Assembly (NCBI GenBank): GCA_026129405.1
Contig: JAHCID010000001.1
Span: 62,001-126,000 of the forward strand
Length of the DNA: 64,000 bases
Origin: a bacterium
GTDB taxonomy: Bacteria; Desulfobacterota; Binatia; DP-6
Direction of reading: 5' to 3'
Part shown: positions 1-64,000 of the stretch, in pieces
Layout of the letters: each line of letters starts with the position of its first letter
How positions within the stretch are numbered: the stretch's first letter is position 1
Translations under genes and position numbers: made by a program
Notes under the pieces: model-generated
What the model saw: the letters and a program-made list of their open reading frames with translations, nothing else
Database searches by the model: none
What the model was told of the DNA's origin: nothing

Positions 1-481
1 TCGGCGACGGCCCGGTCGCGCGTGCCGGCGGAACGGCGTTGGGCGGCGGGACCGTCCTCGGGCTGGGACGCCTGCTGCTCGGCGAGTCGGACTTCGCCCG
101 CATCGCCGCCCTCGCCGCCGCCGGCGACCGGCGCCGCGTCGACCTGCTGGTCGGGGACGTCTACCAGGACACCGCCAGCCCCCTCCTGCGCGAGCTGACC
201 GCGGCGAGCTTCGCGAAGGCCGGGGCCGCGCCGCGACGCGAGGACCTCGCGCACGCGCTCATGGGCCTCGTCGGCGAGAACGTCGCGCTCGTGTGCGGCG
301 GGCTCGCCCGCGCCGCCGGCATCGAGACGATCGTGTTCGGCGGCTCGACGCTCGACGGCAACCTCGCGCTCGCCACCATCGTCGGCGGCATCACGACGCT
401 CTTCGGGCATCGGCCCGTCTTCCTGCGTGAGGGCGCGTTCTGCGGCGCGCTCGGCGCAGCCGCGCTGGCGGCGGAGGACGC

Positions 482-485
<4 letters not shown>
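1..485 (+). CDS. coaW: Type II pantothenate kinase, C-terminal part (5' end outside window)
   Basis: The protein would phosphorylate pantothenate, the first step of coenzyme A synthesis, in the cytoplasm. The open frame enters from the left edge (first full codon at base 3) and reads GGTALGGGTVLGL, matching the GGT-x-GGG-T glycine-rich segment of the acetate/sugar kinase-Hsc70 fold in type II (Fumble-like) PanK. It is followed by the family's DLLVGDVY segment and, near the end, FGGSTLDGN and a GALGAAALA tail. About 160 residues are visible of a usual 260 to 380, so the N-terminal half lies upstream. A TTG at 39 is not a credible start because homology continues before it. The stop overlaps the next start as ATGA. 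Type II PanKs are usually insensitive to CoA feedback; that is family knowledge. Confidence 0.75.
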
Positions 486-1656
<1,171 letters not shown>

Positions 1657-1672
<16 letters not shown>

Positions 1673-2586
1673 TCCCGCCGCCACTGCCGGGCGACCACGC
1701 GCACGCCCCGCGCGCGCCAGAACCGCGCCGCCGCGACGTTGCCGGCGTGCACGTGCAGGGTCACGTGCCGGTAGCCGATCGCGCCGGCCCAGCCGAGCGC
1801 CTCGGCGAGCAGCGCGGCGGCCACGCCACGGCCGCGTGCGGCGGGTGCGACGACGAGATCGGGCACGTGGATCGCGTCGGCGGGCGCGTGCAGCGGCGAG
1901 ACGACCGTGCCCGGAGGTTGCAGCACCACCATGCCGAGCGCGACGCCGTCGACGAGCGCGAGCCACACGCCGGTACGCAGGTCGGCGAGGCGCACGCGCT
2001 GTCGGGCGCGCTCGGCCCCGGCGTCGGGCACGCCGAGCGACGCGTGCTCGGCGCGCAGCATGGCCGCCAGCCCGAGCACGGCCTCGAGGTCCTCCGCGCC
2101 CGCCTGGCGGATCGCCAGCCCGGGTGCGCGGTCGCCGAGCGCGAGCGGCAGCCGCGCGACGCCGACGTCCAGCAGCGGCTCGAAGCCCACGGCGGCGACC
2201 GCGGCGTTGCCCGCCGCGTCGTGGACGCCGACCTGTACGTGCCGCTCGCCGGCGTCGTCCCACGCCGCGAGCAGCGCCGCGAGCGCCGCAGAGTCCGTCG
2301 CCGCATGGGCCGTGGCGGCTACGAACGTCGCGGGCGGCCGCCCCGGTCCGGCGAGGGCCGGCGCGACGACGAGGAGCCCCGCCACGACGCCGTCGATCTC
2401 TGCCACCCGCCCGACGGCGCCGCGCCAGGCGAGCGTCGCCTCGACCAGCGCCCGGGCGCGGCCGTCGTCCGCCGGACCGGCAGGCAAGAGCGGCTCCGCG
2501 CGCCGCTCGGTCGCGTGCCGCGCCGCGAGCAGCCGCGCGACCGGCGCGACGTCGGCGGGAGCGATCGGGCGCACGCGGACCGTCAT
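1657..2586 (-). CDS. Tandem GNAT-family N-acetyltransferase
   Basis: A 309-residue protein with two GNAT-like halves. The C-terminal half carries the acetyl-CoA loop as VAPAARGRGVAAALL (the R/Q-x-x-G-x-G/A pattern) followed by HVTLHVHAGN and ARFWRARG, typical of a GNAT beta4-beta5-alpha4 core. The N-terminal half (about residues 1-140) has the same topology but no intact acetyl-CoA loop, so it is probably a degenerate copy. The ATG at 2586 begins MTVRVRP, the usual opening beta strand of GNAT proteins; longer upstream frames have no homology. The substrate is unknown. It is transcribed against the channel gene and divergently from the DUF1214 gene. Confidence 0.75.
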
Positions 2587-2703
2587 CGGCACGGCAGGGC
2601 ATAGCCCCGCCGTGCGCCCCCGGCGAGCACCGGACGGCACCCCGCTCCGACGGCTCGCCCGGCGACGGCTGCGTCGGGGACCTGGGCGTGCTTTGTGTCG
2701 GCG

Positions 2704-3294
2704 ATGCGATCGCGATGGGGACTCGTCGTCAAGGTGCTGGCCACCGCCGCCGCCGCGCTGATCCTGGGCGTCGGCTCCGCACTGCGCACCGTGCGCGCCC
2801 AGGTCGAGGCGCACGCGCTCGCCAACGGCCCCTGGCGCACCAGCGCCGACATCGGCGCCGCGAGCGCCGATCCGTCGCTGCGGGCGGTCGTGGCGCTCAC
2901 CGGGCTGCTGGCCCTGAACCGCAGCGAGACCGTCTACTACACCGCGACCACGGACGAGGCCGGCGCGCCGCTGCGCTCCGGATGCCGCTATCGCATCGAG
3001 GGTACGGATCCGCCCGCGCGCTGGTGGTCGATCACCGCCTACGCCGCCGACAGCTACCTGATTCCCAACCCGCAGCACGCTTACTCGGTCGACCGCACGC
3101 GCGCCGAGCGCGCACCCGACGGCCGCTTCACGATCCGCGTCGGCGGCGCGCCGGCGCCGGCGAACTGGATCGCGACCGGGCCGCCGGGCGAGCCCATCTC
3201 GCTCACCTTGCGCCTCTACCAGCCGGACGCGAGCGTGGCCGACGACCTCGTCGGGACGCCGCTGCCGGCGATCCACGCCGAGGGCTGCGCGTGA
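2704..3294 (+). CDS. DUF1214 domain-containing protein
   Basis: About 196 residues with an N-terminal hydrophobic helix (residues about 6-25) acting as signal anchor, so most of the protein is outside the cytoplasm. The body matches DUF1214: ETVYYTATTDEAG near the middle, the RWWSITAYA strand, then an Asn-Pro-containing turn and the NWIATGP-PGEPISLTLRLYQPD end that is characteristic of the family. Function is unknown; DUF1214 and DUF1254 are commonly paired or fused. A GTG at 2695 in the same frame is an alternative start. The stop overlaps the following DUF1254 gene as GTGA, so the two are probably translated together. Confidence 0.75.
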   Translation: MRSRWGLVVKVLATAAAALILGVGSALRTVRAQVEAHALANGPWRTSADIGAASADPSLRAVVALTGLLALNRSETVYYTATTDEAGAPLRSGCRYRIEGTDPPARWWSITAYAADSYLIPNPQHAYSVDRTRAERAPDGRFTIRVGGAPAPANWIATGPPGEPISLTLRLYQPDASVADDLVGTPLPAIHAEGCA

Positions 3295-3818
3295 GGCGCG
3301 CGCTGCCCTGGATCCTCGCCGCGCTGGTCGGCGCGGCCGTCGTCCACACGCTCACCATCCGGCTCCTGCCGTGGGCGATCATGCGCTACACCATGCGGAT
3401 CATGGCGCACGCGGGCGGCCCGAACCACGCCGTGCACCCGCCGCGTGTCGACGCGACCGCGCGCGCCGTCGTGCGGCCGAGCCCCGACCTGCTCTACTCC
3501 GCGTGCACGTTCGACGTGTCCGGCGGGCCCGTACACGTGACCGCCGAGGTCCCGCGCGACACCTACTGGTCGATCTCGATGTTCGCCGCCGACACGGACA
3601 ACTTCTTCGTCCTGAGCGACCGCCAGGCGAACGGCGACCGCGTCGACGTCGTGGTCGCCGCGCCCGGCGCCGCCGTGACGCTACCGCCGGGCGCGGTGCG
3701 CGTCGACGTGCCCACCACCCGCGGGGTGATCCTCGAGCGCACGCTGGTGATCGACGAGGCACGCCTGCCGGAGCTCGACGCGGTCCGCCGCCGCTTCACC
3801 TGCGCGCCGCTGGCGTGA
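3291..3818 (+). CDS. DUF1254 domain-containing protein (short form)
   Basis: A 175-residue partner of the preceding DUF1214 protein. A GTG start sits within the previous stop codon. Residues 1-25 form a hydrophobic signal anchor (ALPWILAALVGAAVV). The rest carries DUF1254 features: PSPDLLYSACTFDVSGGPV, then a DTYWSISMFAADTDNFFV strand pair. In many bacteria DUF1254 and DUF1214 are one roughly 450-residue protein; here they are two small coupled proteins with the DUF1214 unit first, which suggests a heterodimer. No catalytic residues are known for the family, so no reaction is proposed. Confidence 0.75.
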   Translation: MRRALPWILAALVGAAVVHTLTIRLLPWAIMRYTMRIMAHAGGPNHAVHPPRVDATARAVVRPSPDLLYSACTFDVSGGPVHVTAEVPRDTYWSISMFAADTDNFFVLSDRQANGDRVDVVVAAPGAAVTLPPGAVRVDVPTTRGVILERTLVIDEARLPELDAVRRRFTCAPLA

Positions 3819-3856
3819 GCCGCGGCCGCCGCGCGGCGCGACGCCGAGGTGGTCGC

Positions 3857-5392
3857 TCAGTACCGTGCCGCCGCCCGAGCCTGCCGGCGCGGCGGCCGGC
3901 AGGCGAAGCTCGCCGCGGCGTCGATGCTGCCGCGCCGGTCCCAGCGCGCCACCTCGGGCCACGGGCACAGTGGACGCGTGCGGTCGACGACGCCGTCCGT
4001 GGCGTGGGACGCCACCAGCCGCGCCGGCGCCGTGCCCTGCTCCACCCACGCCTCGAGCGCGCCGATCGCGTCGAAGCTGTTCGGACCGGGACCGCCGGCA
4101 CAGTGCTGCATCCCCGGCGCGAGGAAGAGCCGCGCGAAGGCACGCGTGCGCTTGCGGCCGCCCATGCGCCGCACCATCCGCTGCCAGTACTCGACGGTCG
4201 CCGTCGCCGGGATCGCGGAGTCGCTCCAGCCGTGGAACGCGAGCAGCCGGCCGCCCCGGGCGCGGAACGCGCGCAGGTCGGGATCGACCGCATCCATCAC
4301 CGGACCGAGCTTCGCCTCGGTGCGGGCGACGTCGCGGTCGAAATCGAACCGGCGCCAGTCCCAGGTCGCGTCCTCGAACACGAGGAAGCGGAAGAAGGCG
4401 TCCTGGATGAAGTGCGCGATGCCGGGCAGCTCGCCGACCAGCCACGTCTCCCACCCCCCGATGCTCGGCTCGCTGATCGGGCCGGGCTCGTCCCCGCTGC
4501 CCAGCTCGCCGCCGGGCGGATAGCCGGGATAGATGCGACGTCCCTTCGACGTACGCGGGCCGTCGTAGAGCTTCGCGAGCGCGGCGATCTGCGCGTCGGT
4601 GAGACAGGCGTCGGTCTCGGCGCCGGCGCAGCGCAGCACCTGCGGCTGGAAGCGGCAGCGCAGCGGGTCGGACACGAGGCCGTCGGTCAGGCCGTCGCGG
4701 GCGTCGCACCGTGCGAGCACCGCGGCGGCGAGCGCCGGGACCTTCGCGCCCGGGATGCGGCTCGCCGGGTCGTCGTGCACCGCCTGCGACACCCAGTTGC
4801 CGAGCGACGTCAGGCGCGTCATGTGCGCCGCCGGCGCGCCGGCGACGATGCCGTCGAAGTCGTCGGGATAGCGCTGCGCCGCGACCAGCGCCTGACGTCC
4901 GCCGGTGGAGCAGCCGGCGAAGTAGCTCCGGGCGGGCGCGGTGCCGTAGTACGCGGCGACGAGCGCCTTCGCGACGACGGTCGTCACGTGGATCGCGCGG
5001 TGGCCGAAGTCCTCGACCAGGTCGGGGCGGCCGACGGCCCAGGCGCCCTCGATGGGACTGCCCACGTGCCCCGTATCGGTGCTCGCGCTGGCGTAGCCAC
5101 GCTCCACCGCCTTCGTCATCGCGGGCAGGTTGAGGTAGCCGGCGAGCGCGCCGTTGCCGACACCGAGGTACTTGCCGTTCCACGCGTCGGGCAGCCACAC
5201 CTGGAACTGCACCTGCGGCGCGATCACGCCGGCGACGCGGCAATGGGCGGTACCCGCGGGACGCTCGGCCGCCGTGATCGTCGTGTCCGGCAGCACGAGC
5301 ATGGCCAGCGCCTCGCACGACGCCGCGTGCGCCGCCGGCACGGCGGCGAGACCGAGGAGAAGCGTCGTCAGACGGATCGGGAGTCGTCGCAT
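3857..5392 (-). CDS. Tannase/feruloyl esterase family protein, secreted
   Basis: A 511-residue serine esterase that would hydrolyse ester bonds of gallate, ferulate or related aromatic esters outside the cytoplasm. A signal peptide ending near Ala-His-Ala covers residues 1 to about 24. The catalytic set is visible: the nucleophile in GCSTGGRQ, the acid in HGWSDSAIP and the histidine in GMQHCAGG. The Cys just before the Ser and the Cys just after the His are both present; these form the CS-D-HC disulfide arrangement that defines this family. A calcium-loop-like Cys/Asp-rich segment (CDARDGLTDG) is also present. The ATG at 5392 was chosen over one 13 codons upstream because the signal peptide begins there. 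Substrate cannot be assigned. Confidence 0.85.
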   Translation of the reverse strand: MRRLPIRLTTLLLGLAAVPAAHAASCEALAMLVLPDTTITAAERPAGTAHCRVAGVIAPQVQFQVWLPDAWNGKYLGVGNGALAGYLNLPAMTKAVERGYASASTDTGHVGSPIEGAWAVGRPDLVEDFGHRAIHVTTVVAKALVAAYYGTAPARSYFAGCSTGGRQALVAAQRYPDDFDGIVAGAPAAHMTRLTSLGNWVSQAVHDDPASRIPGAKVPALAAAVLARCDARDGLTDGLVSDPLRCRFQPQVLRCAGAETDACLTDAQIAALAKLYDGPRTSKGRRIYPGYPPGGELGSGDEPGPISEPSIGGWETWLVGELPGIAHFIQDAFFRFLVFEDATWDWRRFDFDRDVARTEAKLGPVMDAVDPDLRAFRARGGRLLAFHGWSDSAIPATATVEYWQRMVRRMGGRKRTRAFARLFLAPGMQHCAGGPGPNSFDAIGALEAWVEQGTAPARLVASHATDGVVDRTRPLCPWPEVARWDRRGSIDAAASFACRPPRRQARAAARY

Positions 5393-5432
5393 GCCGGTCG
5401 ATTCCTCGCCGATGCGGGCGCGTCGGCGCAAG

Positions 5433-7088
5433 TCAACGCGTCAGCAGCATGCAGCCCGCGATCGGGCCGCCGCCGTTCGCGACCGCGACGACCTCGCAGT
5501 CGGCCACCTGCCGCGGCCCGGCCTCGCCGCGCAGCTGGCGCACGGCTTCGGCGAGGAAGCCGAAGCCGTGGAGGCGGCCGCCGGAGAGCTGGCCGCCCCA
5601 GGTGTTGAACGGGAGCGCACCGCCGAGGGACAGCGTGTCGCCCTCGACGAAGCGGCCGCCCTCGCCGTGCGGGCAGAAGCCGAGCGCCTCGATCCAGGCG
5701 AGGGCGAGGAAGCTGAAGCCGTCATAGAGCTGCGCGCAGTCGACGTCGGCCGGCCGGAGCTCCGTGCGCGTCCACAGCTGTGCGGCGGCGTCGCGCGCGG
5801 CCATGGTCGTCAGGTCCTGCCACTGGTCCCAGCTGGGGCGCGAGCGCATGGCGGTGCCGACGGCGTTCACGCGCACCGCCGGCTTCGGAAGGTCGCGCGC
5901 GACGTCGGCGTGCGACACGACGAGCGCCGTCGAGCCGTCGCAGGGCGCGTCGCAGTCGAAGAGCCCGAACGGCCAGCTGACCAGGCGGGCGGCGAGGTAA
6001 TCGTCGAGCGACATCGGGTCGCGATAGATCGCGTCGGGGTTCCATCCGGCGTGCCGGCGCGCGGTGGTGGCGATCTGCGCCAGCTGCTCGCGCGTGGTGC
6101 CGAACTCGTGCATGTGGCGCACGCACATCGCCGCGATCCAGTTCGCCGCCGACATCGCGCCGTAGGGGATCAGGTACTGGCCGAAGCCGGGGATCTCGCG
6201 CGAGCCCGCGCCGATGCCGCGGCGGCCCATGCCCGCGGCCGCGCTCGCCTCGCTGACGGTGCGGTAGACGAGCACGTGGCGCGCGAGGCCGGCCGCGACG
6301 GCGAGCGTCGCCGCGATCACCGCGCCGAGCTGCCCCGGCACCTCGATGCCGCCGTGGTGCCACGTGCACGAGAGGCCGAGCGCGTCCTGCACGTCGATCA
6401 CGCCCGGTCCCGCGAAGCCGGCGGGCCCCGCGACCATCGCGCCCGGGTACGACGCGATGCCGTCGATCGCGTCGGGCTCGAGCCCCGCGTCGGCGATCGC
6501 GCGCAGCGCGGCCTCGACGGTGAGATCCATGTCGGTGCGCATGAGGCGGCGGCCGATCGCCGACTGGCCGACGCCGGCGATGATCGCGCGCCGCTCGAGG
6601 CGCTCGGCTTCCCCGATCCGGCGCAGCGGATGCGCCGCGACCCGAGCCGTGTCGGTGACCAGCGGCACGTGCGTCGGCGGCGGCGTGACCGGCTCGTCGG
6701 CCGGCGCGAACACGGGCAGCGCGACCTCGTCGGACGCCTCGCGGAAGCGCACGCGCACGGGCATGCCGACGTAGACGTCCTCGGGTGCGCAGTCGACGAC
6801 GTTGCTCGTGAGACGCAGGTTCTCCTGCTCGACGAGCGCGACGACCGCGACCACGTACGGCACCTCGAGCCCGGGCATCCAGACCTGATGGTTGATCGTA
6901 TAGGTCCACACGACGCCGTCGCCCGAGAGCACCTCGGGCCGCACGTCGCGGCCGCGGCAGCGCGCGCACACCGGGCGCGCGGGATGGATCCACCAGCCGC
7001 ACGTCTGGCAGCGCGCCATCTCGAGGCGCCCCGCGCGGGCGGCGCGCCAGTAGAATTCGCTGTCGGGCTCGAGGGCGGGCAGCGGCAT
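5433..7088 (-). CDS. DUF35/OB-fold and thiolase-like lipid-transfer fusion protein
   Basis: One polypeptide of 551 residues joins two modules that are normally separate subunits. The N-terminal part has a rubredoxin-like zinc ribbon, CQTCGWW...CARCRG, followed by an OB-fold (DUF35, about residues 60-125). From about residue 155 to the end runs a non-decarboxylating thiolase/SCP-x lipid-transfer fold with ARDAAAQLW, CAQLYDGFSF, FCPHGEGGRF and the glycine-rich ANGGGPIAGC end. In actinobacterial sterol side-chain degradation a DUF35 protein and an Ltp thiolase form a retro-aldolase complex; this fusion could act similarly on a CoA-bound substrate, which is inference. The start at 7088 (MPLPALEP) is preferred to one at 7136. 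Confidence 0.8.
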   Translation of the reverse strand: MPLPALEPDSEFYWRAARAGRLEMARCQTCGWWIHPARPVCARCRGRDVRPEVLSGDGVVWTYTINHQVWMPGLEVPYVVAVVALVEQENLRLTSNVVDCAPEDVYVGMPVRVRFREASDEVALPVFAPADEPVTPPPTHVPLVTDTARVAAHPLRRIGEAERLERRAIIAGVGQSAIGRRLMRTDMDLTVEAALRAIADAGLEPDAIDGIASYPGAMVAGPAGFAGPGVIDVQDALGLSCTWHHGGIEVPGQLGAVIAATLAVAAGLARHVLVYRTVSEASAAAGMGRRGIGAGSREIPGFGQYLIPYGAMSAANWIAAMCVRHMHEFGTTREQLAQIATTARRHAGWNPDAIYRDPMSLDDYLAARLVSWPFGLFDCDAPCDGSTALVVSHADVARDLPKPAVRVNAVGTAMRSRPSWDQWQDLTTMAARDAAAQLWTRTELRPADVDCAQLYDGFSFLALAWIEALGFCPHGEGGRFVEGDTLSLGGALPFNTWGGQLSGGRLHGFGFLAEAVRQLRGEAGPRQVADCEVVAVANGGGPIAGCMLLTR

Positions 7089-7139
7089 GAACGGATGCAC
7101 GCCGCAGATATCCTCTGCCCGCCCGTCGCGGGGCAACCG

Positions 7140-7358
7140 CTACGCGCGCCGCGGGCTCGCGCGCAGGGTCACCGTCGTGCGACGCCGCGGCGGCGGCCGG
7201 CGCCGCTCCGCGGTGCCCACGACGACGGCAGCCGCGAGCCCCAGCACGAGCACCGCGAACGCGGCGCAGAGGCCCGACACGTCGAGCACCAGCCCGGGCC
7301 CCATGCCCGGCGCCGGCGGAACGGCCAGCGGGATCAGCCCTGACGGAACCGGCACCAT
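7140..7358 (-). CDS. Small hypothetical membrane protein
   Basis: A possible 72-residue protein with one strong hydrophobic segment (about residues 25-45, rich in Val, Leu and Ala) and a very basic C-terminal tail of Arg and Pro, giving an N-out, C-in single-pass topology. It lies between the DUF35-thiolase gene and the DAHP-synthase-like gene on the same strand. I recognise no family. An ATG at 7406 in the same frame would lengthen it by 16 residues. In DNA this rich in GC, chance open frames are common, so it is a weak call supported only by the membrane segment and position. Confidence 0.3.
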   Translation of the reverse strand: MVPVPSGLIPLAVPPAPGMGPGLVLDVSGLCAAFAVLVLGLAAAVVVGTAERRRPPPRRRTTVTLRASPRRA

Positions 7359-7422
7359 CGTCCCAACCTCCTGCCCCCCGACCCCCTCGGGTCGGAGACG
7401 GAGCAAGGGACGTGCCGCCGGT

Positions 7423-8556
7423 TCAGCTCTTGAAGAAGCGCGTCTTGTCCTCGTCCATGCGCGCCAGATAGGCCTTCTCGACGGCGGCGGACGGGAGGTA
7501 CGACGCGTCGAGCGTGCGACGCAGGTCCCACGCCGCCTTCGACGCCGCGACCAGCGCCACGAGCTGCTCCTTGAAGAGCCCCTGGTGGCCGTCGGACTTG
7601 GCGATCAGCGGGTTCGGGTGCGCCTCGACGAGGACGATCGACGCGCCGGCCATGATGCCCGAGAGCGTCGCGGGGTGGACGAGGTCGCGCACGCCGGTCG
7701 CGTGCGACGAGTCGACGGCGATCGGCAGGCCCGAGAGCTGGTAGCGGAACGCGGCGATGGAGCCGACGTCGAGCGTGTTGCGCGTGTAGCGGTTGGCGCT
7801 GGCGATGCCGCGCTCGCAGAGGATCACGTTCTCCTTGCCGGTCGACATCATGCGCTCGACCCACAGAAGGTAGGCCTCGGTGTCGAGCGAGTTGCCGCGC
7901 TTGTGGATCACCGGCAGCGGTGTCGTGCGCAGGCGGTTCAGGAGCGCCTGGTTCTTCGAGTTGGGCTCGCCGATCTGCAGGCAGTCGATGCCCGTGTCCT
8001 CGAACAGCGGCACGTCGGCCTGGTCGAGGATCTCGACGACGGTCGGCAGGCCGAACTCCTTGCCGGCCTTCGCGATCAGCGAGAGGCCCTTCTTGAGGGC
8101 TTCGCTGTCGTCGGCGCCGAGCCCCTCCCAGCCGCTGTACGGGCTGGAGCGGTACTTGACGACGCCGCCGCGCAGCGCGTGCGCGCCCGCCTCCTTCACC
8201 ATCTGCGCCGCGGCCATGATCTGCTTCTCGCTCTCGACGGAGCAGGGGCCGGAGATGAAGACGAGGTCGCCGCCGCCGCACACCACGTCGCCGATCTTCA
8301 CCGTCTGGTGGATCGGCCGCTCGGGCGTGCCCTTCTGCGCGGCGCGCTTGTAGGCGCGCGAGATCGGGATCAGCTGCTCGACGCCCGCCAGCTCGGCGAT
8401 CTCACCCTGCGGCAGCTTCGAGATGTCGCCGTAGACCCCGATCAGCGTGATGGCCTCGCCGACCATCTTGCCGGTCTTGAAGCCCAGGTCGTGCAGCTTG
8501 GACTCGACGGTCTGGACCTCATCGGAGGTGGCATCGGGGCGCATCTTGACGAGCAT
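7423..8556 (-). CDS. aroF: DAHP synthase-like enzyme (type I-beta) with ferredoxin-like N-terminal domain
   Basis: A 377-residue protein resembling 3-deoxy-D-arabino-heptulosonate 7-phosphate synthase, which condenses PEP and erythrose 4-phosphate at the start of the shikimate pathway. An ACT/ferredoxin-like regulatory domain covers about residues 1-70 and a TIM barrel the rest. Metal ligands are kept: Cys in GPCSVE, His in DSSHATG, Glu in EAHPNP and Asp in KSDGHQ. Substrate-binding motifs differ from the usual: KPRTSPYS reads KYRSSPYS, QIGARN reads QIGEPN and DPSH reads DSSH. The start at 8556 follows an AAGGAGA Shine-Dalgarno sequence. It may be a true but divergent AroF or a paralogue with another sugar phosphate substrate; the symbol is tentative. 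Confidence 0.7.
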   Translation of the reverse strand: MLVKMRPDATSDEVQTVESKLHDLGFKTGKMVGEAITLIGVYGDISKLPQGEIAELAGVEQLIPISRAYKRAAQKGTPERPIHQTVKIGDVVCGGGDLVFISGPCSVESEKQIMAAAQMVKEAGAHALRGGVVKYRSSPYSGWEGLGADDSEALKKGLSLIAKAGKEFGLPTVVEILDQADVPLFEDTGIDCLQIGEPNSKNQALLNRLRTTPLPVIHKRGNSLDTEAYLLWVERMMSTGKENVILCERGIASANRYTRNTLDVGSIAAFRYQLSGLPIAVDSSHATGVRDLVHPATLSGIMAGASIVLVEAHPNPLIAKSDGHQGLFKEQLVALVAASKAAWDLRRTLDASYLPSAAVEKAYLARMDEDKTRFFKS

Positions 8557-8702
8557 CGGTGCGGGATCTCCTTGGGCCGGCCGGGGCCGGACCGGCCATG
8601 GAAACCCCACGACGCCCGGCGGGTCAAGGGGCGGCTGCGGGGTTCGCGGTGCTCCGCGCCAGCCTTGTCGCCGTCGCCGCCCGGGCGTAGCGTCCCCCTG
8701 CG

Positions 8703-9299
8703 ATGGATACGGCGACCCGCCCCGCGCCCGGCTACGCCGGGCTGCGCATGACCGCCGACGAGTACCTCGCCCTCCCCCCGGACGGCGAGCGCTACGAGCT
8801 GGTGGAAGGGGTGGTGGTGATGTCGCCGAGCCCGGTCCTGCGCCACCAGGCGGTGTCGGGAGAGGTGTTCTTCCAGCTCCAGGCGTACCTGCGCTCCAAC
8901 CCCATCGGCTTCGCGTTCTTCGAGGTCGACGTGCGCCTTGGTCGCGGCGTCGGCGGCCGCGACCTCGTCTTCCGGCCCGACCTGATCTACGTGCGGCGGG
9001 AGCGGTTCGCCGTCCTGCCCGCCTACGTCACCGGGGCCCCGGACGTCGCCTGCGAGGTCGTCTCGCCCGGCTACCGGCGCTACGACCGCGAGACCAAGCG
9101 CACCGAGTACGAGCGCCACGGCGTCCTCGAGTACTGGCTCTTCGACCCCGAGGACGCGACGACCCAGCTCTGGCGCCTCGAGGACGGCCGCTACATCGAC
9201 GTCACCCCGCCGGGCGACGCCTACCCGAGCGCCGCCGTGCCCGGGTTCGTGCTCGACCTCGCCCCCGTCCGGGCCCTGCTCCCGGAGCTTTCGGTCTAG
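8703..9299 (+). CDS. Uma2 family (DUF820) PD-(D/E)XK-like protein
   Basis: A 198-residue protein of the Uma2 family, which has a restriction-endonuclease-like fold but no settled function. The family pattern is complete: MTADEYLALP at the N-terminus, a YELVEGVVV strand, FRPDLIYVRRER carrying the conserved Asp, DVACEVVSPG with the conserved Glu, and TKRTEYERHGVLEYWLFDPE with the conserved Lys. It stands alone between a divergently transcribed aroF-like gene and the FGGY kinase. Uma2 genes are abundant and often multicopy in some phyla; a truncated relative occurs near 32.2 kb in this window. Confidence 0.85.
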   Translation: MDTATRPAPGYAGLRMTADEYLALPPDGERYELVEGVVVMSPSPVLRHQAVSGEVFFQLQAYLRSNPIGFAFFEVDVRLGRGVGGRDLVFRPDLIYVRRERFAVLPAYVTGAPDVACEVVSPGYRRYDRETKRTEYERHGVLEYWLFDPEDATTQLWRLEDGRYIDVTPPGDAYPSAAVPGFVLDLAPVRALLPELSV

Positions 9300-9346
9300 C
9301 CTGCCGTTGCGCCTCCCGGGCCGTTCGCCATAGACCAGGCCCGCCC

Positions 9347-10810
9347 ATGCCCGCCTCCGGTCCCGCCGTGCTCGCGCTCGACGTCGGCACCACCGGGGTG
9401 CGCGCGCTGGTGATCGACGCGGACGGGCGCATCGAGGCCGAGGCCTACCGCGAGACGCTGCCGGCCCACCCGGGGCCGGGGCTCGTCGAGCACGATCTCG
9501 ACGCCCTCTGGGACGGGGTCACGCACGTGCTCGGGCGTGCGATCGCCGGCGTCACGCCCGGCCGCATTCGCGGCGTCGGCCTCGCGACCCAGCGCTCGAC
9601 CGCGGTCGTGTGGGAGACGGCGACGCAGCGGCCGACGCACGCCGCGATCTCGTGGCAGGACAACCGCACCGTCGCCCGCTGCGGCGAGCTGCTCGCGCAG
9701 GGGATGCTGGTGACGCCGCTCATGGCGGCGAGCAAGATCGAGTGGCTGCTCGACCGCGCCGATCCCGATCGCAGCGCCGTCCGCGCCGGACGCCTGCGCT
9801 GCGGCACGCTCGAGTCGTGGCTCGCCGCCAGGCTCACGCGCGGCGCCGTGGTCGCCACCGACGGCTCGAACGCCTCGTGCAGCGGCCTCTTCGACTTCAT
9901 CGGCGGCGCCTGGATCGACGGCATCCTGGACGCGCTGCGCATCCCGCTCGCCGCCATGCCGGACGTGGTCGACTCGAGCGTCGCGCTCGGCCCGCTCGAC
10001 CCGGCGCTGGGGCTGCCCGGCGTCCCGCTCGCCGCCATCATCGGCGACCAGCAGGCGGCGATGATGGGGCAGCTGCGCCTCGAGCCGGGCACGGTGAAGA
10101 TCTCCTACGGCACCGCGGCCATGCTCGACCTGAACGCCGGCGAGCGGCTGCTCTTCTCGTCGCGCGGCGCATATCCGCTCGTCCTGTGGCGGCGCGACGG
10201 CGTCGTCACCTACTGCCTCGAGGGCACCGCGATCACCGCGGGCGCGGCGGTGACGTGGCTGCGCGACGGCCTCGGCGTCATCGCCGACCCGGCCGAGACG
10301 GCGACGCTCGCCGCCTCGGTGCCGGACGCCGGCGGCGCCTGGGTCGTGCCCGCGTTCCAGGGGCTCGGGACGCCGCACCTCGACACCACGGCGCGCGCCG
10401 TCGTCGGCGGCCTCTCGCGCGCGACGACCAAGGCGCACGTCGTGCGCGCGCTGCTGGAAGGCATCGCCTGGCGCTGCCGCGAGGTCTACGACGCGCTCCG
10501 CGCCGACTGTCCCTTCCCGCCGCCCGAGACCCTGCGGGTCGACGGCGGCGCGGCGCGCAACGACGTCCTGCTCCAGGCGCAGGCGGACGCGCTCGGCATC
10601 CCCGTCGAGCGCGCGGCCGTCCTCGACGCCGCCGCGATGGGCGCCGGCTATCTCGCCGGCCTCGCGACCGGCGTGTGGAGCGACGCGGCCGACCTCGCGC
10701 ACGCCTGGCGTCGCGACCGCATCTTCGAGCCGCGCCTCGCCGCCGCCGAGCGCGAGGTCCGCTTCGCCGCGTGGCAGCAGCACCTGCCGGCGGCGAAGGT
10801 GCCGGCGTGA
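9347..10810 (+). CDS. FGGY-family carbohydrate kinase (glycerol kinase-like)
   Basis: A 487-residue ATP-dependent kinase of the actin-like FGGY family. The N-terminal phosphate loop reads LALDVGTTGVRAL, the substrate-domain segment ISWQDNRT corresponds to the W-Q-D-x-R of glycerol kinase, IIGDQQAAMMGQ carries the catalytic Asp, and VDGGAARNDVLLQAQAD is the adenosine motif. Overall it is closest in pattern to glycerol kinases, but FGGY substrate specificity is hard to read. The gene ends inside the start of an MmgE/PrpD gene (GTGA), suggesting the two act in one pathway. Confidence 0.8.
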   Translation: MPASGPAVLALDVGTTGVRALVIDADGRIEAEAYRETLPAHPGPGLVEHDLDALWDGVTHVLGRAIAGVTPGRIRGVGLATQRSTAVVWETATQRPTHAAISWQDNRTVARCGELLAQGMLVTPLMAASKIEWLLDRADPDRSAVRAGRLRCGTLESWLAARLTRGAVVATDGSNASCSGLFDFIGGAWIDGILDALRIPLAAMPDVVDSSVALGPLDPALGLPGVPLAAIIGDQQAAMMGQLRLEPGTVKISYGTAAMLDLNAGERLLFSSRGAYPLVLWRRDGVVTYCLEGTAITAGAAVTWLRDGLGVIADPAETATLAASVPDAGGAWVVPAFQGLGTPHLDTTARAVVGGLSRATTKAHVVRALLEGIAWRCREVYDALRADCPFPPPETLRVDGGAARNDVLLQAQADALGIPVERAAVLDAAAMGAGYLAGLATGVWSDAADLAHAWRRDRIFEPRLAAAEREVRFAAWQQHLPAAKVPA

Positions 10811-12180
10811 CCGCGGCGCAGCGGCTCGCCGCGACCTGCGTCGCCTGGCGCGACGCTACGCCGGACGCCGCCGTCGTCGCACGCACGCGCGCCTTCCTGC
10901 TCGATTGGCTCGGCGTCACGCTGGGCGGCGCGCCGGAGCCGTCGAGCGTCGCGCTGCGCCGCGGCCTCGCCCTGCTGGGCACGCCCGGCGACGCCCCGGC
11001 GTTCGGCACCTGCGAGCGCTTCGCGCCGATCCACGCCGCGCTCGCCAACGGTGCCGCCGCGCACACGCTCGAGATGGACGACACCCACCAGGCAGGCTCG
11101 ATCCACCTCGGCGCGACCATGTTCGCGGCCGCGTTCGCCGCCGCGGCGCGGCGCCCGGAGACGACGCTCGACGCCGCGCTGCGCGCCGTCGCCGCGGGCT
11201 ACGAGGTGACGGGCCGCCTCGCGATGGCGCTCGACCCCGCGGCGCACTACCGCCGCGGCTTCCATCCCACCGGCACCTGCGGCGCGTTCGGCGCCGCGGC
11301 CACGGCCGCGCTGCTGCTCGGGCAGGACGCCGACGGCGTCGCGAACGCGCTCGGCATCGCCGGCAGCCAGGCGGCGGGCTCGATGGAGTTCCTCGCCGAC
11401 GGCACCTGGACGAAGCGCTTCCACCCGGGCTGGGCCGCGCACGCCGGGCTGCACGCGGCGGCGCTCGCCGCGGCCGGGTTCCGCGCGCCGGCGACGATCC
11501 TCGAGGGCCGCTTCGGCACGCTGCACGCCTACTCCGACGCGGCCGAGGTCGCGAAGCTCGACGACGGCCCCGAGCCGGTCGTCCTGCGCACGAGCGTCAA
11601 GCCGCACGCGTGCTGCCGCTACATGCAGGCCCCGATCGACGCGGTGCTGGGTCTGCGCGCGGCACACGGGCTGCGCCCGGGCGACGTCGAGCGCATCGAG
11701 GTCGGCATCGTCGCCGCCGGCTTCCCCATCGTCTGCGAGCCGCTCGACGCGAAGCGCCGCCCGGCGACGGTGGTCGACGCCCAGTTCAGCCTGCCCTTCG
11801 GCGTCGCCGTCGCGCTGCTGCGCGGGCAGGCGTCGCCGGACGAGTTCGTACCGTCGGTCTTCGGCGACGCCACGATCACGACGCTCATGGACCGCGTCGA
11901 GCCGCGGCGCGACCCGGCACTCGACGCGGCGTACCCGCAGGTGTGGCCCGCGTGGGTCAAGGTCGTGACTCGGGCGGGCGCCGTGCATGACGCGCACGTC
12001 CGCTTCCCGCTCGGCGACCCGGAGAATTTTCCCGGCGACCCGGCACTGCTTGCCAAGTTCCGCCGGCTCGCCGCACGCGCGCTCGCGCCCGACGCGGTGG
12101 AGCGCGTCGCCGACGCCGCGACCACGCTGCGGCTCGACGCGCCGCTCGTCCGTCTCGCCGCGCTCGCCGTCGCCGGCTGA
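10807..12180 (+). CDS. MmgE/PrpD family protein
   Basis: A 457-residue protein of the MmgE/PrpD family, which includes 2-methylcitrate dehydratase, cis-aconitate decarboxylase and iminodisuccinate epimerase. Family features are clear: ALANGAAAHTLEMDDTH near residue 85, the GYEVTGRLAMAL helix, HPTGTCGAFGAAATAA, and the KPHACCRYMQ active-site segment. A GTG start overlaps the kinase stop. No prpB or prpC homologue is nearby, so methylcitrate-cycle membership is not supported; a dehydratase, isomerase or racemase acting on a hydroxy acid is possible. Confidence 0.85.
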   Translation: MTAAQRLAATCVAWRDATPDAAVVARTRAFLLDWLGVTLGGAPEPSSVALRRGLALLGTPGDAPAFGTCERFAPIHAALANGAAAHTLEMDDTHQAGSIHLGATMFAAAFAAAARRPETTLDAALRAVAAGYEVTGRLAMALDPAAHYRRGFHPTGTCGAFGAAATAALLLGQDADGVANALGIAGSQAAGSMEFLADGTWTKRFHPGWAAHAGLHAAALAAAGFRAPATILEGRFGTLHAYSDAAEVAKLDDGPEPVVLRTSVKPHACCRYMQAPIDAVLGLRAAHGLRPGDVERIEVGIVAAGFPIVCEPLDAKRRPATVVDAQFSLPFGVAVALLRGQASPDEFVPSVFGDATITTLMDRVEPRRDPALDAAYPQVWPAWVKVVTRAGAVHDAHVRFPLGDPENFPGDPALLAKFRRLAARALAPDAVERVADAATTLRLDAPLVRLAALAVAG

Positions 12181-12244
12181 CGCGGTCACGCGGCGCACGC
12201 GCGCGCCGCACGGCGGCACGGCACATCCTGCCGAGCCGCACCGC

Positions 12245-12260
12245 CTGACACATGTGACAG
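12245..12260. promoter_or_regulatory. Near-perfect 16-bp palindrome upstream of the matrixin gene
   Basis: CTGACACATGTGACAG reads as an inverted repeat, CTGnCACATGTGnCAG, with one mismatched position per arm. It lies in the short non-coding stretch between the MmgE/PrpD stop and the protease start 70 bases downstream. The symmetry and the locally lower GC content suggest an operator for a dimeric regulator, but none is identified. Confidence 0.3.
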
Positions 12261-12329
12261 CGCGAGTGGCATCCCCGTTGCTGCTCCGGCGCCTTCAGAT
12301 CGACGCGCAACGCGCCGACAGGAGATGCC

Positions 12330-14126
12330 GTGAGAAAGATCCGTCGCGCCGTCATGCTGCTCGCGTGCGTTCTCGTCGTTCCGGCGGCCCGCGCCACGAC
12401 CTTCGTGGAAACCACCGAGCGTGCGCTCGCGCGCGCCGCCGACGCCGTCGTCGCCGGCACCGTCGAGCGCATCGAGACCGTGGGCGGCCGCGACGGCGCG
12501 ATCAGCACGCTCGTCACCGTGCGGGTCGCAGCGCGCTACAAGGGCGCCACCGCGCGCGAGATCGTGCTGAAGCAGCCCGGCGGCGACCTCGGCGAGCGTG
12601 CGTTCTGGCTCGCGGGCTCGCCGCAGTTCAGGGTCGGCCAGCGCAACGTGCTCTTCCTCTCGGCCGGGCCCGACGGCACCGCCCGCACGACGGCGCTCGC
12701 GATGGGGCAGTACGTCGTCACCGACGACGCCGCGAGCGGCGAGACGATGGCGACGCGCGCGCTCCACGAGCCGGTGCTCGGCGGCTCGCGCACCCGCCGG
12801 CTGAAGCTGTCGCGGCTCGCGCGCACGATCCGGCGTGCGGTCGCGTCGGACCTCGGCAAGCCGGTGCGCCCGCTCGTCGCGGTGCCCGACGAAGCGACCG
12901 CGCCCAACCTCGAGCGCCGCACGACCGACGCCTTCACCTACCTCGACACGCCCGCCGGCCGCTGGCGCGAGCCCGACGCCGGCCTGCCGGTCACCTTCGC
13001 ATACACCGCCGGCGGCGACCCCGCCCTCGGCGAGGCGACGAGCCTCGGCGCGCTCGACGCGGCGCTCGCCGCCTGGACCAACGCCAGCGGCGCGAGCATC
13101 GTGCTCGCGCGCGGCGGCTCGACGGCGCCGGCGCCGCTGCTGTGCGACGGCCTCTCGCAGATCGTGTTCAACGATCCCTACGGCGAGATCCCGAATCCGA
13201 ACGGGTGCAGCGGCATCCTGGCGCTCGGCGGCTACTGCGTCACCGGCCGCGCGAGCGACGGCGACGTCGTCGGCGGCGTGCGCTTCCGGCGCATCTCGGA
13301 AGGCAACATCACCTTCGCCAACGGCTTCGGCGGCTGCGGCTTCTGGAACGGCACGAACCTCGCGGAGATCCTGACCCACGAGCTCGGCCACACCATCGGC
13401 ATCGGGCACGCGTCCGAGACCGACGACGAGTCGATCCCGGCCCTGAAGGACGCGACCATGTACTACCGCGCGCACTTCGACGGCCGCGGCGCGGCGTTGC
13501 GCGCGGACGACCTCGCCGCCGTGCGCGCCATCTATCCCGATCCCGACGACCCGGGATCGGGCCCGACCGACATCGACGGCGACGGCGTCCCGGACGCCGA
13601 GGACAACTGCCCCGGCGACGACCCGATCTACGGCATCGCCAACCCGTCGCAGACCGACACCGACGGCGACGGCCTGGGGGATCTCTGCGACCCCTGCCCG
13701 CTCGTGCCCACCGACGCCGACGATCCGACCTGCCAGCGGCTCGCGGTCAGCGCCTTCCAGGCGCGCTTCACGCCGCGCGGCAACCGCCTGCGCTGGAAGG
13801 GGCGCGTCGCGCTCGACCCCTCGGTGTCGCCCGCCTCGGCGCGCGTCATGCTCGTCGGCGGCGCCGGCGTCGTGATCGACACCGCCATCGCGAGCCGCGC
13901 GGCGCGTCTGCCCGGGCGGCTCGCCTATCGCGGCGGCAACGCGCGCATCCAGCTGAAGCGCGGCCGCTTCGGCGTCTACACCGTGAAGGTGACCGCGCGC
14001 GACGTGAAGCTCGACGGCTCGCCCATGCCGATCGTCAGCGCGAACCTGCAGATCGGCGCACGCACCTTCACGACCTCGCTCAGCTGTCCGCCCGCCAGCG
14101 GGCGCAAGCTGCGCTGTCGGCGGTGA
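12330..14126 (+). CDS. Secreted matrixin-like zinc metalloprotease with thrombospondin type 3 repeats
   Basis: A 598-residue exported protein. The GTG start follows an AGGAGA Shine-Dalgarno sequence and a signal peptide ends near residue 22 (ARA-TTF). Residues about 25-130 form a conserved N-terminal domain of unknown role. The catalytic domain (about 195-405) holds HELGHTIGIGH, the metzincin zinc motif, with a following Met-turn candidate in DATMYYRAH. Two Ca2+-binding thrombospondin type 3 repeats follow (DIDGDGVPDAEDNC and DTDGDGLGDLCDPC). The last about 140 residues look like a beta-sandwich. Such proteins are extracellular and calcium stabilised. The substrate is unknown. Confidence 0.8.
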   Translation: MRKIRRAVMLLACVLVVPAARATTFVETTERALARAADAVVAGTVERIETVGGRDGAISTLVTVRVAARYKGATAREIVLKQPGGDLGERAFWLAGSPQFRVGQRNVLFLSAGPDGTARTTALAMGQYVVTDDAASGETMATRALHEPVLGGSRTRRLKLSRLARTIRRAVASDLGKPVRPLVAVPDEATAPNLERRTTDAFTYLDTPAGRWREPDAGLPVTFAYTAGGDPALGEATSLGALDAALAAWTNASGASIVLARGGSTAPAPLLCDGLSQIVFNDPYGEIPNPNGCSGILALGGYCVTGRASDGDVVGGVRFRRISEGNITFANGFGGCGFWNGTNLAEILTHELGHTIGIGHASETDDESIPALKDATMYYRAHFDGRGAALRADDLAAVRAIYPDPDDPGSGPTDIDGDGVPDAEDNCPGDDPIYGIANPSQTDTDGDGLGDLCDPCPLVPTDADDPTCQRLAVSAFQARFTPRGNRLRWKGRVALDPSVSPASARVMLVGGAGVVIDTAIASRAARLPGRLAYRGGNARIQLKRGRFGVYTVKVTARDVKLDGSPMPIVSANLQIGARTFTTSLSCPPASGRKLRCRR

Positions 14127-14266
14127 GGCACCGCTCGCCGGGCGGCAGCGCGCGGCGCGTTGCCAGCCCGGGGTCGGCCCAGTAGAAGCGCGCGCATGGC
14201 CGACCTCGTGGTGCGTGCCCGCGGCCTCCGTCCTCCGGCGCTGCGGCCGATTCTCCGGCGAACCGC

Positions 14267-15001
14267 GTGAACGGCGACGATCTCCAGCGGCCCGCCGTCG
14301 AGGCCACCCCCGCACGCCGGCTCGCTGCCTGGGGCGTCCACCTCTTCACCGCGAGCGGCGCCGTCGCCGGTCTGCTGGCGCTGCTCGCCATCGCCCGCGG
14401 CGACGTCGCGGTGGCGTTCTGGTGGATGGCCTACACGCTCGTGGTCGACTCGGTCGATGGCACGATGGCCCGCGCCGTGGGCGTGAAGCAGGTCCTGCCC
14501 ACGGTCGACGGCGCCCGCCTCGACGACTGCGTCGACTACTTCACCTACGTCCTGGTGCCCGCGTTCTTCATGCTCCAGACGCAGCTCTTCCCACCCGCCG
14601 TCGCGCTCCCCGTCGCCGCCCTCGTCTGCCTCGCCAGCGGCTACGGCTTCGCCCAGACGGCGGCGAAGACGCCGGACCACTACTTCACCGGCTTCCCGTC
14701 GTACTGGAACGTCGTCGCGTTCTACCTCTGGGCGCTCGAGTGGGACGCGTGGACGAACGCCGCGATCACGACCCTGCTCGCCGTCGGCGTCTTCGTCCCG
14801 CTGCGCTACATCTACCCGTCCCGCACGACGACGCTCCGCCCGCTGACGATCGGCCTCGCCCTCTGCTGGGGCGCCGCCCTCGTCTACGCCCTGAGCCAGC
14901 TCCCGGCGAAGCACCCGACCCTCGTCCACGCGAGCCTCGCCTTCCCCACCTACTACGTCGGCCTCTCCGTCATCCTCCACCTGAGGGCCATCCGACACTG
15001 A
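14267..15001 (+). CDS. pcs: Phosphatidylcholine synthase
   Basis: A 244-residue integral membrane enzyme of the CDP-alcohol phosphatidyltransferase family. It would condense CDP-diacylglycerol with choline to give phosphatidylcholine in the inner membrane. The catalytic motif is readable as DSVDGTMARAVGV...DGARLDDCVDY, keeping the DG, AR, G and two D residues of the DGxxAR-x8-GxxxD-x3-D pattern in the spacing typical of bacterial Pcs. Seven to eight hydrophobic helices are visible. The N-terminal RRLAAWGVHLFTASGAV and central FPSYWNVVAFYL are characteristic of Pcs rather than PgsA or PssA. Confidence 0.85.
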   Translation: MNGDDLQRPAVEATPARRLAAWGVHLFTASGAVAGLLALLAIARGDVAVAFWWMAYTLVVDSVDGTMARAVGVKQVLPTVDGARLDDCVDYFTYVLVPAFFMLQTQLFPPAVALPVAALVCLASGYGFAQTAAKTPDHYFTGFPSYWNVVAFYLWALEWDAWTNAAITTLLAVGVFVPLRYIYPSRTTTLRPLTIGLALCWGAALVYALSQLPAKHPTLVHASLAFPTYYVGLSVILHLRAIRH

Positions 15002-15129
15002 CCCCGAGAGCGGCGGACACCCGAAACCCGCGAGCAGGACGACGTCCCAGCCGGGCTGCCGCGAGCACGCACGCGCACAGCGACGCGCACCCGCCCGGCA
15101 CGGGCGCGGCCGCGTCTCCGAGACCGAGC

Positions 15130-17127
15130 TCAGTTCAGCTGGAACGTCACCCGCAGCTGCAACATGTCGTGCGCCCGGAACGTTCCCGGCCCCGCCTTGC
15201 GCGACGCCTCGATGCCGACCCAGGTCGCCGTCAGCAGCACGTTGTCGTTGATGCGGTAGGTGCCGGTGGGCTGGAAGACGAAGATGCCGCTCACGTCGGC
15301 GATGAAGGTGAGGCGCGGCGAGAACTTGCCGTGGAACATGTCGGTCTGGAGCGCGAACTGGAAGAAGCCCTCGTACTGGTAGGCGTCTTCGAAGTTGCGC
15401 GGCACGGCGCGCACGCAGAGGGGGTTGTTGCGCGCGCCGGTCTTCGGCGCGCAGGCGGCAATGCGTGGGATGACTCCCGACTGGGCCTGGAGGAAATAGC
15501 CGGGCTTGGTCTGGGGGTAGCGGTAGTCCTTGCCGCCCTTCTCGCTCAGGTTGAACGAGTTGTTGAACGCCGCGGACAGGACGATCGAGCTCGAGGGGTT
15601 GATCGGCCGGAAGAAGAAGAAGCGGTCGTAGCCGATGACCCAGCGGATGTAGTCCGCCTTCTGCATGGTGTTGAAGTACTTCTTGTTGTCGTTGAGCAGC
15701 GGGCTCCGGCGGAGCGCGGCCGGGATCTGGGTGCGCGGGTTCAGCTGCCGGGTCGGGATGAACGCCGGCTCGTCGATGAAGATCTCCGCCTCGGTCCGGA
15801 TGATGCCGTTCACCGTCGGGCTGAACCACGTGCCCGCGAGGCCGATCACCGACTCCAGACGGTGCTCGAGGGTGGTCACGACCGGCGTCTTGTTGAAGCA
15901 GCGACGCCCCGCCGGCGTGCGGCCGATGCCGTTCACCCGGTTGAGACAGAGCGGCGTGCGGAAGCCGCGATTGTCGACCTGGTACCGGATCTTGTCGCCG
16001 TACAGCCGCGGCGCCGCCAGGTTCTGCAGCACCGGCACCGGCTGCTGGTTGAACGTGCGGAAGAACCAGCCCTGCACCGTGTAGTCGCGCGCGATGATGC
16101 TGGTGAGGCGCGCGCCCCAGCGCGAGTTGCCCCAGTTGTTCTTCGGCAGCTTGTCGACCACCACCGTGTGCAGCTGGGTGTTCTGGTCGGCCACCTGGCG
16201 GCGCGTCGGACCGATGACGAGGTTCCACTGCGGGTCGCCCTGGTCGGGGCCGAACGGCGTGATGCCGCCGACGAGCGGCGTCGTCGGCACCGTCGTGTCG
16301 ATCGGGCCGGGCACGAGGTAGGTGTCGAGGAACAGGCTCGACAGCCACTCCCAGTTGTCGAGCAGCTTGAACGTGCCGCGGGCCGTCCACAGCGGGATGC
16401 GGGCTTCGTCGACGTCGGTGAAGAGCCCCGGGGCGCCGTTCACCAGCTCGAACGGGTTCGAGACGTCGAGCAGCGCGATCGTGTCCGCCTCGCCCCAGGA
16501 GATCGCCTGACGGCCGATGCGGAAGAAGACGGGGCCCTTCGTATAGTCGACGTAGAGCTCGTTGATGCGGTTGCGCGAAGCGAGGATGTGACGCGGGTTC
16601 TTGTTCTCGTCCTGGAACTTCGCGCTCTCGACCCCGGGGTCGTCGCTCTGCGAGAGACGCCCGCGCAGCGAGCGGCGATTCGAGTCCCAGAGGGGATCGA
16701 GGTAGTCGTAGATGCCGTCGTAGAAGCCCCACCACGCGAAGCGGAACTTGAAGTCGTCGGGCGCGACCCACGACAGGCCCTGCACGTCGCCCATCCAGTT
16801 GAGGTACGGCGTGAGCTTGGCGTCGAACTCGGGATTGTAGAAGTTCCGGTGCTGGGCCAGCGTACCGGCGCTGTACTTGGGCGGGCAGGTGCGCGGATCG
16901 TTCTGGAAGAGGACCGGGCCGCGCTTGCCGTTCACCGTCGTGTAGACGGGCTGGCAACCCTTGCGCTCCGAGTTCTCGGTGAGGATGCCGAGCTGCGAGT
17001 AGGCGCGGACGCGGACGTCGAAGTTGCGGCCGGCGTCTAGAAAGTACGCTCTAGATTCAGCAGGGAAGAGCGTTCCGAGAAGCGTTCCGACGACGCAGCC
17101 GAGGAGCACCCGGGCCCATGTCCGCAT
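15130..17127 (-). CDS. DUF1302-like outer-membrane beta-barrel protein
   Basis: A 665-residue secreted protein with a signal peptide (about 1-26, ending ESRAYF) and then many alternating aromatic beta strands ending in the C-terminal VTFQLN, a terminal residue pattern common in outer-membrane barrels. Family features of DUF1302 are seen in NRINELYVDYTKGPVFFRIGRQ, a QAISWGEAD motif and a DNVLLTATW strand near the end. DUF1302 proteins often accompany lipid, sterol or hydrocarbon degradation and are thought to be porins or transporters; the ligand here is unknown. The ATG at 17127 was chosen for the signal peptide. Codon use and GC match the neighbours apart from an AT-richer signal-peptide region. 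Confidence 0.75.
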   Translation of the reverse strand: MRTWARVLLGCVVGTLLGTLFPAESRAYFLDAGRNFDVRVRAYSQLGILTENSERKGCQPVYTTVNGKRGPVLFQNDPRTCPPKYSAGTLAQHRNFYNPEFDAKLTPYLNWMGDVQGLSWVAPDDFKFRFAWWGFYDGIYDYLDPLWDSNRRSLRGRLSQSDDPGVESAKFQDENKNPRHILASRNRINELYVDYTKGPVFFRIGRQAISWGEADTIALLDVSNPFELVNGAPGLFTDVDEARIPLWTARGTFKLLDNWEWLSSLFLDTYLVPGPIDTTVPTTPLVGGITPFGPDQGDPQWNLVIGPTRRQVADQNTQLHTVVVDKLPKNNWGNSRWGARLTSIIARDYTVQGWFFRTFNQQPVPVLQNLAAPRLYGDKIRYQVDNRGFRTPLCLNRVNGIGRTPAGRRCFNKTPVVTTLEHRLESVIGLAGTWFSPTVNGIIRTEAEIFIDEPAFIPTRQLNPRTQIPAALRRSPLLNDNKKYFNTMQKADYIRWVIGYDRFFFFRPINPSSSIVLSAAFNNSFNLSEKGGKDYRYPQTKPGYFLQAQSGVIPRIAACAPKTGARNNPLCVRAVPRNFEDAYQYEGFFQFALQTDMFHGKFSPRLTFIADVSGIFVFQPTGTYRINDNVLLTATWVGIEASRKAGPGTFRAHDMLQLRVTFQLN

Positions 17128-17143
17128 GGCGGGCGCTATCGGG

Positions 17144-17170
17144 AAATCCCAAGCAAATGTCAAGGATTTG
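17144..17170. promoter_or_regulatory. AT-rich inverted repeats between tetR-like gene and the DUF1302 gene
   Basis: AAATCC at 17144 and GGATTT at 17164 form one inverted pair, and CAAAT at 17154 with ATTTG at 17166 forms another that overlaps it. The stretch is distinctly AT-rich for this window, sits 17 bases before the DUF1302 start on its coding side, and follows the TetR gene. An operator for that regulator is a plausible reading. Confidence 0.35.
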
Positions 17171-17182
17171 CAGGATCACGAT

Positions 17183-17761
17183 TCAACGCCGCAGCGTGTC
17201 GACGAGCGTCGCCTTGAGGTGCGCCAGCAGCTCGGCGGAGTGCTCCGGCGGCTCGTTGCGCAGAAACCCCTGCACCAGGATGCCGTGCAGCGCGCTCATC
17301 ACCAGCCCGGCGTCGAGCTGCGGCGTGACGCCGGCGCGGAACACGCCCTTCTGGCGCCCGCTCTCGATGATGTCCGCCATCAGGTTCACGTAGACGCGCT
17401 GCAGCTCGCTCATGTGCCCGACGAGATCGTCGGGATGCTTCTCGTCGCGCAGGATGAGGCTCAGAAAGAACTTCACCGAGTAGAGGTTCCGCGAGACGAA
17501 GGCGTAGTACTCGTCGATCAGCCGTTTGATCTGATCGACCTCGGACAGCCCCTCCAGCTCGTCGACGACGTTGATGAAGTACGGCTCGAGGGTGCGCTGC
17601 ACGGCGGTGCGGAAGAGCGTCTCCTTGTTCTCGAAGTGCCAGAAGATCAGCGCCTTCGAGACCTCGGCCTCCTTCGCCACCTGGGACAGCGAGGTGTTGG
17701 CGTAGCCCTGCGAGGAGAACAGCCGCTTCGCGGTCTCGAGGATCTTCTCGCGGGCGTCCAT
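17183..17761 (-). CDS. TetR/AcrR family transcriptional regulator
   Basis: A 192-residue repressor-type protein. The N-terminal helix-turn-helix is complete: ILETAKRLFSSQGYANTSL, VAKEAEVSKALIFWHF, KETLFRTAV, followed by an all-helical ligand domain. The ligand is unknown. The start at 17761 (MDAREKI) is preferred to an upstream one at 17827. The gene precedes the DUF1302 outer-membrane protein gene on the same strand with 55 bases between them, so both could be in one unit and the regulator could control it together with itself. Confidence 0.85.
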   Translation of the reverse strand: MDAREKILETAKRLFSSQGYANTSLSQVAKEAEVSKALIFWHFENKETLFRTAVQRTLEPYFINVVDELEGLSEVDQIKRLIDEYYAFVSRNLYSVKFFLSLILRDEKHPDDLVGHMSELQRVYVNLMADIIESGRQKGVFRAGVTPQLDAGLVMSALHGILVQGFLRNEPPEHSAELLAHLKATLVDTLRR

Positions 17762-17848
17762 GCTCCCCGGAATTGGGCCGGGACGCACCGTGTCGTCAAG
17801 CGCTGCATGATTGACCCCCGTCAGCACGCGGCCCTAGAATCCCCGCCG

Positions 17849-18166
17849 ATGGACGACTCCAAGGACCGCCTCGGTAAGAAGCTCCAGGAGCGCGAGAAGG
17901 CTGCGGAAGACAGCTGGATCGCGGAGCAGGAGAAGGCGAAGCTCGAGAAGCTGCGCCGGGAGCAGGCGGCCTCGTCCCATCCGGCCATCTGCCCGAAGTG
18001 CGCGGCCCCGCTGCGCTGGGTGCGCCACCACGGCGTGTGCGTCGACGAGTGCCCCAACGGCCACGGCGTATGGATCGCGACCGAGGAGATCGAGACGTTG
18101 GCGCAGCGCGAGCGCGACGGCTGGGTCGGCCGCTACTTCTTCCAGCCGAAGCTCGTCACCGACTGA
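17849..18166 (+). CDS. TFIIB-type zinc-ribbon protein
   Basis: A 105-residue protein with a charged, probably coiled-coil N-terminal half (Lys/Glu-rich, residues 1-43) and a zinc ribbon in the C-terminal half: CPKCAAPLRWVRHHGVCVDECPNGHGVW. The C-x2-C plus the later Cys residues give a four-ligand site of the zf-TFIIB/COG3809 type. Function is unknown in this group. It lies 10 bases before riboflavin synthase on the same strand and is divergent from the TetR gene. Confidence 0.75.
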   Translation: MDDSKDRLGKKLQEREKAAEDSWIAEQEKAKLEKLRREQAASSHPAICPKCAAPLRWVRHHGVCVDECPNGHGVWIATEEIETLAQRERDGWVGRYFFQPKLVTD

Positions 18167-18176
18167 GCCCGGCCCC

Positions 18177-18857
18177 GTGTTCACGGGCATCATCCAGTCG
18201 ACCGGCCGCATCGAGCGGATCGCGAAGCAGGGCACCGGGCTGCGCCTGACCCTGCGGCCCGACCGCGCGATGCCGCGCCTGGCCCTCGGCGAGAGCGTCG
18301 CCGTCTCGGGCGCCTGCCTGACGGTGACGAGCGGCACCGGACGCCGCTTCACCGTCGATGTCTCCCCCGAGACGCTGCGCCGCACGACGCTCGGCACCGC
18401 CATCCGGGGGCGGCGCGTCAATCTCGAGCGCGCGCTGCGTCTCGGCGACCGCATGGGCGGCCACGTCGTCCAGGGCCACGTCGACGCCGTCGGCCGGGTC
18501 GACGCCATCACCCCCGACGGCGACTGGGTGCTCTACCGCTTCAAGGCCCCGCGCGGCGTCGCGCCCTATCTCGTCGAGAAGGGCTCGATCGCGATCGACG
18601 GCGTCAGCCTCACCGTCTTCGCCTGCCAGGGCGGCACGTTCACCGTGGCCCTGATCCCGCACACGCTGAAGGCGACGACGCTGATCGACCGCGTCCCCGG
18701 CGACGCGGTCAACCTCGAGGCCGACATCCTGCTGAAGCAGATCGCGGCCATGCTGAAGTCGCGGCTGCTGCCGGGCACGCGCGCGCCGGTGCAGGCCGCA
18801 CCGGCCAGGGCACGCGCCCGATCGCGACGCACTCCCGCCCGCCGCTCGGCGCGCTGA
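18177..18857 (+). CDS. ribE: Riboflavin synthase alpha chain
   Basis: A 226-residue enzyme that dismutates two 6,7-dimethyl-8-ribityllumazine molecules into riboflavin and the pyrimidine precursor. It begins with the invariant MFTGIIQ from a GTG codon and holds two lumazine-binding barrels: GACLTV and GHVVQGHVDAVG in the first to second junction and IDGVSLTV in the second. Normal length is about 200 residues; here the conserved part ends near residue 197 and is followed by a tail of about 28 residues made almost only of Arg, Ala, Pro and Thr. No other rib gene is adjacent and no FMN riboswitch fits in the 10-base gap upstream. Confidence 0.9.
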   Translation: MFTGIIQSTGRIERIAKQGTGLRLTLRPDRAMPRLALGESVAVSGACLTVTSGTGRRFTVDVSPETLRRTTLGTAIRGRRVNLERALRLGDRMGGHVVQGHVDAVGRVDAITPDGDWVLYRFKAPRGVAPYLVEKGSIAIDGVSLTVFACQGGTFTVALIPHTLKATTLIDRVPGDAVNLEADILLKQIAAMLKSRLLPGTRAPVQAAPARARARSRRTPARRSAR

Positions 18858-18860
18858 GCC

Positions 18861-20159
18861 TCAGGCGGAGCCGGCCGGCGGAATCCCGGCCAGGTGGGGC
18901 AGCAGCACCGAGGCCGGATCGACCTCCGACCCGAGCTGCTTGCCGACGCCCGAGAGGATGCCCATCACCCGGCCCACGAGGAGGATGTCGCCGGGGATCT
19001 GCACCAGCGGATTGCGCTTCAGCGCGTCCGGCACCTCGTCGTTGAACTTGGCGACGATCTCCGCGTCGGCGTAGGCGCGCCCGTTGCGCAGCGCGAAGCC
19101 GAGGAACGCCTCGCCCAGCACGGCGAGGCTCTCGTCGGACTCGTCGCGGGTGCGGAAGCCGAGGCCGCGGAAGGCCGCCGCGATCGCCGCCGCGTCGCCG
19201 GACACGATCGCGAACGTCAGCCGCAGGATGCCCTCGCGGAAGTCCGGCGGCAGCGACTTGGCGAGGCCGAAGTCGAGCAGCACGAGGCGCGGCCCCGGCT
19301 GGACGAGGATGTTCCCCGGATGCGGATCGCCGTGGAAGAAGCCGTGGGTGAGGATCATCTCGGCGAACAGCTCGGAGAGCCGCCGCGCGACGTCCCTCGG
19401 GTCGACGCCCATGCGCTCCAGCGCGGCGAGGTCGGTGCAACGGACGCCCGCGGCGAACTCGGTGACGAGGACGCGCCGCGACGACAGCTCGCGCACCACC
19501 CGCGGCACCATGACGTCGTCGCGACCGGCGAGGCATGCGGCCATGCGCTCGGCGTTCTCGGCCTCGTGCAGGAAGTCGAGCTCCAGCGGCACGAGCTTCG
19601 TCACCTCGTCGACCAGCACGCGGAAGTCGAAGCGCGGCTCGAGGCGCGCGAGGAGGCCGACGAGGAGCGCGAAGTTGCCGATGTCGTCGCGCACCACGTC
19701 GGCGATCTCGGGGTACTGGATCTTCACCGCGACCTCGCGGCCGTCGTGCAGGCGCGCGCGGTGCACCTGGGCCAGCGACGCCGAGGCCAGCGGTCGCTCG
19801 TCGAAGCGCGCGAACGCCGTGTCGACCGAGCGGCCGAGAGCGGCCTCGAGGTGCGGCCGCAGGCGCGCCAGCGGCCGCGGCGGTACGCGGTCCTGGAGCC
19901 GCGAGAGGACGGTGACGAACTGGTCGGGCAGGATGTCGGCGCGCGAGCCGAGGAACTGACAGACCTTGATCGGCAAACCCTGGAGGCGGATGGCGAGGTC
20001 GTACGCCGCCTCGGCGCTCCACTGATGATGGCGGTGCAGGGCTTCGTCGGGCTCGCCGACGCCGAGCCGGTAGCGCAGCTGGACGCCCTTGTAGCCGGCG
20101 TACACGCGCGCCACGAGCGCGGCCTGGGCGGCGAAGCGTCGCGGGCGTCCCGAGATCAT
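18861..20159 (-). CDS. ABC1/UbiB (AarF) family atypical kinase
   Basis: A 432-residue protein of the ABC1/ADCK/UbiB family, linked to ubiquinone synthesis or lipid/quinone homeostasis. The kinase-like fold is readable: PLASASLAQVHRA in place of the Ala-rich loop, VAVKIQYP with the nucleotide-binding Lys, GFFHGDPHPGNI as catalytic loop and LLDFG as metal motif. The family's KxGQ motif, which blocks the substrate site, reads KVCQF: Gly is replaced by Cys. It lacks the C-terminal membrane helices of UbiB. It converges with ribE, ends 3 bases from it, and is divergent from the small gene at 20241. Confidence 0.85.
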   Translation of the reverse strand: MISGRPRRFAAQAALVARVYAGYKGVQLRYRLGVGEPDEALHRHHQWSAEAAYDLAIRLQGLPIKVCQFLGSRADILPDQFVTVLSRLQDRVPPRPLARLRPHLEAALGRSVDTAFARFDERPLASASLAQVHRARLHDGREVAVKIQYPEIADVVRDDIGNFALLVGLLARLEPRFDFRVLVDEVTKLVPLELDFLHEAENAERMAACLAGRDDVMVPRVVRELSSRRVLVTEFAAGVRCTDLAALERMGVDPRDVARRLSELFAEMILTHGFFHGDPHPGNILVQPGPRLVLLDFGLAKSLPPDFREGILRLTFAIVSGDAAAIAAAFRGLGFRTRDESDESLAVLGEAFLGFALRNGRAYADAEIVAKFNDEVPDALKRNPLVQIPGDILLVGRVMGILSGVGKQLGSEVDPASVLLPHLAGIPPAGSA

Positions 20160-20240
20160 CGGCGCAGTCTGTGGGCACGGCCGTCCGGACGCAACGCCGG
20201 CTTGCGGGCGCGCGGGCCGAGCGGCTATCGAGCCCCCCGG

Positions 20241-20444
20241 ATGGACGCCATCGGGGACCCGAGCGACGCCGACGCCATCCGCGTGGGCGCACGGGTGATC
20301 ACGCTCCAGCGCCCCGGCATCTTCACCGTCGTCGCGCGCGCGGGGCGCATCTGCGAGATCGCCGGCGCGGACGGGACGCGGCTGCGCCTGCTCGACGTGG
20401 CGCTGCGTACGGTCGTCGACCCCGACACCGACCCGCCGGCCTGA
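20241..20444 (+). CDS. Small hypothetical protein
   Basis: A 67-residue acidic protein, possibly a small beta-barrel or SH3-like fold judged from its alternating hydrophobic strands (ARVITLQRPGIFTVVARAG). No family is recognised. It starts with ATG 81 bases from the ABC1 gene's start on the opposite strand and ends three bases from the oxygenase gene's stop. The clean fit between neighbours and normal codon composition support it. Confidence 0.45.
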   Translation: MDAIGDPSDADAIRVGARVITLQRPGIFTVVARAGRICEIAGADGTRLRLLDVALRTVVDPDTDPPA

Positions 20445-20447
20445 GCG

Positions 20448-21143
20448 TCATGCGGCGTCGTGGAAGATGACGCCGAGCGCGAAGCGCACGCCGCTGCGCA
20501 CCTCGCCGACGCCGTGCCGCACGCTCACGCGGTACGTGCCGCGGGTGCCCTGCACCGGGCGGTGCTGGTTCGGGAAGACCACGGCCTGCCCGCGTCCGAG
20601 CGGCACCACGCGCGCGATCGACTGGGCGCGCGGCCGCTGCTCGACGAGCAGGAACTCGCCGCCGCTGAAGTCCGCGCCGGGACGCGACAGGAGGATCGTC
20701 GCCTGGAGCGGGAAGGCGACCTCGCCGTAGCGGTCCTGATGGAGACAGTTGTAGCCGCCGGCGGCGTAGCGCAGCAGGAGCGGCGTCGGCCGGCGCTGCC
20801 CCGCCGCCGCGCAGCGGGCGAGGAAGCGGTCCAGCGTCGGCGGCAGGTCGGCGTCGCCGCAGGCGCGCGCCAGGAGCGGATACAGCCCGGCGCGCAGCGC
20901 GGCGACGAGCGGCGGCAGCGGCGCCGCGAAGTAGCGATACGTGCCCTCGCCGAAGCGGAAGCGGGCCATGTCGACCGTGCGGCGGAAGCGCGCGTCGTCG
21001 TTCCACGTGCGCACGAGCGCGTCGCACTCCGCGGCGGCCAGCAGCGGCGGCGTCAGCGCCCAGCCCTGGACCGCCAGATCGCGCGCCAGCGCCGCCGGAT
21101 CGATCCGCGCGACCCGGCGCGCGACGGCGTCGGCGGCGCTCAT
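20448..21143 (-). CDS. 2-oxoglutarate/Fe(II)-dependent oxygenase
   Basis: A 231-residue dioxygenase of the double-stranded beta-helix fold. The iron site is HQDRYG (His-x-Asp) with a distal His in YRVSVRHGV, and an Arg shortly after (VRSGVRFALGVIFHDA) that would bind 2-oxoglutarate. Proteins of this pattern (COG3826-like) often lie beside alkylation-repair genes. Here it is the last gene of a minus-strand set of ECF sigma factor, Ogt-Ada fusion and oxygenase, and its start overlaps the fusion's stop as ATGA. An oxidative dealkylation role like that of AlkB is an inference from context; it is not an AlkB sequence. Confidence 0.8.
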   Translation of the reverse strand: MSAADAVARRVARIDPAALARDLAVQGWALTPPLLAAAECDALVRTWNDDARFRRTVDMARFRFGEGTYRYFAAPLPPLVAALRAGLYPLLARACGDADLPPTLDRFLARCAAAGQRRPTPLLLRYAAGGYNCLHQDRYGEVAFPLQATILLSRPGADFSGGEFLLVEQRPRAQSIARVVPLGRGQAVVFPNQHRPVQGTRGTYRVSVRHGVGEVRSGVRFALGVIFHDAA

Positions 21144-21862
21144 GCGTCGCTCGGCCGGCAGGCGCGGCACGGCCGGTAGCCGACCTCGCCCGCGTCGGCG
21201 ACGCTCGCGAACGTCACCCGCCGGTCGCCGCGCACGCGCGCCAGGTCGGGACAGCCGACGCGGCAGACGATCCGCGTCGTGGTGCAGCCCTCGAGCGCCG
21301 GTGTGCGCCGCTCGAGCGCGAGCAGCGCGGCCTTGAGCGACGGCCCGGCGCCGAGCGAGTAGCCGCCGAGCCCGCCGTCGCTGCGCAGGACGCGGTGACA
21401 GGGGACGAGGAGCGGCACCGGGTTGCGGCCGAGCGCCGTGCCGACGGCACGCACCGCCCGCGGCGCCCCCGCGCACGCCGCGATCCAGGCGTAGGGCCGC
21501 GTCTCGCCGAACGGGATCGCCGCCGCCGCGTCGAGCACGCGGCGCTGGAACGGCGCCACCGCCGACAGGTCGACGGGCACCGAGAACCAGCTCCGCGTCC
21601 CCGCGAGGTAGGCGGCCAGCTCGTCGCGCGCCCGCTCGACGTGGCGGCGCGCGGCGCGATCGACGGGCGTGACCTGGACGCCCGGCTGCACGGCGGTCAC
21701 GCCCGCCGCGCTCGCCGTCACCGCGACCTCGCCCAGCAGGCGATCGACGGCGGCGCGCTCGTCGCGCAGGCGGGCGAGCGCGCGCCGGGCGAGATCGGGC
21801 GGCGGGGTCGTGGGCGCGAAGTGCGCCCGCAGCAGATCATCCACGGCGTCGGACGGATGCAT
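21140..21862 (-). CDS. O6-alkylguanine-DNA alkyltransferase fused to a C-terminal Ada zinc domain
   Basis: A 240-residue protein with unusual domain order. Residues about 1-65 are an uncharacterised helical segment. Residues about 70-180 are a complete Ogt/MGMT domain: FQRRVLDAAAAIPFG, the DNA-binding ARAVGT-like segment VRAVGTALGRNP, and acceptor cysteine C155 in PCHRV. Residues about 190-238 match the Ada methylphosphotriester-sensing zinc domain: C200 and C204 in VCRVGCP, then C232 and C235 in RPCRACRP, equal to E. coli Ada C38, C42, C69 and C72. In Ada this domain is N-terminal and followed by an AraC domain; here it is C-terminal and no AraC domain exists. It overlaps the upstream sigma factor by 26 bases and the oxygenase by 4. 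Confidence 0.85.
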   Translation of the reverse strand: MHPSDAVDDLLRAHFAPTTPPPDLARRALARLRDERAAVDRLLGEVAVTASAAGVTAVQPGVQVTPVDRAARRHVERARDELAAYLAGTRSWFSVPVDLSAVAPFQRRVLDAAAAIPFGETRPYAWIAACAGAPRAVRAVGTALGRNPVPLLVPCHRVLRSDGGLGGYSLGAGPSLKAALLALERRTPALEGCTTTRIVCRVGCPDLARVRGDRRVTFASVADAGEVGYRPCRACRPSDA

Positions 21863-22400
21863 GACGGTCCTCCTCGCCGAGCGCCGCGTGCAGGATGCGC
21901 TTCCCGCGCGCGAGCTGGCTCTTCACGGTATTGACGGAGATGCCGCGCACCCGCGCGAGCTCGGCGTGCGACAGCCCGTCGACGTAGCGCAGGGCGAGCA
22001 GCACGCGCGCCTCGCGCGGCACGCGGGCGAGCGCCCGATCGACGTCGAGCGCGCCGGCGTCGGCCGCCGCCGCGACGCCACCCGCCGGGAGCGCGGCGGC
22101 GGTCCGCGCCGTACGCGCGGCGCGGCGCAGCTCGTCGATGCAGACGTTGGCGAGGATGCGGTACAGCCACGTCGACACCGCCCATTCGGGCCGGTACGAG
22201 CCCGCCGCGGTCCAGCAGCGCACCAGCGCCAGCTGCACGGCGTCCTCGGCGTCGGCCGCGGTGGGGAGCAGACGCCGGGCCACGACGTGCAGCCGGGGCG
22301 TGTAGCGCTCCGCCAGGGCGGCGAAGGCGCCGGCGTCGCCGCCCGCGATCCGTTGCATGAGGGCGCGCTCCTCGTCTGCCGCCGGTTCGGTGGCTCGCAT
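21837..22400 (-). CDS. ECF-type RNA polymerase sigma factor
   Basis: A 187-residue sigma-70 family protein with region 2 (PRLHVVARRLLPTAADAEDAVQ and STWLYRILANVCIDELRR) and region 4 (REARVLLALRYVDGLSHAELA and VRGISVNTVKSQLARGK), joined by an Ala-rich linker; regions 1.1 and 3 are absent, as in ECF factors. Its 3' end overlaps the Ogt-Ada fusion gene by 26 bases, so translation of the two is likely coupled. No classical anti-sigma gene with a membrane helix follows. It probably directs transcription of its own operon, an alkylation-repair set. Confidence 0.85.
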   Translation of the reverse strand: MRATEPAADEERALMQRIAGGDAGAFAALAERYTPRLHVVARRLLPTAADAEDAVQLALVRCWTAAGSYRPEWAVSTWLYRILANVCIDELRRAARTARTAAALPAGGVAAAADAGALDVDRALARVPREARVLLALRYVDGLSHAELARVRGISVNTVKSQLARGKRILHAALGEEDRHASVRRRG

Positions 22401-22407
22401 GATCGGT

Positions 22408-22421
22408 CGGATGTACGTCCG
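22408..22421. promoter_or_regulatory. 14-bp palindromic element before the ECF sigma gene
   Basis: CGGATGTACGTCCG is a near-perfect inverted repeat with one mismatch pair. It lies 8 bases upstream of the ATG of the sigma gene, in a 48-base gap before the 3' end of the ThiO-like gene. It could be an operator or part of the leader; no match to a known ECF promoter was made. Confidence 0.3.
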
Positions 22422-22448
22422 CCGGCGTCCGGAGGGGTGGAACGGGGA

Positions 22449-23553
22449 TCAGGCCGGCAGAAACGGGATCGCTTCGGGCGGCGGCGGCGTCCCGGCGACC
22501 AGCGCGGCGACGGTCTCGGCCGCGATCGGGGCGAGGAGGATGCCGTTGCGGTAGTGCCCGCTCGCCACGATCAGGTTCTCCAGCGACGGCTCGCGGCCGA
22601 CGAGCGGTCCACCCGCGGGCGCGCAGGGCCGGATGCCGGCCCACAGCCGCCGGATCGGCCAGCCCGCCGCCTCGGGTACGATCCGCGCGAGGTCGGCGAG
22701 CAGCGTCGCGACGCCGGTGGCGGTGACCGCGCGCGCGAAGCCCTGCGGCTCGACGGTGCCGCCGCACCACGCCTCGTCGGGCGGCTGCGGCGTGAGGCAG
22801 CCGTCGGCGTGCATGACGACGTGGCGCAGCGCCGCGGGCGGCATCGCCAGCGCGAGCATCTGCCCCGGCACCGGCACGACGCCGACGTCGGGTGCGAGAC
22901 CGGCGATGCGCGGCGTCCACGCGCCGGCGGCCAGCACCACCGTCCCGGGCGCGACCCAGGTGTCGGTGATGCGTACCCGCGCGACACGGTCGCCCGCCCG
23001 CACCGCCGCGTGCACCTCGCCGCCGGGGACGAGCACCGCCCCCCGCTTCCAGGCCGCGGCTGCGAGCGCCGCGACCAGGCGGCCGCTGTGCACCGTGGCG
23101 TCGCCGGCGAAGCGGGCGGCGCCGAGCGCGGCGGGCGTCACCCGCGGCTCCGCGGCGCGCAGCGCCGCGGCGATCGAGCCACTCGGCCGCGAAGCCGGCG
23201 GCGGCCTGGCGCGACGCCATCGCGCGCAGCGCCGTCGCTTCGAGCGCCGCGCACGCCAGCTGGAGGACGCCGCAGACGCGGAACGCGACGTCGATGCCGG
23301 TGTCCGCCTCGAGCGACGCCGCCAGCGCGTCGAGGCGCGCGCGGCTGGCACGGCGCAGGGCGAGACGCGGCCCGTCGTCGTCGCCGCTCGCCGCCGCGAG
23401 CACGCCCGCGGCGGCGCCGGACGCCTCGCTGCCGATCGCGCCGCGCTCGGCGAGCAGCACCGACGCCCCCTGCCCCGCCAGGGCGTGCGCGACGGCGCAG
23501 CCGATCACGCCGCCGCCGACGACGAGCACGTCGGGCGCCGCGGGCAGGGTCAC
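22449..23553 (-). pseudogene. thiO: Glycine/D-amino-acid oxidase-like FAD enzyme (ThiO-like), frameshifted
   Basis: The 5' part (GTG at 23553) encodes the FAD-binding motif VLVVGGGVIGCAVA, a SEASGAAAGVLA segment and about 125 residues of a DadA/ThiO oxidase. The frame then breaks close to 23172. The 3' part continues in another frame with AALRAAEPRVTPAALG, TVVLAAGAWTPRI, LWAGIRPCAPAGGPLVGR and LIVASGHYRNGILLAP, the usual end. Removing one G at 23172 (plus-strand view) restores a single protein of about 367 residues. Either the gene is freshly broken or the assembly has a one-base error; the rest is undamaged. ThiO makes the iminoacetate for thiamin thiazole. Its start overlaps the ETF stop as GTGA, so an ETF-linked amine dehydrogenase is an alternative reading. 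Confidence 0.75.
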
Positions 23554-25352
23554 GGCCGCAGCGCGCTCTCGAGGTGGGGCAGCAGCTCGAGCACGTCGGC
23601 GACGACGGTCACGTCGGCCGCCTTGCGAATGGGCGCCTTCGGGCTCTTGTTGACGCCGACGATGGTGCCGGCACGACGCAGCCCGACCATGTGCTCGAGC
23701 GTGCCGCCGACGCCGAGCCCGACGTAGAGGCGCGGCGCGACGGCGCGGCCGGTGAGCCCGATCTGGAGCTGGCGCGGCAGCCAGCCGGCGTCGGTGACCT
23801 CGCGCGTCGCGGCGACCGCACCGCCGATGCGCGCGGCCAGCGCGCAGATCGCCGGCAGCGCCGTCGGTCCGCCGACGCCCTTGCCGACGCCGAGCACGAT
23901 CGGCGCCTCGTCGAGATCGGCGTCCGTGCCCGCCGGCAGCGGCGTCGACGCGGCGACGCGGACGCGCGACGCCGGCGTGCCGGCGTCGAGCCGCACGATC
24001 TCGGCGCGCCGCGACGGATCGGGCCCCGCCGCGTGCAGCAGGCCGGGACGCACCGTCGCCATGTCGGGGATCGTGCGCGACAGGATCGGCGCCACGACGG
24101 TGCCGCCGAACGCCGGCTTCATGGCGCGCACGTTGCCCTCGGGATCGAGCTCGAGGTCGATGGCGTCGCCGGTGAGCCCGAGCCCGAGCCGCGCCGCCAC
24201 CCGCGGTGCGAGGTCGCGGCCGCGCACCGTCGAGCCGAGCAGCACGAGCCGCGGGCGGCGCGTGCGGATCGCGGTCGCGAGGATCTCGGCGTGTGCGTCG
24301 GTGGTGTACGGGTCGAGGGCCTCGTGGTCGGCGACCAAGATGCGATCGGCGCCCGCGGCGGCGAGCGCGGCGGCGTGGGCCGCGCCCGGGCCGATCACGA
24401 CCGCCTCGACCGGAGCGCCGAGCGCCGTGGCGAGCAGCGCGGCCTTGGTGAGCAGCTCGAACGTGACCGGCCGCACCGCGACCGCATGGCTCTCTACCAC
24501 GACCCACACCGGCGGCGCGTTGCCCGGCGTGCGCGCGGGCAACGGCTCGCGCGGCGGCGCGGGCGTGAGGGCGCCGAGCGCGTGCAGCCGCTCGCGCAGC
24601 CGCGCCGCCAGCTCGGCGACGTCGCCCCCCTCGAGGATATCGCCGGCGCGCGTCACCGCCACCTCTTCCAGCTGCGCCACCCACGTCGGTGAGCCCTCGG
24701 CGCCGACCTGGTTCGGCGCCAGCCCGAGGTCGGCGAGGCTGCGCCCGGCGATCGGCTTCTCGGCCGCGGCCTGGCGCTCCACCTTGTTGGGGAAGCGCTC
24801 CTCGGCGATGTCCTCGGCGACGGAGATCAGCACCGGCAGCGCGCCGGTGACGAGCTCGAAGCCGTCGTCGGTCTCGCGCTCGGCCTCGAAGGTGCGCGCG
24901 ACCGGATCGAGCTCGAGGCGACGCACGACGGTGGCCTGCGCCCAGCCGAGCAGCTCCGCCGTCTCGGGCCCCACCTGACCGGTCTCGGCGTCGACGCTCG
25001 AGCGGCCGACCAGCACGAGATCGGGCGCCTCGGCGCGGATCGCCGCCGCGAGCGCGCGCGCCGTCGCCAGCGTGTCCGAGCCCGCGAGCGCCGGGTCGCC
25101 GACGTGGACGCCGCGGTCGGCGCCGAGCGCGAGGCAGTGCTCCAACGACTCCCGCGCCGCCGGCGGGCCCATCGTCAGCGCGACCACCTCGCCGCCGTGC
25201 TTCGCGCGCAGCGCGACCGCCGCGACGAGCGCGCGTACGTCGAAGGCGCTCGCCTCGCCGCGGACGCCGTCGCGCACGAGCCGCTTCGTCTCCGGGTCGA
25301 AGCGGAGCTGGGACATGATCGGGACGTGCTTCACGCACACGACGACGCGCAT
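23550..25352 (-). CDS. Fused electron transfer flavoprotein, EtfB-EtfA in one chain
   Basis: A 600-residue single polypeptide. Residues 1 to about 255 are the beta subunit: VVVCVKHVPI, AFDVRALVAAVALR, VVALTMGPP, DAETGQVGPETAELLG and EERFPNK. Residues about 270-600 are the alpha subunit, with VWVVVESHA opening it and the FAD domain at the end: YVGLGVGGTLEHMVGLRRAGTIVGVN, KAPIRKAADVTVVAD. The two are normally separate genes. ETF takes electrons from acyl-CoA and amine dehydrogenases and passes them to ETF:quinone oxidoreductase. No such dehydrogenase or quinone oxidoreductase gene is adjacent; the next gene downstream is a ThiO-like FAD enzyme overlapping by GTGA. Confidence 0.85.
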   Translation of the reverse strand: MRVVVCVKHVPIMSQLRFDPETKRLVRDGVRGEASAFDVRALVAAVALRAKHGGEVVALTMGPPAARESLEHCLALGADRGVHVGDPALAGSDTLATARALAAAIRAEAPDLVLVGRSSVDAETGQVGPETAELLGWAQATVVRRLELDPVARTFEAERETDDGFELVTGALPVLISVAEDIAEERFPNKVERQAAAEKPIAGRSLADLGLAPNQVGAEGSPTWVAQLEEVAVTRAGDILEGGDVAELAARLRERLHALGALTPAPPREPLPARTPGNAPPVWVVVESHAVAVRPVTFELLTKAALLATALGAPVEAVVIGPGAAHAAALAAAGADRILVADHEALDPYTTDAHAEILATAIRTRRPRLVLLGSTVRGRDLAPRVAARLGLGLTGDAIDLELDPEGNVRAMKPAFGGTVVAPILSRTIPDMATVRPGLLHAAGPDPSRRAEIVRLDAGTPASRVRVAASTPLPAGTDADLDEAPIVLGVGKGVGGPTALPAICALAARIGGAVAATREVTDAGWLPRQLQIGLTGRAVAPRLYVGLGVGGTLEHMVGLRRAGTIVGVNKSPKAPIRKAADVTVVADVLELLPHLESALRP

Positions 25353-25395
25353 CGCCCGTGGTTTCAGCACATCGCGCCGGGCGCGAAAAGGCGCG

Positions 25396-27369
25396 TCACT
25401 CGGTGAACGGCTCGCCGCGGCGGTAGCGTGCGAGCCGCGTCTCGACGACCTCGGCGACCTCGGGCTCGCCGGCGTCGCGCGCGGCGGCGAGCGCCGCCTC
25501 GGCGGTTCGGATCGCTTCGGGGAACCGCCCGGCCGCGGCGTAGGCGGCGGCGAGCGTGTCGAGCGCGTCGGCCGTGGGCGTCTCCCGGGCGAGCCCCTCG
25601 GCGAGCTGGACGGCCTCGTCGGGGCGGCGGACGGCGGCATCGGCGCTGGTGGCGAGCACCCAGGCGAGACGGTTCGTCGCCGGCGGCCAGCCGGGCCGCA
25701 GCCGCAGCGCCGCCCGCAGCTGCGCGACGCCGCGGGGCGCCTCGCCCTGCGCCAGCAGCACGAGCGCCAGGTTGAAGCGCGCCGACGGCGCTTCGGGGTC
25801 GAGCTCGACGGCGCGGGCGAGGTGCGGCGCCGCCTCGGCGAAGCGTTGCTGCCCCGCCAGCTCGGTGCCGAGCGCCACCTCGGCACCCGCGTTTCCCGGC
25901 CGCGTCGTGAGCGCGGCCTCCCAGCTCGCGATCGCCAGCTCGGACTCGCCCGCCTGCGACGCGAGCTGCGCCAGCAGGAGATGCGCGTCGGCATACTCCG
26001 GCCAGATGCGCACCGCCTCGCGCAGATGCGGCATCGCCTCGAGCGGCCGGCCGTCGGCGACCAGCGCCTCGGCCATGCCGTAGTATGCGTGGTAGTTGTC
26101 GCTGGTGACGGCGAGCGTGCGCGCGAGGATCGTCTCGCTGCGCTGCCAGTACGCCGCCTGGCGCGCCGTCAGGACGGCCCAGGCGACGACGACCACGCCG
26201 CCCGCGACCGCGAGCGCCGGCCGCGCCCGCCCCAGCTCCGCGGCGCCGAACGCCACCAGGATCGCGAGCCCGAAGAACGGCAGATAGGTGTAGCGGTCGG
26301 CCATCGCCTGCTCGCCGACCTGGACGATGCCGATCACCGGCACGAGCGTGCCGACGAACCACAGCCAGCCGACGAGCAGCCAGGGGCGCCGCCGCGCCTG
26401 CCACACGACGAGCCCGGTGATCGCGGCGAGCAGGGCCGCCGCCCCCACGACCTGCGCCACGGGAACCGGGATCACGAGCGGATAGATGAGGCCGAGGTCG
26501 GCCGGCCAGACGAAGGTCGCGAGGTAGCGCGCGTAGGCGACGGTCGCGTTCGCGAGCCGCGTCGCCATCGGCAGCAGCGACACCTCGGCCACCGCCCCGC
26601 CCGCGCGCTGCGCGAGGAACGTCATCACCGCCGACGCCGCCGCCAGCGCGAGCAGCGGCAGCTTCTCCCAGACGAGCCCGGGCAGACGGCGCAGGCCGTC
26701 GCCGTCGAGCGCCACGCGGCGCAGCGGCCAGACGTCGAGCAGGAGCAGCACGCACGGCGCGGTCACGAGCATCGGCTTCGCCATGAGGCCGACGGCGAGC
26801 GCGAGCGCGACCACGAGGTAGCTGGCGATCGAGCGCTTGCGCACCCAGCGCGCGTACGCGCCCACGACCAGGAGGAAGCAGAACGTGCTGACGACGTCCT
26901 TGCGCTCGGAGATCCAGGCCACCGACTCGACGTGCGCCGGGTGCAGCGCCAGCACCGCCGCGACGAAGGCGCTCGGCCACACGGCTCCCGTCAGGGCGCG
27001 GAAGACGGCGAAGCACAGGACCGTGTTCGCGACGTGCCAGGCGACGTTCACGAGGTGGTGCGCGCCCGGACGGACGCCGAAGAGCGTCACGTCGAGCATG
27101 TGCGAGAGCCACGTGACGGGGTGCCAGTTCTGCGCGGCGCCGGTGGTGAGCGCCCACGCGACGCCGTCCGCCGTCAGCCCGCGCCGGACGATCGGGTTGC
27201 CGGTGACGTAGAGCGGATCGTCGTAGTTGACGAACTGGAAACCCGCCGTCTGCGCGTAGACCGCGGCGGTGGCCACGACGAGGACGGCGACGATGGCGGG
27301 CTCGGGGCGGTGCACGGGCCGCACGAAGGTGCCCCGCGGGACCCGGTGCTGTCGAGAGGCGGCGCGCAT
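25396..27369 (-). CDS. TMTC-like integral membrane protein with TPR repeats
   Basis: A 657-residue protein. About residues 25-430 are eleven or so hydrophobic helices carrying FVNYDDPLYVTGNP near the start, HLVNVAWHVANT and HPAHVESVAWISERKDV. These match the GT-C/DUF1736 region of the TMTC family of O-mannosyl-type glycosyltransferases, where the Asp pair after the first helix is conserved. From about residue 430 at least five tetratricopeptide repeats follow (for example AYYGMAEALVADGRPLEAMP and EVALGTELAGQQRFAEAAP). A protein glycosyltransferase or assembly role is inferred. It is divergent from the CobW gene. Confidence 0.75.
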   Translation of the reverse strand: MRAASRQHRVPRGTFVRPVHRPEPAIVAVLVVATAAVYAQTAGFQFVNYDDPLYVTGNPIVRRGLTADGVAWALTTGAAQNWHPVTWLSHMLDVTLFGVRPGAHHLVNVAWHVANTVLCFAVFRALTGAVWPSAFVAAVLALHPAHVESVAWISERKDVVSTFCFLLVVGAYARWVRKRSIASYLVVALALAVGLMAKPMLVTAPCVLLLLDVWPLRRVALDGDGLRRLPGLVWEKLPLLALAAASAVMTFLAQRAGGAVAEVSLLPMATRLANATVAYARYLATFVWPADLGLIYPLVIPVPVAQVVGAAALLAAITGLVVWQARRRPWLLVGWLWFVGTLVPVIGIVQVGEQAMADRYTYLPFFGLAILVAFGAAELGRARPALAVAGGVVVVAWAVLTARQAAYWQRSETILARTLAVTSDNYHAYYGMAEALVADGRPLEAMPHLREAVRIWPEYADAHLLLAQLASQAGESELAIASWEAALTTRPGNAGAEVALGTELAGQQRFAEAAPHLARAVELDPEAPSARFNLALVLLAQGEAPRGVAQLRAALRLRPGWPPATNRLAWVLATSADAAVRRPDEAVQLAEGLARETPTADALDTLAAAYAAAGRFPEAIRTAEAALAAARDAGEPEVAEVVETRLARYRRGEPFTE

Positions 27370-27415
27370 TGCCAGCCCGGGGCGCGCCGGCTAAGCGGTC
27401 GGCCGGCACCCTCCG

Positions 27416-28317
<902 letters not shown>

Positions 28318-28321
<4 letters not shown>

Positions 28322-28662
28322 GCGCGCAGCCCGAGCGCCGTGCGCAGGGCGGCGTCGACGCGGACCATGTCGTCGGCCGAGAGCGTTCCCATGTGCTCGA
28401 CGAGCTGCCGCTTCCAGAAGGTGTAGGGCTCGCCGCACTTCACCACGCTGGCGAGGGGAAGGTTGGCCGCACCGCGGGGAAGCTCCACCTCCCAGTCGAA
28501 CGGACCGCCGGCTCGCGCCGCGCTCGTCAGGTGCACCACCACGACCTTCGTCCACCGGTCGTTGGCGTTGAAGGCATCGTCGGACACGACGAGGAACGGG
28601 CGTCGCTTGCGCTCGCTTCCCGGGGTGGGGGGATTCCCCCAATACACCTCACCTCTTCGCAC
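28318..28662 (-). CDS. MazF/PemK family mRNA-interferase toxin
   Basis: A 114-residue SH3-like ribonuclease toxin. The core strand set RRGEVYWGNPP, GSERKRRPFLVVSDDAFN and SVVKCGEPYTFWKRQLVEHMG matches the MazF/PemK family, with the Arg and Thr/Ser positions used in RNA cleavage roughly conserved. The GTG start at 28662 overlaps the 3' end of the upstream antitoxin gene by 14 bases. The pair is a type II toxin-antitoxin module; the gene converges on the CobW gene, overlapping it by 4 bases. Confidence 0.8.
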
Positions 28663-28936
28663 GCGATGGCTTCCTCGCCTCGGTCCGGTCCGTCGCGGCG
28701 ATCGCCTGCCACTCGAGGAGCTCGTCGTCGGCCCCGTCGGTGCCGGCAGTGCAGTAGCGGTCGACCTGCTCGCCGAGCCGCTCACGCCAGTGCCGCGCGA
28801 GCTTTTCGCTGACGGCCTCGCGCACGAATTCGGATACGGTTCGATACTGCCCTTGCCGCACCAGCGCCTCCACGGCGTCGAGGTCGCCGGCCTCCGCGCT
28901 GATCACGGCCTTGCGCTTCCGGACCGCCATGCTCAT
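28649..28936 (-). CDS. Ribbon-helix-helix type antitoxin
   Basis: A 95-residue protein preceding the MazF-type toxin. The N-terminal half (residues about 20-55) carries a CopG/ParD-like pattern, GQYRTVSEFVREAVSEKLARH, which is a helix-helix unit for DNA binding and dimerisation; the acidic C-terminal half would wrap the toxin. An AGGA sequence precedes the ATG at 28936; an in-frame ATG at 28930 is an alternative. It probably represses the operon by binding the repeats just upstream. Confidence 0.7.
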   Translation of the reverse strand: MSMAVRKRKAVISAEAGDLDAVEALVRQGQYRTVSEFVREAVSEKLARHWRERLGEQVDRYCTAGTDGADDELLEWQAIAATDRTEARKPSRAKR

Positions 28937-28945
28937 CGGATCCTA

Positions 28946-29001
28946 AGATGGTGCACCACTGGAGTCAACCATCTACGTGCACCACAGATGGACACCACTG
29001 G
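28946..29001. promoter_or_regulatory. Repeated elements in the toxin-antitoxin promoter
   Basis: AGATGGTGCACCACTGG at 28946 and AGATGGACACCACTGG at 28986 are imperfect direct repeats 40 bases apart; GTGCACCAC occurs at 28951 and again at 28977, and CCATCT at 28969 is an inverted copy of the AGATGG part. The stretch lies directly upstream of the antitoxin start, where autoregulatory operators of such modules are found. The tract is lower in GC than its surroundings. Confidence 0.4.
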
Positions 29002-29039
29002 CCGCTGCCCGCGCCGCTCGGCTATGACCCCCGCCCGCC

Positions 29040-29981
29040 ATGGCCGACGTCCCGAGCTGCTGGTGCGACGCGCCCGACCCGCGCCCGCTCGCCGCGTGGA
29101 CGCTGCCGGGCGGCACCGCCGTATCGATGGTGCGCTGTGCGCGCTGCGGCGTGCACGCGCTGCGGCCACCGCCCGACGACGCCGTCCTCGCCCGCGCCTA
29201 CGCCGCCGACTACTACGGCGCCTCGGCGCGCAAGTTCGTCGGCCCGATCGCGCGCGGCGTCGCCTGGTTCCAGGAGGGGCGCGCGCGCCAGGCGACGCGG
29301 CTGCTGCCGCCCGGCGGACGCGTGCTCGACGTCGGCTGCGGCAACGGCGGCTTCCTCGCCGCGCTGGCGCGGCGCGGCTTCCGCGTCGAGGGGACGGAGC
29401 GCACCGCCGACGGCGCCGCACGCGTGCCGGAGGGCATCCCGGTGCACGTCGGCGACCTCGTCGACCTCGCGCTTCCGGCCGCGACGTACGACCTCGTAAC
29501 GCTCTGGCACGTCTTCGAGCACCTGCGCCGGCCCGACGCGGCGCTGGCGCGCATCCGCACGCTGCTGCGTCCCGGCGGCACGCTGCTGATGGCAGTGCCG
29601 AACGCCGGGAGCTGGCAGGCGCGGCTGTTCCGGCGGCACTGGTTCCACCACGACCCGCCGCGCCACTTGTGGGCCTTCGATCCGCCGTCGCTGCTGGCGC
29701 TGCTCTGCCGGGCGGGCTTCACCGGCCGCGTGCTCGGCACCTGGTCGCTCGAGCAGAACCCCTTCGGGGTCGCGCAGAGCACGCTCAACGCCGCCGGCTT
29801 CCCGCGCGACCGCGCCTACGACGTGCTGAAGGGCGTGGCGACGGCCAGCCGCGGCACGCGCGCGCTCGACGCCGTCCTGCTCGCCGCCCTGGCACCGGTG
29901 GGCGTGGCACTCTCCGTGGCGGAGTCGATGGTCGGGCGCGGCGGCACGGTGGTAGTGTCGGCACGGCCCGAGGGGGAATGA
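29040..29981 (+). CDS. Class I SAM-dependent methyltransferase with N-terminal zinc-binding segment
   Basis: A 313-residue protein. The first about 45 residues hold CWC...CARCGVHAL, a probable zinc site like that of methyltransferases acting on sugar nucleotides or cell-surface glycans. The Rossmann fold follows with RVLDVGCGNGGFLAAL as motif I, LVTLWHVFEHLRRPD as the segment near motif IV and LRPGGTLLMAVPNAGS as the post-motif strand. A hydrophobic C-terminal segment may contact the membrane. Its stop overlaps the glycosyltransferase start as ATGA, so both probably work on one glycan or lipid-linked sugar. Confidence 0.8.
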   Translation: MADVPSCWCDAPDPRPLAAWTLPGGTAVSMVRCARCGVHALRPPPDDAVLARAYAADYYGASARKFVGPIARGVAWFQEGRARQATRLLPPGGRVLDVGCGNGGFLAALARRGFRVEGTERTADGAARVPEGIPVHVGDLVDLALPAATYDLVTLWHVFEHLRRPDAALARIRTLLRPGGTLLMAVPNAGSWQARLFRRHWFHHDPPRHLWAFDPPSLLALLCRAGFTGRVLGTWSLEQNPFGVAQSTLNAAGFPRDRAYDVLKGVATASRGTRALDAVLLAALAPVGVALSVAESMVGRGGTVVVSARPEGE

Positions 29982-30745
29982 CCAGCTCCGACACAGCCGC
30001 GACCACCGGCCCCGCGCCGAAGATCGTGGTCGTGATGCCGGCCTACAACGCCGCGCGCACCGTCCGCGACACGCACGACCGCATCCCGAAGATGGTGCGC
30101 GAGGTGATCCTCGTCGACGACCACAGCCAGGACGACACCGTCGCGGTAGCCTCGTCGCTCGGCATCAAGGTGATCCCGCACCCGCACAACGTCGGCTACG
30201 GCGGCAACCAGAAGACCTGCTACATGGAGGCGCTCCGCTGTGGCGCCGACGTCGTCGTCATGCTCCACCCCGACGGCCAGTACCCGCCCGAGCTGATCGG
30301 CGACCTCGTGCGCCCGATCCTCGAGGGCCACGCCGACATGGTGCTGGGGTCGCGCATGCTGGCGCCCGGCGGCGCCGCGGCGGGCGGCATGCCGCGCTGG
30401 AAGCGGGTCGCCAACTGGTTCCTCACGACGTGCGAGAACGCGGCGATGGGGACGCACTTCGCCGAGCTGCACACCGGCTACCGCGCCTACAGCGCCGCCT
30501 TCCTGCGTCGCGTGCCGTTCCTGCGCAACTCGAACGACTTCGTCTTCGACACCGAGGTGATCGCGCAGGCGGTGGCGTTCGGGCAGCGCATCGCCGAGGT
30601 GCCGGCGGCGTCGCGGTATTTCACCGAGGCGTCGTCGGTGGGGTTCCGGGTGGGGGCGGTGTACGGGGTGAAGACCCTGTGGACGATGGTGAAGTTCGTG
30701 GGGTGGCGGACGGGGGTGTGGCGCGTGGGGCTGTTTCGCGGGTGA
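29978..30745 (+). CDS. Family 2 glycosyltransferase (DPM1-like)
   Basis: A 255-residue GT-A fold enzyme. It has VVVMPAYNAARTV at the nucleotide-sugar site, LVDDHSQDD and HPDGQYPPE as the Asp-containing metal motifs, and a conserved LGSRMLAPGG loop. No clear transmembrane segments follow, so it is a soluble or peripheral enzyme like dolichyl-phosphate mannose synthase catalytic chains. An AGGGGG sequence precedes the ATG at 29978. It is coupled to the preceding methyltransferase gene. Confidence 0.85.
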   Translation: MTSSDTAATTGPAPKIVVVMPAYNAARTVRDTHDRIPKMVREVILVDDHSQDDTVAVASSLGIKVIPHPHNVGYGGNQKTCYMEALRCGADVVVMLHPDGQYPPELIGDLVRPILEGHADMVLGSRMLAPGGAAAGGMPRWKRVANWFLTTCENAAMGTHFAELHTGYRAYSAAFLRRVPFLRNSNDFVFDTEVIAQAVAFGQRIAEVPAASRYFTEASSVGFRVGAVYGVKTLWTMVKFVGWRTGVWRVGLFRG

Positions 30746-30753
30746 GGGGGGCG

Positions 30754-31140
30754 TCAGCCGGCGGCGAGCTTCAAGCCGGCATGCGGAGCGATGCGCGCGA
30801 AGATCGCGTCGCGCGAGAGCAGGAGCGCGTCGCGATCGATCGCGCACTGGGCGACGTGGGCGTCGGGCGTGGACACGGAGATGCCGCGTGCCCGCAGGCT
30901 GCGACGCAGATCGCCGACCCGCAGCCAATGATCCCGCGGCGTGTCGTGCAACGCGAGATCCGAGAGCACCTCGGTGATCGCGACCCGATCCTGCCGGCGA
31001 CGAGCCCCGCTCAGCAGCTCCGCGATCACGATCGGCGGCAGCACGACGACGCCGTGCGCGAGCGCGTCCTCCATCGCCGGCACGGGAATGCCCGCGAAGA
31101 AGTCGATCCACACCGAGGTGTCAACGACGACGCCGCTCAC
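30754..31140 (-). CDS. VapC-type PIN-domain toxin
   Basis: A 128-residue PIN-domain ribonuclease. The acidic metal site is spread over VVDTSVWIDFF (first Asp), IVIAELLSGA (Glu) and TPDAHVAQCAIDRDALLLSRD (two Asp), giving the four-acid pattern of VapC. The gene overlaps the VapB-type antitoxin gene upstream by 20 bases and converges with the glycosyltransferase gene. VapC toxins cleave tRNA or rRNA; the target is unknown here. Confidence 0.85.
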   Translation of the reverse strand: MSGVVVDTSVWIDFFAGIPVPAMEDALAHGVVVLPPIVIAELLSGARRRQDRVAITEVLSDLALHDTPRDHWLRVGDLRRSLRARGISVSTPDAHVAQCAIDRDALLLSRDAIFARIAPHAGLKLAAG

Positions 31141-31333
31141 GCGACGCCTCCAGATCGACGTCGAGGCGGATCTTCCCGCGCAGCGCCATCGCCTTCGCAG
31201 CGCCGCGCGCCTGGCGGACCAGCCGGAGCCCCTCGACGAGCGTTTCGGTAATGCCCTTGCGCGTGACCTTCATGGCCTCGGCGAGGAGGTCCTCGGGGAG
31301 GTTGGCGGTGATGCGCTTGGCGCCGGCGGCCAT
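31121..31333 (-). CDS. VapB-type antitoxin
   Basis: A 70-residue protein with an N-terminal ribbon-helix-helix (KRITANLPEDLLAEAMKVTRKG-like, then TLVEGLRLV) and a basic C-terminal tail (RERRRR) expected to occupy the VapC active site. The start is ATG at 31333 after an AAGG sequence. It is the upstream partner of the VapC gene and would repress the pair. Confidence 0.8.
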   Translation of the reverse strand: MAAGAKRITANLPEDLLAEAMKVTRKGITETLVEGLRLVRQARGAAKAMALRGKIRLDVDLEASRERRRR

Positions 31334-31348
31334 ACGCCTTCGAGGCTA

Positions 31349-31369
31349 ACGGCGGTACATACGGCGGTC
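31349..31369 (-). promoter_or_regulatory. Direct repeat in front of the VapBC pair
   Basis: ACGGCGGTA at 31349 and ACGGCGGTC at 31361 (plus-strand view) lie 12 bases apart, 16 bases from the antitoxin start. On the coding strand the tract begins with TTGACC, which could be a -35 element. A binding site for the VapB dimer is a reasonable guess. Confidence 0.3.
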
Positions 31370-31399
31370 AATACGCGCGTGCGATCCCCTCCGTGGTCG

Positions 31400-32228
31400 T
31401 CAATCCGACTTGGCCTTGAAGCGTGCCCCATCGTTGCGCGTCGCCGCGGAGAATCGAGCCCCCAACACCCACCGATGCTGCTGCGCAGTTGGACGACGAG
31501 CCTCGGGTCAGCCGCGAGGGGAAGAGCGGGAAGCATCAATGCACCGCCCTTGCCCTTGACGCTGAGCCTGGGTGCACGGCAGTTCAGCGCGGCAACCGAA
31601 GGATGCATGCAGGCCCGCGCGCCGTCGCACGCATCGGTCGAGCATGGGTCGGCATCGGCCGCGCAGGCAGCGCCGGCGGAATCGAACGTGCAGGTCGGCG
31701 AGCAACAGTCGCCGTCGACCGTATTGCCGTCGTCGCACTGCTCCGGAGACTCGACCGTACCGTTCCCACACACCGGTGCAGGGTCGCCGAGACAATGCGC
31801 GAGGACGAAGTCTGAATCCGGCCCCGTGAAACCGGCGAACCCTGCGACCACGATCCTCCCGTCGGGCTGCAACGCAAGGGAGCGTCCTTCGGCGGCGCCG
31901 ATCGGGAAGGTGGTGGTCACGAGGCCACCGGCGCCAAACGAGGCATCGGGACGCCGTTGGGTGACGGGCGTGATGCCCGCCCCCGTGACACGCAGATAGA
32001 GCGTCCGCAGCGAGCTGCTGCTGGCGAGCGTACGTGGTCGATGCGCGCCGGAACGGGGCTCTTCGGGCCGCCCTTCACCTTCACGAGCTCCAGCTGCTCG
32101 AGTAGCGTCGTGGCTTCGACCGCGACGACCTGTGACGCCACCGGCGTGGCGCAGGTGGCATCCGAAAGCAACGAGAACGTGAGCGGCGTGCCCGTAACCG
32201 CCGGCGTCTTCAGCGACGAGCACGCGGG
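31400..32228 (-). pseudogene. Remnant of a secreted delta-60 repeat / Cys-rich repeat protein
   Basis: Fragments of a larger extracellular protein are stacked here. Reading along the minus strand, a segment with AVTGTPLTFSLLSDATC and LLEQLELVKVKGGPK ends near 32041 and continues in another frame as SLRTLYLRVTGAGITPV. A delta-60 repeat follows (DASFGAGGLVTTTF...LQPDGRIVVAGF). Then comes a DUF4215-like Cys-rich repeat, CGNGTVESPEQCDDGN, with CCSPTC. No credible start or stop bounds it: the frame runs on into the VapBC promoter region and its 5' end meets the Uma2 fragment. It is best seen as a decayed gene, with at least one frameshift. Codon and GC content are somewhat lower than in neighbours. 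Confidence 0.55.
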
Positions 32229-32598
32229 GTTCTTCGTCGGCGGCGACAAGGCCGGGATGCTCTTCGGCCGCGAGGCGCGCGGTGCGAAAGGGGCGGTGTG
32301 GCGGCGCAGCGACCCCGGTCCGATCGACCGTCGCTACGTGCGCGTCCCGCCGCTGCTCGTGGTCGAGGTCGAGGGTCGCGAGGAGGGCGAGGCGGCGCTG
32401 TGCGTGAAGGCGCGGTGGTACTTCGCGCACGGCGTCGGCGTCGTGTGGCTGGTCCTGCCGAGCACGCGCGACGTGCTCGTCCTGCGTCACGGCGGCGAGA
32501 CGCGGCATGCGGTCGGCGAGCGGCTGCCCGAGGACCCGGAGCTTCCGGGGCTGGCGCCGGCCGTCGAAGGCTTGTTCCGCCAGCTCGCCCCGAGGTGA
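32215..32598 (+). pseudogene. 5'-truncated Uma2 family gene
   Basis: The C-terminal part of a Uma2 (DUF820) protein: VGGDKAGMLFGREARGAKG, then PPLLVVEVEGREEGEA with the conserved Glu, CVKARWYFAHGVGVVWLVLP with the Lys, and the usual PELPGLAPAVEGLF ending. The first about 70 residues expected of the family are missing, replaced by sequence antisense to the delta-60 repeat remnant. The junction is near 32220. The open frame extends further upstream by chance, but homology starts only here. Confidence 0.6.
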
Positions 32599-32610
32599 CG
32601 GGGCGCCGCG

Positions 32611-32733
32611 CTACGCCCCGCGATCTTCCGGCGGATCCTCCCCGCGCAGCACCGCGATCAGCGCATCGCGCCATGCCAACGCCATCGCGACGTCGGTGAC
32701 GAGGTCGTCGGTCGCCGCGGCGGGATCGTCCAT
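32611..32733 (-). CDS. Possible 40-residue hypothetical protein or fragment
   Basis: An acidic helical sequence starting MDDPAAATDDL and ending in an Asp/Glu-rich tail. It has plausible amphipathic character (VAMALAWRDALIAVLRG), but no family is recognised and it lies between two broken genes, so it may be part of another remnant whose start is lost. Confidence 0.2.
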   Translation of the reverse strand: MDDPAAATDDLVTDVAMALAWRDALIAVLRGEDPPEDRGA

Positions 32734-32789
32734 CGGACGCGCCAGCCACGCCTCGACGAGATCGCGCGCGGCGTCCGCGGCGACGACAG

Positions 32790-33002
32790 GCCCGCGACGC
32801 CCTGGACGACTTCCTGAGCCTCGACGTCGTGCGCTATCCTCACGACGTCCTGCTCCCTCGCGTCTGGGAGCTGCGGCACGATCGTACGGCGTACGACGCC
32901 GCCTACCTCGCCCTGGCCGAGACGCTCGGCGCCCCGCTCCTCACCTGCGACCGCGCCCTCGCCGCGGTTCGCGGCTACGCCGCCGCGGTCGAGGTGGTCT
33001 GA
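32790..33002 (+). pseudogene. C-terminal fragment of a VapC-type PIN toxin
   Basis: About 70 residues of a PIN domain read ALDDFLSLDVVRYPHD, LPRVWELRHDRTAYDAAYLALAE and PLLTCDRALAAV, holding the last two or three acidic positions (TAYDAAY, TCDRAL). The N-terminal half with the first Asp is absent and there is no start codon in a sensible place. It lies 3 bases from the ccmD stop and no VapB gene is next to it, so it is a dead toxin remnant. Confidence 0.65.
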
Positions 33003-33005
33003 CCG

Positions 33006-33143
33006 CTACCGCCCGAGCCGCTCGCGCAGCTCGTCGAGCTCCTCTTCCAGCTCCGCCGTGCGCCGCCCGATGCGAAAGACGTAGAGCGCGATGCCGACGA
33101 ACACCACCGCGTAGCCCGCGAACAGGTACCAGAAGTTCTTCAC
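33006..33143 (-). CDS. ccmD: Heme exporter protein CcmD
   Basis: A 45-residue single-pass membrane protein: an N-terminal NFWYLFAGYAVVFVGIALYVF helix-forming segment followed by a charged tail (ELEEELDELRERLG). Size, topology and position directly after ccmC (GTG start overlapping the ccmC stop) identify CcmD, which helps release heme-loaded CcmE from the CcmABCD complex. It is the last gene of the ccm set. Confidence 0.8.
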   Translation of the reverse strand: MKNFWYLFAGYAVVFVGIALYVFRIGRRTAELEEELDELRERLGR

Positions 33144-33835
33144 GCGGCACTTCCTTCGCGCAGGTCGAGCTGGCGGCGGAGCGCGCCGAGCTCGCTCGAC
33201 AGCCGCTCCGTACGCATGCGGAGCATGACCAGCCAGGCGGCGAGGAGCAGCATCGACACCGCGCCGACGTAGAGGGTCAGGCGCATGGTCGGGTCGACGA
33301 GGCCCGAGGTACCTTCCTTCGTGGTGATGACGGCGGGGTGCATGCCCTGCAGCAGGCGAACCGAGACGCGGATGATCGGGATGTCGAGCACGCCGACGAT
33401 GCCGAGCACCGCAGCCCAGCGCGCCACCGCCTCGTCCTCGCCGCCGAAGGCGCGCAGGAGGAGATAGCCGGCGTAGATCGCCCACAGGATGACGGTCATC
33501 GTGAGGCGCGGGTCCCACGTCCACCACACGCCCCAGATCGGGCGCGCCCAGATCGGGCCGGTGATCATGACCAGCGTACAGAAGAGGACGCCGACCTCGG
33601 CCGACGCGAGCGCCAGCCGGTCGGCGCCCGGCGAGCGCTTCCACAGGTACCAGGCGCTGGCGCCGGCGACGGTGAAGAAGCACGCGAACGTCGCCCAGGC
33701 CGACGGCACGTGCAGGTAGAAGATGCGCTGCACGTCGCCCATCGAGGCTTCCGTCGGTGCGACCAGCAGCGCGAGGTACAGCGTCGCCACCATGCCCGCC
33801 GCGGCGAGGGCCCCGAGGATCGATTCCGCGCGCAT
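33140..33835 (-). CDS. ccmC: Heme exporter/handling protein CcmC
   Basis: A 231-residue six-helix membrane protein that attaches heme to CcmE on the outer face of the inner membrane. The tryptophan-rich heme-handling loop is GVWWTWDPRLT, the WWD signature; conserved histidines lie in FYLHVPSAWATF before it and in LQGMHPAVI after it. A coiled C-terminal tail (ERLSSELGALRRQL) is present. The ATG overlaps the ccmB stop as TGATG. Confidence 0.9.
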   Translation of the reverse strand: MRAESILGALAAAGMVATLYLALLVAPTEASMGDVQRIFYLHVPSAWATFACFFTVAGASAWYLWKRSPGADRLALASAEVGVLFCTLVMITGPIWARPIWGVWWTWDPRLTMTVILWAIYAGYLLLRAFGGEDEAVARWAAVLGIVGVLDIPIIRVSVRLLQGMHPAVITTKEGTSGLVDPTMRLTLYVGAVSMLLLAAWLVMLRMRTERLSSELGALRRQLDLREGSAA

Positions 33836-34503
33836 CAGTCCCGGACTACCTGCTCGAACAAAAGGATACCAGCCGTGGTGAAGACGACGTCGAACGCCAG
33901 CAGCACGGCGAGTGCGTCGTGCGCCGCGTCGAGACCGCCGGCGAGCACCGCCTGCGTCGCCTTCACGCCACCGATCAGCACCGGCACCAGCACGGGCAGC
34001 AGCAGGACGGGCAGCATGACCTCGCGTGCCCGTGCGCGCACGGCGATCGCCGCGAACAGCGTCGCCGGCGCGGCGAAGCCGAGGTTGCCGAGCAGCAGCA
34101 CGACGAGCAGCCCCGGCACGGCGGCGAGGAGGTCGGCGTGCAGCAGCAACGCGGTGAGCGGCACGACGATCGCCTGGAGGACGCTCAACAGGACGAGGTT
34201 CGCGAGCAGCTTGCCGAGGTAGATGCCGGCGGGGTCGATCGGCGACGCCAGCAGCGCGGCGAGGCAGTCGTGCTCGCGCTCGAGCACGAAGCCGCGCTGG
34301 ATGCCGAGGATGCCGGTGAAGACGAACGACACCCAGATCACCGCGGGCGCGAGCGCCGGGGCGGCGTCGGGCGGGGCGTCGTGCGCGACGGCGAAGGTGA
34401 CGACGAGGAGCACGCCGAGCACGAACAGGCTCGCGAGGCTCTCCTTCGTCCGCCACTCGACGGTGAGGTCCTTCCCGAGGACCGCGAGCGCGCCGCGGAT
34501 CAC
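33835..34503 (-). CDS. ccmB: Heme ABC exporter permease CcmB
   Basis: A 222-residue membrane permease with six hydrophobic helices. It begins with the family's LGKDLTVEWRTKE segment, then SFVFTGILGIQRGFVLEREHD, and LGNLGFAAPATLFAAIAVRARAREVMLPVLLLP-type stretches, all conserved in CcmB. It forms the channel partner of CcmA and interacts with CcmC and CcmD. ATGA overlap with ccmA. Confidence 0.9.
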   Translation of the reverse strand: MIRGALAVLGKDLTVEWRTKESLASLFVLGVLLVVTFAVAHDAPPDAAPALAPAVIWVSFVFTGILGIQRGFVLEREHDCLAALLASPIDPAGIYLGKLLANLVLLSVLQAIVVPLTALLLHADLLAAVPGLLVVLLLGNLGFAAPATLFAAIAVRARAREVMLPVLLLPVLVPVLIGGVKATQAVLAGGLDAAHDALAVLLAFDVVFTTAGILLFEQVVRD

Positions 34504-35216
34504 GCGCGCGGCCCCACGCCGGCGGCGTGCCAGGCGTCGGCGATGGTCGCCGCGTCGAGCGGGGCGCGCCCGCTCCAGGCGATGCGGCCGCGCGCCAGCA
34601 GCACGGCGTGCGTCGCCAGCGCGGCGATGCGCGCCGAGTCGTGCGTGCTCAGCACCACCGCCGTGCCGTCGCGCGCGCAGTCGGCGAGGAGCGCGTCGAG
34701 CGTGGCGGCGCCGTGCGGGTCGAGGCCGGTGTAGGGCTCGTCGAGCAGCAGCAGCGACGGGCGATGCAGCAGCGCGCGCGCCAGCGCGAGACGCTGCTGC
34801 ATGCCGCGCGAGTAGACGCGCACCGGGCGGCGCATCGCCGCCTCGAGGCCCGCCCAGGCGACCAGCTCCGCGATACGGGCGCCAGCGTCGACGAGGCCGT
34901 GGACCGAGGCGTGGAACGCGAGGTTCTCCGCCGCGGTGAGGTCCGCATAGCAGCCGCTCTCGTGGCCGACCCAGCCGAGGCGACGCTTCGCCTCCATCGG
35001 CCGCCTGGTCGCGTCGACGCCGAAGAGCTCGAGCGTCCCCGCCGTCGGACGCAGCAGCGTCGCGAGCGTGCGCAGGAGCGTGGTCTTGCCGGCGCCGTTC
35101 GGCCCGAGCAGGACGACGACGTCGCCGGGTGCGACGGTGAGGTCGACGCCGGCCAGCACCGCGGTGGCGCCGTACGTGCGGCGCAGCCCGGCGGCGCGGA
35201 CGGCGGGCGCGGCCAC
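34500..35216 (-). CDS. ccmA: Heme ABC exporter ATPase CcmA
   Basis: A 238-residue ATPase. LLGPNGAGKTTLLR is Walker A, YSRGMQQRLALARAL is the ABC signature, LLLLDEPYTGLD is Walker B with the catalytic Glu, and STHDSARIAAL the H loop. It uses ATP to release holo-CcmE from CcmCD. The start is a GTG directly after the stop of the tRNA-binding protein gene. Confidence 0.9.
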   Translation of the reverse strand: MAAPAVRAAGLRRTYGATAVLAGVDLTVAPGDVVVLLGPNGAGKTTLLRTLATLLRPTAGTLELFGVDATRRPMEAKRRLGWVGHESGCYADLTAAENLAFHASVHGLVDAGARIAELVAWAGLEAAMRRPVRVYSRGMQQRLALARALLHRPSLLLLDEPYTGLDPHGAATLDALLADCARDGTAVVLSTHDSARIAALATHAVLLARGRIAWSGRAPLDAATIADAWHAAGVGPRA

Positions 35217-35537
35217 CTAGCGGACCGTGGCGCCCGGCGCGATCTCCTCGTCGGGACGCACGAGCGTGAGCTGGCCGTCGTGCGAGGCCGCGAGGAGCAT
35301 GCCCTGGCTCTCCACCCCGCGCAGCGTCGCCGGGGCCAGATTCGCGACCACGACGACCTGGCGGCCGACGAGCGCCTCGGGCTCGTAGTGCTTGCGGATG
35401 CCGGCGACGATCTGGCGCTCCTCGCTGCCGAGGTCGACGCGCAGGACGACGAGGCGATCCGCGTTCGGGTGCGGCTCGGCGGCGCGGATCGTTCCGACCC
35501 GCAGCGCGACCTCCTGGAACTGCTCGATGGTGATCAC
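35217..35537 (-). CDS. tRNA-binding (EMAP/CsaA-like) OB-fold protein
   Basis: A 106-residue free-standing OB-fold of the tRNA-binding family found as CsaA and as the C-terminal domain of methionyl-tRNA synthetase. Conserved parts are VALRVGTIRAAEPHPNADRL, RQIVAGIRKHY, VVVVANLAPATLRGVESQGMLLAA and the end PGATVR. A role as tRNA chaperone or chaperone-like protein is known for CsaA. It sits inside the cytochrome c maturation operon, coupled to the ccmI-like gene (ATGA) and adjoining ccmA, which is not a usual place. Confidence 0.85.
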   Translation of the reverse strand: MITIEQFQEVALRVGTIRAAEPHPNADRLVVLRVDLGSEERQIVAGIRKHYEPEALVGRQVVVVANLAPATLRGVESQGMLLAASHDGQLTLVRPDEEIAPGATVR

Positions 35538-35833
35538 GACCGCTTCTCCTCCCGGTCGAGCGCCGCCATGGCTTCGAGCGCCTGCTGCTCGAACCGGTTG
35601 CGCATGGTGGCGAGGTCCTCGTCGGAGAGCTTGCCCATCTGGTAGTCGAGCTCGACCTCCTTGATGGCGGCGAGCGCCGACGACTTCTGCTTCTCCCAGC
35701 GCTCGCGCGTGCCCGGCAGCGCCTCGGGCTGGAGGATCTCCGGCGCGCGGAACAGCGGCGCGGCGACGTAGAAGGCGACCAGCAGCACCATGAGGCTGCC
35801 GAGGACCAGGGTGGCGGCGGAGGCGGCGTCCAT
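35534..35833 (-). CDS. Short CcmI-like membrane protein
   Basis: A 99-residue protein with one N-terminal membrane helix (TLVLGSLMVLLVAFYVAAPLF) and a cytoplasmic helical part (EKQKSSALAAIKEVELDYQMGKLSDEDLATMRN), the pattern of the first domain of CcmI (CycH N-terminal part). The TPR domain of full CcmI, which presents apocytochrome to the ligase, is missing. It follows ccmH as TGATG. Identification is from helix pattern and position. Confidence 0.7.
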   Translation of the reverse strand: MDAASAATLVLGSLMVLLVAFYVAAPLFRAPEILQPEALPGTRERWEKQKSSALAAIKEVELDYQMGKLSDEDLATMRNRFEQQALEAMAALDREEKRS

Positions 35834-36330
35834 CAGTCGCGATCGAGGTCCTTCAGCTCGCGCGCGAGGCGATCGCGCAGGGCGGGATCGCCGCCCGCGG
35901 GCGGCGGCGCGGACGGCGCCACCGGCGTCGGGGCGCCGGCGCGCGCGCGGCGGCGCAGCGTCACGGCGAGGATCGAGCCGGCGACGAAGACGACGAGGAA
36001 CGGCGTCACCCAGGCGAGCCAGTTGAAGCCGCGGAAGGTGGGCGCCGAGAGGATCTTCTCGCCGAAGCGGGCCTCGAAGGCCGCGAGGATCGCCGGCCCG
36101 GTCTCGCCGCGCGCCAGCCGCTCGGCGATCTCCTTCTTGATCGGCTCGCCGGAGCCGCAGTTGAGGTGATTGCAGGAGTGGACGGTGAGCCCGCACCCGC
36201 ACTGGCAGGTGAGCGCCTCCTCCATCTCCGCCTGCGTGGGACGCTCCGACACCGCCAGCGCCGCCGCTGGGGCGAGCGCGGGCACCGTCGTCGCGAGCAG
36301 CACGCAGAGCGCCGCGGCGCGGGCGTTCAC
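35833..36330 (-). CDS. ccmH: Cytochrome c maturation thiol-redox protein CcmH
   Basis: A 165-residue protein with signal peptide, a periplasmic three-helix domain and a C-terminal membrane helix (WVTPFLVVFVAGSIL). The redox motif, usually LRCxxCQ, is here LTCQCGCGLTVHSCNHLNCG, holding five cysteines. This extended Cys cluster occurs in relatives from some delta-proteobacterial groups. CcmH reduces the CxxCH of apocytochromes before heme attachment. GTG start overlapping the ccmF stop; no separate ccmG (DsbE) is present in the cluster. Confidence 0.85.
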   Translation of the reverse strand: MNARAAALCVLLATTVPALAPAAALAVSERPTQAEMEEALTCQCGCGLTVHSCNHLNCGSGEPIKKEIAERLARGETGPAILAAFEARFGEKILSAPTFRGFNWLAWVTPFLVVFVAGSILAVTLRRRARAGAPTPVAPSAPPPAGGDPALRDRLARELKDLDRD

Positions 36331-38315
36331 TCGGCGGACGCCCCGACCGCGCCCGGCGCCAGCACCCGCACCTCGCGCTCGCGGCCCGACGGCCACACGG
36401 CGACGGCGGTGCCGAGCGCCATCACGAGCCCGCCGATCCAGATCCACACCACGAGCGGGTTCACGTAGGCGAGCAGCGTGACCAGCTTGGTCGCGTCGTC
36501 GTACGAGCCGAGGACGAGGTAGAGGTCTTCGCGCAGCGTCGAGCGGTTCGCGACCTCGGTCGTCGGCTGCTTGGGCTTCTTGTAGAAGCGCTTCTCGGGG
36601 TGCAGCACGTCGATCGGCTTGCCGTCGACCAGCACCGTCACCACGGCGGCGAGCTGCGAGAGGTGCCCGTCCTCCTTCGACTGGACGCCGTCGTAGCGCA
36701 GCACGTAGCGGCCGATCGACATCTGCTCGCCGGTATTGAGGGTCTGCTGCTTCTCGAGCCGGAAGGCGCTCGAGCCGGCGATGCCGAAGAAGATCGCCAC
36801 GATGCCGAGGTGGATGATGTAGCCGCCGTAGCGCCGGCGGTTCTTGCCGACGACGCGCGACAGCGCCCGCGGCGCGCTCTCGTGCAGCAGCGCCTGGCGG
36901 GCGCGCATGCCGCGCCAGAACTCCTGCACGACGGTGCCGGTGGCGAAGACGCCGAGCACGAACGTCAGCCACGCGGCGCCGAAGGGCATGCCGGTCGCGA
37001 GGAAGAGCACGCCCGTCGCCAGCGCGACGCCGACCGGACCGGCGAACGCCTTCCACAGGTTCTTCGCCGTCGCGCGCCGCCACGCGATCACCGGCCCCAC
37101 GCCCATGAGGAAGAGCAGCGCGATGCCGAGCGGCGCGTTGACGCGGTTGAAGAACGGCGGCCCCACCGTGATCTTCACGCCGCGCACCCACTCGGACACG
37201 ACCGGGAAGACCGTGCCCCAGAAGACGGCGAAGGCGATGCCGACGAGGATCAGGTTGTTGAAGAGGAACGCCGCCTCGCGCGACAGGAACGACTCGATGG
37301 TGCCGGCGGTGCGCAGCTCCGGCAGCCGATAGGCGACCAGCGCGCCGACGCCGAGCAGGATGACGAGCAGGAAGCCGATGAAGTACGGCCCGAGCCCCGA
37401 CTGCGTGAACGAGTGCACCGACGAGATCACGCCGCTGCGTGTGAGGAAGGTGCCGAAGATGGTCAGCGTGAAGGTGAGGAGCACGAGGACCATGTTCCAG
37501 ACGCGGAGCATGTCCTTCTTCTCCTGGATCATCACCGAGTGGAGATACGCGGTGGAGACGAGCCAGGGCATGAAGGCGGCGTTCTCGACCGGGTCCCACG
37601 CCCAGTAGCCGCCCCAGCCGAGCACCTCGTAGGCCCACATGGCGCCGAAGAGGTTGCCGAGCGTCAGGAAGAACCACGAGAACAGCGCCCACCGCCGCGT
37701 GGTGCGGATCCACTGGTCGCCCAGCCGCCCGGTGATCAGCGCGGCCATCGCGAACGCGAACGGCACCGAGGCGCTGACGTAGCCCGTGTAGAGCGACGGC
37801 GGGTGGATCATCATCCAGTAGTTCTGGAGCAGCGGGTTCAGATCGGCGCCCTCGGTGGCGGGCACCGGCAGGCGCTCGAACGGGTCGGTGATGAAGGTGA
37901 CGAGGCCGAGGAAGAAGGCGGTCACGATCATCAGCGTGGCGGTGACCCACGGCATCAGCTCGCGGTTGCGCGCCCGGTTCTGGACCTCGACGACGGTGGT
38001 GAAGAGCGTCAGCACGAAGGCCCAGAAGAGCAGCGAGCCCTTCTGTCCGCCCCACAGCGCCGCGATCTTGTAGTTCGTCGGCAGCGTGCTCGACGAGTAC
38101 GCGGCGACGTATTCCAGCGAGTAGTCCTGCGCCAGCAGCGCGCGCAGCAGGAGCACCGTGGCGAGCGCGACCAGGCCGAAGGTGGCGTAAGCCGCGTGCT
38201 CACCCGAGCGCACGAGATCGCCGCGGCGGCGACGGGCGCCGATCACCGAGAGTCCGATCGAGAAGACGGCGCACAGGAGCGCCAGCGAGATTGCGAGTCG
38301 ACCGATCTCGGCCAT
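36327..38315 (-). CDS. ccmF: Cytochrome c heme lyase subunit CcmF
   Basis: A 662-residue membrane protein with about 14 helices that transfers heme from CcmE to apocytochrome c. The WWD-type loop is GWGGYWAWDPVENA. The conserved heme-ligand histidines fall in MMIHPPSLYTGY and in SVHSFT; YGGYIIHLGIVAIFFGIAGSSAF is the last conserved transmembrane part, followed by a periplasmic domain. Normal length and complete. It starts 6 bases after ccmE. Confidence 0.95.
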   Translation of the reverse strand: MAEIGRLAISLALLCAVFSIGLSVIGARRRRGDLVRSGEHAAYATFGLVALATVLLLRALLAQDYSLEYVAAYSSSTLPTNYKIAALWGGQKGSLLFWAFVLTLFTTVVEVQNRARNRELMPWVTATLMIVTAFFLGLVTFITDPFERLPVPATEGADLNPLLQNYWMMIHPPSLYTGYVSASVPFAFAMAALITGRLGDQWIRTTRRWALFSWFFLTLGNLFGAMWAYEVLGWGGYWAWDPVENAAFMPWLVSTAYLHSVMIQEKKDMLRVWNMVLVLLTFTLTIFGTFLTRSGVISSVHSFTQSGLGPYFIGFLLVILLGVGALVAYRLPELRTAGTIESFLSREAAFLFNNLILVGIAFAVFWGTVFPVVSEWVRGVKITVGPPFFNRVNAPLGIALLFLMGVGPVIAWRRATAKNLWKAFAGPVGVALATGVLFLATGMPFGAAWLTFVLGVFATGTVVQEFWRGMRARQALLHESAPRALSRVVGKNRRRYGGYIIHLGIVAIFFGIAGSSAFRLEKQQTLNTGEQMSIGRYVLRYDGVQSKEDGHLSQLAAVVTVLVDGKPIDVLHPEKRFYKKPKQPTTEVANRSTLREDLYLVLGSYDDATKLVTLLAYVNPLVVWIWIGGLVMALGTAVAVWPSGREREVRVLAPGAVGASAE

Positions 38316-38321
38316 GGGCGT

Positions 38322-38756
38322 TCAGGCTCCGGGTGGGGCCGGCGCCGGCGCGGTGGTGTCGGCGCCCGGCTCGGCCTCGTACTTGGACGGACAGCTGGTC
38401 ATGATCTGACGCGCGGCGATCCGGCCGCCGCCCCAGTGGCCTTCGACGACCACCTCGCGACCCTCGGCGAACATGTCGGGCAGGATGCCGCCGAACGCCA
38501 CCGGCACGCCGTCGCTGCCGTCCTGGCGCGCCAGCTCGAAGGCCAGCGCGTTGGTGCGGGCGTCCCACTGCACGGTGCCGTGGCGGACCCAGCCCTTCAC
38601 GCGCAGATCCTCGCCCTCGTGGTTCGCGCGTCGCTCCACGAACTCGTCCATCTCGAAATAGTAGGTGGACGTCGATCGCACGCCGGCCCAGACCAGGTAC
38701 GAGACCGCCGCAGCGATGAGCGCGGCGCCGACGAGGAAACGGCGATGATTCAGCAT
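38322..38756 (-). CDS. ccmE: Heme chaperone CcmE with a Cys-type (CxxxY) heme-binding motif
   Basis: A 144-residue periplasmic heme chaperone anchored by an N-terminal helix (RRFLVGAALIAAAVSYLVW). The OB-fold body shows LRVKGWVRHGTVQWD and VPVAFGGILPDMFAEGREVVVEG. In most CcmE proteins heme is bound covalently by His in HxxxY; here the residues are C122-P-S-K-Y126, so Cys replaces His. This CxxxY type is known from archaea and some sulfate reducers. It heads the ccm genes after lpxA with 58 bases between. Confidence 0.9.
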   Translation of the reverse strand: MLNHRRFLVGAALIAAAVSYLVWAGVRSTSTYYFEMDEFVERRANHEGEDLRVKGWVRHGTVQWDARTNALAFELARQDGSDGVPVAFGGILPDMFAEGREVVVEGHWGGGRIAARQIMTSCPSKYEAEPGADTTAPAPAPPGA

Positions 38757-38814
38757 GGGCGCGCGGAAGGACCCTAAGAGAAGGTCGCCTTCCGCGCAAG
38801 GCGGCCCGAACCGA

Positions 38815-39624
38815 TCAGTCCGCGTCGTCGACGGCCGGGACCGCGCCGCGGGGCGCCCCCATGGCGATGCCCCGCTTCGAGGCCCGGATGAAGCGCAGCA
38901 GCTCGTCGACGTCGGGCGACACCGCCTCGGCCTCGATCCGCGCCAGCGCATCGCGCAGGTTCGCCCGCGTGCGGAAGAGGATGCGGAAGGCGTTGCGGAC
39001 GGCGCGGATGCGGGGCGCGTCGAAACCCGCGCGCCGCAGCCCGACGGCGTTGACGCCCCGCACCGTGTGGGTGCCGTCCATGATCGCGAAGGGCGGCACG
39101 TCGCGGCTGGTGCGCGAGAGGCCGCGCAGGATCGCGAGGCGGCCGATGCGGACGTACTGGTGCACGACGCAGTTGCCCGACACGAAGGCCTGGTCCTCGA
39201 CCACCGCATGCCCGGCCACCAACGCACCGCTGCAGACGATGGTGCGGTTGCCGATGCGGCAGTTGTGGGCGATGTGGCCGCGGGTCATGAGGTAGTTGTC
39301 GTCGCCGACGATGGTCCAGGTGTCGGGCTGCGTGGCGCGGTGGATCTCGGCGTTCTCGCGCACGACGTTGCGGTCGCCCAGGCGCAGCCCGGTCGGCGCA
39401 TTGGTGAACGCCAGGTCCTGCGGCTCGTGGCCCACGACCGCGCCGGGATGGATGACGTTGTCGGCGCCGAGCTCGGTACGCGGCCCGGTGAGGTAGGCGT
39501 GGGCCATGACGCGTGTGCGCGGGCCGATGCGCACCGGCCCGTCGATGACGACGTAGGGCCCGATGTCGGCCGTCGGGTCGATCTCCGCGCCCGGGTCGAC
39601 GATGGCGGTGGGATGGACGGGCAC
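38815..39624 (-). CDS. lpxA: UDP-N-acetylglucosamine acyltransferase
   Basis: A 269-residue left-handed beta-helix enzyme that starts lipid A synthesis by moving a 3-hydroxyacyl chain from ACP to UDP-GlcNAc. Hexapeptide repeats run from the N-terminus (VHPTAIVDPGAEIDPTADIG), the catalytic His lies in GHIAHNCRIG, and NVVRENAEIHRAT and the C-terminal helical part are typical. GTG start, 2 bases after yacG. No lpxB, lpxD or fabZ is adjacent, so the usual lpx cluster is split. Chain-length preference cannot be read. Confidence 0.9.
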   Translation of the reverse strand: MPVHPTAIVDPGAEIDPTADIGPYVVIDGPVRIGPRTRVMAHAYLTGPRTELGADNVIHPGAVVGHEPQDLAFTNAPTGLRLGDRNVVRENAEIHRATQPDTWTIVGDDNYLMTRGHIAHNCRIGNRTIVCSGALVAGHAVVEDQAFVSGNCVVHQYVRIGRLAILRGLSRTSRDVPPFAIMDGTHTVRGVNAVGLRRAGFDAPRIRAVRNAFRILFRTRANLRDALARIEAEAVSPDVDELLRFIRASKRGIAMGAPRGAVPAVDDAD

Positions 39625-39626
39625 GG

Positions 39627-39815
39627 TCAGGCGTCGCGGGAGGGATCGTCGTCGCGGTCGGGGGGCTCGGGCACGGGCTCGCCGGCGATGCGATAGCGCT
39701 CCGACGCCCAGGCCGAGAGATCGAGCAGCTTGCAGCGCTCCGAGCAGAACGGCCGCCAGGAATTCGCGTCCCAGGCGGTGTCGCGCCGGCAGGAGGGGCA
39801 CGGGGCTCGCCGCAC
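39627..39815 (-). CDS. yacG: DNA gyrase inhibitor/zinc protein YacG
   Basis: A 62-residue zinc protein. The four ligands are in CPSCRRD and FCSERCKLLDL, with the family's NSWRPFCSERCKLLDLSAW segment and a charged tail. YacG binds gyrase in E. coli. It is the first gene of the run leading to lpxA and the ccm genes. GTG start. Too short for many gene finders, but the pattern is exact. Confidence 0.85.
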   Translation of the reverse strand: MRRAPCPSCRRDTAWDANSWRPFCSERCKLLDLSAWASERYRIAGEPVPEPPDRDDDPSRDA

Positions 39816-39906
39816 GGCCGGACTGTAGCCACTCGGGCCGGGAGCCGCCAGCCTCCGAGCTCGGCTTGACAGCACGGGGCCGACCCGTCGAGGGTGCGGG
39901 CCTCCC

Positions 39907-40407
39907 GTGTCACCCCGCCCCGATACGCCCACACAGCTCACCACCCTGGCGGACGTCCTCGCCGCCGCCGCCGGCCTCCTGCGCAAGGTCGTCGACGACA
40001 CGTTCTTCAAGCGCCTGGTCGACGTCTTCACCCGCATGCCGAGCGGCGACCGCGAGACGATCGTCACCGTGCTCGAGCGCGAGGTCGAGCGGCGCCTGCT
40101 GATCGACCGCACGCACGGCGCCCTCACCGGCGACCGCATCCTCGGCCCGAACCCGAACGCCACGCTCTACCTGCGCGTCCTCGACGTGGCCGAGACGACC
40201 CGGCCGATGGGCAAGCGCGAGATCATGGAGGCGGCGGCGCGTGCGGCGCGCATCGTCCACGGCTGGGACGACCATCCGCTCTCCGAGCAGACGAGCACCG
40301 CCATCGCCGAAGCCGTCGCGGCCCTGCCGCCGGCCGAGCGGGCCAGCCTGCGCCGCTTCCATGTCGAGATGATCGCCTTCCTCGACGCCATCGACCCCGA
40401 GCCTTGA
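39907..40407 (+). CDS. Uncharacterised protein, first of a tandem pair
   Basis: A 166-residue helical soluble protein, GTG start. Shared with the next gene are a FTRMPSGDRETIVTVLEREVERR segment (second copy FSQIPPEDRRTVLAVLEREV), the motif GPNPNATLYLRV (second copy HPNPNARIYSRV), and a C-terminal helix bundle. I do not recognise the family. No signal peptide or membrane helix. It lies upstream of the heme genes, 34 bases before its paralogue, and divergent from yacG. Confidence 0.7.
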   Translation: MSPRPDTPTQLTTLADVLAAAAGLLRKVVDDTFFKRLVDVFTRMPSGDRETIVTVLEREVERRLLIDRTHGALTGDRILGPNPNATLYLRVLDVAETTRPMGKREIMEAAARAARIVHGWDDHPLSEQTSTAIAEAVAALPPAERASLRRFHVEMIAFLDAIDPEP

Positions 40408-40441
40408 CAGCGGCGGAGCGAAGGGACGATTTGGGCCGCCC

Positions 40442-40966
40442 ATGGGCGACCCCCGGCCGCTCGATCTGGTTCCCGCCTTCGAGGCGCTCAGCACCCTGAT
40501 GGACGCCGCCAGCGCGATCGCCGGGGAGCTGCGCGACGATCCGCTGCTGGCGCGCTGGATGGCGGTGTTCTCGCAGATCCCGCCCGAGGATCGGCGCACC
40601 GTGCTCGCGGTGCTGGAGCGCGAGGTGGCGATGCGCGTCGCCTCCGAGAGCGGCGCGGACGGCGCCATGGGGTTCCGCGTCACGCATCCGAACCCGAACG
40701 CCCGGATCTACTCCCGCGTCGCGACCCGGGAGCCGACGTACACCAGCGTCGGGGAGATCGGCGAGGCCATGCGGCGCATCGCCACGCTCGCACACGCGGT
40801 GCTCCGCCAGTCGCCCGGCGTCCATCCCCGATGGGAGGCCATCGCGCTCGAGCACGGCGAGCAGCTGCCGCCCGAGGAGCTCGAGGCGCTCGCCTGGTAC
40901 GGACGCCTCATCCTCTCGATCGTCGAGCGGGTGCGCGCACGACGGCTCCAGTCGGGCGCCGCGTGA
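40442..40966 (+). CDS. Uncharacterised protein, second of a tandem pair, coupled to hemE
   Basis: A 174-residue protein paralogous to the preceding one (PNPNA-x2-Y-x-RV motif and the DR-x-TVLAVLEREV segment). The two copies have clearly diverged, with identity mainly around these two motifs. Its stop overlaps the hemE start (TGATG), so it is translated together with the heme genes. Function unknown; the coupling suggests a role in heme synthesis, its regulation or the stress that calls for it. Confidence 0.7.
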   Translation: MGDPRPLDLVPAFEALSTLMDAASAIAGELRDDPLLARWMAVFSQIPPEDRRTVLAVLEREVAMRVASESGADGAMGFRVTHPNPNARIYSRVATREPTYTSVGEIGEAMRRIATLAHAVLRQSPGVHPRWEAIALEHGEQLPPEELEALAWYGRLILSIVERVRARRLQSGAA

Positions 40967-41988
40967 TGGGCGCCGCGCCGTTCCTCGCCGCCTGCCGGCG
41001 CGAGCCCACCGCGCACACGCCCGTCTGGCTGATGCGGCAGGCCGGGCGCTACCAGCCGGAGTATCGCGCCATCCGCGCCCGGCTCGGGTTCCTCGAGCTG
41101 TGCAAGACGCCCGAGGTCGCCGCCGAGGTGACGGTGATGGCCGCCGAGCAGCTCGGCGTCGACGCGGCGATCCTGTTCGCCGACATCCTGCTCGTCCTGG
41201 AGCCGCTCGGCGTCGGCCTCGAGTTCGCCGCCGGCGACGGCCCGGTGATCCACCGTCCCGTGCGCGACGCGGCCGCGATCGACGCCCTGCCCGAGCTCGA
41301 CGTCGCCGCCATGGCCTACGTCGCCGACACGGTGCGGGCCGCGCGCGCGGCGCTCAAGGTGCCGCTCATCGGCTTCGCGGCGGCGCCCTTCACGCTGGCG
41401 TCGTACCTCGTCGAGGGCGGCGGCTCGCGCGACTGGCTGCGGACGAAGGGCCTCATGCAGTCCGACCCCGGCGCCTGGCGCGCGCTCATGGAGAAGCTCG
41501 CGCGCGCCCTCGCCGCCTACCTGAACCTGCAGATCGACGCCGGCGCGCAGGCGGTGCAGCTGTTCGACAGCTGGGTCGGCTGCCTCGCCCCCGACGACTA
41601 TCGCGCCCACGTCCTGCCGCACGTGCGCGCCATCGTCGGAGCGCTGCGGCCCGGCGTGCCGGTGATCCACTTCGGCACCGGCACCGCGGGCCTGCTCGAG
41701 TGCCAGCGCGCCGCGGGCGGCGACGTCATCGGGCTCGACTGGCGCGTCGACCTCGACGCCGCCTGGGCGCGGCTGGGCGACGACATCGGCGTCCAGGGCA
41801 ACCTCGATCCGGTCGCCCTGCTGGCGCCGATCCCCGAGATCCGCCGCCGCGTCGCCGCGGTCCTCGGCCAGGCCGGCGGGCGCCGCGGCCACGTCTTCAA
41901 CCTGGGCCACGGGGTGCTCCAGCAGACGCCGGTCGACCACGTGCGCGCCTGCGTCGACGCCGTCCACGAGCTATCCTCGCGGGCCTGA
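40966..41988 (+). CDS. hemE: Uroporphyrinogen decarboxylase
   Basis: A 340-residue TIM-barrel enzyme turning uroporphyrinogen III into coproporphyrinogen III. Signatures are complete: PVWLMRQAGRYQPEYR near the N-terminus, ILFADILLVLEPLG with the catalytic Asp, IGFAAAPFTLASYLVEGGGSRD, and FNLGHGVLQQTPVDHV at the end. It begins inside the stop of the upstream unknown gene and ends TGATG with hemH. The pathway step between HemE and HemG (coproporphyrinogen oxidase) is not in the window. Confidence 0.95.
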   Translation: MGAAPFLAACRREPTAHTPVWLMRQAGRYQPEYRAIRARLGFLELCKTPEVAAEVTVMAAEQLGVDAAILFADILLVLEPLGVGLEFAAGDGPVIHRPVRDAAAIDALPELDVAAMAYVADTVRAARAALKVPLIGFAAAPFTLASYLVEGGGSRDWLRTKGLMQSDPGAWRALMEKLARALAAYLNLQIDAGAQAVQLFDSWVGCLAPDDYRAHVLPHVRAIVGALRPGVPVIHFGTGTAGLLECQRAAGGDVIGLDWRVDLDAAWARLGDDIGVQGNLDPVALLAPIPEIRRRVAAVLGQAGGRRGHVFNLGHGVLQQTPVDHVRACVDAVHELSSRA

Positions 41989-42884
41989 TGCCCGCACCCG
42001 CGGTCCTGCTGATCGCCTTCGGCGGCCCGACCCGTCCCGACGAGATCCGTCCCTTCCTCGCCAACGTCACCCGCGGGCGGCCGATCCCGCCGGCACGGCT
42101 CGAGGCGGTGGTCCGGCACTACGAGGAGATCGGCGGTCGCTCGCCCCTGAACGCGCTCACGTTCCGCCAGGCCGACGCGCTGCGCGCGCGGCTGCCCGGC
42201 GTCCCCGTCTACGTCGGCATGCGCAACTGGGCCCCGTATCTCGCCGACGTCGTCGCCGAGATGGCGCGCGACGGCGTCGGCGACGCGCTCGGTCTGATCC
42301 TGTCGCCGCACGCGAGCGAGGCCAGCCGCGAGCGCTACGTCGAGGCCGTCGCCGCCGGCTGCACGGCGCTCGGCGGGCGCGCGCCGCGTTTCACCTGGGC
42401 GCCGAGCTGGCACGTCCATCCCGACTTCGTCGCCGCCTGGGTCGACATGGTCGGGGCGGCGCTCGCGGCCGTGCCCGCCGGCGCGCCGCTCGTCTTCACG
42501 GCCCACAGCATCCCGCTCGCGGCCGCGGCGGCGTCGCCCTACGTGCAGGAGATCCAGGCCAGCGCCGCGGCGGTGACGGCGGCCCTCGGCGGCCGGCCGT
42601 GGCGGCTCGCGTGGCAGAGCCGCAGCGGCAACCCGCGCGACCCGTGGCTCGAGCCCGACGTCGAGGACGTCATTCGCGAGCTGGGCGCCGACGGCGTGCG
42701 ACACCTGGTCGTCGCGCCGATCGGCTTCGTGTGCGACCACGTCGAGGTGCTCTACGACCTCGACGTGGCCGCGCAGAAGACGGCGCGCGCCGCCGGCGTC
42801 ACGCTGGTGCGCGCGTCGACGCCGAACGACCATCCGCACTTCGTGCGCATGCTCGCGGACGTCGTGCGGAGCAGCCGCGGGTGA
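41988..42884 (+). CDS. hemH: Ferrochelatase
   Basis: A 298-residue enzyme that inserts Fe2+ into protoporphyrin IX, a short soluble ferrochelatase without the C-terminal iron-sulfur or membrane part. LLIAFGGPTRPDEI opens it, YEEIGGRSPLN follows, the catalytic His is in FTAHSIPLA, and the metal-site Glu in GFVCDHVEVLYDLD. It is coupled on both sides: TGATG with hemE and GTGA with hemG. Confidence 0.95.
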   Translation: MPAPAVLLIAFGGPTRPDEIRPFLANVTRGRPIPPARLEAVVRHYEEIGGRSPLNALTFRQADALRARLPGVPVYVGMRNWAPYLADVVAEMARDGVGDALGLILSPHASEASRERYVEAVAAGCTALGGRAPRFTWAPSWHVHPDFVAAWVDMVGAALAAVPAGAPLVFTAHSIPLAAAAASPYVQEIQASAAAVTAALGGRPWRLAWQSRSGNPRDPWLEPDVEDVIRELGADGVRHLVVAPIGFVCDHVEVLYDLDVAAQKTARAAGVTLVRASTPNDHPHFVRMLADVVRSSRG

Positions 42885-44260
42885 CGCGCCGGGTGGTCGT
42901 GGTGGGGGCCGGCGTCGCCGGGCTCGCCGCCGCCCACCGCCTGCTCGCGCGCCCGGCGCGCGACGTCGAGGTCGTGCTCTACGAAGCCGGCCCCCGTGCC
43001 GGCGGCCCCATCGGCACGGAGCACGTCGACGGCTTCGCGATCGAGCTCGGCCCCGACACGTTCATCACCGACAAGCCGTGGGCGCTGGCGCTGTGCGAGC
43101 GGCTCGGCTTCGCCGACGCGCTGATCGCCACCCGACCCGGCGAGCGCCGCACGTGGGTGGTGCGCGACGGCCGTCTCGCCCCGCTGCCCGAGGGCTTCCT
43201 CATGATGGCGCCGACGGCGCCGTGGCCGCTCGTCACCTCGCCGCTCTTCTCGTGGGCCGGGAAGCTGCGCATGGCGCTCGACCTCATCCTGCCCGCGCAC
43301 CCGGTCCGCGACGAGAGCCTCGGCGCCTTCGTCCGCCGCCGGCTCGGGCGCGAGGCGCTCGAGCGGGTCGTCGATCCGCTTGTCTCCGGCATCTACACCG
43401 CCGACCCGGACCGGCTGTCGCTCGCCGCGACGATGCCGCGCTTCCAGGAGATGGAGCGCGTGCACGGCAGCGTCATCCACGGGCTTCGCCACGCCGCCGA
43501 CGCGCGCGACGCCGCCGGTGCACGCTACGGGCTCTTCGCGAGCCATCGCGACGGCATGGGCGGCTTGGTCGACGCGCTGGTCGCACGCCTGCCGCCCGGC
43601 GCGCTGCACCTCCGCACGCCCGTGCGCGGGCTCGAGCCGGGCGTGGCCGGCTGGCGCGTGCACCTCGCCGACGCCGTCGTCGAGACCGACGCGGTGATCG
43701 TCGCCGTCCCGGCGTGGGCGGCGGCGCCGCTCCTCGCCCCGCTCGACGCGAGCCTCGCCGCCGACCTCGCCGCCATCGACTACGCCTCGTCGGCGACGGT
43801 CACGTTCGCGGTGCGCGCCGGGCCCGTGCGCGACGCGCTGCGCGGCTTCGGCTTCGTGGTGCCCTTCGCCGAGGGCCGGCGGCTCGTCGCCTGCACGTTC
43901 GCGAGCCGCAAGTGGGCCGGGCGGGCGCCCGACGGCTACGAGCTGCTGCGCGCGTTCGTCGGCGGGGCGCGCGATCCCGGCATCGTCGACGCCGACGACG
44001 CGACCCTCGTCGCCACGGCGCGGGGGGAGCTCGAGGCGCTGCTGCGCGTCCCCATCGAGCCCGTGCTCACCCGGGTGGCGCGCCACCGGCGCGCGATGCC
44101 GCAGTACGCCGTCGGCCATCTCGACCGCGTCGCCGCCCTCGAGGCCCGCCTCGCGACGCTGCCGGGGCTGGCGCTCGCGGGGGCGGCCTATCGCGGCGTC
44201 GGCATCCCCGACTGCGTACGCAGCGGCGAAGCCGCCGCCGACGCCCTCGGCTTCCGTTAG
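42881..44260 (+). CDS. hemG: Oxygen-dependent (HemY-type) protoporphyrinogen oxidase
   Basis: A 459-residue flavoprotein oxidising protoporphyrinogen IX to protoporphyrin IX. The FAD motif is VVVVGAGVAGLAAAHRL, with ELGPDTFITDKP, DPLVSGIYTADPDRLSLAATMPRF and the C-terminal LALAGAAYRGVGIPDCVRSGEAAA signature. It is of the HemY/PPO type, so it needs O2 or coprooxidase-like chemistry, in line with the aerobic oxidase that follows. GTG start overlapping hemH. About 104 bases separate it from coxB. Confidence 0.95.
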   Translation: MTRRVVVVGAGVAGLAAAHRLLARPARDVEVVLYEAGPRAGGPIGTEHVDGFAIELGPDTFITDKPWALALCERLGFADALIATRPGERRTWVVRDGRLAPLPEGFLMMAPTAPWPLVTSPLFSWAGKLRMALDLILPAHPVRDESLGAFVRRRLGREALERVVDPLVSGIYTADPDRLSLAATMPRFQEMERVHGSVIHGLRHAADARDAAGARYGLFASHRDGMGGLVDALVARLPPGALHLRTPVRGLEPGVAGWRVHLADAVVETDAVIVAVPAWAAAPLLAPLDASLAADLAAIDYASSATVTFAVRAGPVRDALRGFGFVVPFAEGRRLVACTFASRKWAGRAPDGYELLRAFVGGARDPGIVDADDATLVATARGELEALLRVPIEPVLTRVARHRRAMPQYAVGHLDRVAALEARLATLPGLALAGAAYRGVGIPDCVRSGEAAADALGFR

Positions 44261-44364
44261 CGCCGGCCCGGGGGCATCCCGGTCGCCGTGGGATCGCTGG
44301 AACCTCCGCAGGGCCCGTGGTATCCGCCCGCGCGGTTTCGCGGCCGGTCTCGCAGGAGGACGTG

Positions 44365-45066
44365 ATGCTCTCGTGGCTCCCGGAGAACATCTCCACGTAC
44401 GGAGCCGACATCGACTCGGTCTACGCGCTCATCTACTGGTGCGTCGCGCCGTGGTTCCTCGTGACGGAGGGCCTGATCCTGCTCTCCCTGCTGTGGTTCC
44501 GACGCCGCCCCGGGCGCCGCGCGCTCTACTTCCGCGGCGACACCTGGGGACAGCTGGCGTGGATCCTGATCCCGACGGCGGTCGTGCTCGGGCTCGACTT
44601 CTGGATCGACCTGCGCAGCGCGCCGGTGTGGGCCAACGTGAAGCAGCACGTGCCGGCCGCGAACGCGTTCCGGGTGCAGGTGCTCGCGAAGCAGTTCAAC
44701 TGGCAGTTCACCTATCCCGGCCCCGACGGCGTCTTCGGCACCGCCGACGACAAGCAGCTCGACAACGAGCTGCACGTCCCGCAGGACCGCGACGTCGTCT
44801 TCACGCTCGAGTCGGCGGACGTCGTGCACAGCTTCTTCGTCCCCGTGCTGCGGCTGAAGCAGGACGTGCTCCCGGGACGCACGATCCGCGGCTGGTTCAA
44901 CGCCACGCGGCCGGGACGCTTCGAGCTGCCGTGCGCCGAGCTGTGCGGCTTCGGGCACTACACGATGCGCGGATTCCTCATCGTCCACACGCCCGAGGAA
45001 TGGGACCTCTGGACGCAGGAGCAGTGGCCGCAGGCGGCCGCCGCCCCGGCGGGGGGCGGCTCGTGA
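44365..45066 (+). CDS. coxB: Cytochrome c oxidase subunit II
   Basis: A 233-residue membrane protein with two N-terminal helices ([23 protein letters not shown] and [15 protein letters not shown]) and a periplasmic CuA domain. CuA ligands are visible: His in SADVVHSFF and [12 protein letters not shown] (Cys, Cys, His and Met). The W-Q-F-T-Y aromatic patch for electron entry is in FNWQFTYPG. No C-terminal cytochrome c domain, so it is aa3-type rather than caa3. No obvious signal peptide or lipobox. An AGGAGG Shine-Dalgarno precedes the ATG. Confidence 0.9.
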
Positions 45067-46805
45067 GCCATGCGACGCATTCCCACGGCGCCGCCCCGGC
45101 GGGCACGCCCGCCGCGCCGCAGGGCTTCTGGACGACGTGGGTCTTCTCGCTCGACCACAAGACGATCGGCAAGCAGTACCTCGCGATCGGCGTGCTGATG
45201 GCGGTGATCGGCGGGCTCCTCGCCTACATGATCCGCTGGCAGCTGGCGTGGCCGGAGACCGCCGTGCCCGGCTTCGGCTGGGTGCCGCAGCCGACGATGT
45301 TCGACGGCATCGTCCCGCCCGAGGTCTACAACGCGCTGGTAACGATGCACGGCACCATCATGGTGTTCTTCGTCGCCATGCCGATCCTGCTCGGCGCCTT
45401 CGGCAACTTCCTCCTGCCGCTCATGGTGGGCGCGCCGGACATGGCGTTCCCGCGTCTCAACCGCCTCTCGGTGTGGACGCTGGCGCTGGCGTCGGTCGTC
45501 CTGCTGGCGTCGTTCTTCGTCCCGGGCGGCGCGGCGTCGGCGGGCTGGACGAGCTACGCGCCGCTGTCCGCCGACGCGGCCTACACGGGCGTGGGCCTCG
45601 GCATCGACCTGTGGCTGGTCGCGCTGGCGCTCGAGTTCGCATCGTTCCTCATGGGCGGCGTCAACTTCCTCACCACCGTGGTCAACATGCGCGCGCCCGG
45701 CATGACGCTCTGGCGCCTGCCGCTGCTGGTGTGGATGCAGCTCGTGGCGGCGGTGCTGTTCCTCCTGTCGGTGGGGCCGCTCGTCGCCGCCTGCCTCATG
45801 CTGTTCGCCGACCGCACGCTCGGCACGGCGTTCTTCCTGCCCGGGCGCGGCGGCGACGCGCTGCTCTGGCAGCACCTCTTCTGGTTCTTCGGCCACCCCG
45901 AGGTCTACGTCATCATGCTGCCGGGGTTCGGCATCTTCATGGAGATCCTGCCCGTCTTCGCGCGCAAGCCGTTCTTCGCCTATCGCGCCGTGGTCTGGTC
46001 GGTGATCGTCGCCGGCGCGCTCAGCTTCATCGTCTGGGCACACCACATGTTCGTCTCGGGCATCGACCCGCGGCTCGCCAACCCGTTCACCATCACCACC
46101 ATCCTCATCTCCGTGCCGTTCGCCGTCATGGTGGGCGCGATGCTGGCGACGCTGTGGGGCGGCGCGATCCAGCTCGCGACGCCGATGCTGTTCGCGCTGG
46201 GCGGCCTCGCGACCTTCCTCGTCGGCGGCGTCACCGGCATCTTCCTCGGCTCGGCGGCGGTCGACGTCTACCTGCACGACACCTACTTCGTGGTCGCGCA
46301 CTTCCACTACACGCTGTTCCCCGCGGTGATCTTCGGCGGGCTCGCCGGGCTCTACTACTGGTTCCCGAAGATGTTCGGCCGTCTGCTGAACGAGCCGCTC
46401 GGCAAGCTGCACTTCTGGATCACGTTCGTCAGCTTCAACGTCGTCTTCGTCCCGCTCTTCCTGGTCGGGACCGCGGGCCACATGCGGCGCATCTACGATC
46501 CGACCCAGTACGACTTCCTGCAGCCGTTCATGGGCCAGCACGCGCTCGTCACCAGGGCGGCGATCGTCCTCATGCTCGCGCAGGTCCTCCTGCTGGTGAA
46601 CGTCGTCTGGACGCTCCTGCGCGGCCGGCAGGCGCCCGACAACCCGTGGCAGGCGAACACGCTCGAGTGGGCGACGACGTCGCCGCCGCCGCACGGCAAC
46701 TTCGCCGCGCCGCCCGCGGTGCACCGCGATCCGTACGAGTACTCGCCGCCCGGCTACGCCGAGGACTGGCTGCCGCAGCACGCCCCCGCCGGAGGCGGCC
46801 GGTGA
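45063..46805 (+). CDS. coxA: Cytochrome c oxidase subunit I (heme-copper oxidase, A-like)
   Basis: A 580-residue, 12-helix catalytic subunit. Heme and CuB ligands are present: [10 protein letters not shown] (low-spin heme His), H278 in GHPEVY with cross-link Tyr282, the [10 protein letters not shown] pair, and VAHFHYTLF. So the O2-reducing site looks complete. Proton-path residues differ: the K-channel Lys of the usual VPTGIK segment is replaced (VPFAVM, Met356), and the D-channel Asp region reads PPEVYN, with Glu87 one position off. GTG start overlapping coxB. Confidence 0.9.
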
Positions 46806-47398
46806 GCGCCCCCGCCGCCGCGGAGCGGCGCGACGTCGAGGGCGGCGCCTTCGCGCGCATGCCGCTCGGACGTGCGGGCATGTGGTGGTTCCTCGCCTCC
46901 GAGGTGATGGTCTTCGGCGCGCTCATGATCACCTACGTCGTGAACCGCATCGCGGCCGGCGGCTGGGGCGCGGAGCGCGCCCACGTGAACGCGCGCATCG
47001 CCGCGGTGAACACGCTGCTCCTCCTGACCAGCAGCCTCACGGTCGTGCTCGCGCTCCAGGCCGAGCGCGACGCGACGACCGCGCGCACGCGCCGCTTCCT
47101 GGTCGCGACCATCGGCCTCGGCCTCGGCTTCCTCGGGCTGAAGGCGGTCGAGTACTTGCTCGAGCTGCGCGCGGGCCATGCGCCGTGGAGCGGCGCGTTC
47201 TGGTCGTACTACTACCTCATGACCGGGCTGCACGGCCTGCACGTCCTGGGCGGCATCGTCGCGCTGGCGTGGCTGTGGATCGGCCTCGGCCGGCCGGGCG
47301 CCGCGGCGCTGCGACACCGGGTCGAGTACGTCGGCCTGTACTGGCACTTCGTCGACCTCGTGTGGATCTTCCTCTTCCCCCTCCTCTACCTGTCGTGA
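46802..47398 (+). CDS. coxC: Cytochrome c oxidase subunit III
   Basis: A 198-residue protein with five membrane helices, the short form of subunit III. It has [20 protein letters not shown] with the conserved Glu, [17 protein letters not shown] and the [17 protein letters not shown] and [22 protein letters not shown] ends. GTG start overlapping coxA; stop overlapping the subunit IV gene. It stabilises subunit I and its proton path. Confidence 0.9.
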
Positions 47399-47652
47399 CG
47401 AGCCCCCTCGCCGTCTGGGTCTGGCTGGTCGTCCTCGTGGGCGCCGGTCTCGCGCTCTTCCTGCTGCCGCTGTCGCACGAGCTGATCACCGCGATCCTCA
47501 TGGGCATCGCGGCGGTGAAGGCGTTCCTCGTCGCGCGCCACTACATGCACCTGAAGGGTCAGCCGGCGATGCTCTACGCGGTCGCGCTCGTACCCGTCGT
47601 GCTGGCGATCGTCCTCGGGGTCGTCCTGCTGCCCGACGTGGCGTACCGTTGA
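47395..47652 (+). CDS. Cytochrome c oxidase subunit IV (small, caa3/CoxD-like)
   Basis: An 85-residue protein with three hydrophobic helices, [41 protein letters not shown] and [17 protein letters not shown], matching the COX4_pro family ([14 protein letters not shown] is its recognisable core). GTG start overlapping coxC. It lies 3 bases before the second subunit III gene. Confidence 0.85.
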
Positions 47653-47655
47653 GCC

Positions 47656-48276
47656 ATGGCGACGCGCGCCACTCCCCGCCTGCGCCGCGGCCGCCCGGGC
47701 GAGCCGGCTCCGCCTCCCGCCGAGCGGCCGGGCATCCCGAGCATCGTCTTCGGGACGCTCGTCTTCATCGGCAGCGAGGTGATGTTCTTCGCCGCGCTCA
47801 TCAGCGCCTTTCTCGTGCTGCGCGCCGGCGCGGGCGGCTGGCCGCCGCCGGGACAGCCCCGCCTGCCGATGGGGCTCACGCTGGCGAACACCCTCGTCCT
47901 GTTCGCGAGCGCGTGGACGATGTGGCGCGCGCAACGCGCCGTCCGCGCCGACGACCGCCACGGGCTCGCGCAGTGGCTCGGCGTCACCGTCACGCTCGGT
48001 GCGGTGTTCGTGCTCGTCCAGGGCACCGAGTGGATCCGCATGCTGGCGTTCGGGCTCGACGCCACGGCGAACCTGTACGGAGCGGTGTTCTACACCGTCA
48101 TCGCGACGCACGGCGCGCACGTGCTCGGCGGCATCGCGCTGCTCCTCTTCGTCTGGTGGCGCGCCCGCGCGGGTCGCTACCGGGCGACGAGCCACGACGG
48201 CGTCGATGCCGCGGCGCTGTTCTGGTACTTCGTCGTGGGGATATGGCCGCTCCTCTTCACGCTGGTATACCTGTGA
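47656..48276 (+). CDS. Second subunit III-like protein of the oxidase operon
   Basis: A 206-residue, five-helix protein related to coxC: GTLVFIGSEVMFFAALISAFLV (with conserved Glu), VQGTEWIRMLAFG and TVIATHGAHVLGGIALLLFVWW, ending FWYFVVGIWPLLFTLVYL. It has a Pro/Arg-rich N-terminus of about 30 residues. The presence of two subunit III-like genes in one operon, divergent from each other, suggests different partners or a second, heteromeric arrangement. Confidence 0.85.
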   Translation: MATRATPRLRRGRPGEPAPPPAERPGIPSIVFGTLVFIGSEVMFFAALISAFLVLRAGAGGWPPPGQPRLPMGLTLANTLVLFASAWTMWRAQRAVRADDRHGLAQWLGVTVTLGAVFVLVQGTEWIRMLAFGLDATANLYGAVFYTVIATHGAHVLGGIALLLFVWWRARAGRYRATSHDGVDAAALFWYFVVGIWPLLFTLVYL

Positions 48277-48278
48277 CC

Positions 48279-48542
48279 ATGCGTGCTGCGGCGACGGCGG
48301 GCGGGCTCGTGCTGGTGGCCGCGCCGGCCGCCATCGCCTGCCCCGGCTGCTATCAGACGCTGGGCGACGACGTGCTCGGCGCCTACCTCGCGACCGCCGT
48401 CGGGCTCTCGCTGCTCCCCTTCGGCATCATCGGCGCGATCGCGGCGACCGTGTGGTGGTACGGCCGCAGCACCGGCCCGGCCGCGGCACGCCGGCGCCAG
48501 CGCCGCCGGCTGCGCCTCGTGCGCGGCGGCGTCGCCGGCTGA
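48279..48542 (+). CDS. Small membrane protein with CPGCYQ motif, end of cox operon
   Basis: An 87-residue protein with a signal peptide-like N-terminus ending near AIA, then CPGCYQ, a short loop, a membrane helix (LSLLPFGIIGAIAATVWWY) and an Arg-rich cytoplasmic tail. The CxxC stands just outside the membrane, a place suited to Cu or disulfide handling for CuA/CuB assembly; this is inference. A GTG at 48273 overlapping the preceding stop is an equally likely start. No named family recognised. Confidence 0.6.
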   Translation: MRAAATAGGLVLVAAPAAIACPGCYQTLGDDVLGAYLATAVGLSLLPFGIIGAIAATVWWYGRSTGPAAARRRQRRRLRLVRGGVAG

Positions 48543-49226
48543 TCAGCCGAGCGCGAGCGGCCGCGCCAGCGCCTCCACCACCTGCGGGTAGAGGCTCCTC
48601 TTCAGCACGCCCATGGCGGGACCTGCCTTCGACGCCCGCGCCGCGGCGATCGCGATGGCACGCGGCAGCAGCGCCGCCTCGTCGAGCGCCTCGTCGACGA
48701 CGCCGCGCGCCGCCGCCTCGGCGCCGCCGATCCGCGCCCCGGTGACGACGAGGTCGTGCGCCACCCGTGCCGGCACGCGCGCCAGCAGCAGCGCGGCCAT
48801 GCCGGGATGGAACGCGACCTCGAGGTCGACCTCGGGCATGCAGAAGTAGCCGCGGTCGGCGCGCATCAGCTGGACGTCGGCGGCGAGGGCGAGCAGCGCG
48901 CCGGCGCCGAACGCGTGCCCGTTCACCACCGCGACCGTGGGCGCCGGACAGGTGAAGAGGCGTCCGACGATGCCGAGCACGCGGCCGACGTAGGCGGTCG
49001 CGCCCTCCTGGCCGGCGCGCATCATCTCCTCGAGGTCGAGGCCGTTGGAGAAGAATTTGCCGGTCCCGGTGAGGACGACCGCAGCCGGGCCGGCGCCGCC
49101 CTCGATCGCGTCCAGCGCCCGCTCCAGCGCCTCCATCAGCGGGGGCGTGAAGCGGTTCTCGCCGCCGTCGAGCCGCAGGATGGAGACGTCGCCGTCGCGG
49201 GTGAGGTCCAGCATGCGGGCCGTCAT
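48543..49226 (-). CDS. Enoyl-CoA hydratase/isomerase family protein
   Basis: A 227-residue crotonase-fold protein. FSNGLDLEEM gives the first oxyanion-hole part and NGHAFGAGALLALAAD the second; PEVDLEVAFHPGMAALL follows. The usual catalytic Glu pair of hydratases is not clear: the second position is in MPEVDLEV, which fits isomerases (ECI-like) better. An in-frame ATG at 49214 is an alternative start. It converges with the cox operon, stop against stop. Confidence 0.8.
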   Translation of the reverse strand: MTARMLDLTRDGDVSILRLDGGENRFTPPLMEALERALDAIEGGAGPAAVVLTGTGKFFSNGLDLEEMMRAGQEGATAYVGRVLGIVGRLFTCPAPTVAVVNGHAFGAGALLALAADVQLMRADRGYFCMPEVDLEVAFHPGMAALLLARVPARVAHDLVVTGARIGGAEAAARGVVDEALDEAALLPRAIAIAAARASKAGPAMGVLKRSLYPQVVEALARPLALG

Positions 49227-49295
49227 TCCCGCCCGACCCGGCCGACTCAAGTCCATCCATCCGGGTGCCGATATACGCCCTGACCATCCCGCCCC

Positions 49296-50708
49296 ATGCC
49301 AGCTCCCGGCGATCACACCGACGGCCGTCTCCACAGCCTGCTGACCCGCGCCGGCAGCGGCTCCGATTTTCCCGCGCACGCGCAGATCATCCGCCAGATC
49401 CACGCCGCCGTGCAGAAGGACAACTGCGCGGCGCTCGACGTCGTACGCATCATCCTGAAGGACCCGGGCCTCTCGTCGAAGGTGCTGCGCGTCGTCAACT
49501 CGGCGTACTACCGGCACCAGACGGAGCCGATCTCCACGGTGACGCGCGCGGTGATCATCCTCGGCTTCGAGACCATCCGCGACGTCACGACCGGGCTCCT
49601 CCTGCTCGAGGATCTCGTGAAGCGCGGCCAGACCAGCGAGTACATCCGCGAGGGCCTGCGCCGCTCGCTGTACTGCGGCCTGCTGGCGCAGGCGCTGTCC
49701 GCGAAGGTCGGCTATCCGATGCCCGAAGAGGCGTACCTGCTCGGCCTGTTCGCCGACTGGGGCATGCTGTGGGTGGCGACCCACTTCCCGGACGACTTCG
49801 AGAAGGCGCAGCGGCTCGCGCGCCGGCGCGGGCTGCGCATCGAGGACGCCGCCACCGAGGTGCTCGGCGTGCCGCCGACGGCGCTCGCCGCGGGCGTGCT
49901 CGAGAAGTGGCGCTTCCCCCCCGCGTTCGCGGAGTACTTCCGCGAGACGCCGTCGGAGCGCGAGCGCCTGGCGACGCGCTCCGACGAGGGCCGCCTGCTC
50001 GCGATCGTGAACCTGGCGTCCGACTTCACGGCGCCGCAGGGCGAGATGGGTGCGGAGGTCGGCGCCTCGGTGCTGAAGCGCTTCCAGAACCTCTTCGGCC
50101 TCGCCCCCGAGCCGTTCCTCGACGCCGCCCGCAGCGCGCGCGACGCCTTCCGCCATCAGGCGCCGCTCTTCGGCCTCGAGCCCGACGATCCGGCCGCGTC
50201 CCCGAGCGACGTGCCTGCCGACGCGCCGGCCGCCAACCTCCAGGCGGCGCTCTCGATCATCTCCGAGATCACGCGCGCCATCGTCGAGCACGACGACATC
50301 AACGAGACCCTCGCCATGGTGCTGGAAGGCGTCGCGCGCGCCGGCCGCTGGGACGTCGTCTTCTTCGCGCTGCTGAACGCCGGGCGCGACCGTCTCGTCG
50401 GCCGCCTCGGCTACGGCGAGGACGTGAAGCGCTGGCTCGCGGCTCTCGACGTGCCGCTGCGTCCCGACGCCGGCGTCCTCGCCGAGTGCGTGCTGGGCTC
50501 GAAGCCGTGCCTCGGCAGCGGCACGCCGACGCCGGCCCTGTCGGCGGTGACGTCGTTCCTGGCCCTGCCCCTCGTCGTGCGCGGGCGGGCCATCGGCGTC
50601 CTCGTCGCGGGCCGCACGCAGCCGCCGGCCGCATCGACGGCCGACATGCATCTCGTGCAGCTGTTCTGCAGCCAGGCGAGTCTGGCGCTCGACCGCGCCG
50701 CGAACTGA
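49296..50708 (+). CDS. HDOD domain signalling protein with C-terminal GAF domain
   Basis: A 470-residue soluble protein. The HDOD domain (about residues 20-225) shows VVRIILKDPGLSSKVLRVVNSAYY, TVTRAVIILGFETIRDV and a YLLGLFADWGM helix; HD-type metal residues are absent, as is normal for HDOD. A GAF domain (about 310-465) ends with FLALPLVVRGRAIGVLVAG. A sensor or scaffold in cyclic-nucleotide or two-component signalling is likely. It converges with the DUF938 gene. Confidence 0.85.
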   Translation: MPAPGDHTDGRLHSLLTRAGSGSDFPAHAQIIRQIHAAVQKDNCAALDVVRIILKDPGLSSKVLRVVNSAYYRHQTEPISTVTRAVIILGFETIRDVTTGLLLLEDLVKRGQTSEYIREGLRRSLYCGLLAQALSAKVGYPMPEEAYLLGLFADWGMLWVATHFPDDFEKAQRLARRRGLRIEDAATEVLGVPPTALAAGVLEKWRFPPAFAEYFRETPSERERLATRSDEGRLLAIVNLASDFTAPQGEMGAEVGASVLKRFQNLFGLAPEPFLDAARSARDAFRHQAPLFGLEPDDPAASPSDVPADAPAANLQAALSIISEITRAIVEHDDINETLAMVLEGVARAGRWDVVFFALLNAGRDRLVGRLGYGEDVKRWLAALDVPLRPDAGVLAECVLGSKPCLGSGTPTPALSAVTSFLALPLVVRGRAIGVLVAGRTQPPAASTADMHLVQLFCSQASLALDRAAN

Positions 50709-50712
50709 GCCG

Positions 50713-51315
<603 letters not shown>

Positions 51316-51326
51316 CCGCCGACGTT

Positions 51327-51770
51327 CTACCGGGTGCCGGTCCGGCGCAACGGCGCCCCCTCGCCGCGCAGCGCCGCCTCCACCGCCCGCGCGAATTCGA
51401 GCCAGTCGAACGGAGCGCCGACGACGGCCGTGGCCCCGAGGTCGAGCGCCAGCGCGACCACGTCGTTCGCCAGCGGCCCCTCCGAGGCCTCGTGCTGCGA
51501 CGGGCCGCTCCACGACGGCCCGCCGCAGAGGCCGACGACCGGCAGGTCGGCGTCGTGCTCGCGGATCTCGCGCACGGCGTCGAGCCCGTCCTTCTGGGGC
51601 ATGAAGAGGTTGCACACGACGAGATCGAAGCGACCGCGGGCGAGGAGCGGGCGGGCGGCGGCGAGCGAGCGGACGCGCAGAACGTCCAGTCGGCGATGCT
51701 CCAGCTCGGAGGACACGCGTCGCGCGCTCTCGGGGTCGTCGTCGATGAGGAGAACGGTCGGCATGCCCAC
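51327..51770 (-). CDS. Degenerate response-regulator receiver domain
   Basis: A 147-residue single-domain receiver. LLIDDDPES supplies the acidic pocket, but the phospho-acceptor position in the [11 protein letters not shown] strand is Asn (N54) rather than Asp, and the usual KPFD near the end reads APFD, so the conserved Lys is also gone. It should not be phosphorylated in the normal way and may act as a constitutive or ligand-controlled partner. Either ATG at 51770 or at 51764 can start it. Transcribed together with the DUF938 gene. Confidence 0.8.
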
Positions 51771-51895
51771 CTCAGCAGCTTCCGTGCCCGATCGCAGCCC
51801 TTGCCGCAGCGGTCCGGGGCCGGATGCCCCTCGGACGACTCTACAAACGGGGATCGATCGTTGACTCGGCGGGGATCGCGGAGCAATCCGCGCAC

Positions 51896-52540
51896 ATGCC
51901 TACCGTCTTCGGCGTCGGTCTCTCGCCCTTCGTCCGCAAGGTCCGCGTGGTCCTCGCGGAGAAGCAGATCCCCTACGACCTGGTCCCGGTGTTCGGCCCG
52001 CAGGCGCCGCCGGACTGGAAGACCATGAGCCCGCTCGGCAAGATCCCGGCCTTCAAGGACGGCGAGCGCACGCTCTGCGATTCCTCGATCATCTGCACCT
52101 ACGTCGAGCGCACGCACCCGACGCCGGCGCTGTACCCGCAGGACCCCTACGACCACGCCCGCGCGCTGTGGATCGAGGAGTTCGCCGACACCGGCCTGGT
52201 CGAGAGCATCGGGCTGCCGATCTTCTTCAACCTGGTCGTGAACCCGCGCTTCATGGGCAAGGAGCCCGACCGTGCCCGCGCCGACCAGGCCTTCGCCGAG
52301 CAGCTGCCCCCGCGCCTCGAGTACCTCGAGGGCCAGCTCGGCGGCAGCGGCCACTTCGTCGGCGACGCCCTCACCATCGCCGACGTCGCCGTCGCCTCGC
52401 CGCTCACCAACCTGCGCCACGCCGGCTACGACGTCGACCCGAAGCGCTACCCGAAGCTCGCGAAGCACCTCGACGCGATGCAGGCGCGCCCCTCGTTCGC
52501 GGCCTGCATCGCCGAGGAGAAGGGCTTCCTCGGCGGCTGA
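51896..52540 (+). CDS. Glutathione S-transferase family protein
   Basis: A 214-residue protein. The thioredoxin-like N-terminal domain has SPFVRKVRVVLAEKQIPYDL, the cis-Pro region MSPLGKIPAFKD and the glutathione-binding CDSSIICTYVERT. The C-terminal helical domain has GDALTIADVAVASPLTNL, the N-capping box with Asp. Substrate unknown. The ATG at 51896 opens directly into the first strand; upstream in-frame codons have no homology. Confidence 0.85.
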   Translation: MPTVFGVGLSPFVRKVRVVLAEKQIPYDLVPVFGPQAPPDWKTMSPLGKIPAFKDGERTLCDSSIICTYVERTHPTPALYPQDPYDHARALWIEEFADTGLVESIGLPIFFNLVVNPRFMGKEPDRARADQAFAEQLPPRLEYLEGQLGGSGHFVGDALTIADVAVASPLTNLRHAGYDVDPKRYPKLAKHLDAMQARPSFAACIAEEKGFLGG

Positions 52541-52609
52541 GCCGCGCGCGGCACGGCCGCCGCGGCGCGGCTTCCCCGCCGCGGCGGCCGCGTGCTAGCG
52601 ACCCGCCGC

Positions 52610-53821
52610 ATGAGCCAGGTCCTCGCGGGCATCCGGGTCGTCGAAGTCGCGCAGTGGTGGTTCGTACCGTCGGCGGGCGCCGTCCTCGCCGACTGGGGCG
52701 CCGACGTCATCAAGGTCGAGCATCCCGTCATGGGGGACCCGCAGCGCGGGCTCGTCACCTCCGGGTTCTTTCCCGACACCGGCGGGGTGAACTTCATGAT
52801 GGAGCAGTCGAACCGCGGGAAGCGCAGCGTCGGCATCGACATCGCCACCCCGGGCGGCCGCGACGCGCTCATGAAGCTGGTCGCCACCGCCGACGTCTTC
52901 CTCACCAACTTCCTGCCGCCGGCGCGCCGCCGCCTCGGCATCGACGTCGACGACGTCCGCGCGGTGAACCCGCGCATCGTCTACGTGCGCGGCCACGGCC
53001 AGGGCGCGCAGGGCCCCGACGCCGAGAAGGGCGGCTACGACGCGGCGTCGTTCTGGTCGCGCGGCGGCATCGGCCACGCGCTGACGCCGCCCGGCGCCGA
53101 GGCGCCGATCATGCAGCGCGCCGCCTTCGGCGACTCGGCCGGCGGCATGACCGTCGCCGGCGGCATCGCCGCCGCCCTCCTCCACCGCGAGCGCGGCGGG
53201 GCGCCGCCCGTGGTCGACGTCTCGCTGCTCGGCACGGCGATGTGGATCCTGGCGCCCGACATCGTCATGGCCAAGCTCACCGAGCAGGAGATGCCGAAGT
53301 TCCCGCGCACCGAGGCGCCGAACCCGATCGTCAACAGCTACGCGACGCAGGACGGCCGCTGGCTGTTCCTCTCCATGCTCCAGCCCGACAGATTCTGGGC
53401 CGACCTCTGCACCCACATCGGCCGCGACGACATGATCGCCGACGAGAGGTTCGCGAGCGGCATGGCCCGCTTCATGAACCGCCAGGAGTGCGTCGCCGAG
53501 CTGGCGAAGACGTTCGCCGCGAAGACGCTCGCCGAGTGGCGCGTACGCCTGGCCGACGTCGAAGGCGTGTGGGCGCCGATGCTGACGGCGAAGGAGATCG
53601 GCCAGGATGCGCAGGCGATCGCCAACGGCTACCTGCCCGAGGTCGACCGCGGCGACGGCACGCGCTTCACGCTGGTCGCCAATCCGGTGCAGTTCGACGA
53701 GCACCGGCCGACGCTCGCCCCGGCGCCGGACTGCGGGCAGCACACCGAGGAGGTGCTGCTGTCCCTGGGGCTGTCGTGGGAGGAGCTGGCGGCGCTGAAG
53801 GAGTCGGGCGCCATCTCGTGA
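52610..53821 (+). CDS. CaiB/BaiF family CoA transferase
   Basis: A 403-residue class III CoA transferase that would move CoA between acyl groups. IRVVEVAQWW opens it; ADWGADVIKVEHPVMGDP, NRGKRSVGIDI, FLTNFLPPARRRLGID and GQGAQGPDAEKGGYDAASFWSRGG follow, with the catalytic Asp expected in the GGYD segment. The C-terminal part holds LFLSMLQPDRFW and FAAKTLAEWRVRL. The acyl substrate is not readable; context (ETF, crotonase, thiolase) favours lipid or steroid acid catabolism. Confidence 0.85.
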   Translation: MSQVLAGIRVVEVAQWWFVPSAGAVLADWGADVIKVEHPVMGDPQRGLVTSGFFPDTGGVNFMMEQSNRGKRSVGIDIATPGGRDALMKLVATADVFLTNFLPPARRRLGIDVDDVRAVNPRIVYVRGHGQGAQGPDAEKGGYDAASFWSRGGIGHALTPPGAEAPIMQRAAFGDSAGGMTVAGGIAAALLHRERGGAPPVVDVSLLGTAMWILAPDIVMAKLTEQEMPKFPRTEAPNPIVNSYATQDGRWLFLSMLQPDRFWADLCTHIGRDDMIADERFASGMARFMNRQECVAELAKTFAAKTLAEWRVRLADVEGVWAPMLTAKEIGQDAQAIANGYLPEVDRGDGTRFTLVANPVQFDEHRPTLAPAPDCGQHTEEVLLSLGLSWEELAALKESGAIS

Positions 53822-53886
53822 TCGTGCGGGACAAGGCATCCGCAGCGGGTCGACGCGTCCGCCGGGCCGGCGTAGGGTCGCGGGCC

Positions 53887-54261
53887 ATGGGGATGACCCG
53901 TGTCGGCGTGAAGATCGCGCCGCTCGCGGCGCCGGATGAGACCGTCGAGCTGCCGATGCTCCTCGCACCGGTGCGATCTACACCGTCCTCCCCGAAGCCG
54001 TCTGGCAGGCGATGGGCCTCCAGCCCATGCGGCGGGAGGAGTTCGCGCTCGCCGACGGCACCGGGATCTCGCGGCAGCTGGGGCGAGTGCCGCTTCGAGA
54101 TCGCCGGACGAACGGCGGTCTCCCCGGCCGTGCTCGGCGAGGGCGACGACGCCCCGCTGCTCGGCATGGTCAGGCTCGAGACGCTCGGCCTCATGATCGA
54201 CCCGCTGAGCCGCCGCGTGCAGCCCATGCGCGTGCTGCCGCTGCGCGCGTGCGTCGCCTGA
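53887..54261 (+). pseudogene. Clan AA retropepsin-like aspartic protease with two compensating frameshifts
   Basis: The apparent 124-residue frame is wrong in the middle. A one-base loss at 53965/53966, at the Asp codon of the catalytic DTGA, moves the true reading to the frame with TGAIYTVLPEAVWQAMGL and FALADGTGISRQLG. An extra C at 54084 restores the original frame, which ends CRFEIAGRTAVSPAVLGE and LLGMVRLETLGLMIDP, typical of small bacterial retropepsin-like proteins. As written, the active-site Asp is lost. Either the gene is dead or two base-call errors occurred. Confidence 0.7.
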
Positions 54262-54268
54262 GCGAGCC

Positions 54269-55066
54269 TCAGCCCGGCAGGCGCAGCACCGCCATCTCGA
54301 ACGCGACCCCCGAGACGAGCAGCGCGTCGAGCGCGCCGCCGAGCGCTTCCGCCTCGGGCGTCAGCCGCGCGAGCAGCTCGGGCATCACCGCGTCGGGGAT
54401 GTCCCAGGTGTCCGAGTAGAGGCGGCGCGACAGCGCGTCGAGCGCCTCGCGGGCCGTCGTCGCCTCGCGCCAGCGCGCCAGCTCCGTCACCTCGGGCGCG
54501 ACGCCGAGTGCCCGTGCCGCGGCGTCGAAGCTCACCGCGGCGATCTCGTGCGGCGCTCGCCGCTCCGGCGCGCGGCCGAGCAGCTCGGCGACGATCTCCT
54601 TGCCGCGCCGATGGATCGTGCGGCGCGGGCTGTCGTCGTACCGCGTGTGGCCGCGGATGATGATGCCGCCGGGGCGCACCGCGGCGCGGGCGGCCGCGAG
54701 CGCCGCCGCCGCGTCCGGGACGAGGTGCAGCACGTGCACGAACAGCGCGGCGTCGAAGGTGGCGTCGTGGAAGGGCAGCTGCGACGCCAGCGCGATCGCC
54801 GCCGGCACCGTCGGATCGTGCGCGTGCAGGCGCGCCAGCATGGCGCGGCCGATGTCGATGCCGGCGACGCGTACGCCCGCGCGCCGCAGCGGAATGGCGA
54901 TGCGGCCCGTGCCGACGCCGACCTCGAGCACGCGCGGCGACTCCGCGACGGTGCGCACCGCCGCGGCGAGCCCGTCCGTCACCCGCACGGCCGCGTCGGC
55001 GGGCATCGCGCGGGTCGCGTCGTAGCAGTCGACGACGCGGTCGAACGACTTGAGCGCGCCGCTCAT
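54269..55066 (-). CDS. Class I SAM-dependent methyltransferase
   Basis: A 265-residue enzyme of the Methyltransf_11 type: FDRVVDCYDATRAMP at the N-terminus, RVLEVGVGTGRIAIPLRRAG as motif I, GIDIGRAMLARL as motif II and DAALFVHVLHLVPDAAAAL near motif IV. Substrate unknown. Its start overlaps the stop of the upstream carbonic anhydrase as ATGA. Confidence 0.8.
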   Translation of the reverse strand: MSGALKSFDRVVDCYDATRAMPADAAVRVTDGLAAAVRTVAESPRVLEVGVGTGRIAIPLRRAGVRVAGIDIGRAMLARLHAHDPTVPAAIALASQLPFHDATFDAALFVHVLHLVPDAAAALAAARAAVRPGGIIIRGHTRYDDSPRRTIHRRGKEIVAELLGRAPERRAPHEIAAVSFDAAARALGVAPEVTELARWREATTAREALDALSRRLYSDTWDIPDAVMPELLARLTPEAEALGGALDALLVSGVAFEMAVLRLPG

Positions 55067-55671
55067 CCCGCCTCGTCCCAGCCGTCCGTTCCGAGGCGGT
55101 GCAGGCGTCCCCCCGGCAGGTCGACCCACAGCCCGTGCAGCGACAGCGTGCCGGCCGCGAGCGCCTCGGCGACGAACGGGAAGGTTCGCAGGCGCTCGAT
55201 GGAGAGCGCGACGTTGGCGCGCTCGCACGCGGTGCAGCGTTCGGCGAGCGTGCCGTCGGGCAGCCCGCGGAGCGCGTCCTCCGCGATGTGCACCCAGCGG
55301 TCGAGGTAGAGCGTGGTGTCGAGCGGCCGTCCCTCGACCAGCGCGCGGATGCCGCCGCAGCCCGAGTGCCCGACGACGACGACGTGCCGCACCTTCAGCT
55401 GCGTCACCGCGAACTCGATCGCCGAGGAGACGCCGTGCAGCTTGGCGTCGGGCGCGTGCGGCGGCACGATGTTGGCGACGTTGCGGATCGTGAAGAGGTC
55501 GCCCGGCGCGGTGTCGAAGAGCAGCGCCAGGTCGACGCGCGAGTCGGAGCAGCCGATGGCGAGCATCGCGGGTTGCTGGCCGTGCTCGACGAGGTCGCGG
55601 AAGCGCGGCTCGGCCCAGTGCTTGGTGCGGAAGCGGGCGAACCCGCGGAGAAGGTCTTCGAAGCGCTGCAT
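55063..55671 (-). CDS. Beta-carbonic anhydrase
   Basis: A 202-residue zinc enzyme interconverting CO2 and bicarbonate. Zinc ligands are in AIGCSDSRVDL (Cys and the Asp-Arg dyad) and VVVGHSGCGGI (His and Cys). FTIRNVANIVPPH is the conserved strand between. Normal length and complete. In the operon it stands before the methyltransferase gene. Confidence 0.9.
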   Translation of the reverse strand: MQRFEDLLRGFARFRTKHWAEPRFRDLVEHGQQPAMLAIGCSDSRVDLALLFDTAPGDLFTIRNVANIVPPHAPDAKLHGVSSAIEFAVTQLKVRHVVVVGHSGCGGIRALVEGRPLDTTLYLDRWVHIAEDALRGLPDGTLAERCTACERANVALSIERLRTFPFVAEALAAGTLSLHGLWVDLPGGRLHRLGTDGWDEAG

Positions 55672-55718
55672 CGGCCCGAGTCTACCCCGAGCCGCGGGGG
55701 CAAGTCCCACCGTTTCGT

Positions 55719-57121
55719 TCAACGCCCGCGCCGCGCCCGCGCCTGCTCGAACGCCGCCAGCGCGCGCGCCCGGCCCTCGGCCAGATCGACGACCGGCGAC
55801 GGATAGTCGGGACAGAGGCCGCGGCGCTCGAGCGGCGGCAACGCCCACGGCGCGTGGACGCGCCCGCCCGCGACCCGCGACAGCTCCGGCACCCAGCGAC
55901 GCACGTAGGCGCCGTCGGGATCGAAGCGCTCGCCCTGGCGGGTGGGCGAGAAGATGCGGTGGAACGGCTGCGCGTCGGCGCCGGTGCCGGCGACCCACTG
56001 CCAGTTGCCGTCGTTCTGGGCGAGCTGGCCGTCGAGCAGCTCGGCCATGAAGTGCGCCTCGCCCAGGCGCCAGTCGAGGAGCAGGTGGCGCGTGAGGAAC
56101 GACGCCACGATCATACGCACGCGGTTGTGCATGAAGCCGGTCGCGGTCAGCTCGCGCATGCCGGCGTCGACGAGCGGGACGCCCGTCGTCCCCTCGCGCC
56201 AGCGGCGCAGCGCCGCCTCGTCGCGGCGCCAGCGGATCGCGAGCGGGCGCAGCGGCGTGTGGACGACGCCCGGCTCGGCGTGCAGGAGGTGGGCGAAGAA
56301 GTCGCGCCAGGCGAGCTCGCGCACCCACACGCGTACGCCGGCGGCGCGGGAGGGATCGCGCGCCGCCGCGGCGCGGGCGCGGCGCACCGCCTCGGCGCCG
56401 CCCAGCGTCCCCCAGCGCAGATGCGGCGAGAGGTGCGAGGTCGCATCCAGCGCCGGGAGGTCGCGCGCCGCGGGATAGGCCGCCACCTGGTGCGCGAGGA
56501 AGTCGGCGAGGCGCTGGCGCGCCGCCGCTTCACCGGCGGGCGGGAGCACGAACGCGGGGGCGGGCTCGGGCAGGTCGCGACCGACCCCACGGAGCGCCGC
56601 CGCGGGCACCCAGCGCGCCGGTGCCCGCACCGCCGCCGGCACGGGCAGCTCGGCCCAGGTGCGCGCGAACGCCGAGTAGACGCGATACGCGCCGCCGCTC
56701 CGCTGCGCACGGAGCCGGCCGGCTGCACGAGGGCGGCCTCCGCCGCGCGCACCGTGACGCCGTCGCGCTCGAGCGCGCGGGCGACGCGGCCTGCGCGCGC
56801 CCGCGCCGCCGGCTCGTGGCTCGCGGCATACGTCAGCACCGTCGCCCCGAGGCGCGCGGCGAGCGGCGGCAGCACGGCGGCGGGATCGCCCTCGAGCACG
56901 ACGAGACGCGTGCCGCGCGCCCGCAATGCGGCGTCCAGCGCGCGCAGCGTCGCGTGCAGGAAGGCGATCCGGCGGCGCGCGGCGGCGTGGCGCGCGAGCA
57001 CCGCCGGCACCAGCACGAAGGCGCCGGCGACCGCGCCCGCGGCGGCCGCCAGCGCGGGATTGTCGTCGAGCCGCAGATCGGAGGTGAACCAATGCAGCGA
57101 CACCGGATCGCCGGACGCCAT
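55719..57121 (-). pseudogene. phrB: Class I DNA photolyase, frameshifted
   Basis: The first about 140 residues (ATG at 57121, HWFTSDLRLDDNPAL, then VVLEGDPAAVLPPLA) and the rest (TWAELPVP to the end, with VRELAWRDFFAHLL, VDAGMRELTATGFMHNRVRM and NDGNWQWVAGTGADAQPFHRIF) lie in different frames. The break is near 56697-56706, in the linker around VRSGGAYRVYSAF; one base restores the frame. Family motifs for FAD and for the Trp electron chain are otherwise intact. Photolyase repairs cyclobutane dimers using blue light. An assembly slip in a GC run is as likely as real loss. Confidence 0.8.
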
Positions 57122-57205
57122 ACGGCGGTGGTCGGGCTTTGCCGCCGTCGATGCAAGGTCGGCGCGCCGTCGCACCGCCCGGCACGATCGTCTATCGTCC
57201 CGCCC

Positions 57206-58693
57206 GTGTCGGTCACGACCGTGTCCGGCGGGGCTCCCGCCGTGGTGCTCGGCGGCGGCGTCGCGGGCCTGGCGGCGGCGCGGCTCGTGGCCCGACACGT
57301 CTCCCGCGTCGTCGTGCTCGAGCGCGACGTGCGCAGCGACGCCGCCGAGCCCGAGCTCGCGTTCCGCGACTGGGAGCGCCCCGGCGTACCGCAGTTCCGG
57401 CACTCGCACGCCTTCCTCGCCCGCCTGCGCCTCGTCCTGCTGGCGCACATGCCCGAGGTGCTCGAGCGCCTGCGCGAGATCGGCGTGCGCGAGATCACGC
57501 TCGCCGAGACCGCACCGCCCGGCCTCCTCGTCACCCCCGACGCCGCCGACGAGGACGTCGTCCTGCTCGCCTGCCGGCGCTCGACCTTCGAGTGGGCGCT
57601 GCGCGAGAGCGTGCGCGCGCTGCCGAACGTCGAGCTGCGCGAAGGCATGTTCGCCGCCGGGCTGGTGGCGGTGCCCGGCCCGCAGGCGCGCCCGCGGATC
57701 ACCGGCGTACGCCTCGACGACGGCACCGTCGTGCCGGCGTCGTTCGTGGTCGACGCGCTCGGCCGCCGCTCGCCGGCGCCGGCGTGGCTGGCGTCGCTCG
57801 GCGCCGGCACGCCGCGCGAGCAGTCCACCGAGACCGGCATCTTCTACTACACGCGCTTCTACCGCCTGCGCCGCCACAAAGCGCCGCGCGGCACGACCGG
57901 CCTCGTCGCCGGCGACGCCGGCTGGGTGAAGCTGGCGATCTTCCCCGGCGACGCCGACACGTTCTCGATCACGGTCGGCACCCCGGTCGACGACGCGGCG
58001 CTGAAGCGCCTCGCCGACCCGGTCCAGTTCGAGCGTTTCGTCGCCGCCTTCCCGCAGCTGGCGCCGTGGCGCACCCGCGGCGTCTCGGAGCCGATCGGCG
58101 GTGACGCCGGCCCCGTGCGCGTCATGGGCCAGCTGAAGAACCGCATGCGCCACTTCGTCGACGACGGCGGCCCGCTCGCCGCCGGCCTCTTCGTCGTCGG
58201 CGACGCCGCCTACCACTCGAACCCGATCTACGGCCGCGGCTGCCCGAGCGCGATGGTGCAGGCGAGCCTCCTCGACGAGGTCCTCGGCCGCCACCCGCGC
58301 GACCTCGTCGCCGCCGCAGCCGGGCTGCACGCGCTGAGCGAGCAGCAGATCCGCCCGTTCTGGGAGGCCGCCGTCGCCTCCGACCGCCGCATGCGCGGCG
58401 AGACGGCGAGCCCGAACGGCGACACCGCCTTCCTCGCCGACCTCTCCGCCGCCGCGGTCAAGTTCGTCCTCGAGCGCGGCATCCTGCCGGCGACGCGCGT
58501 CGACCCGGTCGTCTTCCGCGGCCTGCTGCGCATCTTCCACATGCTCGACGGGCCGGAGGTGCTGCTGCGGGATCCGGAGATGCTGCTGCGGACGGTGCCG
58601 GTGCTGGCGCGGAGCGTGCTCGGGGTGGGGCCGGGGGGGGACTTCGAGTTCGTGCCGCGGGCTGCGGTGTTGGCGCGGTTGGATGCGGCGTGA
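57206..58693 (+). CDS. FAD-dependent oxidoreductase (PHBH-fold, halogenase/reductase-like)
   Basis: A 495-residue flavoprotein. VVLGGGVAGLAAARLVA is the FAD motif at the N-terminus, CRRSTFEWALRE a conserved segment of this group and LFVVGDAAYHSNPIYGRGCPSA the second FAD (GD) motif. It lacks the W-x-W-x-I of flavin halogenases and the geranylgeranyl reductase signature is imperfect, so the reaction is unassigned. GTG start, divergent from the photolyase gene by 84 bases. Confidence 0.8.
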   Translation: MSVTTVSGGAPAVVLGGGVAGLAAARLVARHVSRVVVLERDVRSDAAEPELAFRDWERPGVPQFRHSHAFLARLRLVLLAHMPEVLERLREIGVREITLAETAPPGLLVTPDAADEDVVLLACRRSTFEWALRESVRALPNVELREGMFAAGLVAVPGPQARPRITGVRLDDGTVVPASFVVDALGRRSPAPAWLASLGAGTPREQSTETGIFYYTRFYRLRRHKAPRGTTGLVAGDAGWVKLAIFPGDADTFSITVGTPVDDAALKRLADPVQFERFVAAFPQLAPWRTRGVSEPIGGDAGPVRVMGQLKNRMRHFVDDGGPLAAGLFVVGDAAYHSNPIYGRGCPSAMVQASLLDEVLGRHPRDLVAAAAGLHALSEQQIRPFWEAAVASDRRMRGETASPNGDTAFLADLSAAAVKFVLERGILPATRVDPVVFRGLLRIFHMLDGPEVLLRDPEMLLRTVPVLARSVLGVGPGGDFEFVPRAAVLARLDAA

Positions 58694-59258
58694 GGGGGGG
58701 CGGGTGCGGGGCCGGGGTGGGGGCAGGCGTGGGGCCGCCGCTTCCGCTCCGGCTGCGTTCCGGCCGCGGCGGCGTCGCCCAGACCGTAGCGGCGCGTTCC
58801 GGTAACGCAGAGTCGCTCCAGCGGCGACCCCACGCCCGCCCCACCGACCTCGCAACGGGCTCACGGCGCCTCCCCGTCGCTGGGGCGCGTGCGCGCCGAC
58901 CGTCGCGACGTCTCTCCCGCCCCTACGTCGCGCGCGCACGTCTTCCGGCGTCACGATGCGCGCGCAGCACCCCCGGTGGGGTTGCCGTCTCGAGATCGGA
59001 TCGGCGGTGGCGCCCGTGTTGCGGGCGTGCGGACGCAGTGCAGGTCGGGACCTCGGCGCAGCGGGCGGGGCGGGAGCACGACCGTCGGTGACGGGGTGGG
59101 GACGGCGGGGCGGCACGCGGAGCGCTCTCGGCTGCTCGCCCGCACCGACCGCCGCCCGAGCACGCGCCGCACGCGGGCGACAGGCGCCAAGCGCGGCGTG
59201 TCGCCCCCGCGACCCGCCCCCCGACCGAGGCGACGCGACCGCGCCGAGGCGAGGAACC
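58694..59258. other. Non-coding or unassigned stretch of about 565 bases
   Basis: Extremely GC-rich, with G-runs at its left end. All six frames are open over long distances, but none gives a recognisable or compositionally normal protein (mostly Arg, Ala and Pro). A short hairpin (GCGTT, loop, AACGC) is at 58794-58808. I see no gene, repeat array or RNA. Confidence 0.4.
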
Positions 59259-60014
59259 TCACGCCGCCCGCGCGGCGTACGCGACCCCCCGCGACACCAG
59301 CTCCTCGAAGAGCCGCAGCGGCCGCCGATCCGACAGCGCGTCCAGCTCCGGGTGCCACTGCACCGCGAGCACGAACGGATGCCGCTCGGACTCGACCGCT
59401 TCCACGACCCCGTCCTCGGCCCAGGCGACGGCGCGCAGGCCGCGGCCGAGGGTGCCGACGGCCTGGTGGTGGACGGACTGGACGGTGATGCGGTCCTCGC
59501 CGAAGAGGCGGCCGAGCCTGCTTTCGGCGTCGATGCGGACGCCGTGCTGGATGGGCTTCAGCTGCGGGGCGCGGTGGACGACCTGCTCGCCGAAGTGATC
59601 GGGGATGTGCGAGATCAGCGTGCCGCCGAGGGCGACGTTGAGGAGCTGCATGCCGCGGCAGACGCAGAGCACCGGCAGGCCGGGGCGCTGGAGCGCGGCG
59701 CGGGCCAGCGCCAGCTCGAAGCGGTCGCGCTCCGCGGAGATGCCGTAGTTGGCGTCGTGGTGGCCGCCGCCGTAGTGCGCGGGGTCGACGTCGCCGCCGC
59801 CGGGCAGGATGAGGCCGGCGATGGCGTCGAGCCCCTCCGGCACCTCGCACTCGACGGGCGGCAGGATGAGCGGGACGCCCCCTGCGAGCCGGACCACGTC
59901 CACGTACTCGCAGGGGACGGAGAAGGTCTGTCGCTCTCCCGCTCTGCCGTAGCTGGAGATGCCGATCAGCGGCCGCACGAGCTCGAACCTACCCGCCGGC
60001 CGCCTCGGTTCCAA
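59259..60014 (-). CDS. Class I glutamine amidotransferase-like gamma-glutamyl hydrolase (PuuD-like, peptidase C26)
   Basis: A 251-residue cytoplasmic hydrolase. GLILPGGGDVDPAHY, PVLCVCRGMQLLNVALGG with the catalytic Cys in VCRG, and VQWHPELD with the catalytic His-x-Glu are complete. The family removes gamma-glutamyl groups, for example from gamma-glutamyl-GABA in putrescine breakdown. It starts 18 bases after glnB on the same strand, so it is likely under the same nitrogen control. ATG at 60014; a later in-frame start near residue 15 is also possible. Confidence 0.85.
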   Translation of the reverse strand: MEPRRPAGRFELVRPLIGISSYGRAGERQTFSVPCEYVDVVRLAGGVPLILPPVECEVPEGLDAIAGLILPGGGDVDPAHYGGGHHDANYGISAERDRFELALARAALQRPGLPVLCVCRGMQLLNVALGGTLISHIPDHFGEQVVHRAPQLKPIQHGVRIDAESRLGRLFGEDRITVQSVHHQAVGTLGRGLRAVAWAEDGVVEAVESERHPFVLAVQWHPELDALSDRRPLRLFEELVSRGVAYAARAA

Positions 60015-60032
60015 TCGGGACGAACCCGCCCG

Positions 60033-61598
<1,566 letters not shown>

Positions 61599-61602
<4 letters not shown>

Positions 61603-62834
61603 GCCAGCGCTACGCCCGCAGCCGCGCCCTCATGGCGCGCGCGAAGCGCGTCGTCCCGTCCGGCATCTACGGCCACCAGTCGCCGCGCATGCTCGTCCCC
61701 GACGCCTACCCCGCGTTCTTCGCGCGCGGCGCGGGCGCACGCATCTGGGACGTCGACGGCAACGAGTACGTCGACCTCATGTGCTCGTACGGGCCGATCG
61801 TCCTCGGCCACAACCACCCGAAGGTCGACGAGGCGGCGCGCCGGCAGGCGGCGCAGGGCAGCTGCTTCAACGGACCCGGCGCTGCGTGGGTCGACCTGGC
61901 CGAGCGGCTGGTGGCGCTGTCGCCGTGGGCGGGCTTCGCCGTGTTCGCGAAGAACGGGTCCGACGTCTGCACCTGGGCCGTGCAGGTCGCGCGCGAGACC
62001 ACGGGCCGGCGCAAGGTGCTGGTCGCCGAGGGCGCGTACCACGGCACGCACGCATGGTGTGCGCCGATCCCGAGCGGCACGATGCCGGAGGATCGGGCCA
62101 ACGTCGTCAGGTTCCGCTGGAACGACCTCGCCGACGTCGACCGCGCGCTCGCCGCCGCGGACGGCGACGTCGCCGCGATCATGGTCACCCCGTTCCGCCA
62201 CGACGCCTTCCACGACCAGGAGCTGCCCGTCCCCGGCTTCTTCGACGGCCTGCGGAGCCGCTGCGACGCGCTCGGCGCCGTCCTGATCCTCGACGACGTG
62301 CGTGCCGGCTTCCGCCTGCACCTCGGCGACTCGGGCCAGGCCATGGGCCTGCGGCCCGACGTCGCCTGCTACTGCAAGGCGCTCGGCAACGGCTACCCGA
62401 TCGCCGCCGCCGTGGGCGCCGACGCCCTCCGCCCCGCGGCGCAGCGGGTGTTCTTCACCGGCTCGTACTGGTTCAGCGCGGTCGAGATGGCCGCCGCCCT
62501 CGCCTGCCTGGCCGAGATCGAGGCGAGCGACGCCATCGCCCGCATGGCCGCGATGGGCACCCGCCTGCGTGACGGCCTCGCCCGCCAGGCCGCGGCGCAT
62601 GGGCTGGCGATCACCCAGACCGGGCCGCCGCAGCTGCCCTTCCTCACCTTCGACGCCGACGCGGGCAGCTTCGAGCGCAGCCGGCGCTTCGCGGCCGCCT
62701 GCGCCCTCGGCGGCGTCTATCTGCATCCGCATCACAACTGGTTCGTGTCGGCCGCGTTCGGCGACGCGGAGCTCGCGCGCACGCTCGAGGTCACCGAGGA
62801 GGCGTTCGCCGCGATCGCGCGCGACCCCGCGTAG
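61599..62834 (+). CDS. Class III PLP-dependent aminotransferase (GSA aminomutase-like)
   Basis: A 411-residue PLP enzyme. VDGNEYVDLMCSYGPIVLGHNHP, the cofactor-binding FAKNGSDVCTWAVQVAR, LILDDVRAGFRLH with the pyridine-binding Asp, and the Schiff-base Lys in YCKALGNGYPIAA are all visible. Overall it resembles glutamate-1-semialdehyde aminomutase but lacks the exact HemL signature, so it is probably a transaminase of an amino acid or amine. It is coupled to the alpha/beta hydrolase gene. Confidence 0.85.
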
Positions 62835-62888
62835 CCCGCGCCGTCAGGTTCGCGCGCGCCCCGGACGGATGGTACTCCTCCCCCGGGC

Positions 62889-64000
62889 ATGTACGAGCGG
62901 TTCTTCGGGCTCGTGGACGCGCCGTTCCGGCTGACGCCGGATCCGCGCTACCTCTTCCTCTCCGCGAAGCACGCGGACGCGCTCGCCCACCTGCGCCTCG
63001 GCCTCTCCGAGTCGAGCGGCTTCGTCTGCATCACCGGCGACGTCGGCACCGGCAAGACCACCGTCCTGCGCCATTTCCTCTCCGACCTCGCCCCCGAGGT
63101 GCGCGCGGCCTACGTCGTCAACCCGACGCTGACGCCGCTCGAGCTGCTCCAGACCGTCAACGCCGAGTTCGGTCTGCCGTCGTCGAGCCACAGCCGCAAG
63201 GAGCTGATCGACGCGCTGAACGCGCACCTCCTGCGCCAGCGCGGCGAGGGCCGCGTCGCGGTGGTCGTGGTCGACGAGGCACAGGCGCTCGGCATCGACG
63301 TCCTCGAGCATCTGCGGCTGCTGTCGAACCTCGAAACCACCACCGAGAAGCTGCTGCGCGTGATTCTCGTCGGCCAACCGCAGCTGCGCACGCTGCTGCT
63401 GCACCCCGAGCTCGTGCAGCTGAACCAGCGCATCACGCTGCGCTGGCACATCGGTCCGCTCGACCGCGCCGAGACCGCCGCCTACGTCCGCCACCGGCTG
63501 CACGTCGCCAGCCGCGGCCAGGTGACGCAGCTCTTCTCGCCGCTCGCCCTGGCCGCGATCCACCGACGCTCGGGGGGCGTGCCGAGGCTCGTGAACATGC
63601 TCTGCCATCGCGCGATGCTGGCCGCGTTCGCGCGCGAGGAGCGCACCGTCGGCCTCCCCGCGGTGCGGCGCGCGTATCGCGAGGTCGCGAGCGTGCCCCT
63701 GCCGGTGCGGCGCACGTCGCGCCCGTGGATGGTGCCGGGGGGGCTCGCGGCGGCGGCGGGCGTCGCCGCGCTGGCGTGGATCGCCACCGGCGGCCTCGAC
63801 GCCTGGCGCGCACCGGAGGCGACCGAGATCGCGGCGGTGGCGTCGGACGACCCACCGCCGGCAGCGCGGGTCGCCGGCGGCGAAGACGGGCGGCCGCCGG
63901 CGCGCCGGTCGTCGCCGCGGGGACGCCGGGGGCGCCGTCGCGGATGCGGGCGGCGCGGTTGCGGAGGCCTCCCCCGGCCGCAGCGGGCGGGACCGTGTCG
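62889..64000 (+). CDS. ExeA/GspA-type AAA ATPase (truncated by window end)
   Basis: The visible part begins MYERFFGLVDAPFRLTPDPRYLF, typical of ExeA/GspA and MSHA MshM-like proteins. GDVGTGKTT is Walker A, VVVVDEAQAL Walker B, and the sensor region VGQPQLRTLL follows, then RSGGVPRLVN. After residue 265 comes a cytoplasmic to periplasmic transition with a membrane helix (GGLAAAAGVAALAWIATGGL). The last about 35 codons look unusual (mostly Arg and Gly); other frames give an Ala/Pro/Val-rich linker, so a frameshift near 63.88-63.92 kb is possible. Family members help build type II secretion or pilus machines. Confidence 0.8.
   Translation, partial: MYERFFGLVDAPFRLTPDPRYLFLSAKHADALAHLRLGLSESSGFVCITGDVGTGKTTVLRHFLSDLAPEVRAAYVVNPTLTPLELLQTVNAEFGLPSSSHSRKELIDALNAHLLRQRGEGRVAVVVVDEAQALGIDVLEHLRLLSNLETTTEKLLRVILVGQPQLRTLLLHPELVQLNQRITLRWHIGPLDRAETAAYVRHRLHVASRGQVTQLFSPLALAAIHRRSGGVPRLVNMLCHRAMLAAFAREERTVGLPAVRRAYREVASVPLPVRRTSRPWMVPGGLAAAAGVAALAWIATGGLDAWRAPEATEIAAVASDDPPPAARVAGGEDGRPPARRSSPRGRRGRRRGCGRRGCGGLPRPQRAGPC

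Follow-up and report, generated by a model that had tools for sequence, protein, structure and literature searches.

A three-gene operon in the window, the 64,000-nucleotide stretch of bacterial DNA analysed here, probably encodes a self-inducing alkylation response in which an MGMT-Ada fusion protein acts as the anti-sigma factor of an ECF sigma factor, and in which alkyl transfer to cysteine C155 and/or C200 of the fusion would free the sigma factor. The proposal is based on gene content, intact catalytic residues, conservation, translational coupling, an anti-sigma motif in relatives, and a conserved promoter. The operon is a minus-strand trio of overlapping genes for an ECF sigma factor, an Ogt/MGMT-Ada zinc fusion, and a PF09859 oxygenase. 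Pfam matches and coordinates bear out this gene content, which an initial annotation had read from the sequence at the same positions. The promoter elements, genes and domains are as follows.

22436..22442, minus strand: -35 element TTCCACC of the operon's ECF-type promoter, a motif common to window-type relatives
22412..22417, minus strand: -10 element CGTACA (clade consensus CGTATA) of the same motif, 11 nt upstream of the sigma ATG
21837..22400, minus strand: ECF sigma factor, 187 aa (Pfam Sigma70_r2, 7e-18; r4_2, 7e-15)
21869..21875, minus strand: Shine-Dalgarno sequence GAGGAGG of the fusion gene, within the sigma gene (read from the sequence; Shine-Dalgarno and overlap are kept in relatives)
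21140..21862, minus strand: fusion protein, 240 aa, with a two-helix N-terminal segment, MGMT and an Ada zinc domain (Pfam, AlphaFold model)
21728..21862, minus strand: fusion aa 1-45, with two helices (3-14 and 24-45), proposed here as a reduced anti-sigma domain (AlphaFold pLDDT 87-93; profile match to relative L298)
21308..21553, minus strand: fusion aa 104-185, MGMT DNA-binding/active-site domain with acceptor C155 in PCHRV (Pfam PF01035, 4e-29; M. tuberculosis OGT, 4wx9)
21152..21289, minus strand: fusion aa 192-237, Ada zinc domain with C200/C204/C232/C235 (Pfam PF02805, Ada_Zn_binding, 1e-6; match to 1u8b)
20448..21143, minus strand: 2OG-Fe(II) oxygenase, PF09859 (Oxygenase-NA), 231 aa (Pfam, 1.9e-66)

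The sigma factor has the composition of an ECF protein, with regions 2 (aa 29-97) and 4 (r4_2, aa 119-168) alone and no region 3, and it scores 90.6 bits against TIGR02937, for which the cut-off is 42.9. The fusion gene starts inside the sigma gene, as had been proposed, with its ATG at 21862 lying 26 nt within it, and Pfam has no match for fusion residues 1-45. The stop of the fusion and the ATG of the oxygenase share 4 nt, and the oxygenase is translationally coupled to the fusion; the protein matches PF09859 over all family positions (1-172 of 172) with 223 bits against a cut-off of 26.2. No Rfam element was found within positions 18000-25000 of the window. Directly upstream of the sigma gene lies thiO (glycine oxidase), split over two frames near 23170-23200: its parts are 22449-23351 (minus strand) and another frame of the open reading frame 21718-25338 (minus strand), with the FAD-binding N-terminus out of frame with the 300-aa C-terminus, which makes thiO either a pseudogene or the site of a sequencing error.

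Both repair chemistries of the fusion appear intact. PF02805 is matched with 29 bits against a cut-off of 23, and in an alignment of 49 rows C155 and the quartet C200/C204/C232/C235 are invariant, so that the methyl-acceptor residues of an E. coli-type Ada are present. The AlphaFold model built from this alignment has a mean pLDDT of 94 and consists of two helices (3-14 and 24-45), an MGMT fold, and an Ada-like domain. In a structure search that left out aa 1-37, the model matched M. tuberculosis OGT (MtOGT, 4wx9) with a Z score of 17.9 over 145 residues and methylated N-Ada (1u8b) with a Z score of 8.1 and an rmsd of 1.1 over 51 residues; C200 is the counterpart of Ada C38. The domain order is not that of E. 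coli-type Ada, in which an N-terminal zinc domain is followed by an AraC-type HTH: here the zinc domain is C-terminal and there is no AraC domain. The fusion has the only PF02805 domain of the 5.63 Mb genome, and classical Ada is therefore absent from that genome, in agreement with the initial annotation. No second Ada zinc domain was found in the window genome or in the Chloroflexi, Acidimicrobiia and Rokubacteria genomes checked. The window genome has two further MGMT genes (C1:401606-401944 and C4:348330-348629), with no exact promoter motif nearby.

A survey for ECF genes followed by ogt-Ada(Zn) fusions, the check that the initial annotation had called for, covered the class of the window, named genomes, and the phyla or classes of three relatives, from which regions were then extracted. 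It yielded 238 non-redundant sigma-MGMT pairs from at least five phyla, picked by similarity to the fusion, so that the pair counts are not independent samples. Named members belong to Rokubacteria/Methylomirabilota, to the 'Deltaproteobacteria' of the window's class, to Acidobacteria, to Chloroflexi, and to Actinobacteria (Nonomuraea, Actinokineospora, Actinoallomurus). An Ada tail is present in 207 of the 238 pairs, which means that the Ogt-Ada fusion architecture is not a product of chance; the remaining 31 sigma-linked MGMTs lack it. Among the MGMTs for which no sigma gene was found alongside, 32 lack an Ada tail and 19 have one, several of the 19 at contig ends. In 142 of the 238 pairs the start of the fusion gene overlaps the sigma stop as ATGA, with a Shine-Dalgarno sequence, an arrangement typical of translationally coupled sigma/anti-sigma genes. 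Across the phyla in the sample the MGMT gene always comes first after sigma, while other operon members vary: among 39 scanned neighbours 3' of the fusion, 23 are EamA genes and five Oxygenase-NA, and the oxygenase lies directly downstream in 12 of the 34 window-type pairs for which enough sequence was available. The EamA-family transporter is the usual third gene of the Chloroflexi operons (L044-L110).

The idea that the fusion holds the sigma factor, put forward in the initial annotation, draws support from relatives in which a zinc anti-sigma motif is still visible, but the window protein itself has lost it. HxxxCxxC, the mark of a ZAS/zf-HC2 domain, is absent from aa 1-65 of the window fusion. 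In 25 pairs, however, HxxxCxxC opens the fusion, and MGMT and Ada come after it. The zf-HC2 model passes its Pfam cut-off of 22.2 bits in two of these (L301 with 29.2 bits, L307 with 25.7 bits) and stays below it in the others tested. Of the 25 fusions, 23 fall in one clade (support 98). L298 and L300, which carry HxxxCxxC with a sub-threshold zf-HC2 match, fall in the window's own 50-member clade, with support of 93 in the MGMT-core tree and 99 in the sigma tree, and L298 has 58% of its core residues in common with the window protein. A profile of the window-type N-terminal segment, in which L11 and P21 are at least 90% conserved in the 49-row alignment, matches L298 at aa 40-71, just past the zinc motif, with 15.0 bits, whereas the best of 2000 shuffles reaches 7.7. 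These sequences are most simply read as loss of the zinc part in the window lineage, with the two-helix part retained, and the N-terminus of the fusion appears to descend from, or at least to resemble, an anti-sigma domain. The remaining two helices may still bind sigma; as CnrY illustrates, a small helical segment can act as an anti-sigma factor without zinc. Many Rokubacteria have two paralogous sigma/MGMT-Ada systems, one with the zinc anti-sigma motif and one with a reduced N-terminus as in the window (L301-L321 and L212-L241, respectively).

Direct-coupling analysis of 236 concatenated pairs (Neff about 162) placed the best inter-protein pairs at rank 17 and below, with no signal above noise, and aa 1-45 of the fusion were not enriched among inter-protein pairs. 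The partial distance correlation between sigma and the N-terminal segment of the fusion was 0.39, and neighbouring variable segments of MGMT gave equal or higher values. We also modelled the two proteins with AlphaFold as one tethered chain, a modelling device in which CATG is read as one codon and which makes no claim of frameshifting. Its sigma part superposes on SigW in an RsiW-like arrangement (Z 18.5 over 157 residues), parts of the fusion being of low confidence, and, across its two domains, on CnrH in complex with CnrY (Z 16.5 over 154 residues), but this arrangement may be a default, because most ECF templates are anti-sigma-bound.

Might the sigma factor be controlled in some other way, through its own transcription or by an unlinked anti-sigma factor, with the MGMT fusion simply one of the target genes in its operon? 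Operons often include genes that are effectors only, examples here being those for the oxygenase and EamA. Furthermore, sigma group ECF122 (exemplar WP_057211282.1, from Cellulomonas), whose members have a 6-O-methylguanine-DNA methyltransferase neighbour, is classified as having no anti-sigma factor and an unknown mechanism (2022 review PMC8999054, after Casas-Pastor et al. 2021). We nevertheless regard such control as unlikely. It leaves unaccounted for the constant place of the fusion next to sigma across phyla amid varying companions, a form of ATGA coupling typical of sigma/anti-sigma pairs, the anti-sigma motif in 25 fusions, and the conservation of an N-terminal segment that is dispensable for repair.

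Window-type relatives have a clade-specific ECF-type motif, TTCCACCC-N16/17-CGTATA, 9-18 nt before sigma. The window promoter itself reads TTCCACC-N18-CGTACA (own-genome site C1:84412-84442). A conserved ECF-type promoter directly upstream of sigma is the hallmark of an autoregulated ECF operon, and it counts, with the motif in relatives, on the side of the fusion as anti-sigma factor. The exact pattern TTCCACCN{17,18}CGTATA found 34 sites in 42 mostly Rokubacteria genomes, against one for the reversed control. Most of these lie 9-18 nt upstream of sigma starts; two others precede EamA-like transporters. A relaxed pattern applied to the window's own genome returned two sites, one of them that of the operon, and its reversed control likewise returned two; this promoter search identified no second regulon gene there. 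The exact promoter was also not found in five relatives from the window's class (G008, G011, G018, G117, G118). The closest class relatives (L003, L004, L005, L116, L117) have the pair with no clear TTCCACC/CGTATA promoter, and may use a diverged sigma specificity. The short distance of 11 nt between the -10 box and the sigma ATG, which in relatives is 9-18 nt, would make the sigma mRNA nearly leaderless. The initial annotation had noted a palindrome just before the sigma start. It is present (CGCCGGCG), but it is no conserved element: it lies within the spacer between -35 and -10, whose sequence is unconserved among relatives, and we rejected it as an operator.

Pairs from Chloroflexi and Actinobacteria share a different promoter, TGCAACC-N14-GGTGTTC, recovered in 100 of 118 cases, against 25 in a shuffled EM run; the best exact pair of elements occurs in 65 of 112, against at most 10. 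One genome (G930) has four TGCAACC-type sites, upstream of the sigma operon, a second ogt (L335), an EamA transporter, and an isocitrate lyase/PEP mutase-like gene, and another (G742) has one upstream of another MGMT/ogt (L385), these regulon genes being named by eye from translations, with no family scan. The isocitrate lyase/PEP mutase-like gene lies 3' of the promoter motif at L337 (G930:C182). EamA-like genes apart from the operon and with a like promoter occur at L329, L338, L351, L366, L404, L424 and L434. We set aside as chance matches the candidates ahead of dtd genes and several others of low complexity, all of which lie in or near coding sequence. From the promoter sites, and from the EamA and oxygenase neighbours, we conclude that the operon, together with a small regulon linked to alkylation, very probably depends on its own sigma factor. 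The sites before second ogt genes favour the alkylation response envisaged by the initial annotation, but C200, which it named beside C155 as a possible trigger, cannot be the general one: 31 sigma-linked MGMTs have no Ada tail. C155 is therefore more likely to be the trigger shared by all, and C200 a second sensor. Since the promoter sequences are in hand and several of the genera are in culture (Nonomuraea, Actinokineospora, Actinoallomurus), the proposal is directly testable.

The alkylated fusion could instead bind sigma without restraining it and recruit the sigma-RNA polymerase to the promoter, much as E. coli Ada contacts region 4 of sigma70; a review of Ada (PMC4437013) cites the contact between Ada and the sigma subunit, and the Ada zinc domain of the fusion has all four cysteines. 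Such a role as co-activator seems to us improbable, and rather more so than control of sigma by other means. Apart from the zinc domain the fusion has no reader of DNA, AraC-type or other, nor is any operator conserved besides -35 and -10. The zinc domain itself is missing from 31 sigma-linked MGMTs, and some relatives have an anti-sigma zinc motif in place of an activator domain.

We return to the fusion as a restraint on sigma: a self-amplifying sigma factor needs one, and the fusion is the only protein always coupled to it. The N-terminus of the fusion would serve as a soluble anti-sigma domain, derived by reduction from the ZAS/zf-HC2 domain still seen in relatives. In an undamaged cell, the co-translated fusion would hold sigma. 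On damage, C155 would take an alkyl group from O6-alkylguanine, and/or C200 from a DNA phosphotriester, and the irreversibly alkylated fusion, altered in shape or stability, would let sigma go. Free sigma would then transcribe its own operon from TTCCACC-N18-CGTACA, giving more sigma, more of the repair/sensor protein, and more oxygenase, until, with the damage over, new unalkylated fusion could recapture sigma. Binding of sigma by the fusion, its release on alkylation, the trigger cysteine, and the substrate of the oxygenase are parts of this scheme that we infer. Zinc anti-sigma domains such as RsrA respond to thiol oxidation, and the zinc motif does occur in relatives, but release of sigma by redox or zinc chemistry at the cysteines rather than by alkyl transfer is very improbable, given that the ZAS cysteines are lost from the window protein, that the invariant cysteines are the repair acceptors, and that regulon sites precede ogt genes. 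For the wider proposition, there is a somewhat better than even chance that suicide DNA-repair enzymes doubling as anti-sigma factors form a general class in at least five phyla, with the repair event as the signal and the zinc fold cut down to two helices in the window lineage.

The literature searched contained no description of an anti-sigma factor of MGMT type, and a search of the Ada review (PMC4437013) and of a review on alkyltransferases (PMC10779285) turned up no link between sigma and such a fusion. ECF122 and the window operon are alike in having an MGMT gene adjoining an ECF sigma gene, a likeness of neighbourhood, and the ECF122 review (PMC8999054) makes no mention of an Ada zinc tail, an anti-sigma domain, a promoter or a regulon. 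The sigma-MGMT neighbourhood is thus already on record, whereas, as far as the literature searched shows, the Ada tail, anti-sigma motif, coupling, promoters and regulon are not.

In our best model, the window operon pairs sigma with a soluble anti-sigma factor whose sensor is of a new type. It resembles the ZAS/zf-HC2 systems RsiW-SigW, ChrR-RpoE and RslA-SigL in having sigma, then a coupled gene, with an N-terminal HxxxCxxC in 25 relatives and a C-terminal sensor. It differs from them in that the window fusion has lost the zinc motif and would sense through a suicide DNA-repair enzyme rather than a redox, cupin or membrane sensor. The cytosolic part of CnrY is a small zinc-free helical anti-sigma segment. 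The N-terminus of the window fusion could be such a segment, and the modelled sigma factor superposes on CnrH, but CnrY is a membrane protein that senses metals, unlike the fusion, and the likeness is one of structure. With E. coli Ada, the fusion shares the combination of MGMT cysteine and Ada zinc cysteine chemistries in one protein and, as proposed here for the window, a self-induced repair operon. The two differ in that the fusion has its zinc domain at the C-terminus and no AraC activator, and in that an ECF sigma factor takes the place of the Ada-box mechanism. In the textbook version of the adaptive response, Ada acts by binding DNA as an activator; in the window operon, the two sensing cysteines of Ada appear instead to be wired to an ECF sigma factor. 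If the model is true, it would explain the control of ECF122-like sigma factors and the sensing of alkylation in organisms without classical Ada, and it would constitute a second bacterial logic for the adaptive response to alkylation, independent of AraC-type Ada.
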